Assembly (NCBI GenBank): GCA_002707645.1
Contig: PANN01000003.1
Location: forward strand, 1-62,390
Length of the DNA stretch: 62,390 nucleotides
Source of the DNA: Fidelibacterota bacterium
GTDB taxonomy: Bacteria > Fidelibacterota > Marinisomatia > SCGC-AAA003-L08 > D37C17
Direction: 5' to 3'
Shown: in pieces, positions 1 to 62,390 of the stretch
Layout of the letters: each line of letters begins with the position of its first letter
Numbering within the stretch: position 1 is the stretch's first letter
Position numbers and translations under genes: made by a program
The notes under the pieces: generated by a model
Seen by the model: only the letters and a program-made list of their open reading frames with translations
Told to the model about the DNA's origin: nothing
Databases searched by the model: none

Positions 1-3000
1 GATTTTTTTTATATATCTATATATTACAATGGAGAATATATAAAGAATGATGGCTTATCAATTTCTGTAAATCCTATTAATGATGCTCCAGAAATCATTA
101 CTCAAAATAGTAATCTCCAAGCAATTTTAGGTAATACATTTGAACTATTTATCGAAGCTGAAGATGTTGATGATTATTCCTTTTCATTTGTACTGGTTAA
201 TGAGCCTTTAGGTATGAGTATTGTAAGCTACACTACTTCAGCAATTATTTCATATACCCCTCAAGAATCTGATACCTTTAATTCATGCAATGATTTTGAA
301 TGCTTTCAATTTCAAATAAATGTATCAGATGATCAAGGATTAACTGATACAAACGAATATGAAGTTTTAATTGTTGATTCTAGTAATCAATTGCCTGTAA
401 TTACGTTTCAAAATACAAATATAAATGTGAATGAAGATAGTAATGTATCGATAAATTTTACAGTATCTGATGATGATGGTTTTAATGCAAGTGATTTATC
501 AGTAATTGCTATATATTCAAGGGGAAATATTGTAAATGAATACCACTCTGCGTCAGGTAGTGGCTCTAATTATAGTACTTTCTTCCCTTTAAGAGCAAAT
601 TGGAATGGAACCTTTCAAGTTAAAATTATTGCTGATGATGATGTTAGTTATACTACACAGACGATTGATGTTAATGTTAATTCGTCAAATGATGCTCCAT
701 ATATTACTGGGTATGAAAATATAAGTTTTAATGAAGGAGAGAATACGGAAAGAACTATTTTTATATCAGATATAGATACCAATACTTTTTTAAACGAATC
801 CCCTTATAATATTTCAAATATGTCTTTTGAAATAGATTCAGATGAATCAAGTCCAAATATTCTATATGAGTTGATTTCAGGCGGAGCAGGTAATTCATCA
901 GCGAGAATTAATTTTTCAACAAATAATGAAGATTGGTTTGGTCAAGAAAATTTTACTATAACTCTAGATGATGGTGTGTCTGGTTCAATAAATCAATCAT
1001 TTCCAGTATTAGTTAATAACATTAACGATGGGCCTACAATTAGTAATATTGATAATCAATTAATTGATGAAGATACTACCTTGAATTTATTAATTAGTAC
1101 TCAAGATATTGATTCAGAAAATTTATCATTATCAGCATCATCTGATCATTTATCATTTGAATTTAATGGAGATAATTTAGAAATCACTCCAAGTAAACAC
1201 TATAACGGTGATAATTTAAATGTGCAAGTAACTGTTTCTGATGGATTTTTATCAGCTTCAACGAATTTTAATCTTTCAATATCAGCTGTAGATGATAGTC
1301 CTTTTACTCAAAATATAAATTTTCCTATGCAGGAAGATAGTATTGTAGAAATTGAATTAAATGGCGCTTTAGAACTTTGTACTGACACCATATTAGCTAA
1401 TTCAGATGGTTCCATTACATGTGATTGTGAAAGTTTAGAATCAGGGTCATGCGATATCGAAGATCAAGATTTAACATATCAAATTATACAGAATCCTTCT
1501 AGAGGCATTGTTGAAATTAATGGAAGTATTGTTACTTATAGTCCTGAATTAAACTTTGCTGGTATAGATCAATTTATTTATCAAGTTTGTGACCAATCAA
1601 ATCTTTGTTCAAATGGAAATGTAAATCTTAGTGTATCTGAAATAAATGATGCTCCAGTTGCAGAAAATAAATCTTTTGAAATAAATGAAGATCAAATTAA
1701 CTATGAAATTTTATTAGATGCTACAGACCCTGAAACAGGAAATTTAGATTTTAGTATAATAAATGAGCCAGACTTTGGATCCTATGTTTTAGAACAAAAT
1801 GTTTTATTTTATAATCCAAATCTTAATTATTTCGGCACTGATGATTTTATTTTTAGTGTTTCAGATGGTTTTAATGCTATTCAAGTTACTTATACCATTA
1901 CTATCCTACCTATAAATGATGCTCCTATTTTATCTGAAATAGTGGATGTAATATTTAATGAAGATGATTCTGGTTCATTAATTATTGTTGCTTCAGATAT
2001 CGATGATGAAGACTTAGTCTTTACAGTTTCAGAGGGTGTAAATATTTTTTCAGTTTTAGGATCCCCGCTAGAATTTGGAGTTCCCTTAACTTTTACATCA
2101 TCAGAAAATTACAACGGTATCGAAAATTTCACTTTAACTGTTTCTGATGATGAAGGTTTATCAGTAAATCAAGATTTTAGCGTTACTGTAGAACCTGTTA
2201 ATGATATGCCTATTGCTATCTTATCTGAGGTAACACTTAACGAAGATGAAAGTATTGATATTGAATTATCTGGAACTGATATTGATGAAGATGAATTATC
2301 ATATGTTGTTGTGACAAATCCTACAAAAGGAATTGCAACGCTAAATAATAATATCCTATCCTATCAAAGTAACAACCATTTTAATGGAATTGATAGTTTT
2401 GAATTTAAAGCATCAGATGGTGAATTAGATTCTGAACCCGCATTAATTACTATAAATATTAGCTCAATAAATGATAGACCAAGAGCTAAAAAAATTACTA
2501 AAAATATTGGTGAGGATTGTAGTTTAGATATTGAAGTAAATGAAAATGAGAATTTATGTACAGATAATATAATAGATGGAATCACTTGTGACTGTGACAA
2601 TGACTTGTATCTTTTTGGTTCTTGTGATATAGAATCATCAGATTTAACATATGAAGTTGTAAGCCAGCCACAAAATGGTACTGTAGTTTTTAATGGCTCT
2701 GTTGCAACCTATACACCTAATTTAGATTATATTTCTGAAGATGGTATTCCAGATATATTTAAATATAAAGTATGTGATAGTGAATTGTGTAGTTTTGACG
2801 ATGATTCTGAAATATTAAGTGAAAATACTTGTATCGATGATAGACAATGTCCTTTTATTGAAATAACTGTTGGAGAGCTAAATGATCCACCAGTTGTTAA
2901 TTGTATTAATGATGATTGTAATAATCCATTACTGTTATCCAATTATTATATTATGTATGAAGATTGTATCAGTTATGATTATTTTCCATCTGAAGATACT

Positions 3001-5574
3001 AATAATTTGGATAATTGCGATGATTTAGAAGGAATTTCTATATCAAAACTAAGAACATTTAACTCTGAAATTTCTGAAATTTGTAATCAAGATTCACAAA
3101 ATGTGTTTTGGTATGATAAAGACTGTATCGATGCACCGAATCAATCTGAATTTGATTATGGAATTGCGGTAGATATTCAAAGTAATTTAATTAATAATGA
3201 AAATAAGGGCAGTTGGAAATACAAGTTAAAAGGACAAAATTTATTTAATAGCTTTGCTTCAGATATTATTGGTTGTAATTATAAGTTGCTAGATCATGAG
3301 GACGAGATTAAATTTTTCCCCAATAATGATTATCATTCTATTGATGGAGAATTTCCTTCCTTTAAATTTTATCCATGGGATAAAACAGAAGATACTAATG
3401 ATCTAGATTCGTGTGTTGAATCTCTTAATAATATTCCAAGAGAAGATGATTGTGGAGGTGGAATTGCCTATAGTACGCAATCAATTATATTAGAATGGGA
3501 GGTGGTTGCTGTTAATGATACTCCAAGAATGGATTCTATAACCGATTTAATTGGCGATACTAGCTTAAGTGAATCATGCGATTTAGAAAATGATTTAGAT
3601 TGTTTAGAGAATCTGAATCATGCAGTTTCCATTAATGCCTATGATTCAAGAGACCCCGAAGATAATCTTTATTATTATATTTTATCTCAAACTACTTCAA
3701 ATAATAAATCTCAATCTTTATTTAAAAATATTAGTTTTGATAGTGATATTTTTCTTCAAGATAATCTTGTAAATCCGAACCTAGTTTTCAATGAAGAAAT
3801 CATTGTTGATAATTTATTAAAATTAGATTTAACAAATTATGCTAATGGTTCAGCCAAAATAAAAATTGGTATAAGTGATAGAGAAAACTTTGAAGAAGGT
3901 TTATCTGTTATTGATAGTTTTTTAGTTGATATTAAACCAGTCAATAATAGAATAAATTCGTATAGTTTAATTGAAAATATATATGAGTATGATGATTATG
4001 ATAATCATTCAATGATTGAAAGTGTTGATAATCAGTACTCAATCAAATATCCACCTTATCAATATAATGAAGTAGATTTAAATATTAATGATATTAATGA
4101 GTCTAATTTTTCAACGATTAGAGATTATATGCTTTTAAATCCTTATAATATGAATGATTTGTATTTTAAATGGAATAGAACTACAGATGAAGGATACTAT
4201 CTTGATTTTGATATTGATCCTTTATTAAATGATGAACCATATGAGCTTTATTATAGGCTAGAAATATTAGATGAAGAAAAAACTGTTTTTGTTTTAAAAG
4301 ATAGCATTCCTGATAGTAATTATCCTGGTCTTGATAATGCTTATATAAATGTTAAATTGTCTTCTGGTTCCTATAAAACTTATGTGGATGGTGATATATA
4401 TGATCCCCAAACAGATTTAAGAGCACAAATAGATACAACGGGCTTAACACTGTATAATTGGCGCGTTGTTGCTGAGAATTATGAGCAGGAAGAGATTTTA
4501 GAAAATTATGATTTTTATAATACTTCCACATCAATTTCAAATAATTCTTATTTAGTTAATTTGCATATACCTTCTATAAATTTTGATTTTGTGCTAAATG
4601 ATGTGTATAATAATTATTTTGATCTTTATTTAAGTCCTATTCCATCATCATTTACAGATTTAAGTAATTTCTATAATATTAGTTTTAATCAAAATTCTGA
4701 AATTTATTTAAACTATGAAGGTGATGGTATTTTACTAAATGAAATAAACACAGTTTCATTATTATCGTTGCTAGATGATGAAAATAATAATTTAAATACT
4801 CAAAATATTTATCAAACAAATGGTGATTTTAATGAGTTCGGAACTATGTATTGGCTTGTTCCAATTATAAATGATGTTGGAACTATAAAAATAGTTGCTA
4901 AAAGTGTTATCTATGATTCTATATTGCCAAATTCATACAATTCTATTGTTTCAAATTCAGGTAAATTTAATATTGAGTTTTATTCAGATAAGGATATGAA
5001 TATTTTGCTGCAAGAAAATGATAAAGAAAATATTACTTTTAATAGTAGCTATGATTTATTATCAGATATCCTTGAAATAAAATCAAATAAAGATAATATT
5101 AATTATGATATAAAAATATCTTATGAGATTAATAATTTAATTGATGATAATATGTCGTTTGCTAAAATTATTGATAATAATATTATTCCTATTCCATCAT
5201 ATATAGAAAACAATAAACTAATAACATATGTTGAAGGTTTTGATACTTATATCGTTATAAATGGATACAATAGTGAGGTTCAAAATGAAATTCCAAACCA
5301 AGTTAATATCATATCTTGTTATCCAAACCCATTTAATCCATCTACTATAATTAGCTACACAATTGATAGTGAAGTAAATGCTAAATTGTACATATATAAT
5401 ATAAATGGACAGGAAGTATATAAAAATGACATGATAAAATCTGAGGTAGGGTTAAACCAATATGAATGGAACGGTATAGATAACAGTGGAAATTATTTAA
5501 CATCTGGTATTTATTTTGTGATGATTGAATTAGGCGAACAAATTTTAATGGATAAGGTAACATTATTAAAATGA
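1..5574 (+). CDS. Giant secreted cadherin-like repeat protein with T9SS-type sorting domain (5' end missing)
   Basis: The reading frame is open from the first base of the window, so the gene starts upstream; 1857 residues are visible. About ten tandem Ig/cadherin-like modules are marked by recurring linkers such as INDAP, VNDMP, INDRP and LNDPP, each followed by an E-D rich strand and DxDxxxL segments typical of calcium-binding cadherin-type repeats. The C-terminal ~90 residues contain YPNPFNPST, then a strand-rich domain ending MDKVTLLK. This is the type A C-terminal sorting domain of type IX secretion cargo in the FCB group. The likely role is cell-surface adhesion or matrix; the ligand is unknown. 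Two cysteine-rich insertions repeat within the array (near 1378-1470 and 2557-2650). The stop overlaps the next start as ATGA, suggesting co-translation with the following lipoprotein. Confidence 0.85.
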   Translation, partial: DFFYISIYYNGEYIKNDGLSISVNPINDAPEIITQNSNLQAILGNTFELFIEAEDVDDYSFSFVLVNEPLGMSIVSYTTSAIISYTPQESDTFNSCNDFECFQFQINVSDDQGLTDTNEYEVLIVDSSNQLPVITFQNTNINVNEDSNVSINFTVSDDDGFNASDLSVIAIYSRGNIVNEYHSASGSGSNYSTFFPLRANWNGTFQVKIIADDDVSYTTQTIDVNVNSSNDAPYITGYENISFNEGENTERTIFISDIDTNTFLNESPYNISNMSFEIDSDESSPNILYELISGGAGNSSARINFSTNNEDWFGQENFTITLDDGVSGSINQSFPVLVNNINDGPTISNIDNQLIDEDTTLNLLISTQDIDSENLSLSASSDHLSFEFNGDNLEITPSKHYNGDNLNVQVTVSDGFLSASTNFNLSISAVDDSPFTQNINFPMQEDSIVEIELNGALELCTDTILANSDGSITCDCESLESGSCDIEDQDLTYQIIQNPSRGIVEINGSIVTYSPELNFAGIDQFIYQVCDQSNLCSNGNVNLSVSEINDAPVAENKSFEINEDQINYEILLDATDPETGNLDFSIINEPDFGSYVLEQNVLFYNPNLNYFGTDDFIFSVSDGFNAIQVTYTITILPINDAPILSEIVDVIFNEDDSGSLIIVASDIDDEDLVFTVSEGVNIFSVLGSPLEFGVPLTFTSSENYNGIENFTLTVSDDEGLSVNQDFSVTVEPVNDMPIAILSEVTLNEDESIDIELSGTDIDEDELSYVVVTNPTKGIATLNNNILSYQSNNHFNGIDSFEFKASDGELDSEPALITINISSINDRPRAKKITKNIGEDCSLDIEVNENENLCTDNIIDGITCDCDNDLYLFGSCDIESSDLTYEVVSQPQNGTVVFNGSVATYTPNLDYISEDGIPDIFKYKVCDSELCSFDDDSEILSENTCIDDRQCPFIEITVGELNDPPVVNCINDDCNNPLLLSNYYIMYEDCISYDYFPSEDTNNLDNCDDLEGISISKLRTFNSEISEICNQDSQNVFWYDKDCIDAPNQSEFDYGIAVDIQSNLINNENKGSWKYKLKGQNLFNSFASDIIGCNYKLLDHEDEIKFFPNNDYHSIDGEFPSFKFYPWDKTEDTNDLDSCVESLNNIPREDDCGGGIAYSTQSIILEWEVVAVNDTPRMDSITDLIGDTSLSESCDLENDLDCLENLNHAVSINAYDSRDPEDNLYYYILSQTTSNNKSQSLFKNISFDSDIFLQDNLVNPNLVFNEEIIVDNLLKLDLTNYANGSAKIKIGISDRENFEEGLSVIDSFLVDIKPVNNRINSYSLIENIYEYDDYDNHSMIESVDNQYSIKYPPYQYNEVDLNINDINESNFSTIRDYMLLNPYNMNDLYFKWNRTTDEGYYLDFDIDPLLNDEPYELYYRLEILDEEKTVFVLKDSIPDSNYPGLDNAYINVKLSSGSYKTYVDGDIYDPQTDLRAQIDTTGLTLYNWRVVAENYEQEEILENYDFYNTSTSISNNSYLVNLHIPSINFDFVLNDVYNNYFDLYLSPIPSSFTDLSNFYNISFNQNSEIYLNYEGDGILLNEINTVSLLSLLDDENNNLNTQNIYQTNGDFNEFGTMYWLVPIINDVGTIKIVAKSVIYDSILPNSYNSIVSNSGKFNIEFYSDKDMNILLQENDKENITFNSSYDLLSDILEIKSNKDNINYDIKISYEINNLIDDNMSFAKIIDNNIIPIPSYIENNKLITYVEGFDTYIVINGYNSEVQNEIPNQVNIISCYPNPFNPSTIISYTIDSEVNAKLYIYNINGQEVYKNDMIKSEVGLNQYEWNGIDNSGNYLTSGIYFVMIELGEQILMDKVTLLK

Positions 5575-6446
5575 AAAAAATGTTATTTATATTAATATTC
5601 CTTTTTAGTTGTAATACTCTTGATGAGCAATTTGGTGTACAAGAATTTGAAGATAGTTTTAGTTATTACGATTTTGTTGCATATGGTTGGGGAGAAGTAT
5701 TTAGCGGAGACAAAACATTAGCACTGGATTATTTTAATCAAGCTTTAAATTCATATGATATAACTTATTATAATAGTGCTGTAGTTGGAATGGGATGGGC
5801 CGTAACCTATCAGGCAAATAATTTACTAAATACTTCAGAATGTATTAATAATATTGAAGATTGTACAGATCAAGTAGACGAGTTTAGAAATAATGCAAAA
5901 TGTTATTTTTATAAAGCATCATTAAATGAAGATTTAAGTTTGCAAAATAGTTCTCAAATTTTAGATTGGTGTAATGATAATGAAGTAGATATTAATCAAT
6001 TGTATAACAATGTAGACTTTATGAATCTAGAAATGCAAGATATGGTAACATACTATACAGATTGTTTAGATGAAGATGGCAATCCTTATGTAAGTTGTTT
6101 TGAAAACTTTATCATTGATCTTAAGGTAGGATATATCTATTTAGAATACTTATCTTACATTCAATCTATTTTGGATGAATCGGTTGCGAATGAATCATCA
6201 GATGATATTATTTCTTTATTTGAACAATTTTATGCTTCATATTCAAATTATAATATAATGGATGATAAATCTAATTATGCGACAGATTATACGCTAACTT
6301 ATAAAAATATAACATCTCTCATTTCAACATTGTATTTAAACTCTGGTAATTATAGTTCTGCTTGTGAGTATGCTCAATATACTTGCCCAGATTTAGCTTG
6401 TGATGAAAATATTCTAAATCTTATTGATTGTTTAGATAATTTCTAA
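5571..6446 (+). CDS. Predicted lipoprotein of unknown function, TPR-like
   Basis: A protein of 291 residues starts with a short hydrophobic signal ending in a lipobox (FLFSC, Cys14), so it is predicted to be lipid-anchored. The mature part is acidic and contains helical stretches with a TPR-like pattern around residues 30-70 (AYGWGEVFSGDKTLALDYF). It also has several cysteines. I do not recognise a catalytic motif. Its start overlaps the stop of the giant cadherin-like gene by 4 nt (ATGA), so the two are probably translated together. A role in anchoring or presenting that surface protein is possible but is only inference from the arrangement. Confidence 0.7.
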   Translation: MKKMLFILIFLFSCNTLDEQFGVQEFEDSFSYYDFVAYGWGEVFSGDKTLALDYFNQALNSYDITYYNSAVVGMGWAVTYQANNLLNTSECINNIEDCTDQVDEFRNNAKCYFYKASLNEDLSLQNSSQILDWCNDNEVDINQLYNNVDFMNLEMQDMVTYYTDCLDEDGNPYVSCFENFIIDLKVGYIYLEYLSYIQSILDESVANESSDDIISLFEQFYASYSNYNIMDDKSNYATDYTLTYKNITSLISTLYLNSGNYSSACEYAQYTCPDLACDENILNLIDCLDNF

Positions 6447-6518
6447 GCTTAACTACATTTTGTTACACCTTTTATCCTCTAAAAAATATATTTACATCAT
6501 ATATTATAATTAGAAATT

Positions 6519-8081
6519 ATGTATTTTTTATTTGTCATATTATATTTATCAATTGCTATAGCTGATGATTTACTAAGTCTACCTCATTATTTTACTGATG
6601 AGGAATTAAAAAATAAATCATTTATAAATACTATGGCAAGAGATACTGACCCTCCTTTATCACCCGTTAGAAATATTGCTGAATTTGAACCTATGCATGG
6701 AGTTTTAGTAAGATACCCATTTGGAATACCTACATCAATGATTCAAGAAATGGCTGAAGATGTTATCATCTATTGTTTAGTTTCACAATCTCTTCAAAGT
6801 TCTGCTTATAATTCTATGAATAATGCTGGAGTAGATATGTCTAATGTTGAATTTATTCTAGGCTCAACAGATTCTTACTGGACAAGAGATTATGGTCCTT
6901 GGTGGGTTGTTGATGGAAATAAAGATGTTGGTATTGTTGATTTTACATACAATAGACCAAGACCTAATGATAATGCTGCACCCTTAAAAGTATCAGATTA
7001 TTTAAGTTCTCCTTATTATGCAACAGATGCAGTTCATTGTGGAGGAAATTATATGACTGATGGTTATGGCCTTTCGGCTTCAAGCACGCTTGTTTATGAA
7101 GAAAATAATATGAGCGATAATCAAGTTAATGAAAATATGCTAGAATATTATGGCATACATACATATCATGCTATTGATGATCCAAATAATACATATATAG
7201 ATCATATCGACTGCTGGGGTAAGTTTTTATCTCCTCAAAAATTACTGATTCGATCTGTACCTACAAATCACCCTCAATATTCTGAAATAGAGGATGTTGT
7301 TACTTATTTTGAATCTATTTTTAATTCTTATGGGGAACCTTGGGAAATTTTTAGAGTTTATACACCTAATAATCAGCCCTATACAAATTCCTTAATTTTA
7401 AATGATAAGGTTTTTGTTCCACTAATGAACAGTTCTTGGGATGGTGATGCTTTAAGTATTTATGAAGAAGCATTGCCTGGATATGAAATATTAGGCTATA
7501 CTGGATCTTGGGAATCAACTGATGCTTTGCACTGTCGAACTAAAGGTATCCCTGATTTGGGAATGCTTCAAATTTTTCATAATCCATTAGATGATTTTTA
7601 TGAACCTCAAATAGATGGGTATAGTTTACAGGCTACTATCGATGATTTAAGTCAAACTGGACTTATTTATGATGATTTGATAGTGTTTTGGAAAAATGAT
7701 TCAATGGAACAATTTTATCCCATCAATATGGATGTTTGTGATACTGATATATTAGATTGTTATCAAGCCACTATACCTCCTTATGATGAAGATACTAATA
7801 TTAATTATTTTATTACTGCACGTGATTATTCAGATAGGTATGAACGGTTACCAATGGCTGGTTACTATAGTTTTAGTACTGTAGCAACACAGTTAAATAA
7901 TCTAGGTGATATAAATATGGATGATACAGTTAATGTATTAGATGTAGTATTGACTGTAAATTTTGTGCTTGGAGTTGGAGATTTAACAAATTATCAAATT
8001 CAACTATCAGATTTGAATAATGACCAGGTAGTTAATATATTAGATATAATATTAATTGTAAATTTAATATTGGAAGACTAA
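6519..8081 (+). CDS. Secreted peptidylarginine/agmatine deiminase family protein with dockerin-like tail
   Basis: This 520-residue protein has an N-terminal signal peptide (about residues 1-15) and a catalytic domain of the Porphyromonas-type PAD/agmatine deiminase family. The expected guanidino-hydrolase residues are visible: Asp124 in WTRDYGPWW, His229 and Asp231 in HIDCWGKF, and Cys339 in ALHCRTKG. The spacing resembles the secreted P. gingivalis enzyme more than cytosolic AguA. In this family the reaction is deimination of an arginine side chain or agmatine, releasing ammonia. Residues ~462-520 carry two dockerin-like repeats (GDINMDDTVNVLD and SDLNNDQVVNILD). The M14 carboxypeptidase gene follows 1 nt after the stop, so the pair may act together on extracellular peptides. 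The true substrate cannot be decided from sequence. Confidence 0.85.
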   Translation: MYFLFVILYLSIAIADDLLSLPHYFTDEELKNKSFINTMARDTDPPLSPVRNIAEFEPMHGVLVRYPFGIPTSMIQEMAEDVIIYCLVSQSLQSSAYNSMNNAGVDMSNVEFILGSTDSYWTRDYGPWWVVDGNKDVGIVDFTYNRPRPNDNAAPLKVSDYLSSPYYATDAVHCGGNYMTDGYGLSASSTLVYEENNMSDNQVNENMLEYYGIHTYHAIDDPNNTYIDHIDCWGKFLSPQKLLIRSVPTNHPQYSEIEDVVTYFESIFNSYGEPWEIFRVYTPNNQPYTNSLILNDKVFVPLMNSSWDGDALSIYEEALPGYEILGYTGSWESTDALHCRTKGIPDLGMLQIFHNPLDDFYEPQIDGYSLQATIDDLSQTGLIYDDLIVFWKNDSMEQFYPINMDVCDTDILDCYQATIPPYDEDTNINYFITARDYSDRYERLPMAGYYSFSTVATQLNNLGDINMDDTVNVLDVVLTVNFVLGVGDLTNYQIQLSDLNNDQVVNILDIILIVNLILED

Positions 8082-8082
8082 A

Positions 8083-10404
8083 ATGAAAATTTTTTTAATC
8101 ATAATAACTTTTTTATCCACCTTATTTTCTCATGATATATATCATCAGATATATAAGGAGATAAAAATTTATAATAGTTCTTTGAGTAATCATCAGATTT
8201 TACACTCATTAGGTATTGATGTTGATCATATTATTAAAAAAGATGAGTTTATACAATTTGTAATTAGTCAGCATGATTTAAATAAGTTGATTTCTGAGAA
8301 TATTGATTTTGATATAATTCACCATGATATTGAGGAATTTTATAAAAGTAGATTGATACAAAATTACTCTAGCAGAGACTTTGATTATGGTTCTATGGGT
8401 GGTTATTATACCTTTGATGAAATAGAACAGCATCTTGATGAGCTTAGTAGCTTATATCCTAGTTTAATATCGGAAAAAATTTCAATTGGGGAATCATTGG
8501 AAGGTAGAAATATATGGGCCATTAAAGTTAGTGATAATCCTAATATTGATGAAAATGAACCTCAAGCTTTATATACTGGACTGCATCACTCCAGAGAACC
8601 AATGAGTTATATGAATTTATTTTATTTTATGCACTGGCTAGGAGAAAATTATAATTCAGATTTATTAGCACAACATCTAGTAAATAATAGAGAAATTTGG
8701 TTCATCCCAGCCATTAATCCTGATGGATTGGTTTATAATCAATCCATAGCTCCAAGTGGTGGAGGTATGCAGAGAAAAAATACAAGAGATACTTGTAGTG
8801 GTACACCTATAGGAGTCGATTTAAATAGAAATTATGGATATTTATGGGGTTATGATAATGATGGATCAAGCCCAGATGGATGTAGCGAAACTTATAGAGG
8901 TACTAGTCCATTTTCAGAGCCAGAAACTCAGGCAGTTAGAGACTTTGTTAATCAACATAATTTTAAAATAAATTTTAATTATCACAGTTATAGTGATTTA
9001 TTGATATATCCATTTGGATATGAATATGAAAATAATGCTCCCCAGGAAGATATAGATATATTTATAGAATATGGTGAAGATATGGTTCAATATAATGATT
9101 ATATCTTAGGGACCGGACCAGATTTATTATATCCAGTAAATGGTGATGCTTGTGATTGGATGTATGGAGAAGCTGGTATTTTTTCCTATACACCTGAGAT
9201 TGGAGGTAATTCTGATGGTTTTTGGCCTGCTACTCAAAGAATTTTACCCTTAGCTGAAGAAAATTTATATCCTAATCAAGTACTTGCATTAAACGCAGGT
9301 TCAAAATATGATGTTGAGATTTCTTTAAATAGTGAAATTTTTAATTCAAATGATTTATATCCTTTATTTATATCTATAATGAATAGGGGTTTAAGTAATG
9401 CTAATGGATCAGTAAAGATTGATATTTTATCATCTGAAAATTTAATTTTTGAATTAGATCAAATAACTTTAAACGAATTAGATTCTAGAGAATCTATTGA
9501 TTTAGGTGATATAACCTACTTCGAATTAAGTAATCAGGCTGTAAATGGTTCACTTGAAACAATTACTGTTAATGTTTATGATAATGATTATTATTATTAT
9601 TCAGATTCTATTGAAATTCTAATTGGACAGCCCACATCATATATTTTTGATGATTTTGAATCTAATTCTTCATGGCAAGTTGGTGCTTCTACAGATTTAG
9701 CTACTGCGGGGTTATGGGAAAGAGCAATTCCTAGTCCTACCTATGAAGATGATAATCAAATCGTTCAACCTGGTAGTGATTATTCAGAATTCGGAGAATA
9801 TTGTTTCATGACCGAGAATTCTTTTAATCCTGATAATGAAGCTCAGTCTGATGTTGATGGTGGTTCAACAACATTGTTTTCTCCAATTTATGATTTATCA
9901 ATGTATAATCAAGCTTTAGTTTCATATTGGAAATGGTATACTAATAATTTAGGTAATAATCCTGGAACAGACCTCTGGAAAGTAGAAGTTAGTAATGATG
10001 AGGGACAATTTTGGGTTGGTCTTGAGAATACTAGTTTATCAAATAATTATTGGGAATTTAATCAATTTATTATCTCTGATTTTGTGACTTTAACTGATAA
10101 AATTCAATTTAAGTTTGTTGCCGAAGATATATTTAATGATGGAGATGTTGGTTCTGGTGGTTCTTTAGTTGAAGCAGCAATAGATGATTTCAGGATTTCA
10201 ATTTTTGAAGATAGTAATCAATGTATAACAGGAGATCTTAATGAAGATGCTCAAGTAAATGTTGTAGATATAGTATTAATGGTTAATTTAATTATTGATG
10301 ATAATGCTGATATAGATGATTATTTATGTTCTTCTGATTTTAATCAGGATAGTTTAATTAATATACAAGATATAGTATTATTAGTTTCTCTTATACTTAA
10401 TTAA
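8083..10404 (+). CDS. Secreted M14 zinc carboxypeptidase with dockerin-like tail
   Basis: A 773-residue secreted protein has a signal peptide at residues 1-16 and a propeptide-like region up to ~100. The M14 carboxypeptidase domain spans about 105-400. Zinc ligands are His169 and Glu172 in HHSRE and His301 in NYHSYSD. Substrate-binding Arg/Asn occur in GVDLNRNYG, and the catalytic Glu372 in SYTPEIGG. A beta-rich domain follows (~400-700), with a region resembling the immune-inhibitor-A/MAM-type lectin fold. Two dockerin-like repeats end the protein (GDLNEDAQVNVVD and SDFNQDSLINIQD). It should trim C-terminal residues from extracellular peptides. It lies directly behind the deiminase gene, and its end overlaps the convergent queE end by 4 nt. 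Confidence 0.88.
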   Translation: MKIFLIIITFLSTLFSHDIYHQIYKEIKIYNSSLSNHQILHSLGIDVDHIIKKDEFIQFVISQHDLNKLISENIDFDIIHHDIEEFYKSRLIQNYSSRDFDYGSMGGYYTFDEIEQHLDELSSLYPSLISEKISIGESLEGRNIWAIKVSDNPNIDENEPQALYTGLHHSREPMSYMNLFYFMHWLGENYNSDLLAQHLVNNREIWFIPAINPDGLVYNQSIAPSGGGMQRKNTRDTCSGTPIGVDLNRNYGYLWGYDNDGSSPDGCSETYRGTSPFSEPETQAVRDFVNQHNFKINFNYHSYSDLLIYPFGYEYENNAPQEDIDIFIEYGEDMVQYNDYILGTGPDLLYPVNGDACDWMYGEAGIFSYTPEIGGNSDGFWPATQRILPLAEENLYPNQVLALNAGSKYDVEISLNSEIFNSNDLYPLFISIMNRGLSNANGSVKIDILSSENLIFELDQITLNELDSRESIDLGDITYFELSNQAVNGSLETITVNVYDNDYYYYSDSIEILIGQPTSYIFDDFESNSSWQVGASTDLATAGLWERAIPSPTYEDDNQIVQPGSDYSEFGEYCFMTENSFNPDNEAQSDVDGGSTTLFSPIYDLSMYNQALVSYWKWYTNNLGNNPGTDLWKVEVSNDEGQFWVGLENTSLSNNYWEFNQFIISDFVTLTDKIQFKFVAEDIFNDGDVGSGGSLVEAAIDDFRISIFEDSNQCITGDLNEDAQVNVVDIVLMVNLIIDDNADIDDYLCSSDFNQDSLINIQDIVLLVSLILN

Positions 10405-11042
10405 ACGCCTTTTTTATCCTTATCCCATATTTCTTTGTGTAATTGTATTTGGAATCTAACTTTAAGGTTATCTTTTAATATCCAATTAATAATTTCCTCA
10501 TTATCTATCTTATCATAAACTGGTGACATTAAAATTAAGCATTTATTTTCTAAATCATTTTCTTTAATTATTTTCTTAGACCAATCATAGTCTATTTTAT
10601 CACCAATTACAAATTTAATCTCATCTGTTTTTTTTATATACTTTAAATTATCCCATAAATTTTTATGCTCCATATTACTAGAGGGACATTTTAAATCAAG
10701 TATTATATGAGTATTTTTTGAAATATTTTTAATTGTTAAAGAGCCACCTGTCTCGATTAATACTTTTTTATCATTTTTCTCTAATTCTTCTATTAGTTTG
10801 ATATAGTTTTTTTGAAGTAAAGGCTCACCACCAGTAATTTCTACCAGATTACATTTATATGAATTAATTTGTTTAAGAATTTCTTTGATCTCCAAATTTT
10901 CACCATCATAAAAAGCATATTCTGTATCGCAGTAAGAGCATCTCAAATTACAGTAAGTTAATCTTACAAAAACGCAAGGTAAACCTGAATAGGATGATTC
11001 GCCCTGAATGCTGTAATATATTTCATTAATTTTTAAAGACAT
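10401..11042 (-). CDS. queE: 7-carboxy-7-deazaguanine synthase (radical SAM)
   Basis: This is a 213-residue radical SAM enzyme of queuosine and 7-deazaguanine biosynthesis that converts 6-carboxytetrahydropterin to 7-carboxy-7-deazaguanine. The N-terminus has the QueE signature EIYYSIQGESSYSGLPCVF. The 4Fe-4S cysteines follow the CX3CX2C pattern (Cys31, Cys35, Cys38 in CNLRCSYCDT). The SAM-binding EITGGEPLLQ stretch follows. The length is normal for the family. It stands alone on the minus strand with no queC, queD or queF in the window, so its partners must be elsewhere. Confidence 0.92.
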   Translation of the reverse strand: MSLKINEIYYSIQGESSYSGLPCVFVRLTYCNLRCSYCDTEYAFYDGENLEIKEILKQINSYKCNLVEITGGEPLLQKNYIKLIEELEKNDKKVLIETGGSLTIKNISKNTHIILDLKCPSSNMEHKNLWDNLKYIKKTDEIKFVIGDKIDYDWSKKIIKENDLENKCLILMSPVYDKIDNEEIINWILKDNLKVRFQIQLHKEIWDKDKKGV

Positions 11043-11130
11043 TTCTCAATAAATTTATTTTAATAGGTATATAAATTTATTAACTTAAAAAGAATTCTGC
11101 TTATTATATTTTATTAATTTAAAGGAAATA

Positions 11131-12220
11131 ATGGAAAATAATTTCCCAAAACTGTTTATTCCTGGTCCCACTCATGTATCTAAAGAAATTCTAGAAGAAT
11201 TTTGTACAAGTCAAATTGGACATAGAACTCCTGAAATATCAGAATTAATTGGATTTATTACGCATGGAATAAAAGAAATTTTATATACTAAAAATACAAT
11301 CTTTTTAATCTCTCATGCAGCTACAGGATTATGGGAAATGGGTACTAAAAATTCTTCTGAAAAAGGTGTATTGCATTGTGTAAATGGAGCTTTTAGTTCA
11401 AAATGGGCATTGTCATCTGATAAGTGTGGACTTAATGTTGGTTTAATTGATTACGAATGGGGTAGAGGTGTTAAAGTAGAAGATGTTGATAAATATTTAT
11501 CTACTGGTAATTATGATGTGTTTGCTATGGTTCATAATGAAACCTCTACAGGTGTTATGAGTAATCTTGAAGAAATCTCTGAATTATTAAAATCAAAATA
11601 TCCAGATATTATATGGCTAGTAGACGCTGTTAGTTCTATGGCTGGAGTTAAAATAAATGTGGATGAATTAGGTATTGATTTTTTACTATCTTCAACTCAA
11701 AAAGCTTGGGGCCTTCCTGCTGGTTTTTCTGTTTGTTCAGTATCTGATAGGATGATAGAAAAATCAAAGAAGATTCAAAATAAAGGTTATTTTTTAGATA
11801 TAGAAGTATATAATAAGTATATAAAAAAGCTGCAAACACCAACAACTCCATCAATACCTCATATGTTTGGTCTTAAAAAAGTAATAGAAGTAATTAAAGA
11901 TGAAGGGCTTAATAATAGATGGAATAGACATATAGAAATGGCAGAATTTACTAGAAGTTGGGCTTTTAATCATGGCCAAGAATTATTTCCCGAGCAAAAT
12001 AATGAATCTCTTACTCTAACATGTATTAAAAATATAAAAAAAATGGGATGTAAATAAAATCAACGAATTATTATTGAATAGAGGATTTAGAATGGATAGA
12101 GGGTATGGTTCGTTGAGAGGTAAAGTTTTTAGAGTTCCTCATATGGGCAATATATATATGAATGATTTAAAAGAATATTTAAATGTATTTGATGAGGTCT
12201 TATGTCAATTAAAATATTAG
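11131..12220 (+). CDS. Class V PLP aminotransferase, probable phosphoserine aminotransferase (frameshifted near 3' end)
   Basis: A PLP-dependent class V aminotransferase is preceded by AAAGGAAATA and an ATG. The cofactor lysine is Lys191 in SSTQKAWGLPAG, and PGPTHVS at the N-terminus is typical. The uninterrupted frame stops at 12057 after 308 residues. The family C-terminus continues in the next frame from about 12038 to the TAG at 12218-12220, with GFRMDRGYGSLRGKVFR followed by RVPHMGNIYM. The shift falls in a run of eight A (12036-12043) where seven would keep the frame; the restored protein is about 362 residues. The restored end overlaps serA by 19 nt. This pairing suggests the enzyme makes phosphoserine from 3-phosphohydroxypyruvate, although serine-pyruvate or alanine-glyoxylate aminotransferases share the fold. 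Confidence 0.8.
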
Positions 12221-13785
12221 TTACTGATCCATTATCAGATAATGGTATCGAATTATTAGAGAAGTCTGGATTAGAAGTTATTTATAAGCCCAATACTCCA
12301 TTAGATGATTTATCATCAGTAATAAAAAATATTGATGGTTGGATTATTAGAAGTGGGACAAAAGTTTTAAAAAAACATATATTAAAAGCCCAAGAGTTAC
12401 AAGTTATTGGAAGAGCTGGTGTAGGAACAGATAATATCGATATAGAATCAGCTACCTTAAATGGAGTTGTGGTGATGAATGTTCCTGATGGCAATACAAT
12501 TTCTGCAGCCGAACATACCGTTACTATGATTTCTTCTTTATCAAGAAATATTCATCTTGGTCATATGGGACTTATGAATGGAAGCTGGGATAGGCATAAA
12601 TTAGTAGGAAATGAATTAAGAGGAAAAACTCTTGGAGTAGTTGGTTTAGGTAAAATAGGGATAGAAGTTATTAAAAGATGTTTATCTTTTGATATGAAAA
12701 TTCTTGGTTTTGATCCTTACGTAAGCCAAGACCAATTTGATGAATCTGAGATAAGGATTGTATCTATTGATGAATTAACAAAAAATAGTGATTATATCAG
12801 TTTGCATGTTCCTTTGAATGATAAAACAAGAGATTTATTTGATTTAAATAGAATCAAAATGATGAAAAAAACATCAAAAATTATTAATGTTGCAAGAGGT
12901 GGAATAGTTAATGAAAATGATTTATCAAAAGCTTTAAATGAAGAATTGATTTCTGGTGCAGCAATTGATGTTTTTACAAAAGAGCCCATTGACAAAAAAA
13001 ATAAGTTATTGAGTACTAAAAATATATTATTAACACCGCATCTTGGCGCTTCTACTTTTGAAGCTAAAGAAGGTGTTTCTAAAGGTGTGTGTCAACAGAT
13101 CATAGAATATTTTTTAAATGGGAAATTATTAAATGTATTAAATGTTCCAGTATCTGATTCAGCATTATTAAAAAAAATGAATCCTTTTTATAAATTAACA
13201 GAAAAAATGGGAAGTATATTATATCAATTATCATCATCTCCAATAAAAAGTATTACAGTTACATGTCATGGTTCAGCTGAAGATAGCAAGTCAATATTGA
13301 CTGTTTTGATTAAATCTGTTTTAGAAGAAATTATTGATAGTAGGATAAATATGATTAATGCTGATTATGTAGCTAAAGAAAGAGGTATCTCATCTGCTCA
13401 CAGTTATAATAATGATGATATTCCATTTTTAAATTTAGTTAGCTGTTATATTGAAACAGATGATGCTACTATAGAAATATCTGGAAGTGTTTTTGATGAA
13501 AACCACATGCGAATTGTAAATATCATGGGCTTTAATATTGATTTAAATCCAGAAGGAAATATGTTATTTATTATCAATAAAGATACTCCAGGTGTCGTTG
13601 GTAAAATTGGATCTTTATTGGGTGAGCATAATATTAATATTGCAAGCTATCAACTTGGTAGGGTACAGAATAATACAGATGCATACGGAGTTGTAAAGTT
13701 AGATGCTGTGATTAATAATGATATTCTTTCAAATTTAGAAAAATTAGATGAAATAGTAAAGGTATGGCAAGTAAACGTTGGATAA
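12202..13785 (+). CDS. serA: D-3-phosphoglycerate dehydrogenase
   Basis: A 527-residue enzyme catalyses the first step of serine biosynthesis, oxidising 3-phosphoglycerate with NAD+. The order is a substrate-binding domain, a Rossmann NAD-binding region (GVVGLGKIGIEV), the 2-hydroxyacid dehydrogenase signature (INVARGGIVNENDL), then a catalytic His in LLTPHLGAST. An intervening domain and a C-terminal ACT domain follow (from about residue 450, NKDTPGVVGKIGSLLG). The length and the ACT domain match the long SerA type, whose ACT domain commonly senses serine. The start lies inside the restored end of the aminotransferase gene, consistent with a serine operon. Confidence 0.95.
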   Translation: MSIKILVTDPLSDNGIELLEKSGLEVIYKPNTPLDDLSSVIKNIDGWIIRSGTKVLKKHILKAQELQVIGRAGVGTDNIDIESATLNGVVVMNVPDGNTISAAEHTVTMISSLSRNIHLGHMGLMNGSWDRHKLVGNELRGKTLGVVGLGKIGIEVIKRCLSFDMKILGFDPYVSQDQFDESEIRIVSIDELTKNSDYISLHVPLNDKTRDLFDLNRIKMMKKTSKIINVARGGIVNENDLSKALNEELISGAAIDVFTKEPIDKKNKLLSTKNILLTPHLGASTFEAKEGVSKGVCQQIIEYFLNGKLLNVLNVPVSDSALLKKMNPFYKLTEKMGSILYQLSSSPIKSITVTCHGSAEDSKSILTVLIKSVLEEIIDSRINMINADYVAKERGISSAHSYNNDDIPFLNLVSCYIETDDATIEISGSVFDENHMRIVNIMGFNIDLNPEGNMLFIINKDTPGVVGKIGSLLGEHNINIASYQLGRVQNNTDAYGVVKLDAVINNDILSNLEKLDEIVKVWQVNVG

Positions 13786-14074
13786 AATTACAGATTATTT
13801 ATCAACAATTAATTTATCTAAAAATAGAATTTTTATAAAATATCTAAATTTATTAAAAAAGAAATCAAAAAATGTTTCAAATATTAGTGCAAATAAATTA
13901 GAAATTGAAAAGCTAAAATTAGACTTAATGAAGTTATACTATAGACTAGGTAAATATATATCAAAAAAAAATTACAATGAAAATATATCTGATTTTTCCT
14001 ATGATGAAGAATATCTAAGTATTAATAAAAAAATAAATAAATTAAAAACTTATATAAAAAAAATAAAAATCTAA
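13778..14074 (+). CDS. Small lysine-rich helical protein of unknown function
   Basis: A 98-residue lysine- and asparagine-rich frame begins with TTG, overlapping the end of serA by 8 nt. It has no signal peptide or membrane segment. Heptad-like leucine/isoleucine spacing in residues 40-70 and 80-98 suggests helices or a short coiled coil. I do not recognise a family. Position and overlap support it as a translated gene rather than chance, but low-complexity AT-rich sequence makes this less certain. Confidence 0.5.
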   Translation: MDKITDYLSTINLSKNRIFIKYLNLLKKKSKNVSNISANKLEIEKLKLDLMKLYYRLGKYISKKNYNENISDFSYDEEYLSINKKINKLKTYIKKIKI

Positions 14075-14161
14075 TTTGATTAAAATTTTCTCTTCTATTT
14101 TAGTCTTTGATATTGATATTTTTATAGTTAATTTTCGTCCAATTAAAACTTTATTATACTT

Positions 14162-15100
14162 GTGCTAAATATTTTTAAAAAATATAAATTAATTCTTATT
14201 GATAAAGATAAGACTTCTGTGAATGAAGTAAGCTCACGATTTCTGTCGTTCTTTTTAATATCGATTTCATTTCTGGTAATAATATTTTTTTCTATTTTAT
14301 TATTTTCTGATGATTTTAATAAAATTATTACTTTGAAATCAATCCAAAATCATAAAAATAATAATGTAGAGCTACAAAAAATTATTGATAATCAAACGAC
14401 TGAAATTTCTTTTTTATTAGAAGAAATTAATAAATTAAATATTAGAGATAATAATGTTAGAAAATTATTAAAATTACCAGAAATAAATAATGATGTAAGA
14501 AAACTAGGAGTTGGAGGTAGCTCAAATAATAAAAATGATAAGTTTAATGAACTCGAATATTTACTACCTAAAAATACGGATTTAAGTCATTTGAATGATA
14601 ATATCTATTTTTTAAAACTTTCAATTAATTTAGGTAAATTAAGTTATAGTGAAATTGAAAGTAAAGCAACTTTAGAAAATAATTATTTCACACACTATCC
14701 TGCTATAAAGCCAGTAAGCATGAAACATAGTAAATTTACATCTGGGTATGGATATAGGTATGATCCATTTACTAATAAAAAAAAACTGCATGAAGGTGAC
14801 GATTTTTCAGCAAAGAGAGGTACTGAAGTCATGTCCACCGCAGACGGTATTGTAAAAACTTCCAGATATTATGGCTCATTTGGAAATTATATAGAGATTG
14901 ATCATGGCAATGGATATGTTACATGTTATGGCCATTTACATAAAAGGAATGTAAAAAAAGGTCAGAAAGTTGAAAGAGGTCAATTAATTGGTCAAGTTGG
15001 TAATACGGGTAGGTCTACTGCTTCTCATTTACATTATGAAATTAGATATAAAAATAAAACTCTAGATCCTTCTGATTTTTATTTTGATTTATCTTTATAA
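14162..15100 (+). CDS. Membrane-anchored M23 family metallopeptidase
   Basis: A 312-residue protein starts at GTG. One transmembrane segment (~27-48) is followed by a coiled-coil-like stretch (~65-105) and a C-terminal LytM/M23 domain (~190-305). Zinc and catalytic residues are intact: His210 and Asp214 in HEGDD, and His289 and His291 in ASHLHYE. This predicts real peptidoglycan endopeptidase activity rather than an EnvC-like degenerate activator. The active domain should lie in the periplasm. The miaB start follows directly at the next base. Confidence 0.9.
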   Translation: MLNIFKKYKLILIDKDKTSVNEVSSRFLSFFLISISFLVIIFFSILLFSDDFNKIITLKSIQNHKNNNVELQKIIDNQTTEISFLLEEINKLNIRDNNVRKLLKLPEINNDVRKLGVGGSSNNKNDKFNELEYLLPKNTDLSHLNDNIYFLKLSINLGKLSYSEIESKATLENNYFTHYPAIKPVSMKHSKFTSGYGYRYDPFTNKKKLHEGDDFSAKRGTEVMSTADGIVKTSRYYGSFGNYIEIDHGNGYVTCYGHLHKRNVKKGQKVERGQLIGQVGNTGRSTASHLHYEIRYKNKTLDPSDFYFDLSL

Positions 15101-16477
15101 ATGTTAGAAAATTCAAATATATCATCAAATATTATTAAACCTAAGGTTATTAGTCAGTTTACTTATTATATAGAAACTTATGGTTGTCAGATGAATGTTT
15201 CTGACTCAGAACTTGTTAGTAATGAATTAGAAAAAATAGGATATACTAGTTCTGATAAAATAGAGTTAGCTGATTTGATTTTGCTTAATACTTGTTCTAT
15301 AAGAGATAAAGCTGAAGAAACTGTACATAATAGACTTAATAGTTTGCACTATTTAAAAAAAAACAATCCAAAATTACTAATTGGAGTTATTGGGTGTATG
15401 GCTCAAAACTTAAAAAATGAACTATTGGATTCTAAACCATACATAGATATAATTTTGGGACCAGATTCATATAGGAAAATATCAGAGATTGTTTACAATC
15501 GAAATAATAAAATAAATCATATTGTTGATACTAAGTTATCTAAATATGAAGTATATGATAATATGTATCCTTCTAGAAATTCAGGTGTAAATGCATGGGT
15601 TCCTATAATGAGAGGTTGTGATAAGTTTTGTACATTTTGCATAGTCCCTTTTACTAGAGGCAGAGAAAGAAGTAGAACTATAGAAAGTATAGTTAAAGAG
15701 ATTAATTTAGCGATTGAAGAAGGGTTTGTAGAAATAACATTATTAGGTCAAAATGTTAATTCCTATAAAACTCCTGATGGAGATTTTCCTGTTTTATTAG
15801 AAAAAGTTGCCAATATAAGAGGAGTTAAAAGGATAAGATACACCTCTCCACATCCAAAAGATATAAATGTTGATGTATTGAAAGTGATGAGTAAATATGA
15901 TAATATTTGTAAGAATATCCATCTTCCATTACAATCTGGTTCTACAAAGATTTTGAAAATGATGAATAGAACTTATACCAAAGAAAACTTTTTAAATCTT
16001 GTAAAAGTAATCAAAGAATATCTCCCGGATTGTTCTCTAAGTACAGATATAATAGTTGGTTTCCCAGGCGAAAATGACTTTGATTTTCAAGAAACACTTG
16101 ATGTAGTTAATAAAGTTGAGTTTAACTTTTCATATATGTTTAAATATTCTTCTAGACCAGGGACCAAAGCAGCTCAATATACGAATCAGATAAATGAAAA
16201 TATAAAACAAGAAAGATTAGAAGAATTAATAGAGCTGCAAAATAATATTCGATTAAAGGTTAATAAATCTAAAATAGGAAAAATTGAAAAAGTATTAATT
16301 GAAAAAAATAGTAAAAAATCTGACCAGTTTTGGTCCGGAAGAACGGATGGTAATATATTGACGATTATAAAAAAGAATAATGAGAAAGTAAAAGATATTG
16401 TAGATGTTTTAATAACAGATGCAAAAGGTCTTAGTCTTTTTGGTGAAAACATAAATAATAAAGGTCAAATTTCATGA
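15101..16477 (+). CDS. miaB: tRNA-2-methylthio-N6-dimethylallyladenosine synthase
   Basis: A 458-residue radical SAM methylthiotransferase modifies A37 of tRNAs reading UNN codons. The N-terminal UPF0004 domain carries Cys29 (YGCQMN), Cys65 (NTCSIR) and Cys99 (GCMAQ). The radical SAM cluster is Cys173, Cys177 and Cys180 (RGCDKFCTFCIVP), followed by the FTRGRERSR signature and a C-terminal TRAM domain. The YGCQMN/RGRERSR combination separates MiaB from RimO and MtaB. The stop overlaps the next start by 4 nt. Confidence 0.95.
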   Translation: MLENSNISSNIIKPKVISQFTYYIETYGCQMNVSDSELVSNELEKIGYTSSDKIELADLILLNTCSIRDKAEETVHNRLNSLHYLKKNNPKLLIGVIGCMAQNLKNELLDSKPYIDIILGPDSYRKISEIVYNRNNKINHIVDTKLSKYEVYDNMYPSRNSGVNAWVPIMRGCDKFCTFCIVPFTRGRERSRTIESIVKEINLAIEEGFVEITLLGQNVNSYKTPDGDFPVLLEKVANIRGVKRIRYTSPHPKDINVDVLKVMSKYDNICKNIHLPLQSGSTKILKMMNRTYTKENFLNLVKVIKEYLPDCSLSTDIIVGFPGENDFDFQETLDVVNKVEFNFSYMFKYSSRPGTKAAQYTNQINENIKQERLEELIELQNNIRLKVNKSKIGKIEKVLIEKNSKKSDQFWSGRTDGNILTIIKKNNEKVKDIVDVLITDAKGLSLFGENINNKGQIS

Positions 16478-16839
16478 AATTATTAAAATATATATTTTTT
16501 ACAATAATATTAATCTCTTGCATATTTTTTATTATTCAATTAGACCAGCTGAATTCAATTAATCAAGAGCCAATAAAAATAAAAATCCCTTATATAAGTG
16601 CTATTGATCCTTCAAATGATGGTGTTAAGGTCTGGGAGGCTATTTTGCTCTCAGTTTCTATGGGTGTATTTATTGGTTTCCTCATAGCCTTATATCAAAT
16701 TATTACTCAAACTTCAGAAATAATGTCATTAAAATCTAAAATCAGAAGATTAAATCATGAGTTAGACAATCTTAGAAATCAATCGATCGATGACGATATT
16801 GATATAAAAGATGAAATTTCTATTGGTGAAGATCTATAG
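16474..16839 (+). CDS. LapA-like two-TM membrane protein
   Basis: A 121-residue protein has two hydrophobic segments (~5-23 and ~58-82) followed by a charged helical stretch (SLKSKIRRLNHELDNLR). This layout is that of LapA/DUF1049 proteins. It is followed 3 nt later by a membrane-anchored TPR protein, the same arrangement as lapA-lapB in proteobacteria, where the pair works with LPS assembly and LpxC turnover. The family call rests on topology and context rather than on strong motifs. Confidence 0.6.
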   Translation: MKLLKYIFFTIILISCIFFIIQLDQLNSINQEPIKIKIPYISAIDPSNDGVKVWEAILLSVSMGVFIGFLIALYQIITQTSEIMSLKSKIRRLNHELDNLRNQSIDDDIDIKDEISIGEDL

Positions 16840-16842
16840 TCT

Positions 16843-18060
16843 ATGTTTTCGATTCTTATTCTAATCCCAATTTTGGGTTTTGCTATTTATTTGCTTTACT
16901 ATAAAAAGTTAAAACCTCACAAAGTAAATAATATTAGAGAAATTTATGCTGAAGGCTTAGATATGCTTGTATCTGGAAAAAGAATTGCAGCGTACAAGAA
17001 TTTTAAAAGTATAATAAATGAAGATTCAAATAATATTAAAGCATATTTAAGATTAGGACAAATATTAAGAGAAGGTGGGAATGCTGTAAAAGCATTAAAA
17101 ATACATAAAAGTTTATTACTAAGGAAGAAAATAACAGTATATGAAAAAATTGAATTATATAAAAATATAGCCATGAATTATTATGAACTTGATAACTTTG
17201 ATAAATCGATTTTAGAAGCTGATAAAATATTAAAAATAGAAAAAGATAATGAATGGGCAATACATCACTTGATTTCACTTTATAAAAAAAATAATGATTG
17301 GATGAAAGCTACTGAATATCTTAAATCATATTTCAATGCTACAGGTAAAAGAGATAATCATAAATTAGCGTTATATAAAATTCAACATGCTAGAACAGAA
17401 ATTGAAGTTAATAATTTTGAAGAATCTCGTGATATTTTAGGAAAAGCTCTTAATATCGAAGATGATTTAGCTATTGCTTATTATTATTTAGGTAAAACTT
17501 ATTCTAAGGAAAGTAGCTTGATTTATGATAAGGCTATTGAATTAGAAAAAAGTGGTTTAAATAGTCTCTCTGATAAAGAAAAGTATAATCAATATGTAGC
17601 TGATGCTAAAGAAACTTTATCTAAGTCTATTCCTATGTGGATTCATTATTTAGAAATCAATCCCCAACAGTCATGGTTTGTTATACCGCTTTTAAAAGAT
17701 GCTCTTTTTTCCTTAGATAGATATTCTGAATTAGAAGATATATTTTATAAACTATCTGAAAAGTTTCCAGATAGTATAGAAATTTTAGCTGCTTTAGCTG
17801 ATTATTATTCAAACAAAGGTAATTTAGATAAAGCTATTGATATTATTGAAAAAGCTTTAAAGCAAAATAAAAACTCTATTTTAGTAAAATTAATTAAATT
17901 TAAATTGAACATTCAAAAAACTTCTAAAAATATTTCACTTAATGATATTGATGATATTATTGCATTTATTTTGAAAGATACTGCTTATCAAATGATTAAT
18001 GATCAATCATTAAATTCTGACATTAAATGGCTATTTAATAATGATAAAAATATCTCATAA
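16843..18060 (+). CDS. Membrane-anchored TPR protein, LapB-like
   Basis: This 405-residue protein has one N-terminal transmembrane helix (~2-20) followed by a series of tetratricopeptide repeats. Clear examples are around YLRLGQILREGGNAVKALKI and DYYSNKGNLDKAIDIIEKAL. Size, N-terminal anchor and TPR content match LapB (YciM), the regulator of LPS synthesis. However, there is no cysteine at all, so the C-terminal rubredoxin-like metal site of E. coli LapB is missing. It is directly preceded by a LapA-like gene and overlaps the following SPOR gene by 20 nt. Confidence 0.7.
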   Translation: MFSILILIPILGFAIYLLYYKKLKPHKVNNIREIYAEGLDMLVSGKRIAAYKNFKSIINEDSNNIKAYLRLGQILREGGNAVKALKIHKSLLLRKKITVYEKIELYKNIAMNYYELDNFDKSILEADKILKIEKDNEWAIHHLISLYKKNNDWMKATEYLKSYFNATGKRDNHKLALYKIQHARTEIEVNNFEESRDILGKALNIEDDLAIAYYYLGKTYSKESSLIYDKAIELEKSGLNSLSDKEKYNQYVADAKETLSKSIPMWIHYLEINPQQSWFVIPLLKDALFSLDRYSELEDIFYKLSEKFPDSIEILAALADYYSNKGNLDKAIDIIEKALKQNKNSILVKLIKFKLNIQKTSKNISLNDIDDIIAFILKDTAYQMINDQSLNSDIKWLFNNDKNIS

Positions 18061-18883
18061 ATTTATTTTTTTTATATATTCTTTGATTTTAATTAGTTAT
18101 CCTATTTTAGATGATAAAACATTAGAACAGTCTATTGATTACATATTAGACGGTAATTATATTTATAAAGATAAATATATAAGTAATAATAATAATGAAA
18201 GTCTTTATTATAACTCTATATATAAAATATTATCAACAGATAAATCAGAAGTTGATTATCTAAACGGTCTTATAGAATATGATGGGGAAAAATCTAGTAA
18301 ACATTTTAAAGAATTTTATAATAATAATCCTGAGAATGAATATGCCGATGATGCTGTTGTTAAAGTTGCTGAATTTTATTATTCCAGTGGTCTTTATATG
18401 AAATCAAGTGAATGGTATCGTAAGATTCCTTTTGAATATTCTAATTCAAATCATTTAGATAAATCGGTTGCTTATTTTCTTAACTCTTTATTAATTGCTG
18501 GACATAAAGATACTGTTAATTACTATGTCGAAATCTTTAAAGATAAATATCCTAAATTGAATTATTCAAACGAATATTTATTTGAATCTCAGATTAAAAA
18601 AAATAGAACAAAATCTTATTTTAGTGAACCTAAAAAAAATAATAAAAAATTATTTTCTGTACAAATTGGTTCTTTTGAAAACTACGATTTAGCTAAGAAT
18701 AAAAAAAGAATGTTAAGTAGTGAAGGTTTTTTATCAAGGGTAGAGCAAGTATCAGTAAATGGAAAGATCTTTTATTCTGTTAGAGTTGGATTATTTGAAT
18801 CATCAAAATTAGCTAAAAAAGAACAAGTTAGGTTGATTTCAAGAATTGGTCTATATGATTCAATAATAATTGAAGTTAAATAA
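18041..18883 (+). CDS. Exported SPOR-domain protein with TPR-like region
   Basis: A 280-residue protein has an N-terminal hydrophobic signal (~8-22). A helical TPR-like region (~80-170) contains ADDAVVKVAEFYYSSGLYMK, the tol-pal/YbgF-like pattern. A C-terminal SPOR domain (~203-280) includes FSVQIGSFENYDLAKNKK. SPOR domains bind denuded glycan strands of peptidoglycan, typically at division sites. The start lies 20 nt inside the LapB-like gene, so the M23-miaB-lapA-lapB-SPOR run probably forms one operon ending at the selenocysteine tRNA. Confidence 0.82.
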   Translation: MIKISHKFIFFIYSLILISYPILDDKTLEQSIDYILDGNYIYKDKYISNNNNESLYYNSIYKILSTDKSEVDYLNGLIEYDGEKSSKHFKEFYNNNPENEYADDAVVKVAEFYYSSGLYMKSSEWYRKIPFEYSNSNHLDKSVAYFLNSLLIAGHKDTVNYYVEIFKDKYPKLNYSNEYLFESQIKKNRTKSYFSEPKKNNKKLFSVQIGSFENYDLAKNKKRMLSSEGFLSRVEQVSVNGKIFYSVRVGLFESSKLAKKEQVRLISRIGLYDSIIIEVK

Positions 18884-18887
18884 ATAT

Positions 18888-18980
18888 GGAAGCGAACGTG
18901 ACCCTGGTGGGCACCGCGGTCTTCAAAGCCGTTGTTCTGGTGAATAACTGGAAGGTGGGTTCGATTCCCACACGTTTCCG
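18888..18980 (+). tRNA. selC: tRNA-Sec (anticodon TCA)
   Basis: A 93-nt tRNA gene has the hallmarks of a selenocysteine tRNA. The acceptor arm is extended, GGAAGCGA against ACGTTTCC (the eighth pair is A/A). The anticodon arm is CGGT-CTTCAAA-GCCG with anticodon TCA reading UGA. The variable arm is long, and the T arm is GTGGG-TTCGATT-CCCAC. The discriminator base is G and CCA is not encoded. The gene sits 4 nt after the SPOR gene and 7 nt before a small membrane protein. It shows that this genome decodes UGA as selenocysteine, although no selA, selB, selD or selenoprotein gene was found in the window. Confidence 0.92.
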
Positions 18981-18987
18981 CTAAACT

Positions 18988-19221
18988 ATGGTTTATTCAA
19001 AATATATATCGTACTTAATTAAATTGGTTTGGTTTATTGTTTTTCTATTAATTATTTTTATTGATAGGAGTAATAGTATTCAAAAAGTATCAACAATAGT
19101 ACTGTTGCTTATGATATCTATTATAACCGTAATTAGATCTCTTAATTCAAGAAATGAGTGGAGAGAAATTATCGAAGATGGTGATGTTGAAATTAAAGAA
19201 AAAATAAGCTTTGATGATTAA
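18988..19221 (+). CDS. Small two-TM membrane protein of unknown function
   Basis: A 77-residue protein has two closely spaced hydrophobic segments (~9-26 and ~33-50) and an acidic C-terminal tail (EIIEDGDVEIKEKISFDD). No known family is recognised. It starts 7 nt after the selenocysteine tRNA and is convergent with the arylsulfotransferase-like gene, with 1 nt between their ends. Confidence 0.6.
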   Translation: MVYSKYISYLIKLVWFIVFLLIIFIDRSNSIQKVSTIVLLLMISIITVIRSLNSRNEWREIIEDGDVEIKEKISFDD

Positions 19222-19222
19222 A

Positions 19223-20686
19223 TTAAAAATTTCCTAGTACAATATTAGTTAATGTAACTATATCTAAAACATTAATAATATCATCGGAATTCATGTCAAC
19301 ATTTTCGCTATAATCAGATAGTCCAAGTATTATATTAACTGTAGAAATTATATCGAGTATATTAATAATTCCATCAAGATTTAAATCTCCCAAAAGTATT
19401 TGACTATCAAAATAATCATAACCATATTTTTGAGCTCTTGGGATCATTTGATTGAAAGAACCGGGGTGAGTATATGTCCAAACAACATTTCCACTTTGTG
19501 TTACTTCAAACATGTATGAATCATCAGCAACAGTTACCAATGTATTTCCATTGGGTTGCCTAAAAGCTCCAGATTGAACATCTGAAAAGAAGTTACTCTG
19601 ATATAACCACTCCCAAGATGTGGGACCAAATGCATCATTATTATTAATATCATACGTTCCATTATCATTTAATGGAGGAGAAAATTCGAGTGCTGCTGAA
19701 TTATTATTAGAATGCTGATTATTATATAAAATAAGATTTCCTTCACCTGGATAACCCTCAGGTATCCAATTGACACTATGTTGACTTTCTAAAATTTGAT
19801 CGGAATTATTTCCTCTATCATAATTTGAAGGATTACCCCATCTATATATTAAATCACCACCCATACCAGAATTACCACCTGAATGTGATGCAGCTTCATC
19901 TGTAGTCGTACTATGATCAATAATATAAATTTCACCCATATGTCTAGACGATATTACTATTTGATCTAAATCTGCATTGTAATCAATAGCATTTACATGA
20001 ATCCAATCTCCATTTGCATTACCTCCAGGGCCTCCATTACTTCCAACAGAATTACAGTTTATATTCATAAGCTCAGGATGTTCTGAAACAACGCCATAAA
20101 ATGCATCATATTGACTTCCTAAATCTTGAACTAGGTGATCCCACAAATGCCATTCCCAAACGACTGTAGCATCTCCGTTATCTAAATTAGGTTCAATTTC
20201 AAATATTGCAGTTGACCACATTTGATTTAGGGAATTATTAACAGATGTTCTTCCATAGGAACTCCATTCACTTTGATATTTCCTTTCCCATGCAACAAGT
20301 AAAATATTACCATTTGGCATTACATCTATATCATGGTGGTGCTGATATGTTTGATTAGATACTTCATGAGACCATAGTAAATCTCCATCCCAATTATAAA
20401 TTTCAACTTTTCCACCAACTCCTCCAGACTCCATGGTTGGATTATTTGATCTGCATGGATAGTATAATAAAGTATTTTCAAAACCTGGCTCATCTCCCTG
20501 GTAAAGATATGGCATACTTGCAGCACCGCTAGAATGACTCCAAGAATTATAGGTTGAACCATTAGTATCTATTAAATAACTAGTAGAACCTCCACCTCCA
20601 CCTTGAGGAGTATATAAAACATAACCTTCATAAACTTCTTGGGATAATACTATTTGGAATAGCAAAACGGAAAATATTTTTATCAT
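19223..20686 (-). CDS. Secreted arylsulfotransferase (ASST)-like protein with dockerin-like tail
   Basis: A 487-residue exported protein has a signal peptide at ~1-15. The body resembles the PAPS-independent arylsulfate sulfotransferase fold, a beta-propeller with repeated DG(D/N)-V-W-x-W blades. Examples are VVWEWHLWDHLVQD, DWIHVNAIDYN, ISSRHMGEIYIID, YRWGNP and SQHSVNWIPEG, in an order typical of the ASST family. These enzymes move sulfate from one aryl ester to another in the periplasm. Residues ~430-487 are two dockerin-like repeats (GDLNLDGIINILD and VDMNSDDIINVLD). Whether the sulfotransfer activity is retained cannot be judged from sequence alone. Confidence 0.8.
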   Translation of the reverse strand: MIKIFSVLLFQIVLSQEVYEGYVLYTPQGGGGGSTSYLIDTNGSTYNSWSHSSGAASMPYLYQGDEPGFENTLLYYPCRSNNPTMESGGVGGKVEIYNWDGDLLWSHEVSNQTYQHHHDIDVMPNGNILLVAWERKYQSEWSSYGRTSVNNSLNQMWSTAIFEIEPNLDNGDATVVWEWHLWDHLVQDLGSQYDAFYGVVSEHPELMNINCNSVGSNGGPGGNANGDWIHVNAIDYNADLDQIVISSRHMGEIYIIDHSTTTDEAASHSGGNSGMGGDLIYRWGNPSNYDRGNNSDQILESQHSVNWIPEGYPGEGNLILYNNQHSNNNSAALEFSPPLNDNGTYDINNNDAFGPTSWEWLYQSNFFSDVQSGAFRQPNGNTLVTVADDSYMFEVTQSGNVVWTYTHPGSFNQMIPRAQKYGYDYFDSQILLGDLNLDGIINILDIISTVNIILGLSDYSENVDMNSDDIINVLDIVTLTNIVLGNF

Positions 20687-20829
20687 AATAGTCTCTTTTT
20701 TAAGAAAAATTTAATATCCTAAACTTAAATATGTTAATAAAGAATATATAATTATTAAATGTAATTGATTGTAATAAATAGTTACTATTTATGTTTTTAA
20801 AAAAATATATATAACGTGTAATATTTAAA
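20687..20829. promoter_or_regulatory. Divergent intergenic region, presumed promoters
   Basis: These 143 bases separate a minus-strand arylsulfotransferase-like gene from the plus-strand sulfotransferase operon, so promoters for both must lie here or nearby. The sequence is almost pure A+T (for example ATATATATAACGTGTAATA at 20801-20819). I could not assign -10/-35 boxes or an operator with confidence, and no clear inverted repeat stands out. Confidence 0.35.
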
Positions 20830-21924
20830 GTGAATATTTCAATATTTAAAAGATTAGCTGTTGTGTATTCGATTATGGGCTATATTTTTGGTAGCTGGAT
20901 TACACCGATTTTACTATTTCCACTAATTTTAATACTCAGATTTATAGTTTTTTTATTTATGATGATAGATAAACTATTTTATTTGTCATTAACAAAAATA
21001 TCAATTAATAGTCCAATTGTAATTGTTGGAAATCCTAGATCAGGAACTACCTTTATTCAAAGATTTTTGGTTGCTAATAAATTTGGTCAAGGTTCACAGC
21101 TATGGCAAATGATTTACCCCTCAATAATTCTTCAAAAGTTATTAAAACCAATTTTACCAGTATTAGAATTAATTAGTCCAGCAAAGCATCATTCGACAGC
21201 TGCTCACAAAACGAGTTTATCATCGGTGGAAACTGATGATGTGGGTATGTTATTTAGATTTTTTGATGGATTTTTTTTATATGGATTTTTTTTATCATGG
21301 TCAAAGAAAGATTTATTTAATTGGGTTGATCCAAAATTTAGAGATAATTCTACTAGAGATTATAATTGGCTTGAATCGGTGTGGAAGAGAATCCTAATAA
21401 ATTCTAAGCAAGATAGAATAATCGCTAAATTATTTTCCGTAAGTGCAAATTGTCCTAAGTTCCAGGAACGCTATCCTGATTCTAAATTACTTTATATGGT
21501 GAGAAATCCTATTGATGTGATTCCATCAGGATTAAGCTTAGTTACTGGGGTATTAGATAAAAAATTTGGTTTTTGGGACAAACCTAAAATTGATAGAGAT
21601 AGATTTATTAGTAACTTATATAAAGGTTTAGTTCAATTATTATTACGATTTGAAAAAGACTGGACAAATGGTAAAATTAATAAAGATAATGTTATGATTG
21701 TAAAATTTGATTCCATGATGTCAGATTTTGAAACATTAATGAAAGAAATAATCATTTTTACAAATCATAAAAGTTCTAGAAGTTTAGAATCTGTAATTAA
21801 AAATACTTCTGATGAACAAAAAAAATATAAAAGTAAACATAAGTATGATTTATCAAAGTTCGGTTTGACAAAAGAAAAAATTGAGAAAGATTGTTTGAAG
21901 TATTATGAAACGTTTATTAATTAG
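20830..21924 (+). CDS. PAPS-dependent sulfotransferase, membrane-associated
   Basis: A 364-residue protein begins at GTG. An N-terminal hydrophobic region (~10-50, probably one or two membrane segments) precedes a sulfotransferase domain of the Sulfotransf_3 type. The 5'-phosphosulfate loop is PRSGTT (69-74), and the 3'-phosphate-binding motif is VRNPIDVIPSG (~224-234). It should transfer sulfate from PAPS to a hydroxyl of a lipid or glycan at the inner membrane. It leads a run of four overlapping or abutting genes (START-like, barrel, ketoacyl synthase). A PAPS-producing gene lies 7 kb away, so a sulfated lipid is a plausible product, by inference only. Confidence 0.85.
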   Translation: MNISIFKRLAVVYSIMGYIFGSWITPILLFPLILILRFIVFLFMMIDKLFYLSLTKISINSPIVIVGNPRSGTTFIQRFLVANKFGQGSQLWQMIYPSIILQKLLKPILPVLELISPAKHHSTAAHKTSLSSVETDDVGMLFRFFDGFFLYGFFLSWSKKDLFNWVDPKFRDNSTRDYNWLESVWKRILINSKQDRIIAKLFSVSANCPKFQERYPDSKLLYMVRNPIDVIPSGLSLVTGVLDKKFGFWDKPKIDRDRFISNLYKGLVQLLLRFEKDWTNGKINKDNVMIVKFDSMMSDFETLMKEIIIFTNHKSSRSLESVIKNTSDEQKKYKSKHKYDLSKFGLTKEKIEKDCLKYYETFIN

Positions 21925-22498
21925 TTTGTTTTTATATTCTTTATTATTTGGCGAAATTCCTAATAGCGATTTTGATTCTTGGAATGTGTTACAGAATGAT
22001 AATATTTGGATTGGGAATTTTGAAGATGATTTTCCATGGTGTAAAGCAAAAATTATTTTACCATTTTCGATTGAATATATTTTGCCTGTAATTGAAGATG
22101 TAAATAATTATCATGAGATGTTACACTCAGTTATTTTTTCTACTAAAGATAAAAATAATATAGCACATATTAGAATTGATTATCCTTTTCCTTTTACCGA
22201 TAGGGAGTATATTGTGAAATTTGAAAGGTTAATTGATAACAAAGATGTTGTTTATGCTTTTGCTACAAATCCTAGTTTGAATAAAACTACTGATCCAAAT
22301 TATATAAGATTAGTTAATGCAAAAGGTGAATGGAGACTCTCACCCATTAAAGAAAACGTAACAGAAGTTTCTTACCTTTGGAATGGTGAACTTAGAGGGG
22401 ATTTCCCTGATTGGGCTCTATCAAAAGCTTGGGTTAAACATGGAAATGAAGTATTGGATAATTTAGCAGATAAATTAAAGGAGAATAATGAAAAATAG
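21905..22498 (+). CDS. Exported START/SRPBCC-fold lipid-binding-like protein
   Basis: A 197-residue protein has a signal peptide (~1-16, ending LLFG) followed by a START-like SRPBCC domain. Recognisable elements are an early strand IILPFSIEYILPVIEDVNNY, the DYPFPFTDREYIVKFER segment and a C-terminal helix VKHGNEVLDNLADKL. Such domains hold hydrophobic ligands. The gene overlaps the sulfotransferase by 20 nt and the barrel gene by 11 nt, suggesting that it handles a hydrophobic intermediate in the same pathway in the periplasm. Confidence 0.75.
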   Translation: MKRLLISLFLYSLLFGEIPNSDFDSWNVLQNDNIWIGNFEDDFPWCKAKIILPFSIEYILPVIEDVNNYHEMLHSVIFSTKDKNNIAHIRIDYPFPFTDREYIVKFERLIDNKDVVYAFATNPSLNKTTDPNYIRLVNAKGEWRLSPIKENVTEVSYLWNGELRGDFPDWALSKAWVKHGNEVLDNLADKLKENNEK

Positions 22499-23972
22499 GT
22501 TTTTTAGTATTATAGTATTATCAATGTTATTTGGCAGTCAAAATACTGTAGTAAATGGAAATATAGAGTATTTTTTTATGAACAGATTATCTAATAGTGA
22601 TGTAGTTAATATACCTTTTAGACTTTTAAACTTAAATATTTATCATCAAAGAGATAATTTAGATATTAATGGAGAATTTGCACTTGAATATAGACCTAGA
22701 TTGGATACCGATTTTTCATTTGATGATAATCCTACAGATTTTAATTTAGTCTTAAGAGATTTGTATGTCACTTATTTTTTAGAAAATGGTGAGTTTAGTT
22801 TTGGTAAAAAAAGATATACCTGGGGAAGTGCAGATGAAAATTCTCCAATTGACAATTTAAGTCCATATGATTATTATTATCTTTTAAATGGTACACAAGA
22901 AAGAAAACTTGGAATTTATTCTGCTTCGTTTGATTTTTATTTAGATAATGATTGGAAAGTTAGTGGTATGGTATCTCCGCTTCATAATACAAGTAGATTC
23001 CCAATTGATGATCCTGAGTATCCATTGTCATTGCCTGTTTCTCCATCAGTTGGGCAGTTTTTATCTATTAATAATCCATATGAATCAGGATTTTATTTAC
23101 AAAAATCTATGCAAAACTTTGATTTCACATTATCACATTTTAGAGCCTATGATAGAGTATTTAATGTGTCTGGATTTGCTCTTTATCAATTTGGTTCTAG
23201 TGGAATAAATCCTCAAACTGAAATAAAATATTCATATAGATTAACAGAGGCCAATAATTTAGGTTTTGTTGCTTTATTAGATGATTTTACAGTTCGTTCA
23301 GATATTACTTTATTTAGATCTTTTGACAGAAATGATACCTATTCATTTATGTCAGCTCCATATTCAATTGATGTTCAAGCAGGGACAGATAATTATAATA
23401 TTGTTACTGCTGAAGATCAGGAATGTGCAGAAACTAATGATGAAGGAGAGACTGTATATATAGATTGTATTTATCCATTTAAAGAAGATGCAAATTATAT
23501 TCAAGGTATATTGCAAATAGAATTGCCGTTGCCAAATGATTACCAAATTAATGTTCAGTATTTTCAATATGATATTAATGAATATACTAATTTACTTACT
23601 GAGTATGACTTACCAAGTAATGTGCAGCTTCCTAATATACAAATTGATATTTCCAATGCAGATAGTGAGGACTTATTTTTACCTGGAATGGGGGCTCCAT
23701 ATTCGATATTATCAAAAAAATTAACATTTATTAATTTAGAAAAATTATTAATGGATAGTGATTTGAAATTATCATTTACTTTAGTACAAGATTTGGATGA
23801 AGGTAGCGGTCATATCTTTGCTTTTGAATCTGAATTTGACTTTGGAAATGGTTTAGTAGGTCTTATCGGTTTTAATAAAATTAACGGCGATTCATCGCTC
23901 GGAGATATGTATCGATTTAATTCAATGGAAGATTTTTCTTCTTTTAGATCACAGCTAACGTATAACTTTTAA
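22488..23972 (+). CDS. Predicted outer-membrane beta-barrel protein (DUF1302-like)
   Basis: A 494-residue protein has a signal peptide (~1-17). Alternating strands rich in aromatic residues run through the whole length, and the last residue is phenylalanine, as expected for an outer-membrane barrel. The segment FGKKRYTWGSADENSPIDNL resembles the K-x-x-x-WG-x-A signature of DUF1302-type barrels, which often accompany hydrophobic-compound processing genes. It starts inside the START-like gene and ends 2 nt before the ketoacyl synthase, so it may export or import the same lipid-like compound. The family call is moderate. Confidence 0.7.
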   Translation: MKNRFFSIIVLSMLFGSQNTVVNGNIEYFFMNRLSNSDVVNIPFRLLNLNIYHQRDNLDINGEFALEYRPRLDTDFSFDDNPTDFNLVLRDLYVTYFLENGEFSFGKKRYTWGSADENSPIDNLSPYDYYYLLNGTQERKLGIYSASFDFYLDNDWKVSGMVSPLHNTSRFPIDDPEYPLSLPVSPSVGQFLSINNPYESGFYLQKSMQNFDFTLSHFRAYDRVFNVSGFALYQFGSSGINPQTEIKYSYRLTEANNLGFVALLDDFTVRSDITLFRSFDRNDTYSFMSAPYSIDVQAGTDNYNIVTAEDQECAETNDEGETVYIDCIYPFKEDANYIQGILQIELPLPNDYQINVQYFQYDINEYTNLLTEYDLPSNVQLPNIQIDISNADSEDLFLPGMGAPYSILSKKLTFINLEKLLMDSDLKLSFTLVQDLDEGSGHIFAFESEFDFGNGLVGLIGFNKINGDSSLGDMYRFNSMEDFSSFRSQLTYNF

Positions 23973-23974
23973 TT

Positions 23975-24937
23975 ATGAATCTTAAAATTTCAGGTATAGG
24001 TTATTATCTCCCAGAATATATAGAAACGTCTGAGGAATTAGCACCAAAGATTAATAAATCAATAGATTGGATTAATACTCTTACAGGAGTTGTAGAAAGG
24101 CGAGTTTCAGATATCGATGTAGATTTAATGGGAGCAAAAGCATCTAAGTTAGCTTTAAAAGATGAGGTTCCGGATTTAATTTTAAATGCCTCGGGTGTTG
24201 GTAAGCAAGTTATACCTGATACTTCTGTTTTTATTCAAAAAGAACTAGGTTTTAAAGGTATCCCATCATTTACAGTACATTCTACTTGTTTATCTTTTTT
24301 GGTTGCTCTACATACAGCAGCAAATTTTATTTCCCAAGGTTCATATAAAAAAATATTGATTGTTTCCGCAGATAGAGGTACCAGAGGAAGAAATTTTAAT
24401 GAGCCTGAAAGTGCTGCATTACTTGGCGATGCAGCAGCAGCTATTTTAGTTGAAAAAGCATTAGATAATGAAGGTTCAAGCATGTTGGATTTTACAATGA
24501 ACACATATCCTGAGGGTTCGCATTTAACTGAAGTAAGAGGAGGTGGAACAAATCTTCATCCACACGATGAGGAAACAAATTTTGCTGATAATCTATTTTC
24601 AATGAACGGTCCGATGATTTATAAAATGGCAAGAAAAACAGTGTATAATCAAATCCAAATAGATTTAAAGAATAATAATTTAAAAGTTGATGATATTAAC
24701 TTAGTTATTCCACATCAAGCTTCAGGTTTAGCTATTAAAGCGTACAGTAAATACGGTGGTTTTAAAGAGGATAAAGTTATGAATATTCTTGCAAAAACAG
24801 GTAATTGTGTAGCAGCTTCATTACCTCTTGCTCTAGCAATTGCCTATGAAGAAAATAGAATTAAAAGAGGTGATTTGATTTATTTTATTGGAACTGGGGC
24901 TGGGCTTTCTGTTGCCTCTTGCTTACTTAGATATTAG
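23975..24937 (+). CDS. 3-oxoacyl-ACP synthase III (FabH/OleA-like thiolase-fold enzyme)
   Basis: A 320-residue condensing enzyme has the complete Cys-His-Asn triad of KAS III: Cys105 in HSTCLSF, His247 in IPHQASG and Asn277 in KTGNCVA. The final GTGAGLSVASCLLRY matches the family's oxyanion-loop end. It may condense acyl-CoA or acyl-ACP units. It lies at the end of the sulfotransferase/START/barrel run rather than beside fabD, fabG or acpP, so a specialised lipid or hydrocarbon role is more likely than primary fatty acid initiation. The end overlaps the convergent arylsulfotransferase-like gene by 4 nt. Confidence 0.85.
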   Translation: MNLKISGIGYYLPEYIETSEELAPKINKSIDWINTLTGVVERRVSDIDVDLMGAKASKLALKDEVPDLILNASGVGKQVIPDTSVFIQKELGFKGIPSFTVHSTCLSFLVALHTAANFISQGSYKKILIVSADRGTRGRNFNEPESAALLGDAAAAILVEKALDNEGSSMLDFTMNTYPEGSHLTEVRGGGTNLHPHDEETNFADNLFSMNGPMIYKMARKTVYNQIQIDLKNNNLKVDDINLVIPHQASGLAIKAYSKYGGFKEDKVMNILAKTGNCVAASLPLALAIAYEENRIKRGDLIYFIGTGAGLSVASCLLRY

Positions 24938-27813
24938 TCTAATATAAAATTAACAATACTAATTACATCTATAATATTTATTGTTTCATCTCCATTAATA
25001 TCTCCAGCACATAATTCTTCATCAGAGGGATTTGTATTATCTATGATTATATTTACGGTTGCAATAATATCAATAATATTTATTATTCCATCAAAATTTA
25101 AATCCATTACTAAACAAGTTGTTTCACATTCTTGCTCATTAGTTATTTCAAATGAATAATAAAGCGGGTCTATGGAGCTGTTTAAATTAGGACTATTTTC
25201 AATACATTCAGGAAGATTATTACATAATTGATTTCCTCCAGATCCAAAGTAGGGGAGAAAGGAATAATCATCAGAGTTCCAGTTTATATTGAGATTACAA
25301 AAAGAATTAGGTAAGTAAGATAGGTTATTATTAAATATCCACATGTAAACAAGATTTTCAAGATTACTAATACTCTCAGGTAATGAATCAAGCTGATTGT
25401 AGCCCATATCAAGCCAGTAAAGATTACTTAAATTTCCTATTTGATCTGGTAAATTAGTTATATTATTAAATGACAAAACTAGAAAAAATAAATTTTCTAA
25501 GTTGATAATGTTTTGAGGAAGCTCAGTTAATTGATTGTAATTAGCATACAATACACTTAATTGTGTCATATCAGATATTGATTCAGGTAATGATGTTAAA
25601 GTTACTTGACCACCTTGGTAATAATTACCAACTTCTAACCTTGTTATTCTTCCGTTAACCCAATTTTGAGAACCTAAATTAATAGCAGATGCAACATTTA
25701 ATGAATTATCAGATATAATATCATTTAAAGCATTTAAATCATTATTGTTAAAGCAATAACTCCCATCAAGTAAAATAGTTGAGTTAGGTACTGTCTCATA
25801 ATAAGTAAAACCCTCGCTGCAGTTCTGGCATGTTGTCCCATTGCCATTACAAACACCACATTCATCTAGCTGAGCATTACCATTTGGAACTCCTGCACAA
25901 TCAATACATGTTGAGTTATTCCCATTACATACACCGCAATCATCCAAAATTGAGTTTCCATTACATAATCCCTCGCAATCTAAAATTGAATTTCCTCCAC
26001 AAATACCATCACAATCAATAATTTCTTCGCACAAACTATTATTAAATAGTACTGTAAGATTTCTTTTAAGATTTTCGTTGTTATCAGGTATAATTTCAAT
26101 ATTAACATAATTAGAATTGTCTATATTAAAAATTTCAAATTGACATGTATCATCATTAATGGTACAGTTTCTAATTTCTTCAGAACTATTTTCAAAATTT
26201 ATTAATACTTGAAAATTAGAATTATTATTGATTAATTCTCCTTCATCATTTATAGATAATTGTATATGATTATAGTTAGTTAAGTAGTTACCATTATCGA
26301 TGCTTGTTGTAACCGCAGAAGTATTATCTGAAAATTCTTTTAATAATACACTATAATTATTAGGATATAACCCTGAAATTCTATTAGCTCTATAAACGGC
26401 ACCATTTGGTAATTGGAGATTTAGCTTACCTTCCCAAATAATATTTTTTTCAAAATCTATTTCTAATACAGACCCTCCATCTCCAACAGTAGTAATTAAA
26501 AAATTACCATTATCTAGTATCTGAACATTACCTGATGCAAAGCCGAAGTAATTTTCAGGCAGAGAATATTCCCATTGAATATATGGTTCTGAATCAATAT
26601 TTTCATCATAACAGATTAGTAATGCTCTAGTAGTTGGGTAGTCTGTATTAAGAATTTGCTGGCTAATATTTCCATTGTCAAGTGTTGCAAAGCATGATGG
26701 GTAGGAAATACTTTTATGCAAACTATGTTGAAAACTAAATTTTAGTTCATTTCCCAAGTTTGTATCTCCAGATGGCATTTCAAGGCCTATATTCCAATCA
26801 ATATTTTTGCTATTATAGTCTATCTTAGATATTCTAGATAAATGTCTAGCTGATAGGTAAATTTTATCTACAGAATTAGTTATGAAAGACCAATCATAAT
26901 CTAAGGCATTAGAGTGTGTCCAGTCGAACCTACCAAGTGTTGCAGCTTGAAACCATGTATCGCTAATTGTATCATAGTCATTCATGCTGTAGTAGTCAAA
27001 AGTATTCCATTCCCAAATAATTTCTTTAGTATCTTTGTCCCAAATAACAATTTTATCACCAACCCATGGGAATTCTGGTGAAAATCCATTAGCTTGATAT
27101 CCTAAGGCTTGAAATAGAGTAGTCCAAGGGCCATATGGTATTGGACCTATTCTAATATCTTCAATTAAACCTAAGTAATTTCCATCCGGAAGTTTGATTA
27201 GTTCGTGATGTAAAAAATGATCGTTTGGTTCTTCCCAAATATATTCATTATCAATAGAAAATTCAATACCAGGAAGATAATGCTCTAAATCATTATTTAC
27301 ATAACATCCTAGAAGTTGTCCGTTGTAATCTGTATTATAATATACTATGTCAGTATCAGATGAATTCCAGATTTCATTTCCCTGTTGATCAATCATTGCA
27401 CTGTAGTAGTTAAAAAAAGAACTGAAAACTGTAACTCCGTTTGAATAATCATTTTCATTATAATTTATTGAATAAGCACTAGAGATTGAAGGACCAATTA
27501 TGAAAGAATAAGTATCAATCCAATTACCATATGAATCATCGCTTAATATTGGTCTAACTCTCCAATAATATGATGAATTCCATGTGATATCAGTTTTGTG
27601 AATATATAATGTTGTTTCATTAATAATATCAACTAAAATATTGTTGAATGATTCATCTGTACTTAGTTGAAAGTTATAGTTTTCAGCTTGATAGACTTGT
27701 TCCCATTCAAAAAGTACATGAGTATAATTTAGCTCAGTATCATTTGCTGGTTTTAATAAATCAGCATAAATAAAATTTGCTAGTAGTAAACTTATATAAA
27801 AAATATTTTTCAT
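24934..27813 (-). CDS. Multidomain secreted ASST-like protein with Cys repeats, LRRs and dockerin-like tail
   Basis: I place the start at the ATG at 27813 (959 residues), which gives a clean signal peptide (MKNIFYISLLLANFIYA); an in-frame TTG lies 15 nt upstream. A fibronectin-III-like segment (~20-105) is followed by an arylsulfotransferase-like propeller (~110-500) with motifs such as IWEWNTFDYYS, DWTHSNALDYD and YLSARHLSRISKID. Cysteine repeats of the DECGVCNGN type occupy ~594-666. Four or five leucine-rich repeats (xLPESIxNLxNLxxLxLxxN) span ~724-851, and dockerin-like repeats ~901-959. The LRR and Cys modules suggest protein binding on the cell surface. Enzymatic activity is unproven. 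It converges with the ketoacyl synthase gene. Confidence 0.8.
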   Translation of the reverse strand: MKNIFYISLLLANFIYADLLKPANDTELNYTHVLFEWEQVYQAENYNFQLSTDESFNNILVDIINETTLYIHKTDITWNSSYYWRVRPILSDDSYGNWIDTYSFIIGPSISSAYSINYNENDYSNGVTVFSSFFNYYSAMIDQQGNEIWNSSDTDIVYYNTDYNGQLLGCYVNNDLEHYLPGIEFSIDNEYIWEEPNDHFLHHELIKLPDGNYLGLIEDIRIGPIPYGPWTTLFQALGYQANGFSPEFPWVGDKIVIWDKDTKEIIWEWNTFDYYSMNDYDTISDTWFQAATLGRFDWTHSNALDYDWSFITNSVDKIYLSARHLSRISKIDYNSKNIDWNIGLEMPSGDTNLGNELKFSFQHSLHKSISYPSCFATLDNGNISQQILNTDYPTTRALLICYDENIDSEPYIQWEYSLPENYFGFASGNVQILDNGNFLITTVGDGGSVLEIDFEKNIIWEGKLNLQLPNGAVYRANRISGLYPNNYSVLLKEFSDNTSAVTTSIDNGNYLTNYNHIQLSINDEGELINNNSNFQVLINFENSSEEIRNCTINDDTCQFEIFNIDNSNYVNIEIIPDNNENLKRNLTVLFNNSLCEEIIDCDGICGGNSILDCEGLCNGNSILDDCGVCNGNNSTCIDCAGVPNGNAQLDECGVCNGNGTTCQNCSEGFTYYETVPNSTILLDGSYCFNNNDLNALNDIISDNSLNVASAINLGSQNWVNGRITRLEVGNYYQGGQVTLTSLPESISDMTQLSVLYANYNQLTELPQNIINLENLFFLVLSFNNITNLPDQIGNLSNLYWLDMGYNQLDSLPESISNLENLVYMWIFNNNLSYLPNSFCNLNINWNSDDYSFLPYFGSGGNQLCNNLPECIENSPNLNSSIDPLYYSFEITNEQECETTCLVMDLNFDGIINIIDIIATVNIIIDNTNPSDEELCAGDINGDETINIIDVISIVNFILD

Positions 27814-27865
27814 AATATATAATTCCAATATTAGATTTTTAAAAAAATGTTAGACTTTGTTTTAT

Positions 27866-28635
27866 TTACTTAACAATAAAACCTGGATTTAATAGATTTT
27901 CTTTATTATAAATAAGCTCTTCTTTTGTATCGATATTATAAATATTGCCATTGGCATACTTTACAACAGCATGTGCAGCTCCTGTATCCCATTCCATTGT
28001 AGGCCCAAATCTGGGATAATAATGAGCAGTTCCATCAGCAACTAAACACATTTTTATTGAACTTCCCATACTAACTATTTCATGTTTCTTAAATTTTTTG
28101 AGATATTTTTTTAATTTTTTATCATTAGCATGAGATCTACTAGAAACAATTTTAATAATTTCATTTAATGGCTTTTTTTTGAAATTTTAATCGGTTTTTC
28201 ATTATTATTTATTAAAAAAGAACCATGATTTTTTAATCCATACCATAACTTTTTTTTAACAGGTGCATATACAACACCCATTACAGGACTAGAATCTTCT
28301 ATTAATGCAATATTTACAGTAAACTCTCCATTCCTATTTATAAACTCTTTTGTTCCATCTAATGGATCAACAAGCCAAAAGCGGTTCCAGTCTTTTCTTG
28401 AAGAAAAGTCAATTTCCTTTTCCTCTTCAGATAGGATTGGAATTTTAGTATTTATTTTTTTTAATGAATTTATAATAACGTCATTTGATGCTTTATCAGC
28501 AATTGTTAATGGAGATGCATCTTTTTTAATTTCGATAGAAGATTTATAATTATTATCATTATAAATTTCTAAAATTTTTTCTCCAGCAAGATATGAAGTA
28601 TCTATTATTGATTTTAAAAAATTACTGTAGTTCAA
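27866..28635 (-). pseudogene. cysQ: 3'(2'),5'-bisphosphate nucleotidase, frameshifted
   Basis: An inositol-monophosphatase-fold enzyme that hydrolyses PAP, the by-product of PAPS-dependent sulfation. The 5' part (28635-28165) carries the metal-binding EEKEID and DPLDGTKEF motifs and then stops. The 3' part continues in another frame down to 27866 with SSRSH, WDTGAAHAVV and the family ending LLNPGFIVK. The frames meet in a run of A on the coding strand near 28172-28179, where eight A are present and nine would restore one ~256-residue protein. It starts with TTG, overlapping the stop of sat-cysC by 4 nt, so the two are coupled. The lesion could be a real mutation or a homopolymer sequencing error. 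Confidence 0.82.
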
Positions 28636-30314
28636 TTAATCAGACCTTTCTTTTCTAAAAACAAGATAACTTCTTGAACTGATTCTTCAGGTGTCATATA
28701 TTCTGTGTCTATTTTTAAATCTGGATTTTCTGGTGATTCATAGGGATCATTTATACCTGTAAAACCTTTTAATTCACCAGCTATAGCTTTTGCATATAAT
28801 CCTTTGGTATCTCTTTTTGTGCATTCTTCAACTGATGTTGATATATATATTTCAAAATATTTGCCATATCTCTGGATTAAATTTCTATTTTCTAATCTAG
28901 GACTCTCAAAAGGAGCAATGGGTGCACAAATTGCAATTCCTCCATTTTTAGTTATTTCACTTGCAACATATCCAATTCTTTTTACATTAATATTTCTATG
29001 CTCTTTTGAAAAACCGAGTTCACTTGAAAGATGCGTCCTTACAATATCACCGTCTAAAAGAGTTGTTTTACGATCTCCTTTTTCGAGAAGTTTAGATAGA
29101 ACACCGTTTGCAATAGTTGATTTCCCTGATCCAGATAGTCCAGTAAAAAATAATGTAAATCCTTGCTTTGTTTTTTCAGGATATGCTTTTCTTAATTCTT
29201 TAACTACTTCAGGATATGAGAACCAGCTTGGTATATTATCACCATCTTCAAGCTTTTGTCTGAATTCTGTGCCTGATATATTTAGTGAAGTACAACTTTT
29301 TGGAACCTTAGTTATTTCATAATATTTATTTTTTTCTTTAACAAACACCATCATTTTAAATGGGACCATCTTAATTCCAATTTCTTCTTCATGCTTTATT
29401 AATAATTCTTGAGCATCATAAGCCCCATAATAAGGATTTCCATTTTTATCATTTCCTGGGCCAGCATGATCTCTCCCAATAATTAAATGAGTACATCCAT
29501 AGTTTTTGCGAATTATCGCGTGCCATAAAGCTTCTCTTGGACCCGCCATTCTCATAGCAAGAGGTAGAAGACTAAGGGCTGTCGTTCCTTTAGGAAAGTG
29601 ATTTAAAATTTCTTGATAGCATCTTACTCTAGTGTAGTGATTAACATCACCTTCTTTTGTTTGCCCTACTACAGGATGTATTAAAAGATTAGCATCATTT
29701 TCAATCGCTGCTTTAAATGCTATCTCTTTATGAGCTCGGTGCATTGGGTTCCTAGTTTGAAATGCAACAATTTTTTTCCATCCCATTTTATCGAATTGAT
29801 GCCTTAATTCTGTTGGTGTATGTCTTAGTAGTTGGAAATCATAATGATGGGGGAAAACAGCATTTTCAATTGGACCACTAATGTAGTAATCATTAGTTTT
29901 ATTGAATAATTGTTTAACACCAGGATGATTAAGATCATTTGTTCCGTAAATTAACTTAGCTTCTTCATTTTTATTTGGTTTCCATATTTCATTAATTTTT
30001 AATATTGCAATTAAAAAACCTTCTTTATCTCGAAGAGCAATTTTCTTATTTAATTTTATATTGCTTTCAAGATCCTCTTTTTTAACATCAAGTATAATCG
30101 GAATGGGCCAAAGTTTTCCATTCTCTAATCTCATATTCTTGATTACAGATTCATAGTTTGCTTTTGATAAAAAAGATTTCAATGGACTAAACCCGCCGTT
30201 TAGTATGAGTTCTAAATCACACAGTTGTCTTTCTGACAGTACAATATGAGGAAGTTTAACAGCCTCATTTTTAATTGATTCAGATAATTTTTTATAAGTA
30301 ACACTAGAGTTCAT
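28632..30314 (-). CDS. sat-cysC: Bifunctional sulfate adenylyltransferase / adenylylsulfate kinase
   Basis: A 560-residue fusion makes PAPS from sulfate in two steps. The N-terminal PUA-like and ATP sulfurylase domains (1-~380) include QTRNPMHRAH (186-195), the ATP-binding QxRNPxHxxH motif, and GRDHAGPG (280-287). The C-terminal APS kinase domain (~385-560) begins with the Walker A GLSGSGKST (392-400). The kinase continues with LLDGDIVRTHLSSELGFS and NGGIAICAPIAPFE. The gene is translationally coupled to cysQ, which removes the PAP product. No PAPS reductase is in the window, while a PAPS-type sulfotransferase is, so supplying sulfation is plausible; assimilatory use is not excluded. Confidence 0.95.
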   Translation of the reverse strand: MNSSVTYKKLSESIKNEAVKLPHIVLSERQLCDLELILNGGFSPLKSFLSKANYESVIKNMRLENGKLWPIPIILDVKKEDLESNIKLNKKIALRDKEGFLIAILKINEIWKPNKNEEAKLIYGTNDLNHPGVKQLFNKTNDYYISGPIENAVFPHHYDFQLLRHTPTELRHQFDKMGWKKIVAFQTRNPMHRAHKEIAFKAAIENDANLLIHPVVGQTKEGDVNHYTRVRCYQEILNHFPKGTTALSLLPLAMRMAGPREALWHAIIRKNYGCTHLIIGRDHAGPGNDKNGNPYYGAYDAQELLIKHEEEIGIKMVPFKMMVFVKEKNKYYEITKVPKSCTSLNISGTEFRQKLEDGDNIPSWFSYPEVVKELRKAYPEKTKQGFTLFFTGLSGSGKSTIANGVLSKLLEKGDRKTTLLDGDIVRTHLSSELGFSKEHRNINVKRIGYVASEITKNGGIAICAPIAPFESPRLENRNLIQRYGKYFEIYISTSVEECTKRDTKGLYAKAIAGELKGFTGINDPYESPENPDLKIDTEYMTPEESVQEVILFLEKKGLIN

Positions 30315-30418
30315 GATAAGCCCTTTGTTTAATAACGATAATTTATCATAAATAATCTATTATAAATAATAACATATATTAAATTTTACTTTGTAAAAAA
30401 ATGTATTAAATTTTATGT
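30315..30418. promoter_or_regulatory. Divergent intergenic region between sat-cysC and the ROK kinase
   Basis: These 104 bases separate two diverging genes and must hold promoters for both. The sequence is nearly all A+T; I see no palindrome or riboswitch-like element that I can defend, and no convincing -35/-10 pair. Confidence 0.3.
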
Positions 30419-31312
30419 ATGAAATATATTGTTTCAGTAGATATTGGTGGAACAACTTTTAATTCAGGTATTTTTACTGATTCTCTTAATCAAGTTGCAA
30501 TTTCAGAAAAAGATAAAATAAGATTTTATAAATCAAAAAATGAAGTTGTGAATGCTATTGTAAGGCAAGTTAATAATTTAATAGATTCAGTTAATATATC
30601 TAAAACTGATATTTTAGGTCTTGGTGTAGGTGCTCCAGGTCCATTAGATCCTAAGAAAGGAATAATATTAGATACTCCCAATCTGAGAATATTTAAAAAT
30701 TATCACATAACATATGATTTAACAAAAAAGCTCAGGATTGATACTTTTATTGAAAATGATGCAAATTTATTTGCATTAGGTGAGTGGCTTTTAAGTTATA
30801 AGAAGAATGATGTTGTGCTTGGAATTACTCTTGGTACTGGATTAGGTTTTGGTCTAGTTGTTAATGGTCAATCCTTTACAGGTGGAAATGGCATGGCAAT
30901 GGAGTATGGTCTATCTCCATTCAAATGGGGAATGGCAGAAGAAAATGTTTGTATCGAATTTATAAGAAATAGATCAAGAGATCTATTTGGAAGAAGGTTA
31001 AGTCCGGTAAAAATTGAAAAATTATGGTATGATGGAGATGATAAAGCTAAAATTATTTATACAGAATTCGGTGAAAACTTAGGAGTGGTTTTATCGCATG
31101 TTATAAATATGATTGACCCTCAAGTTATTGTTATTGGAGGTGGTCTTTCAAAAGCTTTTAACAGTTTTAAAAAATCTATGTTCAAACAAATAAAAATTTA
31201 TTCTCCTACCTATAATGTTAACCAGATAATAATAGAAAGAAGTAAGTTACGTGAATTATCAACTATGGTTGGTGCTTGCCAAATGGTAAAAGAAATAAAG
31301 GAAAGAACTTAA
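30419..31312 (+). CDS. ROK family sugar kinase (probable glucokinase)
   Basis: A 297-residue ASKHA-fold kinase begins with the ATP phosphate loop VSVDIGGTTFNSGIF. ENDANLFALGEW supplies the catalytic Asp, followed by the second glycine loop GITLGTGLGFGLVVNG. It ends with the adenosine motif VIGGGLSKAF. The usual ROK zinc motif (CxCGxxGCxE) is not seen, and the region after the H/E site is altered (EYGLSPFKWGMAEE), so this is an atypical ROK protein. It is followed immediately by pyk at the next base, supporting a glycolytic role, probably glucose phosphorylation. N-acetylglucosamine or mannose kinase is possible. Confidence 0.82.
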   Translation: MKYIVSVDIGGTTFNSGIFTDSLNQVAISEKDKIRFYKSKNEVVNAIVRQVNNLIDSVNISKTDILGLGVGAPGPLDPKKGIILDTPNLRIFKNYHITYDLTKKLRIDTFIENDANLFALGEWLLSYKKNDVVLGITLGTGLGFGLVVNGQSFTGGNGMAMEYGLSPFKWGMAEENVCIEFIRNRSRDLFGRRLSPVKIEKLWYDGDDKAKIIYTEFGENLGVVLSHVINMIDPQVIVIGGGLSKAFNSFKKSMFKQIKIYSPTYNVNQIIIERSKLRELSTMVGACQMVKEIKERT

Positions 31313-32722
31313 ATGACTAAAAAAACAAAAATTATATCAACAATTGGACCTTCATCTAATCATCCTCAAATAATTTCAAGAATGATAAAAAAAGGTATGA
31401 ATGTAGCTAGATTGAATATGGCACATTTAAAAAATGAAGATGATGTAAAAAATATTATAAATATCATAAGAGAAGAGTCCGTTAAATTAAATAATTATGT
31501 AGGAATATTAATGGATATTTCTGGTCCAAAGATTAGAACAGATTTAAGCTCACTGCAGGAAGATAAAATAAATATTATTAAAGGACATATTTATACCTTA
31601 GGTTTTTCAAAAATGAATGATATTCCTTTAAGTATGGATATAGACTTTAAAAGCAATCGTAATCCAATAAATTCTTTTGTTAAAATTGATGATGGTAAAA
31701 TAAATTTTAAAATTATTTCTATCTCTAATAATATTATTAAAGTTAAGGCCACTTCTGATTGCATCATTAATCCTGATAAAGGAGTTAATTTTCCTGGTGT
31801 TGAATTGAAAATACCTTCTCTAACAAAAAAAGATATAAAAGATATAAGCTTAGGAATTAAGTATGGAATTGATTGGTTTGCATTATCTTTCGTTAGATCT
31901 CCAAGAGATATACAAGATTTTAATGAAATTAATAAAGGTAAAAATCGAATACCAGTTATAGCAAAAATTGAAAAGCCTGAAGCAATAGATAACTTAGAGA
32001 AAATTATAAAAATATTTGATGGTATACTTATTGCAAGGGGTGATCTTGGTGTAGAATTACCTATATACAAATTACCAATTTTACAAAAAAATATTATTAC
32101 TAAATGCAAAGAACTAAATAAGCCTGTTATTGTAGCGACTCAGATTTTAGAATCTATGATTTCGAGTTCCTTGCCAACTCGTGCTGAGGTTAATGATGTA
32201 GCAAATTCTGTTTATGAAAATGTTGATGCTGTAATGTTATCAGGTGAAACAGCAGTAGGAAACTTCCCCGTTGAAACAGTAAAAATGATGAATGATATTA
32301 TAGTAAATGTTGAAAATGAAAATTTAAAATTTGATAAAATTGATTTTAATTATAAACAAGATTCTAAGTATGCAATAGGAAAAGCTGTTAATACAGTATC
32401 AAAAAATTTAAAAGTAGATGCAATTGTTGTTATGACTGAATCAGGATCTACTGCGAAAATAGTATCTTTCTTTAGACCTAAAATTAATATTTATGCTCTA
32501 TCACCGCATTTAAATGTTTGCAATAGATTATCTTTGTTATGGGGAGTAATTCCAATAAAATCTCAAGAATATTTATCAACTGACGAGATGCTTATTAATG
32601 CGGAGCAAATTTTATTGGATAATAAGTTTATTAAAAGTGGACAAACTTTTGTTATGACAGCTGGAGTTCCAGTTGGTATATCTGGTTCAACAAATATGTT
32701 TAGGATTCAAGAAGTGGACTAA
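31313..32722 (+). CDS. pyk: Pyruvate kinase
   Basis: A 469-residue enzyme transfers phosphate from phosphoenolpyruvate to ADP. The N-terminus KTKIISTIGPSS and MNVARLNMAH are diagnostic. The active-site block IPVIAKIEKPEAIDN contains the catalytic Lys, followed by ILIARGDLGVELP and the nucleotide-binding VATQILESMI stretch. The C-terminal alpha/beta domain is present (VMTESGSTAKIVSFFRP). Length is normal. It directly follows the ROK kinase gene, forming a small glycolytic operon, and converges on ilvE with 5 nt between them. Confidence 0.95.
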   Translation: MTKKTKIISTIGPSSNHPQIISRMIKKGMNVARLNMAHLKNEDDVKNIINIIREESVKLNNYVGILMDISGPKIRTDLSSLQEDKINIIKGHIYTLGFSKMNDIPLSMDIDFKSNRNPINSFVKIDDGKINFKIISISNNIIKVKATSDCIINPDKGVNFPGVELKIPSLTKKDIKDISLGIKYGIDWFALSFVRSPRDIQDFNEINKGKNRIPVIAKIEKPEAIDNLEKIIKIFDGILIARGDLGVELPIYKLPILQKNIITKCKELNKPVIVATQILESMISSSLPTRAEVNDVANSVYENVDAVMLSGETAVGNFPVETVKMMNDIIVNVENENLKFDKIDFNYKQDSKYAIGKAVNTVSKNLKVDAIVVMTESGSTAKIVSFFRPKINIYALSPHLNVCNRLSLLWGVIPIKSQEYLSTDEMLINAEQILLDNKFIKSGQTFVMTAGVPVGISGSTNMFRIQEVD

Positions 32723-32727
32723 TTGAA

Positions 32728-33648
32728 TTAGTTAATAAATGTTAACCATTTATGATATTTTTCATCTTTTCCTCTAACAATATTGTAATACTTTTCTTGT
32801 AGTTTAAGAGTAATTTCACCAGATTTTCCGCTACCAACTTTATGGTCGTCAATTTGTTTAATAGGCGTAACTTCTGAAGCACTCCCACAATAAAAAATTT
32901 CGTCTGCTGAGAATAAGTCATCTTGGGATAAAGTTTTTATTTTATAAGTATATCCTAATTCTTGTATTAATTCAAACAGAGTCGATCTAGTTATACCAAG
33001 TAATATATTTGATGATTGATCATTAGTATAAAATATATTGTCTTTAATTAAGAAAATATTTTGACCAGAGCCTTCAGCTATTGAATTGTCTTCATTTAGA
33101 AGTAGAGCTTCATCAAAACCTCTTGATTTTGCATCTTGAACAGCAAGCATTGAGTTTAAATATGGACCAGATGCTTTTGTGCTTGATGGAAAAGCATTTG
33201 ATTTATATTTCTTCCATGGACTTATTGTAATCTTAGCACCTTGTTTAAGAGCTTCTTTGCTTACATAAGCACCCCAATTTAATGTTGCAATTGCGACTTC
33301 AACGGGGCAATTTTTTGGATGAACTCCTAATGTATCAAACCCATAATAGGCAATTGGTCTCAAATAACAATTTTTAACTTCATTTTCTCTAATTAAATCT
33401 TTGGTTGCATTGCACAATGTCTTAACATCAAATGGAATTTCTATTTTAAAAGCTCTTGCTGACTTGTGAAGTCTATTCATATGTTCTTCTAATTTGAATA
33501 CAGCAGGCCCTTTATTAGTATCATAGCATTTTACTCCTTCAAAAACAGCACTACCATAGTGAATACAATGAGATAGGACATGAATTTTAGCATCTTCAAA
33601 TTTGGTTATCTTACCATTAAACCATATATATCGTGAATAGTTTGACAT
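32728..33648 (-). CDS. ilvE: Branched-chain amino acid aminotransferase
   Basis: A 306-residue class IV PLP transaminase carries out the last step of Leu, Ile and Val synthesis, or the first of their degradation. Visible signatures are IWFNGKITKFEDAKIHVLSH, HYGSAVFEGVKCY and the cofactor lysine in SSTKASGPYLNSMLA. The class IV block NEDNSIAEGSGQNIF follows, then ITRSTLFELIQELG. Length and motif order match bacterial IlvE rather than D-amino-acid aminotransferase or PabC. It stands alone on the minus strand, diverging from the aldolase gene. Confidence 0.93.
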   Translation of the reverse strand: MSNYSRYIWFNGKITKFEDAKIHVLSHCIHYGSAVFEGVKCYDTNKGPAVFKLEEHMNRLHKSARAFKIEIPFDVKTLCNATKDLIRENEVKNCYLRPIAYYGFDTLGVHPKNCPVEVAIATLNWGAYVSKEALKQGAKITISPWKKYKSNAFPSSTKASGPYLNSMLAVQDAKSRGFDEALLLNEDNSIAEGSGQNIFLIKDNIFYTNDQSSNILLGITRSTLFELIQELGYTYKIKTLSQDDLFSADEIFYCGSASEVTPIKQIDDHKVGSGKSGEITLKLQEKYYNIVRGKDEKYHKWLTFIN

Positions 33649-33760
33649 TTAAGTTTTTTAATTTAATTTATAAATTTTAAATAAAAAAATGTTATATAAA
33701 AGAGGTATTATATTTTTAAATTTATAGTATTAGTTTTAAACATATTTTTAGGAGTCAAAG
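33649..33760. promoter_or_regulatory. Divergent intergenic region between ilvE and the aldolase gene
   Basis: These 112 A+T-rich bases lie between two diverging genes. A GGAG-type ribosome site (AGGAG at 33750-33754) precedes the aldolase ATG at 33761. Promoter elements for both directions are expected, but I cannot name specific boxes with confidence. Confidence 0.35.
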
Positions 33761-34768
33761 ATGAGAGATGAAAAACAATTAAAAGCAATTGCAAGTAAAA
33801 TGGTTTTAAAGGGCAAAGGTATACTAGCTGCTGATGAGAGTACTCCAACTTGTACAAAAAGATTTGACTCAATATCTGTTGAATCAACTTTTGAAAATAG
33901 AAATAAATATCGAAATATGTTATTTACTTCCAGTAATATCGAAAAATATATTAGTGGTGTAATATTATTTGATGAAACATTTAAACAATCCACAACTTGT
34001 AAAAATAAAATTCCTTTTGTTGAATATTTAAATTCAAGGGGTATAATTCCTGGTATTAAAGTTGATGGAGGAACACAGGATTTAGCTGGTTTTCCTGATG
34101 AAAAAATTACAGATGGTTTAGACGGTTTGAAAAAGAGATTAGAAGAATATTATAATATGGGGGCAAGATTTGCTAAATGGAGAGCTGTAATTACTATTGG
34201 TGATGATATTCCTTCTGATGCATGTATCTATTCTAATGCCCATGGATTAGCTAGATATGCAGCTTTATGTCAAAATGCAAATATTGTTCCAATTGTCGAA
34301 CCTGAAGTGTTGATGAATGGTTCTCATACTATTGAAACTTGCTATGAGATTAGTAAGAGAACTTTAAATGTAGTTTTTGAACAACTAATATTAAATCGTG
34401 TTATGCTTGAAGGAATTGTTTTAAAACCCAATATGATTATATCAGGACTAGATTGCGATAATCAAGCAGATATTGATAAAGTTGCTGATATGACTTACAG
34501 ATGTTTGAAAGAGAATGTTCCTTCAGAAGTAGCTGGGATAGCTTTCTTGTCTGGAGGACAAAGTAGTGATTTAGCTACAGCTCACTTACAAAAAATGAAT
34601 GAAAAATATCAAGATGAAATGCCATGGAATTTAACATTTTCTTATGGGAGAGCGCTACAACATGATGCTTTAAATTCTTGGAAAGGAAGCAATGTGTCAG
34701 GTGGACAAGAAGCCTTTTTATTAAGAGCTAATGCAAATAGTTTAGCAACAAAAGGGATTGCTGTTTAA
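33761..34768 (+). CDS. Class I fructose-bisphosphate aldolase
   Basis: A 335-residue Schiff-base aldolase cleaves fructose-1,6-bisphosphate in glycolysis and runs in reverse in gluconeogenesis. It resembles the animal/plant-type class I enzyme. GKGILAADESTPTCTKRF lies near the N-terminus and FAKWRAV contains one active-site Lys. The Schiff-base lysine is Lys222 in GIVLKPNMIISG, and the phosphate-binding GIAFLSGGQSSDLA follows. It is slightly shorter at the C-terminus than the eukaryotic enzyme and lacks the terminal Tyr. It precedes thrB by 3 nt, so an amino-acid/carbon operon is likely. Confidence 0.93.
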   Translation: MRDEKQLKAIASKMVLKGKGILAADESTPTCTKRFDSISVESTFENRNKYRNMLFTSSNIEKYISGVILFDETFKQSTTCKNKIPFVEYLNSRGIIPGIKVDGGTQDLAGFPDEKITDGLDGLKKRLEEYYNMGARFAKWRAVITIGDDIPSDACIYSNAHGLARYAALCQNANIVPIVEPEVLMNGSHTIETCYEISKRTLNVVFEQLILNRVMLEGIVLKPNMIISGLDCDNQADIDKVADMTYRCLKENVPSEVAGIAFLSGGQSSDLATAHLQKMNEKYQDEMPWNLTFSYGRALQHDALNSWKGSNVSGGQEAFLLRANANSLATKGIAV

Positions 34769-34771
34769 AAA

Positions 34772-35695
34772 ATGAATTCAATAAAGCTTCATGCACCTGC
34801 TACGATTGCAAATGTTTCATGTGGTTTTGATATACTAGGGTTTTGTTTAGATAAGCCCTATGATGAAATCGAAATAAAAAAAATATCTGATCAAAAAGTT
34901 GTCATTAATTCAATTAAATCTGAATTTTCAAATATACCTCTATTTGCAAATCAAAATACTGGGGGAATACCTGCTTTAAAAATTATTAAAGATTACAAAT
35001 TAGATTTTGGTTTTGAAATAAATATAAAAAAAGGAATCCCATTGTGTGGTGGTTTAGGTTCAAGTGCTGCTACTGCAGCTGGGGTTGCATTTGGTATTAA
35101 TAAATTATTAAATAATAAATTATCCAATGAAGAGGTAGTTAAGTATGCGTTAGAAGGTGAAAAAATTTCATCAAAAACACCTCATGCAGATAATATTGGT
35201 CCCTGTATTAATGGAGGGTTGGTTATAATCAAAAGTACAAACCCTTTAGAATTAATAAACATAAAAACAGGAGAATACTTTTTTTCAGTCTTACACCCCA
35301 ATGTAAAAATAAGCACTAAAATGGCACGAGAATTATTACCTAAAAATATTAAACTTGAAAATGCTGTCAAACAATGGGGTAATATTGCTTCTTTAGTATA
35401 TGGTTTTAGTGAAAATAATATTGATTTAATTAAATCTTCAATGAATGATTATATTGTAGAGCCTGTAAGGTCTAAATTAATTCCGTATTATGATGAAATT
35501 AAAGAAACAGCATTAAATCATGGTGCTATTGGATGTTCCATATCTGGTTCTGGACCATCAATTTTTGCAATTACTAATTCTTATGAAGATTCAAAAAAGA
35601 TTCTATCAAAAATGAAAAATATTTTAGAAAAAAAATCAATTAATTTTCATGGTTATTGTTCTAAAATAAATAATAAAGGCATTGAAGTTTTATAG
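34772..35695 (+). CDS. thrB: Homoserine kinase
   Basis: A 307-residue GHMP kinase phosphorylates homoserine in threonine biosynthesis. ATIANVSCGFDILGFCLDKP is the family N-terminus. The ATP-binding glycine/serine loop is IPLCGGLGSSAATAAG, and the third GHMP motif is AIGCSISGSGPSIFAI. Length is normal. The gene overlaps thrC by 14 nt, so the two successive enzymes are translationally coupled. Confidence 0.95.
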   Translation: MNSIKLHAPATIANVSCGFDILGFCLDKPYDEIEIKKISDQKVVINSIKSEFSNIPLFANQNTGGIPALKIIKDYKLDFGFEINIKKGIPLCGGLGSSAATAAGVAFGINKLLNNKLSNEEVVKYALEGEKISSKTPHADNIGPCINGGLVIIKSTNPLELINIKTGEYFFSVLHPNVKISTKMARELLPKNIKLENAVKQWGNIASLVYGFSENNIDLIKSSMNDYIVEPVRSKLIPYYDEIKETALNHGAIGCSISGSGPSIFAITNSYEDSKKILSKMKNILEKKSINFHGYCSKINNKGIEVL

Positions 35696-36977
35696 TACAA
35701 ATAATAAAACTAATAAAGTTTCATTTAAAGAAGCTTTAATGCAAGGCCTCCCTTTAGATAATGGGCTTTATATGCCAGTGTCTATTCCAGATCAATCAAA
35801 ATTAGTTAAAGGCATATCAACATTAAATATAAAAGATATTTCTTATGTAATTGCTAAAAGTTTTTTAGACGAAGAATTTAAAAATTCTGATATTGAAGAA
35901 ATTATAGATTATTCAATTACATTTGATTCTCCACTTGTAAATATATATGGTAATATCCACATTTTAGAATTATTTCATGGTCCAACATTAGCATTTAAAG
36001 ATTTTGGTGCAAGATTCATGGCTAGAACGATGGAAAAAGTTGTTTCAAATAATAATAAAGAATTAAATATCCTCGTTGCAACATCAGGTGACACTGGTAG
36101 TGCAGTTGCAAATGGTTTCTATAATGTAGAAGGGATAAATGTAATTATACTATATCCAAGTAAGAAGGTTAGTAAAATTCAAGAAAAACAGTTGACTACA
36201 CTTGGGAAAAATATTCATGCTTTAGAGGTTGATGGTAGTTTTGATCAATGTCAATCATTGGTAAAAAAAGCATTTCTTGATTTGCAACTAACTAAAAAAA
36301 TTAATTTATCATCGGCAAACTCTATAAATATTGGTAGATTGATACCTCAATCTTTTTATTATTTTAATGCATTTTCAAAATTGAAAGATAAAAATGATGT
36401 AATAATATCAGTGCCAAGTGGAAATTTTGGTAATATCACAGCAGGTTTATTATCAAAGATGATGGGTTTGCCTATTAAAAAGTTTATTGCTTCAACAAAT
36501 GCAAACAAGGCTGTCCCAGATTTTATAAAGAATGGGTTTTATAAACCATGCCAAACAATTCAAACCATTTCAAATGCTATGGATGTTGGGAATCCAAGCA
36601 ATATAAAAAGAATAATTAATCTTTATGATAAAATAGATTTGTTGAAGGAAGATATGTTAAGTTGGAGCTTTAGTGATAATGATACAATAAATACTATCAA
36701 AATGATTTTAAAAAAATATAAATATCTTTTAGAACCACATGGGGCTGTAGGACTACTTGGTTTAGAAAATTATACTAAAAATTTAAGTAAGCATTCTGGT
36801 ATTTTTTTAGGAACTGCTCATCCAAGTAAGTTCTTAGATGTTATTGAGCCAGAAATAAATCAAAAAGTAGAAATGCCAGAAAGATTGAAAAATATATTAG
36901 ATAAAGAAAAACAATCAATAAAAATGAAAAATAATTATACAGAATTTTCTAATTATTTATTAGAAAATTTTATCTAA
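35682..36977 (+). CDS. thrC: Threonine synthase
   Basis: A 431-residue PLP enzyme converts O-phosphohomoserine to threonine. The cofactor lysine is Lys106 in PTLAFKDFGARFM, followed by ILVATSGDTGSAVANGF and the phosphate-binding SVPSGNFGNITAG loop. The pattern and the length of about 430 fit the E. coli/yeast-type enzyme. The start codon is TTG within the end of thrB. Confidence 0.95.
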   Translation: MKFYSTNNKTNKVSFKEALMQGLPLDNGLYMPVSIPDQSKLVKGISTLNIKDISYVIAKSFLDEEFKNSDIEEIIDYSITFDSPLVNIYGNIHILELFHGPTLAFKDFGARFMARTMEKVVSNNNKELNILVATSGDTGSAVANGFYNVEGINVIILYPSKKVSKIQEKQLTTLGKNIHALEVDGSFDQCQSLVKKAFLDLQLTKKINLSSANSINIGRLIPQSFYYFNAFSKLKDKNDVIISVPSGNFGNITAGLLSKMMGLPIKKFIASTNANKAVPDFIKNGFYKPCQTIQTISNAMDVGNPSNIKRIINLYDKIDLLKEDMLSWSFSDNDTINTIKMILKKYKYLLEPHGAVGLLGLENYTKNLSKHSGIFLGTAHPSKFLDVIEPEINQKVEMPERLKNILDKEKQSIKMKNNYTEFSNYLLENFI

Positions 36978-37023
36978 ATTTAGTAGGTATAAATATTTTG
37001 TTTTTTTAATAAAGGAGAAATAA

Positions 37024-38166
37024 TTGAAATTAGATACTAAAGTTGTAAGAGCATCAACAAAACCTGATAAAACTACCGGAGCAGTTGTCCCTCCGATTTA
37101 TCAAACAGCTACCTATGTACTAGAAGAAGTTGGTGTCGATAAAGGTTTTGATTATACAAGGGCTGCGAATCCATCTAGACAATTACTTGAAGAGCATCTA
37201 GCTGAAATTGAAGGTGCTAATTATGGAATTTGTTTCTCAAGCGGTATGGCAGCTGTAGATAGTGTTTTGAAAATGTTAAAATCCGGAGATCATGTGATAT
37301 GTTCAGATGATGTTTATGGAGGAGTATCTAGACATTTTAATAATATTTTAGTACACTACGGTATAGAATTTACGTATGTAAATACATCAAATCCAGATGA
37401 GGTGACATCAGCATTAAAGAAAAATACCAAATTATTGTGGGTTGAAACACCAACAAATCCATTATTAAAAATAACTGATTTAAATGCTATGAATAAAATT
37501 GCTAAATCAAATAATTTATTATTTGGAGTTGATGCAACATTTTCTACACCAATTTTTTTGAGACCTCTAGAGTTTGGAGCAGATATAGTTATGCATAGTA
37601 CAACCAAATATTTAAGTGGTCATAATCAAATTATTGGTGGTTCAATACATACAAATGATAAGGATATTTATGATAAAATGAAATTTGTTCAAAAAACAAT
37701 TGGAGCTGTTCCTAGTCCATTTGATTGTTTTTTAACAATGCTTGGATTAAGAACTCTTCATCTAAGAATGCAAAGGCACAATGAAAATGCAATTCAAGTT
37801 GCAGATTTCCTAGAAAATCATCCAAAAGTTTCTAGAGTAGCTTATCCAGGGTTGAAGTCAGACCCCGGGCATAGCATTGCAAAAGAGCAAATGTTAGGTT
37901 TCTCTGGAATGATTTCTTTTGAACTTAGTGGAGGAATTCCATCTGGAAAGCATCTAATGAATAACGTAAAATTATGTTTACTAGCTGAAAGTCTTGGAGC
38001 AGTAGAAACAATGATAACACATCCAGCTACAATGACTCATGCAGAAGTACCTGTAGAAGAGCGTCATGCTAGAGGTTTAACTGATGGACTTGTAAGATTA
38101 TCTGTTGGTATTGAAGATGAAACAGATATTATAGAAGATTTAGATCAAGCATTAAAAAATGCATAA
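37024..38166 (+). CDS. metB: Cystathionine gamma-synthase/lyase family PLP enzyme
   Basis: A 380-residue Cys/Met-metabolism enzyme begins with TTG, preceded by AAAGGAG with suitable spacing (37013-37019). Motifs include TRAANPSRQLLEEHLAEIEG, FSSGMAAVDSVL, VETPTNPLLKI and the cofactor Lys195 in HSTTKYLSGHNQIIGG. The family covers cystathionine gamma-synthase, gamma-lyase and O-acetylhomoserine sulfhydrylase, which cannot be separated reliably by eye. The length of 380 and the threonine-pathway neighbours favour a role in methionine or cysteine interconversion. Confidence 0.82.
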   Translation: MKLDTKVVRASTKPDKTTGAVVPPIYQTATYVLEEVGVDKGFDYTRAANPSRQLLEEHLAEIEGANYGICFSSGMAAVDSVLKMLKSGDHVICSDDVYGGVSRHFNNILVHYGIEFTYVNTSNPDEVTSALKKNTKLLWVETPTNPLLKITDLNAMNKIAKSNNLLFGVDATFSTPIFLRPLEFGADIVMHSTTKYLSGHNQIIGGSIHTNDKDIYDKMKFVQKTIGAVPSPFDCFLTMLGLRTLHLRMQRHNENAIQVADFLENHPKVSRVAYPGLKSDPGHSIAKEQMLGFSGMISFELSGGIPSGKHLMNNVKLCLLAESLGAVETMITHPATMTHAEVPVEERHARGLTDGLVRLSVGIEDETDIIEDLDQALKNA

Positions 38167-38209
38167 AAATTAATGGAATTATAATGTATAAAATTAATAA
38201 TCAAGCTGT

Positions 38210-40108
38210 ATGAATATTTTTATTCTTTCTATACTTTTAATTATAGGAGGTTGTTCCTTGAATAATAATAATATGAAAAAAAAAGATTTACCTAATATTC
38301 CTTTAGAAGATTTTTTCAAGAATCCTGAAAAATCTAGCTTTCAAATTTCTCCAAATGGTGAATATATATCTTACATGAAGCCTTGGGCTGAGGGTAATAG
38401 AAGAATGAACGTATATATTAAATCGTTTAAATCTGATAAAGAAATTAGACTGACTCAAGCTAAAAAAAGAAGTTTATATGGTTATTTTTGGTTAAATGAC
38501 AACAGAATCGCATATATCCAAGATAAAGGAGGTGATGAAAATATTCATATTTATGCTGTTAATATTGATGGCTCTAATGATATTGATTTAACCCCTTTTG
38601 ACAATATCCAAGCAAGAATCACTGACGATTTAGAAGACGATGAAAATTTTATATTGGTTGAGCTTAATAAAACAAATCCTCAAGTACATGATGTTTATCG
38701 TTTGAATGTTAATGATGGAAACTTAGAACTTATTGCAGAAAACCCAGGAAATATTTCTGGTTGGATGACGGATAATGCAGGTTTATTAAGAATAGCAATG
38801 ACTTCTGATGGTGTAAATTCAAGTATACTATATAGAGATAGTGAAAAAGATGACTTTAAAGAAATATTAAAAACTAATTTTAAAGAATCTGTTTCGCCAT
38901 TATTTTTTACATTTGATAATAAAGAATTATATGTTTCATCAAATAGACATAGAGATAAAAGTTCAATATATAAATTTGATCTTGAGAAGGGGTTTGAAAC
39001 AGATTTAATTTTTGAACACCCTGATGTAGATGTTTACAGTTTGATGAGATCAAAAAAAAGAAAAATAATTACAGGCGTTAGTTTTTATACTGATAAACAA
39101 AACTATAAGTTTTATGATTCTTGGAGAAGAGATTTGCAAATATCTTTAGAGAATAAAATTCCTGATGTAGAAGTTAGATTATCTGGACTAAGTAAAGATG
39201 AAACAAAAGCAATTGTAGTAGCCTTTAGTGATCGATCAAGAGGCACATATTATTTTTATGATATTCCTAAAAATGAGCTAACAAAATTAGCTGACTTAAG
39301 TCCTTGGCTCAATCCTGAAGAAATGGCTAATATGAAACCTATTAAATATGAATCTAGAGACGGCTTAATTATTCATGGGTATCTAACATTGCCTGTTAAT
39401 TACATTAAAGGCGATAAATTACCAATTATAGTTAATCCTCATGGTGGACCATGGGTAAGAGATTACTGGGGTTTTAATTCAGAAATACAATATTTAGCTA
39501 ACAAAGGTTATGGTGTTTTTCAAATGAATTACAGAGGAAGCACTGGATATGGACGAGACTTCTGGGAAAAAAGTTTCAAGCAATGGGGTAAAAACATGCA
39601 AAATGATATAACTGATGGAGTAAACTGGTTGATTGATGAGGGTGTAGCAGACCCTGATAAAATTGCAATCTATGGAGCTTCTTATGGCGGATATGCTACT
39701 TTAGCTGGTTTGACCTTTACCCCAGATATATATGCATGTGGAGTTGATTATGTTGGTGTGTCAAGTTTATTTACTTTTATGGAGAGTATGCCTCCTTATT
39801 GGGAATTGTATAGAACCATGATGTACGAAATGGTTGGTCATCCAGAAAAAGATAAAAATCTTTTAGCTAGTGCATCTCCTTTAATGCATATTGATAAAAT
39901 CAAAGCTCCTCTATTTATTGCCCAAGGTGCAAATGATCCAAGGGTAAAAAAATCAGAATCAGATCAAATTGTTGAGGCTTTAAAAGCAAAAGGTATTGAT
40001 GTTCCTTATATGGTTAAAAATGATGAAGGACATGGCTTTTATAATGAAGAAAATCAATTTGATTTTTATAGAGAAATGGGTGATTTTTTAAAAAAGTATT
40101 TAAAGTAA
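38210..40108 (+). CDS. S9 family prolyl-oligopeptidase-type peptidase, lipoprotein
   Basis: A 632-residue protein has a lipobox (IIGGC, Cys15), so it is probably lipid-anchored in the envelope. A seven-bladed beta-propeller (~50-350, with WD40-like/PD40 blades such as YGYFWLNDNRIAYIQ) precedes an alpha/beta-hydrolase domain. The catalytic triad is visible: Ser491 in GASYGG, Asp576 in GANDPRV and His608 in DEGHGF. This matches acylaminoacyl/dipeptidyl-peptidase-like S9 enzymes that cut short peptides. HGGPWVRDYWGF is the family oxyanion block. Confidence 0.92.
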   Translation: MNIFILSILLIIGGCSLNNNNMKKKDLPNIPLEDFFKNPEKSSFQISPNGEYISYMKPWAEGNRRMNVYIKSFKSDKEIRLTQAKKRSLYGYFWLNDNRIAYIQDKGGDENIHIYAVNIDGSNDIDLTPFDNIQARITDDLEDDENFILVELNKTNPQVHDVYRLNVNDGNLELIAENPGNISGWMTDNAGLLRIAMTSDGVNSSILYRDSEKDDFKEILKTNFKESVSPLFFTFDNKELYVSSNRHRDKSSIYKFDLEKGFETDLIFEHPDVDVYSLMRSKKRKIITGVSFYTDKQNYKFYDSWRRDLQISLENKIPDVEVRLSGLSKDETKAIVVAFSDRSRGTYYFYDIPKNELTKLADLSPWLNPEEMANMKPIKYESRDGLIIHGYLTLPVNYIKGDKLPIIVNPHGGPWVRDYWGFNSEIQYLANKGYGVFQMNYRGSTGYGRDFWEKSFKQWGKNMQNDITDGVNWLIDEGVADPDKIAIYGASYGGYATLAGLTFTPDIYACGVDYVGVSSLFTFMESMPPYWELYRTMMYEMVGHPEKDKNLLASASPLMHIDKIKAPLFIAQGANDPRVKKSESDQIVEALKAKGIDVPYMVKNDEGHGFYNEENQFDFYREMGDFLKKYLK

Positions 40109-40115
40109 ATACAAA

Positions 40116-42314
40116 TTGTTATTTCGAATATATATTCTGTTTTTTTTATTCGCAAGCTGTTTTAGTCCTGTAAAAAATAAATCAAAAAATAACTTCTTAG
40201 CATATTATAATACATTTTATATGGCAGATAGCTTTTATAATGAAGCTTTAGATTTATTAGCCTTAAATGAAATAGAAGAATCTGTAAATAAGCAAAATTC
40301 AATTACTATAAATACACTGTTTGATAAGGCAATTATAAATGCTCAAATTATTGAAAATAATTTTTATGAAACCAAGTATATTGACGACGCATACTATATA
40401 ATAGGAATGTCTACTTTTTATCAAAATAAAATTTCTTCATCTAAGTATTATTTTGAAAGAATTTATAATGAATATAGCAGTGATGATTTTTTTTATAAGT
40501 CAATTATAATGTTATCAAAATTATCATTAAAAATGGAAGATATTGAAAATTATAATCTATATATATCTAAAATTGATATAGATAAGCTAAATAAAAATGA
40601 AAAAGTGATGTTCTATTTAACATTGGTTGATTACAATAATTATAAGCAGAATCCAAATGAGGTTTTTAAAAATTCTTTGTTAGCTATTGAAAATTTAGAT
40701 ACTAAAACTCAAAAAATACCTATTTATTACAATTTATTAATTCTAGCTGAAAATAATGATAACTACACAGATGCTATTAAATATATAAATCAAATTGAAT
40801 ATTGCTTAGATAATAAAAAAGTAAATAATGATTTGCTTGATAAATGGATAAAGTATAATACTAATCTAAATGAATTTACTTTAATATCAGAAAAGCTAAA
40901 TGATTATATTCAAACGGAGATAAATGAGAAAAAGAAAGTTTCTTATTTACTGAAACTAGTAGAAAATTATATGAATTCGCAGGATTATTCTAAAGCAAGA
41001 AATAAGTTGAATGATTTACTCGAGCAGTATAAAGATAATAGGTCTTTAAAATCAGAAGTCAGTCAAATTTATTATTTATTGGGTATAATTGAATTAGAAT
41101 CTTATAATGATTTTGATAGATCTAGATTTTTCTTTCAAGAATCTATAGATATTTCAAGAGTTTCAGAATTTGGAAAAAAATCGGATTCAAAAATAAAAGT
41201 TCTTAATGAGATTAATGATTTACAGGAATTAATAGAAAATTCTAGTCAAGATTCTATTCATTCTACAATTATTATTGACGAAGATAGAAATAAACGATAT
41301 TCTATTAATATGAGCTTAGATTCTTTATTGTATTCATATGCACAGATATTATTTTATGATTTAAATCTTCAAGAATTAGGTTTGCAAAATTTTAATGAAA
41401 TAATTAATAAATTTCCTGATTCTGATTATGGATATAAGTCAAGAATAATTTTAAACTTAGAAAATAAAGAAGCTAACATACCAATGCTTACAGAAGTTAG
41501 TGTAAATGTTGATAATCAATTATCAAAATTAGATACATTAATAGATGAAAGCTGGAGTTTATTTGTGACTTCAAGAGAACAATCTATGAAAAATTTCAAA
41601 AATTTATATCAAAACTATAAAGATGAAAAATCACTTTATATAATTGGTACTATCTATGATAAGTATGAAAAAAATATTGATAGTACTGTTTATTATTATA
41701 ATAACTATTTGGATGCCTATCCAAATGGTAGTTATGGTATGGAGATATCAGATAGGTTAAATGAAATAAAAGATATGTTGGATTATAATATCAGTTATTT
41801 GAATCAAAAAATATACTATAAAAAAGCAATGGGTTTTTTTGATAATAATTATGATTCAAGCCTTCACTACTTTGATTTGAGTAGTATGGGTAGAGATAGA
41901 GAAATTAAAAATTTCAGTAAAAATAATTTAAGTATTTTGAGACAGTACCATATTAATGACAGCTTATTAAAAATAAATTATGATAATATTGATTCTGTAA
42001 GAATTAATAAAGCGTCAATACTTTATAAAGATTTAGGGTATGATTCTTTGGCAATTACTATTTATAAAGATATTATAAATAATAGTAAAGATATGAGTAA
42101 TATAAATAGTTCTCTATCAGCAATGTCAAATATACTAGAAGGGAGTAAGTGGGACTCTTTGTTATTTGTGAATGTTCAAGATAGTAACTTATTTAAGTTA
42201 TTAATTGATAAATCTAAAAGAAATAATATGTACTTGATTAAAGATAGTTTAGAACAAAATATATTAGATTTAAAATTTTATAATGAAAAATATAAATTAT
42301 TTATTAATAATTAA
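40116..42314 (+). CDS. Large TPR lipoprotein, possibly PorW/SprE-like
   Basis: A 732-residue protein begins at TTG. Its short signal ends in a lipobox (FLFASC, Cys15). The rest is helical with many tetratricopeptide-like repeats, for example YIDDAYYIIGMSTFYQNKIS and INKFPDSDYGYKSRIILN. The start of the mature chain (NNFLAYYNTFYMADSFYNEA) recalls the N-terminus of the type IX secretion lipoprotein PorW/SprE. That would fit the sorting-domain protein at the left end, but the resemblance is judged by eye. Otherwise it is an uncharacterised TPR lipoprotein. Confidence 0.65.
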   Translation: MLFRIYILFFLFASCFSPVKNKSKNNFLAYYNTFYMADSFYNEALDLLALNEIEESVNKQNSITINTLFDKAIINAQIIENNFYETKYIDDAYYIIGMSTFYQNKISSSKYYFERIYNEYSSDDFFYKSIIMLSKLSLKMEDIENYNLYISKIDIDKLNKNEKVMFYLTLVDYNNYKQNPNEVFKNSLLAIENLDTKTQKIPIYYNLLILAENNDNYTDAIKYINQIEYCLDNKKVNNDLLDKWIKYNTNLNEFTLISEKLNDYIQTEINEKKKVSYLLKLVENYMNSQDYSKARNKLNDLLEQYKDNRSLKSEVSQIYYLLGIIELESYNDFDRSRFFFQESIDISRVSEFGKKSDSKIKVLNEINDLQELIENSSQDSIHSTIIIDEDRNKRYSINMSLDSLLYSYAQILFYDLNLQELGLQNFNEIINKFPDSDYGYKSRIILNLENKEANIPMLTEVSVNVDNQLSKLDTLIDESWSLFVTSREQSMKNFKNLYQNYKDEKSLYIIGTIYDKYEKNIDSTVYYYNNYLDAYPNGSYGMEISDRLNEIKDMLDYNISYLNQKIYYKKAMGFFDNNYDSSLHYFDLSSMGRDREIKNFSKNNLSILRQYHINDSLLKINYDNIDSVRINKASILYKDLGYDSLAITIYKDIINNSKDMSNINSSLSAMSNILEGSKWDSLLFVNVQDSNLFKLLIDKSKRNNMYLIKDSLEQNILDLKFYNEKYKLFINN

Positions 42315-42375
42315 TATTATAATATATTTCAATATATAAATAAGGAGAAATAAAGTTAAATCAAAAATTCATATA

Positions 42376-42546
42376 ATGTGGTCAATGAGAAAATGGTCAT
42401 TTAAATATGTTAATTGGAGATTAACTACTGCCTACCCTGGAGGGTGGAAATATGCCCTCAAACATCCATTTGAATTAGTAAAAGATATATATAAATATTT
42501 AGTTTGGTGTCAAAAAATTGATAAAGATTTAAATAAACATGCTTAG
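42376..42546 (+). CDS. Small conserved-looking protein upstream of pyrD
   Basis: A 56-residue frame from ATG 42376 to TAG 42546 overlaps the pyrD start by 8 nt. It is unusually rich in Trp and aromatics (MWSMRKWSFKYVNWRL, then AYPGGWKYALKHPFELVKD), which is unlike chance translation of AT-rich spacer. A strong AAGGAG at 42342-42347 lies too far upstream of this ATG. The frame remains open back to it, and a GTT (42355) would sit at ideal spacing, so the real start may be a non-canonical codon. No family is recognised. Confidence 0.55.
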   Translation: MWSMRKWSFKYVNWRLTTAYPGGWKYALKHPFELVKDIYKYLVWCQKIDKDLNKHA

Positions 42547-43450
42547 TGTGAAAATAAAAGATATTGAATTTAATTCTCCAATTGTTGCTGCTAGCGGAAC
42601 ATATGGTTATGGTGATGAATTTGATACTTTCGTAGATTTAACTAAAATTGGTTGTATTATCACAAAATCTATAACTCTTGAAGAACGTAAGGGAAATCCA
42701 AGTCCAAGAGTCTATGAATCTGGATCTGGAATGATTAATGCAATAGGACTAGCTAATATGGGAGTAAAAAATTTTTGTAACTTAAAACTTCAAAAATTAA
42801 ATAAAATTAAAACTAAATTTATTGTAAGTGTGGCTGGTTCTAAAATTCAAGATTATATTGATGTCGTAAATCAAATTGAAGAATGTAACGGCAGTCATAT
42901 TGGATATGAAATCAATGTTTCTTGTCCAAATGTTAAAAAAGGTGGAATGGAATTTGGTGTTAATAAAGAAATAGCTGAAAAATTAACTGCGAAACTAAGA
43001 AAACTTACCAGCAAGCTATTAATTGTAAAGCTTAGTCCGAATGTTACGAATATTGAAGATATCGGTATTTCTGTTCAAAATGGTGGAGCAGATGCTATAA
43101 GTGCTGTTAATACATTCTCAGGTTTAGGAATTAATTATAAGACAGGCAATATGGTGCTAAGCACTATTTATGGTGGTGTATCAGGTCCACCAATCAAACC
43201 TTTGGCTCTTGCTAAGGTCCATAAACTATATAATGAAATTAAAATTCCTATTTTTGGTATGGGTGGTATTGTCTCTTACAAGGATATAATAGAATTTATA
43301 AGAGTTGGATCTAGTATGATTCAGGTAGGAACTTTAAACTACAGAGATCCTTCAAAAATAAATTCTTTGTATGATCAACTGAAATTGTTTTTAATTAAAA
43401 ATAAAATTGATTCTATTTCCGAATTAATTGGAAAACATTATGATATTTAA
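42539..43450 (+). CDS. pyrD: Dihydroorotate dehydrogenase, class 1B-like
   Basis: A 303-residue FMN enzyme oxidises dihydroorotate to orotate in pyrimidine synthesis. FNSPIVAASGTYGYGDEF is the class 1 N-terminus, and the catalytic base Cys129 lies in NVSCPNVKKGG, typical of class 1 (class 2 uses Ser). FMN-binding segments IFGMGGIVSYKDIIEFI and MIQVGTLNY follow. Class 1B normally pairs with PyrK, which is not in the window. The start could alternatively be the GTG six nt downstream. Confidence 0.92.
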   Translation: MLSVKIKDIEFNSPIVAASGTYGYGDEFDTFVDLTKIGCIITKSITLEERKGNPSPRVYESGSGMINAIGLANMGVKNFCNLKLQKLNKIKTKFIVSVAGSKIQDYIDVVNQIEECNGSHIGYEINVSCPNVKKGGMEFGVNKEIAEKLTAKLRKLTSKLLIVKLSPNVTNIEDIGISVQNGGADAISAVNTFSGLGINYKTGNMVLSTIYGGVSGPPIKPLALAKVHKLYNEIKIPIFGMGGIVSYKDIIEFIRVGSSMIQVGTLNYRDPSKINSLYDQLKLFLIKNKIDSISELIGKHYDI

Positions 43451-43892
43451 AGTTTGTATAATTTCTATTTTATTTTTTATTTCGTGCACCGTATCTCCTA
43501 GATATAGTGGTGGAGGAAGCCATGTAAAATCAAAGACTAAAAATTTAAAAATCAAAACAGTAAATAAAGGCAATGTTCTAAGGGGCGTCTCTTCATGGTA
43601 TGGACCAAATTTTCATGGAAAATTAACGGCCAATGGAGAAGTTTATGATATGTATGGAGTAACAGCTGCTCACAAAACCCTAACTTTAGGTACTGTAGTT
43701 AGAGTTACAAATTTAGATAATGAAAAATCATTAATTTTAAGAATTAATGATAGAGGCCCATATGTTGATGGAAGAATATTAGATTGCTCATTTGGAGCAG
43801 CAAAAAAATTAGGTTTTCATGAAAAGGGTACAGCAAATGTTGAAATTAAAATTATTGAAGAAGGAGATGGTGTATACATGCACCATAAATAA
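43440..43892 (+). CDS. rlpA: RlpA-like septal ring lytic transglycosylase lipoprotein
   Basis: I choose the ATG at 43440 (150 residues), since it gives a compact lipoprotein signal (MIFKVCIISILFFISC, Cys16); an in-frame ATG lies 12 nt upstream. A double-psi beta-barrel RlpA domain spans ~50-145 with GVSSWYGPNFHGKLTANGE, TAAHKTLTLGT and the catalytic-region Asp in RINDRGPYVDGRILD. RlpA cleaves glycan strands lacking stem peptides. No SPOR domain is attached here, unlike proteobacterial RlpA. It overlaps the pyrD stop. Confidence 0.88.
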   Translation: MIFKVCIISILFFISCTVSPRYSGGGSHVKSKTKNLKIKTVNKGNVLRGVSSWYGPNFHGKLTANGEVYDMYGVTAAHKTLTLGTVVRVTNLDNEKSLILRINDRGPYVDGRILDCSFGAAKKLGFHEKGTANVEIKIIEEGDGVYMHHK

Positions 43893-43896
43893 TTGA

Positions 43897-44712
43897 ATGG
43901 AAGAAAATAAGAAACCTAGAACTTTAGTAAACTTAATTGGAGCTCCTTTGTTATTAAGTATTATTTTTTTTGGCGGTCCTGTATTTACTCTATTTATATT
44001 TATTATAATTTTTATAGGAACTTTTGAATTCAATAATATGGTTAAAATAAAATCTTATTCATTAAATTTATATATTTTTTTCACTTTGTATTTGATTTTT
44101 TTATTAAATCATTTATTTCCCCTATTTTCTAATCACCAATATAATTATTTTATTTTATTATCTTTTATTTGCTTAGCTTTTTCATGCTTATTAATTAAAA
44201 ATAAACTTAAAAATTTATATTATAGGATTTTAGCCTTTGTTTGGATTGGACTATTATTTCAGCAGGCAATTTACATAAGGAACTTACCAGAAATTGGTTT
44301 TAAACTAGTACTTTGTATGTTCATATCAGTATGGGTAACAGATTCTTTTGCATTTATATTTGGCTCAAAATTTGGAAAATCTAAAATATTACCGTCAATT
44401 AGCCCAAAAAAAACTTGGGTTGGATTTATAGCTGGCTACATTGCATGTACTATATTTATTTGCTTCTTATTTATTTCAGATTATTTTTATAATACTGCAT
44501 TTGAATTTAATCTAATTGATGTTTTGATTTTAGGTGTAATATCTGGAATTCTTGGTCAATTTGGTGATTTCTTTGAATCTTATTTTAAAAGGTATTTTTC
44601 GGTCAAGGATTCAGGTACTTTACTTCAAGGCCATGGTGGTTTTCTAGATAGATTTGATTCTTTGTTATTTGTTGTTCCTTTATTTTCACTTTATCTCCGT
44701 TTTGTTTTATGA
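43897..44712 (+). CDS. cdsA: Phosphatidate cytidylyltransferase
   Basis: A 271-residue membrane enzyme makes CDP-diacylglycerol from phosphatidate and CTP. About seven or eight hydrophobic segments span the protein. The C-terminal signature appears as VKDSGTLLQGHGGFLDRFDS, with the DRFDS acidic motif. Preceding blocks include WVTDSFAFIFGSKFGK and SPKKTWVGFIAGY. It overlaps the next gene by 4 nt (ATGA). Confidence 0.93.
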   Translation: MEENKKPRTLVNLIGAPLLLSIIFFGGPVFTLFIFIIIFIGTFEFNNMVKIKSYSLNLYIFFTLYLIFLLNHLFPLFSNHQYNYFILLSFICLAFSCLLIKNKLKNLYYRILAFVWIGLLFQQAIYIRNLPEIGFKLVLCMFISVWVTDSFAFIFGSKFGKSKILPSISPKKTWVGFIAGYIACTIFICFLFISDYFYNTAFEFNLIDVLILGVISGILGQFGDFFESYFKRYFSVKDSGTLLQGHGGFLDRFDSLLFVVPLFSLYLRFVL

Positions 44713-46523
44713 ATAAAAAATTAAAAGATATAAAAGTTATTTTAGCTACAGATTGTGGTTCGACAACCACTAAAGCAATTTTAATTGAGTTCATCAATGA
44801 TGAATATAGATTGACTTTTCGTGGCGAGGCTCCGACAACTGTTGAAGCTCCATTTGAAGATGTCACTTGTGGTGTTATTAATTCTATTATTGAACTTGAA
44901 GAATTATCAGGTAGAAAAATATTGATTGATGATAAAATTATTTCCCCTATAGATAATAATGCGGGAGTTGATTTATATATATCAACAAGTTCTGCAGGTG
45001 GTGGACTGCAGATGATGGTTGGAGGAGTAGTTAAAAATATGACTGGTGAAAGTGCCCAAAGAGCTGCACTTGGCGCAGGTTCAATTGTAATGGATATAAT
45101 AGCTTCTAATGATGGCCGAAAATACCATGAAAAAGTTCAAAAAATAAGACAATTGCGTCCAGATATGATTTTGTTATCAGGAGGTGTTGATGGAGGAACA
45201 AAATCTCATGTAGTTGAATTAGCTGAGATAATTAAAACTGCCAATCCTAATCCCAGATTAGGCAATAGTTTTAAGATACCAATAATTTATGCAGGAAATA
45301 AAGATGCTATTGATGATATTAAAAAACGATTAGAAGATATAACTGATTTAAAAATCGTTGATAATATCAGACCTACACTTGATCAAGAAAATTTAAAACC
45401 AAGTAGAGATAAAATTCATGATTTATTTATGGAGCATGTAATGGCTCAAGCACCTGGTTATAATAAATTGTTAACATGGACTGATCACCCTATAATTCCA
45501 ACACCCGGAGCTGTAGGAGAAATAATTAAAAAAATTGCGTTTAATGAAAATATTTCTGTAGTTGGAGTAGATATAGGAGGTGCTACAACTGATGTTTTTT
45601 CAGTTTTTAATAAAAAATTTAATAGAACGGTAAGCGCTAATTATGGAATGAGCTATTCTATATGTAATGTATTAGCTGAAACAGGAATTAAAAATATTTC
45701 TAGATGGCTATCCTCAAGTATTGATGAAAAAAATTTAACCAATCGTATTGCCAATAAAATGATAAGACCAACTACAATACCGCAGACTTTAGAAGAATTA
45801 ATAATTGAACAATCTATTGCTAGAGAAGCGTTGAGGTTATCATTTATCCAACATAAAGAATTTGCAGTTTCGTTAAAAGGTATTCAACAAGAAAGAACAA
45901 TTTCAGACACTTTTGATCAGACTATGAGTGGTGAGACCCTAGTTAATATGAATGATTTAGATATGATAGTAGGTTCAGGTGGAGTGCTTTCTCATGCTCC
46001 TAGAAGAGAGCAGGCATATAGAATGCTTGTTGATGCATTCCTACCAGAAGGAGTAACAGAAATCGCTGTTGATTCTATATTTATGATGCCGCAATTAGGT
46101 GTCTTATCTGAAGTACACGAAAAAGCAGCAGTTGAAGTATTTAACAAAGATTGTTTGGTAAGATTAGGTACTTGCATTGCACCAGTAGGTTCAAATAATA
46201 ATAGTACTGAAATTTTAGAATATTCTTTTGAATTTAATAATAAAAAAGTTGAGGGTATATTAAAATTTGGAGAGATTGTTTTAATTGATGTTAATTATAT
46301 ATCAGTTAAAACCAAATTAGTAATGAAAGAAAATTATACAATTAATGGATTAAGTGAATTTCAAGACGATATTTATGGAGGTGAAGTAGGTATAATGCTA
46401 GATGGAAGAGGGCGACCTTTTGATTTTAATGCATTTAATAAAGATTCTATTAAAGATTGGTCAATACAAACTAATGAATATCCAATTATAGATTCAGTAA
46501 CAACTTCGGATTCTTTAAAATAA
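44709..46523 (+). CDS. MutL/GlmL-family actin-fold ATPase-like protein
   Basis: A 604-residue ASKHA-fold protein has three nucleotide-binding blocks: phosphate-1 DCGSTTTK (~15-22), phosphate-2 GVDIGGATTD (286-295) and an adenosine block GSGGVLSHAP (~422-431). The closest family I recognise is MutL/GlmL, encoded between glutamate mutase subunits in clostridia and thought to support that B12 enzyme. No mutase subunit, cobalamin enzyme or methylaspartate ammonia-lyase lies nearby. Instead it heads seven packed genes encoding four membrane proteins. I therefore treat it as an ATPase of an uncharacterised membrane complex; automatic naming as glutamate mutase would mislead. Confidence 0.78.
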   Translation: MNKKLKDIKVILATDCGSTTTKAILIEFINDEYRLTFRGEAPTTVEAPFEDVTCGVINSIIELEELSGRKILIDDKIISPIDNNAGVDLYISTSSAGGGLQMMVGGVVKNMTGESAQRAALGAGSIVMDIIASNDGRKYHEKVQKIRQLRPDMILLSGGVDGGTKSHVVELAEIIKTANPNPRLGNSFKIPIIYAGNKDAIDDIKKRLEDITDLKIVDNIRPTLDQENLKPSRDKIHDLFMEHVMAQAPGYNKLLTWTDHPIIPTPGAVGEIIKKIAFNENISVVGVDIGGATTDVFSVFNKKFNRTVSANYGMSYSICNVLAETGIKNISRWLSSSIDEKNLTNRIANKMIRPTTIPQTLEELIIEQSIAREALRLSFIQHKEFAVSLKGIQQERTISDTFDQTMSGETLVNMNDLDMIVGSGGVLSHAPRREQAYRMLVDAFLPEGVTEIAVDSIFMMPQLGVLSEVHEKAAVEVFNKDCLVRLGTCIAPVGSNNNSTEILEYSFEFNNKKVEGILKFGEIVLIDVNYISVKTKLVMKENYTINGLSEFQDDIYGGEVGIMLDGRGRPFDFNAFNKDSIKDWSIQTNEYPIIDSVTTSDSLK

Positions 46524-47629
46524 TGTCAAAATCATATACTCCAGGATTAAAAATTATAGAAAATGCTCTAATTAAAAAGAAAAGAATTCTTCCTTTATCA
46601 GGTCAATTACATGTTGATAAAAATGATTTGGTTAAATCAGACCAAATAGTTGCTTCTGCTAATATACCTGGAAATGTTCAAATGATTAATGTCTCCAATA
46701 AATTAAATATTGATCCTAACCAAATATTTGATTCCATGTTGTGTAAAGTAGATCATGAAGTAAAAAAAGGGCAGGTTATAGCGAGGAATAAAGGATTATT
46801 TGGTTTTTTTAAAACCGAATTAAAATCTCCAATGGATGGTATCTTAATTAATGTTTCAGACGTAACAGGTCAAATTATAATATCAGAGAAACCAATTCCA
46901 ATAGAGGTTGATGCATATATAGATGGAAGAATTAATGAAGTATATGAAAAAGAAGGAGTTTTGGTTACTGCTCAAGGTGCATTGATTCAAGGTATTATTG
47001 GTGTCGGAGGTGAACAAAAAGGTACTTTGAAAATATTAGAAAGTGAAAAAGAATTAGATAATCTAGATTTAAAAAGTGATCTAATTTGTGTTATGAGTTC
47101 TTATTTAGATTATAAGATGTATAAAAAAATTAATCAATTAGGTTTGAAAGGTATTATTTGCGGTGGAATTGATTATGAATCTCTAACAAAGATTTTAGGT
47201 TACCCGCTTGGAGTTGCAATTACTGGTTCGGAATCTGTTACAACTGTAGTTGTTACTGAAGGCTTTGGTGATATAAATATGTCAGAAAGAACCTTCCAGT
47301 TATTGAATAAGTACAAAGATTCATATTGTTCAATTAATGGCGCAACACAAATAAGAGCTGGAGTAATGAGACCAGAGGTTATAATTAATATAGATTCAGA
47401 TAATAAAAATATTATTAATAATAATAATGAATCATTAATATTAGTTAATTCCAAAGTTAGAATTATAAGAGATCCCTTTTTTGGTCTTATAGGTACTGTT
47501 TCTAATTTGCCTAAAGATTTAGTAAAAATGAAAACTGAAACAATGGTTAGAGCTGCTGAAGTGACTCTTAAAGATGGTAGTAAAAAAATAATTCCAAGAG
47601 CAAATTTAGAAGTTATTTTATCAGATTAA
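46523..47629 (+). CDS. Unknown protein with lipoyl-like motif and KOW-like C-terminus
   Basis: A 368-residue soluble-looking protein starts on the last base of the MutL-like gene. A segment at ~75-120 reads like half of a biotinyl/lipoyl sandwich hybrid (VKKGQVIARNK, then KSPMDGILINVSD). The middle has glycine-rich alpha/beta stretches (ITGSESVTTVVVTEGFGD). The last ~55 residues (IRDPFFGLIGTV, then DGSKKIIPRANLEVI) resemble a KOW/SH3-like barrel. No catalytic residues stand out. Its fixed place between the ATPase-like gene and membrane genes suggests an adaptor. Confidence 0.6.
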   Translation: MSKSYTPGLKIIENALIKKKRILPLSGQLHVDKNDLVKSDQIVASANIPGNVQMINVSNKLNIDPNQIFDSMLCKVDHEVKKGQVIARNKGLFGFFKTELKSPMDGILINVSDVTGQIIISEKPIPIEVDAYIDGRINEVYEKEGVLVTAQGALIQGIIGVGGEQKGTLKILESEKELDNLDLKSDLICVMSSYLDYKMYKKINQLGLKGIICGGIDYESLTKILGYPLGVAITGSESVTTVVVTEGFGDINMSERTFQLLNKYKDSYCSINGATQIRAGVMRPEVIINIDSDNKNIINNNNESLILVNSKVRIIRDPFFGLIGTVSNLPKDLVKMKTETMVRAAEVTLKDGSKKIIPRANLEVILSD

Positions 47630-47646
47630 TTGTATTAATTTATGAT

Positions 47647-47910
47647 ATGAATGATGTACATAAAATCATATCCAATTTAGCTGATGATATAGTTCAAAGA
47701 GGTTTATCTGTTCCAGCTGTGTTTTTTTTAGAAAGCACAAAGTATGTATCTTTTATAGGAAGTCAATTCCTTGTCTTTTTAGGTCCCATAGCTACATGTT
47801 TTATAAATAATAAAAAATATTACAATTTTTCTACTATTTTAGAAGAAAAATCAAATATAGATTTTCTGATTAGCGAAATAGAAAGAATAACACCTAAGAT
47901 TAAATCATGA
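47647..47910 (+). CDS. Small soluble protein of unknown function in the MutL-like operon
   Basis: An 87-residue protein with no clear transmembrane helix has a mildly hydrophobic middle (FIGSQFLVFLGPIATCF) and a helical C-terminus. No known family is recognised. Its stop overlaps the DUF6754-type gene by 4 nt (ATGA), so it appears to be an integral member of the operon. Confidence 0.55.
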   Translation: MNDVHKIISNLADDIVQRGLSVPAVFFLESTKYVSFIGSQFLVFLGPIATCFINNKKYYNFSTILEEKSNIDFLISEIERITPKIKS

Positions 47911-48773
47911 CTCAATATATAAAATATGTGCTCATTCCTTTTTTAACTCTCTTGTTCTATTTCTTTTTTCCTTTTCCTCTTTTTTTAGAAGGCAATGAAA
48001 CAACTTTTGTTTGTGTGATTATTCTATGTTTTATTGTCGAATATTTTATTGAAAAAGCTAAGAATGGTGATAAAATATATATGCGTCCAATTGCTGCAAT
48101 TAAAGCAATGGAAGAGGCTGTAGGAAGAGCTACTGAAATGGGTAAGCCAGTTTTATATGTTCCTGGTATTTCAAGTCTAGACCAAATTGATACAATATCA
48201 GGTTTAACTATTTTGGGCCATGTAGCAGGTATGACAGCAGAGTATGATGCCGGGCTTCAAGTTCCTGTTTGTGTCCCTATTGTAATGGAAACTGCAAAAG
48301 AAACTTGCAAAGAAGCATATTTAAAAAAAGGGAGAAGTGATTTATATAGAAATGATATGGTTCACTATGTAACTGATGATCAATTTGCATATGCTGCAGG
48401 AGTTAATGGTATAATGTTACGAGAAAAACCAGCAGCAGTTTTTTTTCAGGGAAAGTTTTATGCTGAATCATTAATCCTTGCTGAGACTGGTAATTCGATT
48501 GGAGCAATTCAAATTGCCGGCACAGGATCCTCCTCACAAATACCTTTTTTTGTTACAGCTTGTGATTATACATTGATTGGTGAAGAATTTTACGCAGCAA
48601 GTGCATATCTTTCAGGGAGCCCTGAAATGTTAGGTAGTATAAAAGGACAAGATTATGTTAAAGTAGGCTGTATTATAATGATTGTGTTTGTATTTATATC
48701 TTCTGCATTAAATGGATATGGTATCATCAATTTTGACGTATCTTCATTGTTTAGGATTAATATTATAAGATGA
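47907..48773 (+). CDS. DUF6754-type membrane protein
   Basis: A 288-residue protein has two N-terminal transmembrane segments (~5-25, ~30-48), a large conserved soluble domain (~60-245) and one C-terminal membrane segment (~248-270). The soluble part contains glycine-rich blocks such as PVLYVPGISSLDQIDTISGL and GSIGAIQIAGTGSSSQIPFF-like stretches, which I associate with the uncharacterised DUF6754 family. No catalytic function is known to me. It is coupled on both sides by 4-nt overlaps. Confidence 0.65.
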   Translation: MTQYIKYVLIPFLTLLFYFFFPFPLFLEGNETTFVCVIILCFIVEYFIEKAKNGDKIYMRPIAAIKAMEEAVGRATEMGKPVLYVPGISSLDQIDTISGLTILGHVAGMTAEYDAGLQVPVCVPIVMETAKETCKEAYLKKGRSDLYRNDMVHYVTDDQFAYAAGVNGIMLREKPAAVFFQGKFYAESLILAETGNSIGAIQIAGTGSSSQIPFFVTACDYTLIGEEFYAASAYLSGSPEMLGSIKGQDYVKVGCIIMIVFVFISSALNGYGIINFDVSSLFRINIIR

Positions 48774-49573
48774 AAAGACAGCTAGCATATTTTTTAGTAA
48801 TTTTTATTGGGTTTTTGACATTATCAGGTCATTTCATAAATTATTCTCCTCTTAATAATTTCATTGATAATGATGCAACTCAGTGGTTTGATATAATATC
48901 AGGATTTGCAGCATTTTTGGGAGTTGTAAATCTTCTACAATTACATTTAAATAAAATTTCTCAAAAAAAAGATAATTGGAGATATAGTATTATTACACTG
49001 CTAGGTTTTTTAATAATGATATTTTTTGGTTTTATTTATAATGGTTCAAGTGTTGCTCTAGGTCCACATTTAAAAAAAGAAGGTTCAGCATTTTATTGGA
49101 TGTTTCAAAATATATATCTTCCATTAGGTGCAACAATGTTTGCTCTGCTTGCTTTTTTTGTAGCTTCTGCTTCTTATAGAGCGTTTAAAATCAGAAATTT
49201 TGAAGCAACATTACTGTTAATTTCAGGTGTATTTTTGATGATAGGTAGAGTTCCTATCGGTCAGTTGATACCATGGTGGATGAGTTTAGAAATTTATATT
49301 TGTCTTTTGTTTGCACTTATCGCAAATAGATTTAAGGATAAAAAGAAGATGTTGACTTTGCTTACCTTATCTCTTTTAATTTTTCCAATTTTAATTTTTA
49401 GTTTAAACTTGCATGATTTAGCGCTTTTTAAAATTCCAAATCTCCAGGAATGGATTATGGATGTTCCAGCAACTGCTGGTTCAAGAGCAATTATGATAGG
49501 GATTGCACTTGGTACTATAGCACAATCATATCGTATTATTACAGGAAGAGAAAAATCAATTCTTGGGGATTAA
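48770..49573 (+). CDS. Multi-pass membrane protein of unknown function
   Basis: A 267-residue protein has about seven hydrophobic segments (roughly 5-22, 40-58, 73-93, 108-128, 142-160, 165-185, 195-215). It ends with a conserved-looking cytosolic stretch (AGSRAIMIGIALGTIAQSYR). No family is recognised. Its start overlaps the DUF6754-type gene by 4 nt, and its stop shares one base with the next start (TAATG), so it is probably a subunit of the same complex. Confidence 0.6.
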   Translation: MKRQLAYFLVIFIGFLTLSGHFINYSPLNNFIDNDATQWFDIISGFAAFLGVVNLLQLHLNKISQKKDNWRYSIITLLGFLIMIFFGFIYNGSSVALGPHLKKEGSAFYWMFQNIYLPLGATMFALLAFFVASASYRAFKIRNFEATLLLISGVFLMIGRVPIGQLIPWWMSLEIYICLLFALIANRFKDKKKMLTLLTLSLLIFPILIFSLNLHDLALFKIPNLQEWIMDVPATAGSRAIMIGIALGTIAQSYRIITGREKSILGD

Positions 49574-50472
49574 TGGAATTATTGAATAAGATATTTATTA
49601 AATTAGGGCAATTAGATAGACGATTTATTTTTATTTTAATCGGATTATCTGTTTTGATACCACTTTTAAGACCTGATTGGATTAATATCCCAATAAAAAC
49701 GACCTCTAATTCAAGAATAGTTTTTGAGGAACTAAATAGTTTAAAGTCAGGGGATAAGGTTTTACTTTCTTTTGAATATGGAGCAAGTACAAAACCTGAA
49801 ATACATCCTATGTCAGTTGCTGTTTTGCAGCATCTTTTTTCTAAAGGCATCAAGGTTTATACCGTACCGTTATGGCCTGAAGGTTTAATGATGGCCAAAT
49901 TTGCAATTGAAGAGGTAGTCTCTTCGAATTTATTCAAAGTAAAAGAACATATTGATTATGTTAGTTTACCTTACAAGGCTGGAGGAGAGATTATAATTAG
50001 AGGAATTGCTACTGATTTAAGATCAATTTTTACTCAAGATATTAATAATACTTTATTAAGTGAAATACCTATGATGAATGGAGTAAATAACATTTCTGAT
50101 TTTGATTTCGTTTTTGATTTATCAGCAGGTGTACCCGGTAATGCTGAATGGGTTCAGTTTGCATGCGATGAGTATAACATCCCGCTATCTTCTGGTTGTA
50201 CCTCAATTATGGTTACAGATGCTATTCCATATGTGGAATCTGGTCAGATAAGAGGGATTTTAGCTGGTATGCCTGGTGCTGCTGAGTATGAACAAATAGT
50301 TTTTGAATATTTAAATAAAAATAGAAATAATAAATATTTAAATGAAAAAGTTTCAATATTACCTGGCAAAGCAACATCAAGAATGTCTGCACAATCTATA
50401 GCACATTTATTAATGGTCGTTTTTATTATATTTGGAAATATATCCTATTATTTAACTAGGAGAGATAAATAA
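49573..50472 (+). CDS. Membrane-anchored alpha/beta protein of unknown function
   Basis: I place the start at the ATG at 49573 (299 residues), which overlaps the previous stop as TAATG; the frame extends upstream but only through out-of-frame sequence of the preceding gene. One membrane segment near the N-terminus (~18-36) and one near the C-terminus (~272-292) bracket a soluble alpha/beta domain. That domain includes GDKVLLSFEYGASTKPEIHP, DFVFDLSAGVPGNAEWV and GILAGMPGAAEYE. No family is recognised. The topology mirrors the DUF6754-type protein, so both may present domains on the same side of the membrane. Confidence 0.6.
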   Translation: MELLNKIFIKLGQLDRRFIFILIGLSVLIPLLRPDWINIPIKTTSNSRIVFEELNSLKSGDKVLLSFEYGASTKPEIHPMSVAVLQHLFSKGIKVYTVPLWPEGLMMAKFAIEEVVSSNLFKVKEHIDYVSLPYKAGGEIIIRGIATDLRSIFTQDINNTLLSEIPMMNGVNNISDFDFVFDLSAGVPGNAEWVQFACDEYNIPLSSGCTSIMVTDAIPYVESGQIRGILAGMPGAAEYEQIVFEYLNKNRNNKYLNEKVSILPGKATSRMSAQSIAHLLMVVFIIFGNISYYLTRRDK

Positions 50473-51194
50473 TGGTTGAAATCATAGGTGTATGGTGCGC
50501 TGTTTTATTGACTCTAAGTATTTTTAGCTATTTATATGGAGATAACCCATTCTATAAAGCAGCTGAACATATCTTTGTTGGAGTATCAGCGGGGTATATA
50601 TTTACTATTACTTTTTGGGATACTATATGGCCAAACCTTTTTGGTAGATTATTCCCTACTATTGTTCAGGCAGGTTTTGATTTTGATGCCTCTTATATTT
50701 TTCCTTTAATTTTAGGTGTTTTCATGTTATTTAGATTGTCAAAAAAATATGATTGGTTATCTAGAATATCAATAGCCTATATTGTAGGAATGATGGCAGG
50801 CCTAAAGTTTTATGTATTCCTTAATTCAAATTTGCTTACACAAATCAAATCATCTGCCATTAATTTATCAGGTTCTTATTTAAGTATAATTAATGAATTT
50901 ATTGTTTTGGTTGGAGTAATAAGTGGATTGGTTTACTTTTTCTTTTCTAAGGAACATACGGGTGCAGTTGGAAAAGTTAGTAGAATAGGTGTTTATTTTT
51001 TAATGATTAAATTTGGAGCATCTTTTGGATTTGCTGTGATGGGAAGAATATCTTTATTGATTGGTAGATTTGAAGAGTTAATAGAGTATAGTAGTTTTAA
51101 ATACTACTATTCAACTCCAGCTATTTTAGTTCTTATGATAATAGTATTAACTTATTGGTCAATTAAAAATACAAATATTAACGAAAATAATTAA
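50472..51194 (+). CDS. Multi-pass membrane protein, last gene of the MutL-like operon
   Basis: A 240-residue protein has about six hydrophobic helices (near 5-20, 40-55, 75-90, 100-118, 138-157, 172-190, with a last one near 213-232). Conserved-looking features include [20 protein letters not shown] near the N-terminus and [18 protein letters not shown]. No family is recognised. The start shares one base with the previous stop. A 12-nt gap then separates it from the aldehyde dehydrogenase, which begins a different functional group. Confidence 0.6.
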
Positions 51195-51205
51195 AGGTCT
51201 ATAAA

Positions 51206-52726
51206 ATGAGTGAATTATTAAAAAAGCTTTCAATTAAATCAGATAATTTTGGTGCATGCGTTGGAGGTAATGCGTGGCTTTCGACTACTTCAGAGGGAGT
51301 TATTGAATCTATTAATCCATCTGATGGAAAAACTATAGCGAGTGTTTATAAATGCTCTGAGTTAGATTATGAAAAAGTTTTATCTGATTCAAACAAAGCC
51401 TTTATTAAATGGAGAAAAGTACCAGCTCCTATAAGAGGACAGCTTATATTTGAGATGGGAAACGAGTTAAGGAAAAATAAAGATGCATTAGGAAGCTTAG
51501 TATCTTTGGAAATGGGAAAAATTAAAGCTGAAGGAGATGGTGAAGTTCAGGAAATGATTGATATAGCAGATTTTGCTGTTGGTTTATCAAGGCAGTTATA
51601 TGGATTAACAATGCACTCAGAAAGACCAGATCATAGGATGTATGAACAATGGCACCCCCTTGGAAATGTAGGAATTATATCTGCATTTAATTTTCCTGTT
51701 GCTGTTTGGGCATGGAATTCATTTATTGCTGCTGTATGTGGTAATGTTTCTATTTGGAAACCATCATCAAAGACCCCTCTAACAGCTATTGCTGTTCAGA
51801 ACATTTGCAATAAGGTGTTAGAAGATCATGGATATAAAGGAATCTTTAATCTAATTATTGGAAGTGGAAGTGTTATAGGAAATAAGCTGGTTAATGACAA
51901 AAGAGTTCCGTTAATCTCTGCGACAGGTTCCACAAGAATGGGAATAGATATTGCTCAAAAAGTTGCTAAAAGACTTGGTAAAACTATTTTAGAGCTTGGA
52001 GGAAATAATGCAATTATTGTTGATGAAACTGCATCGATGGATTTAGTAGTCCCCGCAATTGTTTTTGGAGCTGTCGGAACTGCTGGACAAAGATGTACAT
52101 CAACAAGACGTATTATTGTACATAAATCAATAATTGATAATTTATCTAATAAATTAGTAAATGCTTACAAACAAGTAAAAATTGGAAATCCTCTTGATAA
52201 AAATACACTTATGGGTCCATTGATTGATGAGGCAGCTACAAAAGATTATTTAGATGCAATAAAATCAGCTCTTGATGAAGGAGGCGAATTGTTGTGTGGT
52301 GGTAATATAATAAATGATAATGGTTTTTTTGTTGAACCAACAATTATTAAAGTGAAAAGTGATTTTAATATCATTAAAGAAGAAACATTTGCCCCAATAT
52401 TGTATGTTATGGAATATAATGATTTAAATGAAGCTATGGATATCCATAATAATGTTCCTCAAGGATTATCATCTGCAATTTTTACAAATAGTATTAAAAA
52501 CTCTGAGAAATTTTTGTCAGCAAGGGGCAGTGACTGTGGTATAGCAAATGTAAATATTGGTACCTCAGGAGCTGAAATTGGCGGAGCATTTGGAGGTGAA
52601 AAAGAAACAGGTGGTGGAAGAGAGTCTGGTTCAGATGCTTGGAAAGCATATATGAGAAGACAAACAAATACCATTAATTGGAGTGATGATCTTCCTCTCG
52701 CTCAAGGTATAAAGTTTGAACTTTAA
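51206..52726 (+). CDS. ALDH7-type aldehyde dehydrogenase (aminoadipate-semialdehyde dehydrogenase)
   Basis: A 506-residue NAD-dependent aldehyde dehydrogenase has Glu263 in ILELGGNN and the catalytic Cys297 in [12 protein letters not shown]. The GQRC(T/S)(T/S)TRR context and the early [14 protein letters not shown] block are typical of ALDH7 (antiquitin/AmaB), which oxidises 2-aminoadipate-6-semialdehyde to 2-aminoadipate. The second gene downstream is a lysine 6-aminotransferase, the enzyme producing that semialdehyde, so the substrate assignment is well supported by context. Confidence 0.9.
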
Positions 52727-52742
52727 AGAAAGGAAAAAAAAT

Positions 52743-53291
52743 ATGAAAAAGTATTTTTTATTAGTACTATTATTATCTTTGTGTTTCACACAAAGAGGTG
52801 AAAAATGGAAAAATAGATTCAAAAATGATTTTAATAAAGGTAACAGAGATAGATTGGAAATGCAAAAAATAAGTGATGAAGCAAGAATGCTTTTTTATCA
52901 AACAGAAAAATTGAGTCCTGAAAAAGCAGCCTTATATCAATTTGTTCTACCAATACCATTTGTTAATCTTGGATATGCATATTCAGATAGCTGGAATAAG
53001 AGTTTAAAGTGGGATGTTTTACTAATGGCATGTTTAGTAAAAGGCAATGATATTGATTGGGGTAATAATATTTCTGGTTTAGAAAATCCTGATAAAGATT
53101 TAGCTCAGAACTTAGAAAGTATGGTTTTAGGAATTGCTTTTTTAAAGATGTTTGATGCATACCAATCTGCTGAACAATATAATAATCAGCTTTTTAAAAG
53201 AGTCTTTAAAAGAAAACGACCTAGTTTTTCATTTAATTATTCCAAAGATAGCAAGTTAAGAGAATTAACAATGTCTTATCCAATTAACTAA
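52743..53291 (+). CDS. Small exported protein of unknown function
   Basis: I place the start at the ATG at 52743 (182 residues) because it follows AAAGAAAGGA and gives a signal peptide (MKKYFLLVLLLSLCFTQ); an in-frame ATG lies 27 nt upstream inside the dehydrogenase end. The mature part has a helical, mildly hydrophobic centre (LYQFVLPIPFVNLGYAYSDS) reminiscent of the glycine/proline turn in DUF5683-like proteins, but I cannot assign a family. It sits between two lysine-degradation genes without an evident link. Confidence 0.6.
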   Translation: MKKYFLLVLLLSLCFTQRGEKWKNRFKNDFNKGNRDRLEMQKISDEARMLFYQTEKLSPEKAALYQFVLPIPFVNLGYAYSDSWNKSLKWDVLLMACLVKGNDIDWGNNISGLENPDKDLAQNLESMVLGIAFLKMFDAYQSAEQYNNQLFKRVFKRKRPSFSFNYSKDSKLRELTMSYPIN

Positions 53292-53320
53292 TAAATTTAT
53301 TAAATTTTAAAAGGAAGAAT

Positions 53321-54673
53321 ATGAGTGTTGATCCAAAAAAAGTAAAAGAAATTCTTGATAAAAATATTTTAGCAGATGGTTTTGATCCAGTTATAGATTT
53401 AGAAAAAAGTCATGGTTCCTGGATTGTTGATCAAAGAAATGGAAGTGAATTATTGGATATGTTTTCTATGTATGCTTCAGGTTCTGTTGGTTATAATCAC
53501 CCTAAAATAGTCAATTCGAAAGATAAATTAGGCACTTTAGCTGTAAACAAAACAACTTTGTCAGACATCTATAATGTTTATTATGCTGAATTTATGGAGA
53601 CATTTAGTAAGTATGCAGTACCATCATATTTAAATAATGTATTTTTTATTGATGGTGGTTCCCTTGCTGTTGAAAATGCACTTAAGGTTGCATTTGACTG
53701 GAAAATAAGAAAAAACCTATCTAGGGGAATTGAAAATAAAGGACATAAGGTATTATATTTCAAGGAAGCTTTTCATGGCAGAAGTGGATACACACTGTCT
53801 TTGACTAATACAGACCCTGTAAAAACTATGTATTTTCCTAAGTTCGAGTGGATTAAGATAGATAATCCTTACATGACTTATCCTGAAACTGATGAATTAA
53901 TGGCTGAAGTTTTAAAAAACGAAGAACTAGCAATATTACAAATTAAAAAAGCTTTAAAAGATAATGCTGATGATATAGCTGCATTAATAATAGAACCTAT
54001 TCAGGGAGAAGGAGGAGATAATCATTTTAGATGTCAATTCTTTCAAATGTTAAGAGATCTTGCAGATGATAATGAATTTTTACTTATTTATGATGAAGTT
54101 CAAACAGGAATAGGAATTACGGGTAAAATGTGGGCTCATGAAAATTTTACACCTAAACTATGTCAATGTAATCCACCAATTAAAAAAGCTCCTATTCCCG
54201 ATATTATTTCGTTCGGTAAAAAAACTCAGGTTTGTGGAATTCTTGTTGGCGATAGAATTAATGAAGTCAAGGATAATGTATTTAAAAAATCCAGTAGAAT
54301 TAATTCAACTTTTGGCGGTAATCTTGTTGATATGTATAGATTTAAATTAATTTTAGAAATTATTGAAGAAGAGTCATTGCTGGAAAATTCTCTAACAATG
54401 GGAAAGTATCTTTTAAATTCAATTAATGATTTATCTACAGAATTTCCTGGTTATGTCACTAATCCTAGAGGTATTGGATTATTCTGTGCATTTGATTTGC
54501 CTTCAACCTTGGAGAGAGATAAATTTACAAGCTTAATGCTTGATAAGCGAGTAATGATTCTTGGGTCAGGTACTAAAAGTATAAGATTTAGACCTCATTT
54601 AAATGTTTTAAAAAGTGACCTGGACTTTTGTATGAATGCAGCGCATTCTTCTTTAAAAGAAATGCTTAATTAG
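53321..54673 (+). CDS. lat: L-lysine 6-aminotransferase
   Basis: A 450-residue class III PLP aminotransferase moves the epsilon-amino group of lysine to 2-oxoglutarate, giving aminoadipate semialdehyde. The cofactor lysine is Lys300 in ISFGKKTQVCG, a sequence context and position matching the mycobacterial LAT enzyme. FFIDGGSLAVENALKVAFDW and LLIYDEVQTGIG are the other family blocks. It pairs with the ALDH7-type dehydrogenase to carry lysine to 2-aminoadipate. A ribosome site AAAAGGAAG precedes the ATG. Confidence 0.9.
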   Translation: MSVDPKKVKEILDKNILADGFDPVIDLEKSHGSWIVDQRNGSELLDMFSMYASGSVGYNHPKIVNSKDKLGTLAVNKTTLSDIYNVYYAEFMETFSKYAVPSYLNNVFFIDGGSLAVENALKVAFDWKIRKNLSRGIENKGHKVLYFKEAFHGRSGYTLSLTNTDPVKTMYFPKFEWIKIDNPYMTYPETDELMAEVLKNEELAILQIKKALKDNADDIAALIIEPIQGEGGDNHFRCQFFQMLRDLADDNEFLLIYDEVQTGIGITGKMWAHENFTPKLCQCNPPIKKAPIPDIISFGKKTQVCGILVGDRINEVKDNVFKKSSRINSTFGGNLVDMYRFKLILEIIEEESLLENSLTMGKYLLNSINDLSTEFPGYVTNPRGIGLFCAFDLPSTLERDKFTSLMLDKRVMILGSGTKSIRFRPHLNVLKSDLDFCMNAAHSSLKEMLN

Positions 54674-54675
54674 TT

Positions 54676-55362
54676 TTGTTAGGAAAGCTTTACACTATAT
54701 CTACTCCTATTGGTAATTTGTCAGACTTTAGTTTCAGGGCGATAGAAATTTTAAATGAAATAGACTTTCTTATTTGTGAAGATACAAGAGTTACAAAAAA
54801 GTTATTAAATCATTATAATATTAAAAGTACATTGTTGCCCTACAATGTTTTTAATGAAAATAAATTAACTGATAAGTATATAAAACATTTGACTAATGGT
54901 AAAAATATGGGAATCGTATCAGATGCTGGTACCCCTTGCATTAGTGATCCTGGTTATAAATTAGTAAATAATTGTAGACAGTTAAACATTGAAGTTATAA
55001 GTATACCTGGTCCAAGTTCTTTAATATCAGCGTTATCAATAAGCGGTTTGCCAACTGATAGTTTTTATTTTGAAGGTTTTTTACCTAAAAAGAAAGGTAG
55101 AAAGACTAAATTTGAATTTCTAAGTTCGGTACCTTCAACAGTAGTTATTTTTGAATCACCATATAGATTATTAAAGACTGTAAATGATATTTTGTCTTTT
55201 ATGGGTAATAGACAAATATGTATTTGCAAGGAATTAACTAAAGTTTATGAAGAAGTTATGTTTGGGTGTGTTAAAGATGTTCTTTCGGTATTAAGTAAAA
55301 TAGATAAATTAAAAGGAGAGTATGTTATTATTATTGCAAAGGAAGGATATAAACTAAAATGA
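54676..55362 (+). CDS. rsmI: 16S rRNA (cytidine-1402 2'-O) methyltransferase
   Basis: A 228-residue SAM enzyme of the tetrapyrrole-methylase fold starts at TTG. The N-terminus LYTISTPIGNLSDFSFRA, then CEDTRVTKKLL, VSDAGTPCISDPGYKLV and VPGPSSLISALSISGLP are the RsmI signatures. It methylates C1402 of 16S rRNA at the decoding site. The C-terminus is shorter than in E. coli, lacking the last domain. The stop overlaps tmk by 4 nt. Confidence 0.94.
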   Translation: MLGKLYTISTPIGNLSDFSFRAIEILNEIDFLICEDTRVTKKLLNHYNIKSTLLPYNVFNENKLTDKYIKHLTNGKNMGIVSDAGTPCISDPGYKLVNNCRQLNIEVISIPGPSSLISALSISGLPTDSFYFEGFLPKKKGRKTKFEFLSSVPSTVVIFESPYRLLKTVNDILSFMGNRQICICKELTKVYEEVMFGCVKDVLSVLSKIDKLKGEYVIIIAKEGYKLK

Positions 55363-55985
55363 GTTTTTTAATTTCTTTTGAAGGTATTGATGGTTGTGGT
55401 AAAACTACTCAAATTGACCTTTTAGCAGATAAGCTTGAATCAAAAAAAATTGATTATTTAGTTTTAAGAGAACCAGGTGATACAAGTATATCTAATAAAA
55501 TTAGAGAAATGCTACTTAATAATGACAATAGTATTTGTTCTGAATCTGAGACATTCCTTTTTTTAGCAGCAAGATCTCAACTGGTTAGAGAAAAAATTAT
55601 TCCAAGTATCAAAAAAGGAAAAATAGTTATTTGTGATAGATATTACGATAGTACGCTTGCTTATCAGGGTTATGGAAGGGGATTGGATAAAAATATAATA
55701 AATAATTTAAATATATTTGCAATAAATAACATAATACCAGCTATAACTTTTATTTTAGATGTTAATGCTGAAGTTGCATACAGTAGAATATCAGGAAATA
55801 ATGTAGATCGAATGGAATCTGAAGGAATTTCTTTTTTAGAGAAAGTCTCAAAAGGATATAAGCAAATCGCAAAATCTAATGAAGAAAGATGTAACATAAT
55901 TAATTGTAAAAATAAGGATAAATTTATTATTCACGATGAAATTATGATTAAAGTAAATAATTATATACAGAAAGAAATATTATGA
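55359..55985 (+). CDS. tmk: Thymidylate kinase
   Basis: A 208-residue P-loop kinase phosphorylates dTMP. The Walker A is FEGIDGCGKTTQ near the N-terminus. The DRYYDSTLAYQGYGRG block is the dTMP-binding signature, and LREPGDTSISNKIRE matches the DR(E)PG motif. Length is normal. The stop overlaps the damaged ctp start by 4 nt. Confidence 0.94.
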   Translation: MSFLISFEGIDGCGKTTQIDLLADKLESKKIDYLVLREPGDTSISNKIREMLLNNDNSICSESETFLFLAARSQLVREKIIPSIKKGKIVICDRYYDSTLAYQGYGRGLDKNIINNLNIFAINNIIPAITFILDVNAEVAYSRISGNNVDRMESEGISFLEKVSKGYKQIAKSNEERCNIINCKNKDKFIIHDEIMIKVNNYIQKEIL

Positions 55986-57662
55986 AAAGTTATATCGTTT
56001 GTTTAATAGTGTTGTTGTCATTTTCATTTTCAAAAGAAAAGAAAGAATTAGAGTTTAATAATAATGAGAATTATGAGGACTATATTAAGCTTTTTTAGAG
56101 CTCATTTAATAAATTAAAAGTCAATTTTGTTGATTCTATCAATGAATCTGAAATGATTAAGTCAGGAATTAAAGGAATGATGAAAAATTTAGATCCTTAT
56201 ACAAAACTATTAGAAGATAATAGTCTTGAAAGTTTTGATATATTAAGAAAAGGAAAGTATGGTGGTGTCGGAATTCAAATTGGTTTAAGAAGAGATACAC
56301 TGACTGTTTTAGCACCCATGGAAGATAGTCCTGCTTATTCTGAAGGAATAATAGCTGGTGATAAAATAATGAAAATTGATAGTACTTTTACTAAAGGATT
56401 AAATGTATCAGATGCTTCGAAAATAATAAAAGGAGAAGTTGGTTCAGCTGTGGTTCTTGGTATTTATAGACCATCAACAAAAGAAAAAATAGATTTTGAG
56501 TTAAAAAGAAGTTATTATTGTAAAGCATGTGCCTTATTGGGGTGTTGATAAAGATAATATTGGATATATAAGAATAACAAGATTTTCGAGAAATGCATCA
56601 AAAGATTTCAAAAAAGGTCTTGAGGAATTGCAGAAGCAAAATATAAAAGGTTTGGTTATCGATTTAAGAGGTAACTCTGGAGGCCTGCTTAGTAATGCTA
56701 TAAATATTCTTGATTATTTATGTGAAAGAGGAGAACTTTTATTATTTTCAAAAGGGAAAACTAACAGGTCAAATAAAGAGTGGAAATCAAGGAGAAAACC
56801 AATATTAGATATCGACACTCCTATTGTTGTTTTAGTAAATAAAGGCTCTGCTTCAGCAAGTGAGATTGTTGCTGGAACATTACAAGACTTGGATAGAGCA
56901 GTTATTATTGGACAGAATACATTTGGAAAGGGATTGGTGCAGCATATGTATGATTTGAATGATACAATGACTTTGAAAATAACAACCTCGAAATATTATT
57001 TGCCTTCTGGAAGGTTAATACAAAAACAAGATTATTTAGATAATGGATTTTTAACAGATGGTCTTGATAAAATCGATAGTTTATTTACTACTAAAGGAGG
57101 TCGCAAGGTGAAAGGGGGAAATGGTGTAGTTCCTGATATTAAAACTAAAAGAAATACTCTATCACCTTATGTCCAAGAGCTATGGAGACAAGGGGTATTC
57201 TTAAGTTTCGCTGCATCTTATGTTCCTTTTAATAAAGATTTAACAACTCCAGTTATTATAGATTCAAAAATTATGAAAGACTTTAAATTATTTATTAATG
57301 ACTATAAGTTAAAGTATAAGTTAAAGGGTGAACAAGAATATTTAAATTTTATTGATAAAATGAAGCAATCACCTATATCAATCAATAGATTCTCTAAAAA
57401 TATTTATATTAAAGAATCAGTTAATAAAAGTTTTATTGATAAAAATTCTAATTTTAATTATTTTGATGAAATTAAAAAAGTCCAATTTTCACTTGAAGAA
57501 AATCAAAAATGGATTAAAAATGGATTAGAAAGAGAACTATCAAAAGTTATTGCTGGTGAAAAAGAAAGAATAAAAGCTAGTTTAAATGAAGATAAAGAAT
57601 ATAAAAAAGCAGTAGATTTGATCTTAAGTTTAAAAGAATATTACACTATTCTAGAGTTTTAA
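55982..57662 (+). pseudogene. ctpA: S41 C-terminal processing peptidase, disrupted by amber codon and frameshift
   Basis: The gene starts with ATG and a signal peptide (MKSYIVCLIVLLSFSFS). An in-frame TAG at 56096-56098 interrupts it 38 codons in, yet the same frame continues with family sequence (IKSGIKGMMKNLDPYTKLL). A PDZ domain (GGVGIQIGLRRDTLTV) follows. Near 56512-56520 one extra base shifts the frame; SYIVKHVPYWGVDKDN would be read across it. The peptidase domain is intact beyond, with the catalytic Ser in GSASASEIVAG and Lys in NTFGKGLVQ. Repaired length is about 559 residues. Two separate lesions favour a decaying gene; sequencing errors remain possible. Confidence 0.82.
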
Positions 57663-57728
57663 TAAAATAAATAGTGATTTAATGTTCATTAATGACTAAA
57701 TTTGCTAGCTTTATTTATGTTAGATATG

Positions 57729-57802
<74 letters not shown>

Positions 57803-57816
57803 CGTAATTAAAATTT

Positions 57817-57830
57817 AAGGAGTAACGATA
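57817..57830 (+). promoter_or_regulatory. infC ribosome-binding site with ATA start codon
   Basis: AAGGAG (57817-57822) followed by five bases (TAACG) leads to ATA at 57828-57830, which is in frame with the IF-3 coding sequence. No ATG, GTG or TTG lies at usable spacing; the ACG at 57825 would be only two bases from the Shine-Dalgarno. Non-AUG starts (AUU and relatives) are known for infC, where IF-3 itself represses initiation from them. Confidence 0.75.
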
Positions 57831-58352
57831 GCTAAAAAAAATAAAAGAAATAAGTATAGAATAAATGATAAAATTTTTTCTAAGGAAGTAAGACTCATTG
57901 ATAGTAGTAATGAGCAAAGAGGATTATTAAGTTTAGATAAAGCTCAAGAAATTGCAAATAATTCAGGTTTAGATTTAGTAGAAATTTCTCCAAATTCAAA
58001 TCCACCTGTATGTAAGATTCTTGATTATGGTAAATTTCTTTATGAAATAGAAAAACAAGAAAAGCTAAACAAAAAAAAACAACATGTTGTTCAAGTTAAA
58101 GAGATTAGAATTAGACCAAATACAGGAGATCATGATTTAATTACTAAACTTAAAAGAGGTCAAAAGTTTTTAGAAAATGGTGATAAATTAAAAATTACAG
58201 TTATGTATCGTGGTAGAGAATTTTTTAGTAGAAAAGAAGATGGAATTGAGACTTTAAATAAAGTCGTTGAAGTTTTAAAAGATATATCTTTTATAGATAA
58301 GCCGGTAGATTTGCAAGGACGAAGAGTTTCAATTGTTTTAAGTCCTAAATAA
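57828..58352 (+). CDS. infC: Translation initiation factor IF-3 (non-canonical ATA start)
   Basis: A 174-residue protein from ATA at 57828 to the TAA at 58350-58352. The N-terminal domain starts [20 protein letters not shown], with the IF-3 block [19 protein letters not shown]. The C-terminal domain begins near [17 protein letters not shown] and ends [14 protein letters not shown]-3 binds the 30S subunit and enforces correct start-codon choice. The unusual start suggests the same autoregulation as in E. coli, where IF-3 discriminates against its own AUU. It heads the infC-rpmI-rplT-pheS-pheT block. Confidence 0.92.
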
Positions 58353-58362
58353 AGGAGAAAAA

Positions 58363-58551
58363 ATGCCAAAAATGAAAACAAAAAAAAGTGCTGCAAAAAG
58401 GTTTAAAAAAACTGGCACAGGTAAATTAGTTTATAATCAGTGTGGTAATAGGCATTTATCAACAAAAAAAAGTAGTAAAAGAAAAAGACAGTTAAGAAAA
58501 AGTAAAACATTAAGTTCTGCTATGACCAAAAGAACTAATAATATGCTTTAA
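58363..58551 (+). CDS. rpmI: 50S ribosomal protein L35
   Basis: A 62-residue basic protein with [20 protein letters not shown] at the N-terminus, the L35 signature. The ribosome site AAAGGAG precedes it, 10 nt after infC. The conserved infC-rpmI-rplT order supports the assignment. Confidence 0.96.
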
Positions 58552-58570
58552 ACTATGAAAGGATAAGATT

Positions 58571-58918
58571 ATGCCAAGAGCTAATAGTAGTGTCCCAAGG
58601 CATAGAAGACACAGGAAAATAGTTAAGCTAGCAAAAGGATATAGAGGTGCTAGAAATTCAAATTTCAAAACTGCTAAAGATGCAGTAGAAAAAGGTCTTT
58701 TATATGCTTACAGAGATAGAAGACAAAAAAAGAGAATGTTTAGAAAACTTTGGATTATGAGAATAAACGCTGCTGTTAGAAATAATGGTTTGACATATTC
58801 CAAATTCATATCTTTATTAAAAGAAAAAAATATTGATTTAAATAGAAAATCTCTGGCATTCATGGCTGTAAATGATCCAGATGGATTTTCAAATATTGTT
58901 GACTCTGTAACTAAGTAA
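58571..58918 (+). CDS. rplT: 50S ribosomal protein L20
   Basis: A 115-residue basic protein with RHRKIVKLAKGYRGARN and YAYRDRRQKKRMFRKLWI, followed by RINAAVRNNGLTYSKFI, all diagnostic of L20. It is essential for early 50S assembly and in several bacteria represses its own operon by binding the mRNA; I cannot identify a leader structure here. It lies 19 nt after rpmI and 2 nt before pheS. Confidence 0.97.
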   Translation: MPRANSSVPRHRRHRKIVKLAKGYRGARNSNFKTAKDAVEKGLLYAYRDRRQKKRMFRKLWIMRINAAVRNNGLTYSKFISLLKEKNIDLNRKSLAFMAVNDPDGFSNIVDSVTK

Positions 58919-58920
58919 TT

Positions 58921-59940
58921 GTGTCAATAATTGATGACATAAGTAAAATTAAGTCAAATTTTAAGTCTGATTTAGATTTATTAAATTTAAAAAAAATAAA
59001 TTCAGACGATATTAAGTATAAGTATTTAGGAAGAAAAGGTCTAGTATCTAATTTATATTCACTTCTATCATCAGTTGATAATGCTGAAAAACCTCTAGTT
59101 GGTAAAAAAATCAATCAATTAAAATTAGATATTTCTGATAAGCTAAACAGTCTAAGCAAAACAAGAAAGTTAGATACCAACAAATCATTAGACCTAGATT
59201 ATTCACTACCAGGTATTAGTTACAATCCAGGAAGTATTCATCCCTTAACGTTAATCATTCAAGAAATAAAAGATATTTTTAATAAAATTGGTTTTTCTAA
59301 TATATATGGTTCTGAAGTTGATACTGATTATTATAATTTTGAAGCATTAAATATCCCAAAGCACCATCCAGCAAGAGATATGCAAGATACTTTTTATCTC
59401 AATAATCATTCATTGTTAAGAACTCATACTTCAAGTAGCCAAGTTCATTTTATGGAGAATAATAATCCTCCTATTAGAATTTTAAGTCCTGGAAGAGTTT
59501 ATAGAAATGAAGATATAAGTGTCAGGAGTTATTGTTTGTTTCACCAAATTGAAGGTTTATATGTTGATAAAAATGTATCTTTTTCAGATTTAAAAGGTAC
59601 ACTAGAATATTTTGCAAAACAATTTTTTGGACCCAAAACTAAGATACGATTCAGGCCTTCATATTTTCCTTTTACAGAACCAAGTGCTGAAATGGATGTT
59701 TATTGGGGTTTAAATAGTGATTCAGATTATAGAATTACAAAAGGTACAGGATGGCTTGAAATACTTGGTTGTGGTATGGTAAACCCTCAAGTTTTTAAGT
59801 CAGTTGATTATGATGTTAAAAAGTGGAATGGGTATGCATTTGGTCTTGGCATTGAACGAATAGCAATGCTAAAATATGGAATAGATGATATAAGATTACT
59901 TTATGATGGAAATATTAATTTTTTAGGTCAATTCAAATGA
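58921..59940 (+). CDS. pheS: Phenylalanine--tRNA ligase alpha subunit
   Basis: A 339-residue class II synthetase subunit starts at GTG. The N-terminal coiled-coil arm (~1-85) is followed by the catalytic core. Visible motifs are HPARDMQDTFYL, LLRTHTSSSQVHFM (motif 2 region), FHQIEGLYVD and the motif 3 stretch GLGIERIAMLKYGIDDIR. The stop overlaps pheT by 4 nt, coupling the two subunits of the (alpha-beta)2 enzyme. Confidence 0.97.
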   Translation: MSIIDDISKIKSNFKSDLDLLNLKKINSDDIKYKYLGRKGLVSNLYSLLSSVDNAEKPLVGKKINQLKLDISDKLNSLSKTRKLDTNKSLDLDYSLPGISYNPGSIHPLTLIIQEIKDIFNKIGFSNIYGSEVDTDYYNFEALNIPKHHPARDMQDTFYLNNHSLLRTHTSSSQVHFMENNNPPIRILSPGRVYRNEDISVRSYCLFHQIEGLYVDKNVSFSDLKGTLEYFAKQFFGPKTKIRFRPSYFPFTEPSAEMDVYWGLNSDSDYRITKGTGWLEILGCGMVNPQVFKSVDYDVKKWNGYAFGLGIERIAMLKYGIDDIRLLYDGNINFLGQFK

Positions 59941-62276
59941 AAATTTCAAGAAATTGGCTAGAAAACTATATAAGTTCAGATAAAACTGATAATCAGTTGG
60001 TAGATATGTTTACTCAATTAGGCTTAGAATGTACTGTTTCTAGTTATAAAAATAATTTTTCGGGTATTTATGTTGGAAAAGTTGTTAAATGTAAAAAACA
60101 TCCTAATGCAGATAAGCTAAAATTATGTGAAATAGCTGTAGGTAATGATATTAAAGAAATTATTTGTGGAGCACCTAATATTAAAAAAGGTTTAACTGTT
60201 CCAGTTGCTATTATTGGTTCAAAAGTTGGAGATTTAAAGATTAAGAAAGTTAAGATAAGAAATATAATTTCAAATGGTATGGTTTGCTCTGGAAAAGAAT
60301 TAGGAATAAATAATAATCATAAAGGAATTATGATTTTAGATGATAAGTTAAATTCTGGGATGGATATCATTAAGGCTTTAAATCTAGAAGAAGATAGTAT
60401 TTTTGATTTCGATATAACACCTAATAGAGGTGATTGTTTTAGTCATCTAGGCATAGCAAGAGAATTAGGAATAATTGAAAAGAAAAATATTAAAATCATC
60501 GATACTAAATTAAAAGTAAATAAATTCAAGACATCTGATCTAGTTAAAGTTAAGATCGAAGATAAGAATATCTGCCAGAGATATTCATGTCGAATAATTA
60601 AAAATATTAATGTTCAAAATAGTCCTCAGTGGTTAAAAAATAAATTGAATTTAATAGCTCAGAAATCAATCAATAATATTATTGATTTATCAAATTATAT
60701 TATGTTTGATACAGGACAACCTCTTCACGTTTTTGATTATGATAAGATAGAAGGTAATATTAATGTTAGGCTTGCTAAAAAAGGTGAGGAACTACTGACT
60801 CTTGATAATATTAATATAAAGTTATCAGTTGATGATATAGTCATTGCAGATGATAAAAAACCAATAGCTATTGCTGGTGTAATTGGAGGTCTAAATAGCA
60901 GTGTTGATCTTTCAACAAAAAATATACTTATTGAAAGTGCAGTTTTTGATGAATTGAAAATAAGAAAAACTTCAAAAAAATATAATTATTCGAAGGAAGC
61001 ATCAAAAAGATTTGAGAGGGGAATAGACTCTCAAAATACAATTTATTCTATGAATAAATTTTCAACTTTATTGTTAGGTTTAAGTGAAGGAGAAATTAGC
61101 TCTGATAATATTGATATTGATAATACTTATGAAAATAAGCTTATCAATTTTGATATGAAAAAATGTAATAAATTTCTAGGTACTGAACTATCAGATGAAA
61201 ATTTTAAAGAAATATTTAGTAACTTAAATCTGAAAATAAATAACAATTCGAAATATATTATTCCTTCCTATAGAAATGATTTAAATTTTGAAGTTGATTT
61301 GTATGAGGAAGTTGCTCGAGTATATGGTTATGATAATATTCCTTCAAGTATCAATTTTTCAGTTCCTTCAAAATCATTTATAGAAGATAGTGAGATATTA
61401 GATTCTAAAATTAGAAATTTTTTATCTTCAAACGGTTTTAATGAGCACTATTCTAACAGTTTATATTCAAAAAATGATTGTGAGTTGAATATTAATTATA
61501 AACCAGTGAAATTAATTAATCCATTAAGTAACGAAATGGAATATATTAGAAATTCATTACTACCTGGTTTATTAAGAGCTGTTGCTTTCAATGAAAGAAG
61601 AGGAAAAAAATTTATTAAATTATTTGAAATTGGAAATATATCATATGTTGATAATAAGTCCTATAGCAAAACTTCACAAATTAAGAAATTAATGTTAATA
61701 TGGCGAGGTGATAAGATTAATCATTGGAAAAATCCTATCAAACAAGATTTATTTTCAATAAAAGGTGAAGTAAAATTGATGTTAAAAATGTTAAACATTT
61801 CTAACATCTATTTTAAATATAGAAAAAATATTTTAGATATTATGGTTGAAGAAAAAACTATTGGCTATATAAAATTGATAAACAAATCCAAAATTAGTAA
61901 TTATGATTTATCAAGTAATGTTTATATCTGCTCAATTAATTTAGATTCTTTAAATGATAATTATAATAATAATATAACTTTTAATAAAATTTATTCATTC
62001 CCATCCATAGAAAGAGATATATCAATTCTAATTAATAAAAAATATACTAACCAAGAAATTCAAAATATAATTATTAAAAATGGTGGTAAATATTTAAAAG
62101 ATATCAATTTATTTGATCTTTACGAAGGGGATGGAGTTGCTGATGATTCAAAAAGTTTAGCCTATTCCTTAAAATTCAATTCAAATTCTAAAACTTTAAC
62201 AGATAAAGAAGTTGATATTTCAGTGAGTAAAATATTAAAGAACTTAAAAAGTATCTATAGTGTAATTCAAAGATAA
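59937..62276 (+). CDS. pheT: Phenylalanine--tRNA ligase beta subunit
   Basis: A 779-residue subunit begins MKISRNWLENYI. An EMAP-type tRNA-binding domain (~40-150, VVKCKKHPNADKLKLCEI) precedes the B3/B4 editing domain, B5 domain and degenerate catalytic-like core (EEVARVYGYDNIPS). A C-terminal FDX-ACB anticodon-binding domain follows (FPSIERDISILINKKYTNQE). The length is normal and no truncation is seen. Confidence 0.96.
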   Translation: MKISRNWLENYISSDKTDNQLVDMFTQLGLECTVSSYKNNFSGIYVGKVVKCKKHPNADKLKLCEIAVGNDIKEIICGAPNIKKGLTVPVAIIGSKVGDLKIKKVKIRNIISNGMVCSGKELGINNNHKGIMILDDKLNSGMDIIKALNLEEDSIFDFDITPNRGDCFSHLGIARELGIIEKKNIKIIDTKLKVNKFKTSDLVKVKIEDKNICQRYSCRIIKNINVQNSPQWLKNKLNLIAQKSINNIIDLSNYIMFDTGQPLHVFDYDKIEGNINVRLAKKGEELLTLDNINIKLSVDDIVIADDKKPIAIAGVIGGLNSSVDLSTKNILIESAVFDELKIRKTSKKYNYSKEASKRFERGIDSQNTIYSMNKFSTLLLGLSEGEISSDNIDIDNTYENKLINFDMKKCNKFLGTELSDENFKEIFSNLNLKINNNSKYIIPSYRNDLNFEVDLYEEVARVYGYDNIPSSINFSVPSKSFIEDSEILDSKIRNFLSSNGFNEHYSNSLYSKNDCELNINYKPVKLINPLSNEMEYIRNSLLPGLLRAVAFNERRGKKFIKLFEIGNISYVDNKSYSKTSQIKKLMLIWRGDKINHWKNPIKQDLFSIKGEVKLMLKMLNISNIYFKYRKNILDIMVEEKTIGYIKLINKSKISNYDLSSNVYICSINLDSLNDNYNNNITFNKIYSFPSIERDISILINKKYTNQEIQNIIIKNGGKYLKDINLFDLYEGDGVADDSKSLAYSLKFNSNSKTLTDKEVDISVSKILKNLKSIYSVIQR

Positions 62277-62291
62277 ATTTGAAGGATTATT

Positions 62292-62390
62292 ATGAGTGAT
62301 AAATTAAAAGTAGTAAAAGTAAATATTCTTGGTCAAGATTACTTTATAAAATCATCTGCTAATCAAACTTATTTTAAGCAAGTTGAAGAA
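62292..62390 (+). CDS. zapA: Cell division protein ZapA (3' end beyond window)
   Basis: Only the first 33 residues are visible, starting MSDKLKVVKVNILGQDYFIK, which matches the N-terminal strand pair of ZapA, the FtsZ-ring stabiliser. The ATG follows GAAGGA at good spacing and lies 15 nt after pheT. The pheT-zapA order is common in bacteria. The gene runs off the right end. Confidence 0.78.
   Translation, partial: MSDKLKVVKVNILGQDYFIKSSANQTYFKQVEE

Follow-up and report, generated by a model that had tools for sequence, protein, structure and literature searches.

The window analysed here, a stretch of 62,390 nucleotides taken as a whole, comes from a metagenome-assembled genome (MAG) of an uncultured marine bacterium of the Neomarinimicrobiota (SAR406) and carries seven genes, here called A to G, which run head to tail on the forward strand from position 44709 to 51194. 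Gene A (44709-46523) encodes a MutL-type (PF13941) ATPase of 604 aa with the actin (ASKHA) fold. It is followed by gene B (46523-47629), whose soluble product of 368 aa combines a barrel-sandwich region like those of RnfC, NqrA and biotin/lipoyl proteins with an unmatched middle and a KOW-like C-terminus, and by gene C (47647-47910), coding for a small protein of 87 aa that belongs to no known family. Downstream lie gene D (47907-48773; 288 aa), encoding a DUF6754 membrane protein, gene E (48770-49573; 267 aa), encoding a multi-pass membrane protein of no curated family, gene F (49573-50472), whose product has two transmembrane (TM) segments and a predicted extracytoplasmic alpha/beta domain, and gene G (50472-51194; 240 aa), encoding a multi-pass membrane protein with about six TM segments and no known family. 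For gene F the ATG at 49573 was taken as the start and a longer mechanical ORF start at 49450 was discarded. An earlier note on this DNA had described seven adjacent genes joined by overlaps of 1-4 nt or a short gap, and all seven ORFs and their junctions were recovered as it placed them: A/B, E/F and F/G overlap by 1 nt, C/D and D/E by 4 nt, and B and C are separated by 17 nt.

The cluster has no clear edges. A gene for a CdsA-like cytidylyltransferase (43897-44712, +) shares its last 4 nt with gene A and is likely to be cotranscribed with it, and an aldehyde dehydrogenase gene (51206-52726, +) starts 11 nt past G. Within Neomarinimicrobiota the CdsA gene is a conserved neighbour of A, and the aldehyde dehydrogenase gene is kept in many genomes of the phylum. 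We count the former as a neighbour that is at most a candidate member of the complex, while the latter is probably metabolic and outside it.

Conservation and copy number of the gene set

Among the 58 loci nearest to the window, 42 keep the order A-B-C-D-E-F-G, and the same gene set was found in eight other phyla, giving about nine in total; being conserved across phyla, the arrangement goes far beyond chance. A scan of 199 genomes identified both MutL and DUF6754 in 119, MutL only in 8, DUF6754 only in 2 and neither in 70. Of the 129 genomes with at least one of A and D, 119 have the two together (phi 0.89). Where the sequence downstream of D is long enough to tell (129 D genes), E-F-G follow in this order in 120, and C is kept adjacent to A or D. 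The earlier note's suspicion of one membrane system, conserved as a unit and including a MutL-type ATPase, is therefore upheld, and the possibility it had raised against itself, that relatives might not co-conserve these genes, did not materialise. Judged from gene order and co-occurrence, it is well supported that A to G encode one such system.

The set also comes apart into A-B and D-E-F-G. Several lineages (loci L032-L035 and L038) encode A and B as a single ORF, and A-B pairs or A-B fusions exist without an adjoining D-E-F-G. Conversely, stand-alone D-E-F-G quartets also occur. In 26 genomes from outside Neomarinimicrobiota there are 1-7 copies of DUF6754 per genome (median 3; more than one in 20/26), whereas the canonical A of about 600 aa is single in nearly all of them. 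Within Neomarinimicrobiota, A as a rule has a fixed place as the first gene of a single quartet operon in which genes overlap. One Zixibacteria genome, G216, listed as a chromosome, contains five copies of DUF6754 but nothing that matches MutL, so that quartets may be able to function in the absence of A. Neomarinimicrobiota genomes of 0.7-1.0 Mb (genus g18) still keep the set, which suggests a basic role and not a dispensable extra. The A-B fusion, the multiplication of D-E-F-G against a single A, the breadth across phyla and the fibronectin-type ectodomains described below all go beyond what the earlier note had reported.

Gene A and the GlmL proteins

The product of gene A matches the Pfam MutL model (PF13941) over its full length (E 2e-124, positions 1-450 of 450), and its nucleotide-binding motifs DCGSTTTKA, VGVDIGGATTD and VGSGGVLSHAP are kept in 14/14 A proteins compared. 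The known role of MutL/GlmL ATPases is to assist soluble enzymes that use B12. The GlmL and Or-4 accessory proteins have a MutL domain and ASKHA nucleotide motifs in common with A, but they are about 450-460 aa long whereas A has a C-terminal extension that is absent from GlmL. Moreover, the partner of GlmL is a mutase, whereas the constant partners of A are B and membrane proteins. The statement that MutL/GlmL is known only with glutamate mutase proved too narrow, as relatives are also known from ornithine degradation (NCBIfam model Or-4). A search of the literature on the PF13941/GlmL family found nothing relevant.

A falls below every curated cut-off, scoring 162 against TIGR01319 (GlmL family protein; cut-off 204), 220 against NF040745 (GlmL equivalog; 475) and 223 against NF040744 (Or-4; 600). 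By comparison, two MutL proteins from one Riflebacteria genome pass TIGR01319 with 263 and 443. Very long branches lie between A and GlmL. A did not group with true GlmL proteins, a grouping that the earlier note had named as evidence against a distinct system. No genome of the 199, including the window's own, which is 79% complete, contains GlmE (adenosylcobalamin-dependent glutamate mutase) over the PF06368 cut-off. Together with the co-occurrence of MutL and DUF6754, this supports the proposal of a system distinct from the mutase. The claim that no mutase gene is present holds for GlmE but not for cobalamin-dependent mutases at large, since the window's own genome encodes methylmalonyl-CoA mutase. 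This enzyme is found in 192/199 genomes irrespective of A, and a role for A as its helper was therefore dropped. The reading of A as a GlmL-type reactivase or accessory of a B12-dependent mutase, with the membrane genes incidental, can draw on the MutL domain and on this methylmalonyl-CoA mutase, but is contradicted by the scores, the branch lengths, the lack of GlmE, a mutase distribution that ignores A and an association with D-E-F-G that spans phyla, and we give it next to no credence. Instead, A appears to form a separate branch of the MutL family whose ties are to a membrane complex conserved over about nine phyla, as opposed to GlmL helping soluble B12 enzymes.

Protein B, protein C and the membrane quartet

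B itself gives weak RnfC_N and KOW matches in Pfam, and members of its family match RnfC_N, NQRA_N and biotin/lipoyl barrel-sandwich models, again weakly. This likeness is confined to the N-terminal part; the remainder has no family match except the weak KOW motif. Such matches could suggest a redox-driven ion pump with a remote likeness to Rnf/Nqr, in which B replaces RnfC/NqrA. However, no cysteine of B is highly conserved across 65 sequences, B matches neither flavin nor Fe-S families, A has an ATPase fold, and there is no ferredoxin or flavoprotein among the seven. A redox role for B was dropped, and the pump as a whole is very improbable. C has no Pfam match, and a Pfam scan of members of the F, B and C families gave weak matches only. 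Sequence searches of the PDB with A, B, D and F returned no convincing relative, and ABC ATPase models are matched by none of the seven proteins.

The four membrane proteins of the earlier note are confirmed by hydropathy, which predicts three TM segments in D, seven (perhaps eight) in E, two in F and six in G. D matches DUF6754 (PF20539) over its full length (E 2.7e-111; 371 bits against a cut-off of 27), a family with no described function and for which a literature search found no paper naming it. E has sub-cut-off Pfam matches only, F and G have none, and scanning members of the E and G families gave weak matches only. One Zixibacteria copy of E carries FG-GAP repeats.

In D, TM segments flank a Rossmann-like domain. 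Charge statistics following the positive-inside rule (58 D and 132-137 E, F and G sequences) would place this domain in the cytoplasm and the alpha/beta domain of F in the periplasm. D relatives in most other phyla begin with a signal-peptide-like segment and have a fibronectin-III-like ectodomain. The suggestion that two proteins share an N-TM/soluble domain/C-TM layout holds for D and F as a fold class, both soluble domains being six-stranded alpha/beta in models (AF2 pLDDT 96 for F). It does not extend further: the window's D has two N-terminal TM segments, the domains are predicted on opposite sides of the membrane, and profile-profile comparison does not support homology of D and F. The same comparison gives no support for E and G; both suspicions arose from topology and one mixed alignment.

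When the models of D and F were compared with the PDB by Foldseek, there were weak Rossmann-like matches but no convincing fold match, and hence no indication of an enzymatic or transport role. The cytoplasmic domain of D showed a weak likeness to the MthK RCK regulatory domain (probability 0.75-1.0, TM-score ~0.3-0.37, E-values 0.035-0.12) with no sequence relation, which is no more than a hint of a Rossmann-like and possibly ligand-binding domain.

Proposed organisation as an envelope machine

In other phyla, envelope genes adjoin the set, namely ExbB-ExbD-TonB, a TonB receptor plug and NfeD-SPFH, and we count them in favour of an envelope machine. Otherwise, neighbours outside the seven differ widely by phylum (glycine cleavage, TldD, ABC transporters, T9SS tails) and were not accepted as parts. 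Some neighbourhoods would fit a quartet engaged in quality control of membrane proteins or in organising membrane domains with SPFH, NfeD and S49-type proteases, A-B being chaperone-like. In L120, NfeD-SPFH-CBS genes have a quartet on either side, and in L124 D and an S49 peptidase form one fused protein. L092 has a TldD/PmbA protease pair next to C-A-B, and in L141 an A-B fusion has a gene for a PmbA/TldD protein nearby. However, each link is confined to one or a few genomes and the examined neighbourhood of the window operon holds no protease or SPFH gene, making this explanation unlikely.

A stronger competitor, though still rather unlikely in our judgement, is that A-B (with C) constitutes a shared assembly factor which inserts or matures D-E-F-G and takes no part in the quartet's work. 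The presence of one A for several quartets fits this as well as it fits an energising role, and so counts against our own model; the quartets of G216 without A and the accessory nature of MutL relatives point the same way. Against it, A at the head of the Neomarinimicrobiota quartet operon, with overlapping genes, fits a stoichiometric part, although this is no proof.

We favour, with a probability of roughly 0.55, a single envelope machine of two modules in which a shared A-B(-C) unit acts on D-E-F-G quartets. What is seen is co-conservation, fusion, gene dosage, topology from charge and domain content, and ATP motifs; from these we infer a physical complex, docking of A-B, coupling to ATP and a transport-like role. 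Counting against the model are the A-B pairs away from D-E-F-G, the quartets of G216, the lack of a convincing fold match for D or F and the variable gene neighbourhoods. The soluble, shared module would consist of the ATPase A, its constant partner B and probably C. In the membrane quartet, E and G would form the embedded core, D would expose its Rossmann-like domain on the cytoplasmic face and, on the outer face, a fibronectin-type domain in most phyla, and the alpha/beta domain of F would face the periplasm. A-B may dock on the cytoplasmic side of D, where the cycle of ATP binding and hydrolysis by A would assemble, open or power the quartet, a single A-B unit serving several alternative quartets per cell. 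Such a machine would most likely move or otherwise handle a substrate in the envelope.

The group II ECF transporters have a common energising module that works with several alternative substrate modules per genome. The two-module machine would be similar in logic, by analogy and not homology, but ECF transporters use ABC-type ATPases whereas here an actin-fold ATPase is paired with a four-protein membrane set. We tentatively suggest, at somewhat less than even odds, that this is a kind of envelope machine not described before, with an actin-fold MutL ATPase and its barrel-sandwich partner powering several interchangeable four-protein modules in Neomarinimicrobiota, other candidate phyla and Planctomycetota.

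Finding the function of this system would give an assignment to DUF6754 and to four nameless families (C, E, F and G), and would reveal a new use for an actin-fold ATPase. DUF6754 is present in about a quarter of the Planctomycetota genomes sampled (29/118), in several cases on long single contigs, and laboratory tests may therefore be within reach.

Gene layout and co-conservation within Neomarinimicrobiota

The seven linked genes described in the earlier note were confirmed in position: A to G (44709-51194) lie on the + strand, joined by overlaps of 1-4 nt and one gap of 17 nt, with the start of F placed at the ATG at 49573, so that it shares one base with the E stop codon. Pfam searches matched A to MutL (E 2e-124) and D to DUF6754 (E 3e-111), and weakly matched B to RnfC_N and KOW. 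Of the remaining products, the membrane protein E had matches below cut-off only, and the small protein C and membrane proteins F and G had no Pfam match; all four are without a curated family. CdsA overlaps the 5′ edge of A by 4 nt, and 11 nt separate G from the aldehyde dehydrogenase gene 3′ of it; the transcript therefore probably extends beyond the A-G system. Neighbours kept in Neomarinimicrobiota are PyrD, RlpA-like and CdsA upstream (42539-44712), and aldehyde dehydrogenase and class-III aminotransferase downstream (51206-54673). The nearest records are MAGs of Candidatus Neomarinimicrobiota (SAR406, Fidelibacterota) with D identities of 87-90%; the window's genome is 1.2 Mb, with a completeness of 79%.

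Among 199 genomes of the phylum, MutL exceeded its cut-off in 127 and DUF6754 was present in 121. Both occurred in 119 genomes, MutL alone in 8, DUF6754 alone in 2 and neither in 70, giving a phi of 0.89 for genomes that are related by descent, so that the events are non-independent. The ten mismatches may in part reflect assembly gaps, as incomplete genomes are common in this set. Genomes of genus g18, only 0.7-1.0 Mb in size and several >90% complete, retain the genes. The exact order A-B-C-D-E-F-G was found in 42 of the 58 loci closest to the window, a set that is nearly all Neomarinimicrobiota, in which some loci end at contig ends and a few entered via two collections; the others are mostly truncated, without adjoining A-B or with C ahead of A. 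We consider it very probable that A-G form a single functional system. One Neomarinimicrobiota genome of a lineage with fused A-B has ~6.8 kb between D and E (L034).

The A-B pair and its relation to GlmL

The proposed distinction between A and true GlmL, the accessory of B12-dependent glutamate mutase, was borne out. None of the three GlmL-type NCBIfam models scores A above its curated cut-off, while two other MutL proteins from one Riflebacteria genome exceed that of the GlmL family model. The earlier note had seen no mutase gene in the sequence, and the mutase subunit GlmE was above cut-off in 0/199 genomes; at least some of its weak matches fall within methylmalonyl-CoA mutase genes, which are present in 192/199 genomes irrespective of A. 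In a maximum-likelihood tree short branches join the operon A proteins into a cluster, GlmL is set apart from them by very long branches that make exact placements unsafe, and the branch dividing operon A from the others has moderate support (92/94). A third type, comprising A-B fusions or pairs without adjoining D-E-F-G, lies between the two. Sub-cut-off scores, GlmE absence and these very long branches make it very unlikely that A is GlmL.

The nucleotide-binding motifs of A are kept in 14/14 aligned sequences. Members of B weakly match RnfC_N, biotin/lipoyl and NqrA_N barrel-sandwich models, and no highly conserved cysteine was found among them. One ORF of ~1000 aa encodes both A and B in several families (L032-L035, L038), strong evidence that the two function jointly. 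The one fused Neomarinimicrobiota A placed in the tree (L032) groups with Planctomycetota A with support of 100/100 (compare L131 and L143), which suggests that the operon moved by horizontal transfer. A second, divergent A-B pair (A455+B411) or fusion (about 930-990 aa), without adjoining D-E-F-G, was observed in WOR-3/Stahlbacteria, Fermentibacteria, Eisenbacteria and Zixibacteria (L138-L141).

The D-E-F-G quartet across phyla

Scanning genome contigs with a D alignment recovered at least 545 relatives, of which the best 80 came from Neomarinimicrobiota, Zixibacteria, Latescibacteria, WOR-3/Stahlbacteria, Eisenbacteria, Coatesbacteria, Fermentibacteria/Aegiribacteria, Riflebacteria and Planctomycetota. 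All seven A-G families were detected in those phyla, and 29 of 118 sampled Planctomycetota genomes contain D. E-F-G follow on the same strand in 120 of the 129 D genes with downstream room, and D-E-F-G thus behave as a unit. Among these are quartets that stand alone, distant from A, and series of two or three in tandem (L091, L095, L099, L109, L114). In 26 genomes outside the phylum D has 1-7 copies (median 3), whereas the canonical A (~600 aa) is normally single. One Zixibacteria genome listed as a chromosome (G216, locus L120) is a counterexample, with five DUF6754 genes and zero MutL matches; either quartets are able to work without A or A is absent from the assembly. On a Coatesbacteria chromosome (L111:9578-20790) an inversion splits A, with two oppositely oriented quartets at its ends, reflecting a true rearrangement or an assembly error.

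The shared topology proposed for D and F holds in that both models place a six-stranded alpha/beta domain between TM helices (D, pLDDT 87, pTM 0.82; F, pLDDT 96, pTM 0.92), but the domains are predicted on opposite membrane sides and homology between D and F was not detectable. For D, the K+R fraction is 0.27 after TM2 against 0.15 before it, and 0.16 before TM3 against 0.05 after it; for F it reaches 0.22 ahead of TM1 and 0.41 following TM2, compared with 0.11-0.12 at the edges of the domain. These charge statistics point to a cytoplasmic domain in D and an outside domain in F. The N terminus of D in most other phyla is a signal-peptide-like stretch followed by a fibronectin-III-like domain, for which the PDB gave titin and further Fn3 domains as matches (best E 6e-4), consistent with this orientation of D. 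Foldseek returned no convincing solved relative for either model, D showing no more than a weak similarity to RCK domains. One E copy has FG-GAP repeats appended or inserted (L109:14689-16461, 591 aa), and one D copy without E-F-G downstream forms a fusion with an S49 peptidase domain (L124:9461-11842).

Possible role and genomic neighbours

We propose that a shared A-B unit acts on interchangeable membrane modules, the quartets. This would explain the fixed quartet, the fusible soluble pair of ATPase fold and the presence of one pair with several quartets. That A-B serves to assemble, open or power the quartet is our preferred, combined reading (probability roughly 0.55); that it is an assembly factor of the quartet and nothing more seems unlikely. 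We are aware of no described system in which a MutL-type ATPase goes together with a membrane quartet of this kind. A search of an open-access library for papers on DUF6754 yielded none.

Neighbours vary by phylum and many are envelope genes. Loci in WOR-3 and Fermentibacteria have ExbB-ExbD-TonB and TonB-receptor genes nearby, ExbB- and TonB-like genes adjoin B at one Zixibacteria locus, and NfeD-SPFH-CBS genes lie between two Zixibacteria quartets. Glycine cleavage genes precede C-A-B in Fermentibacteria and C-A in WOR-3, and in Eisenbacteria they lie close to A; Latescibacteria have TldD-type proteases among the neighbours. As no single neighbour was universal across the phyla compared, we read no substrate from them. 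At three Zixibacteria loci (L156, L157, L163) a gene judged by eye to encode a sugar-type solute-binding protein is divergent to the quartet.
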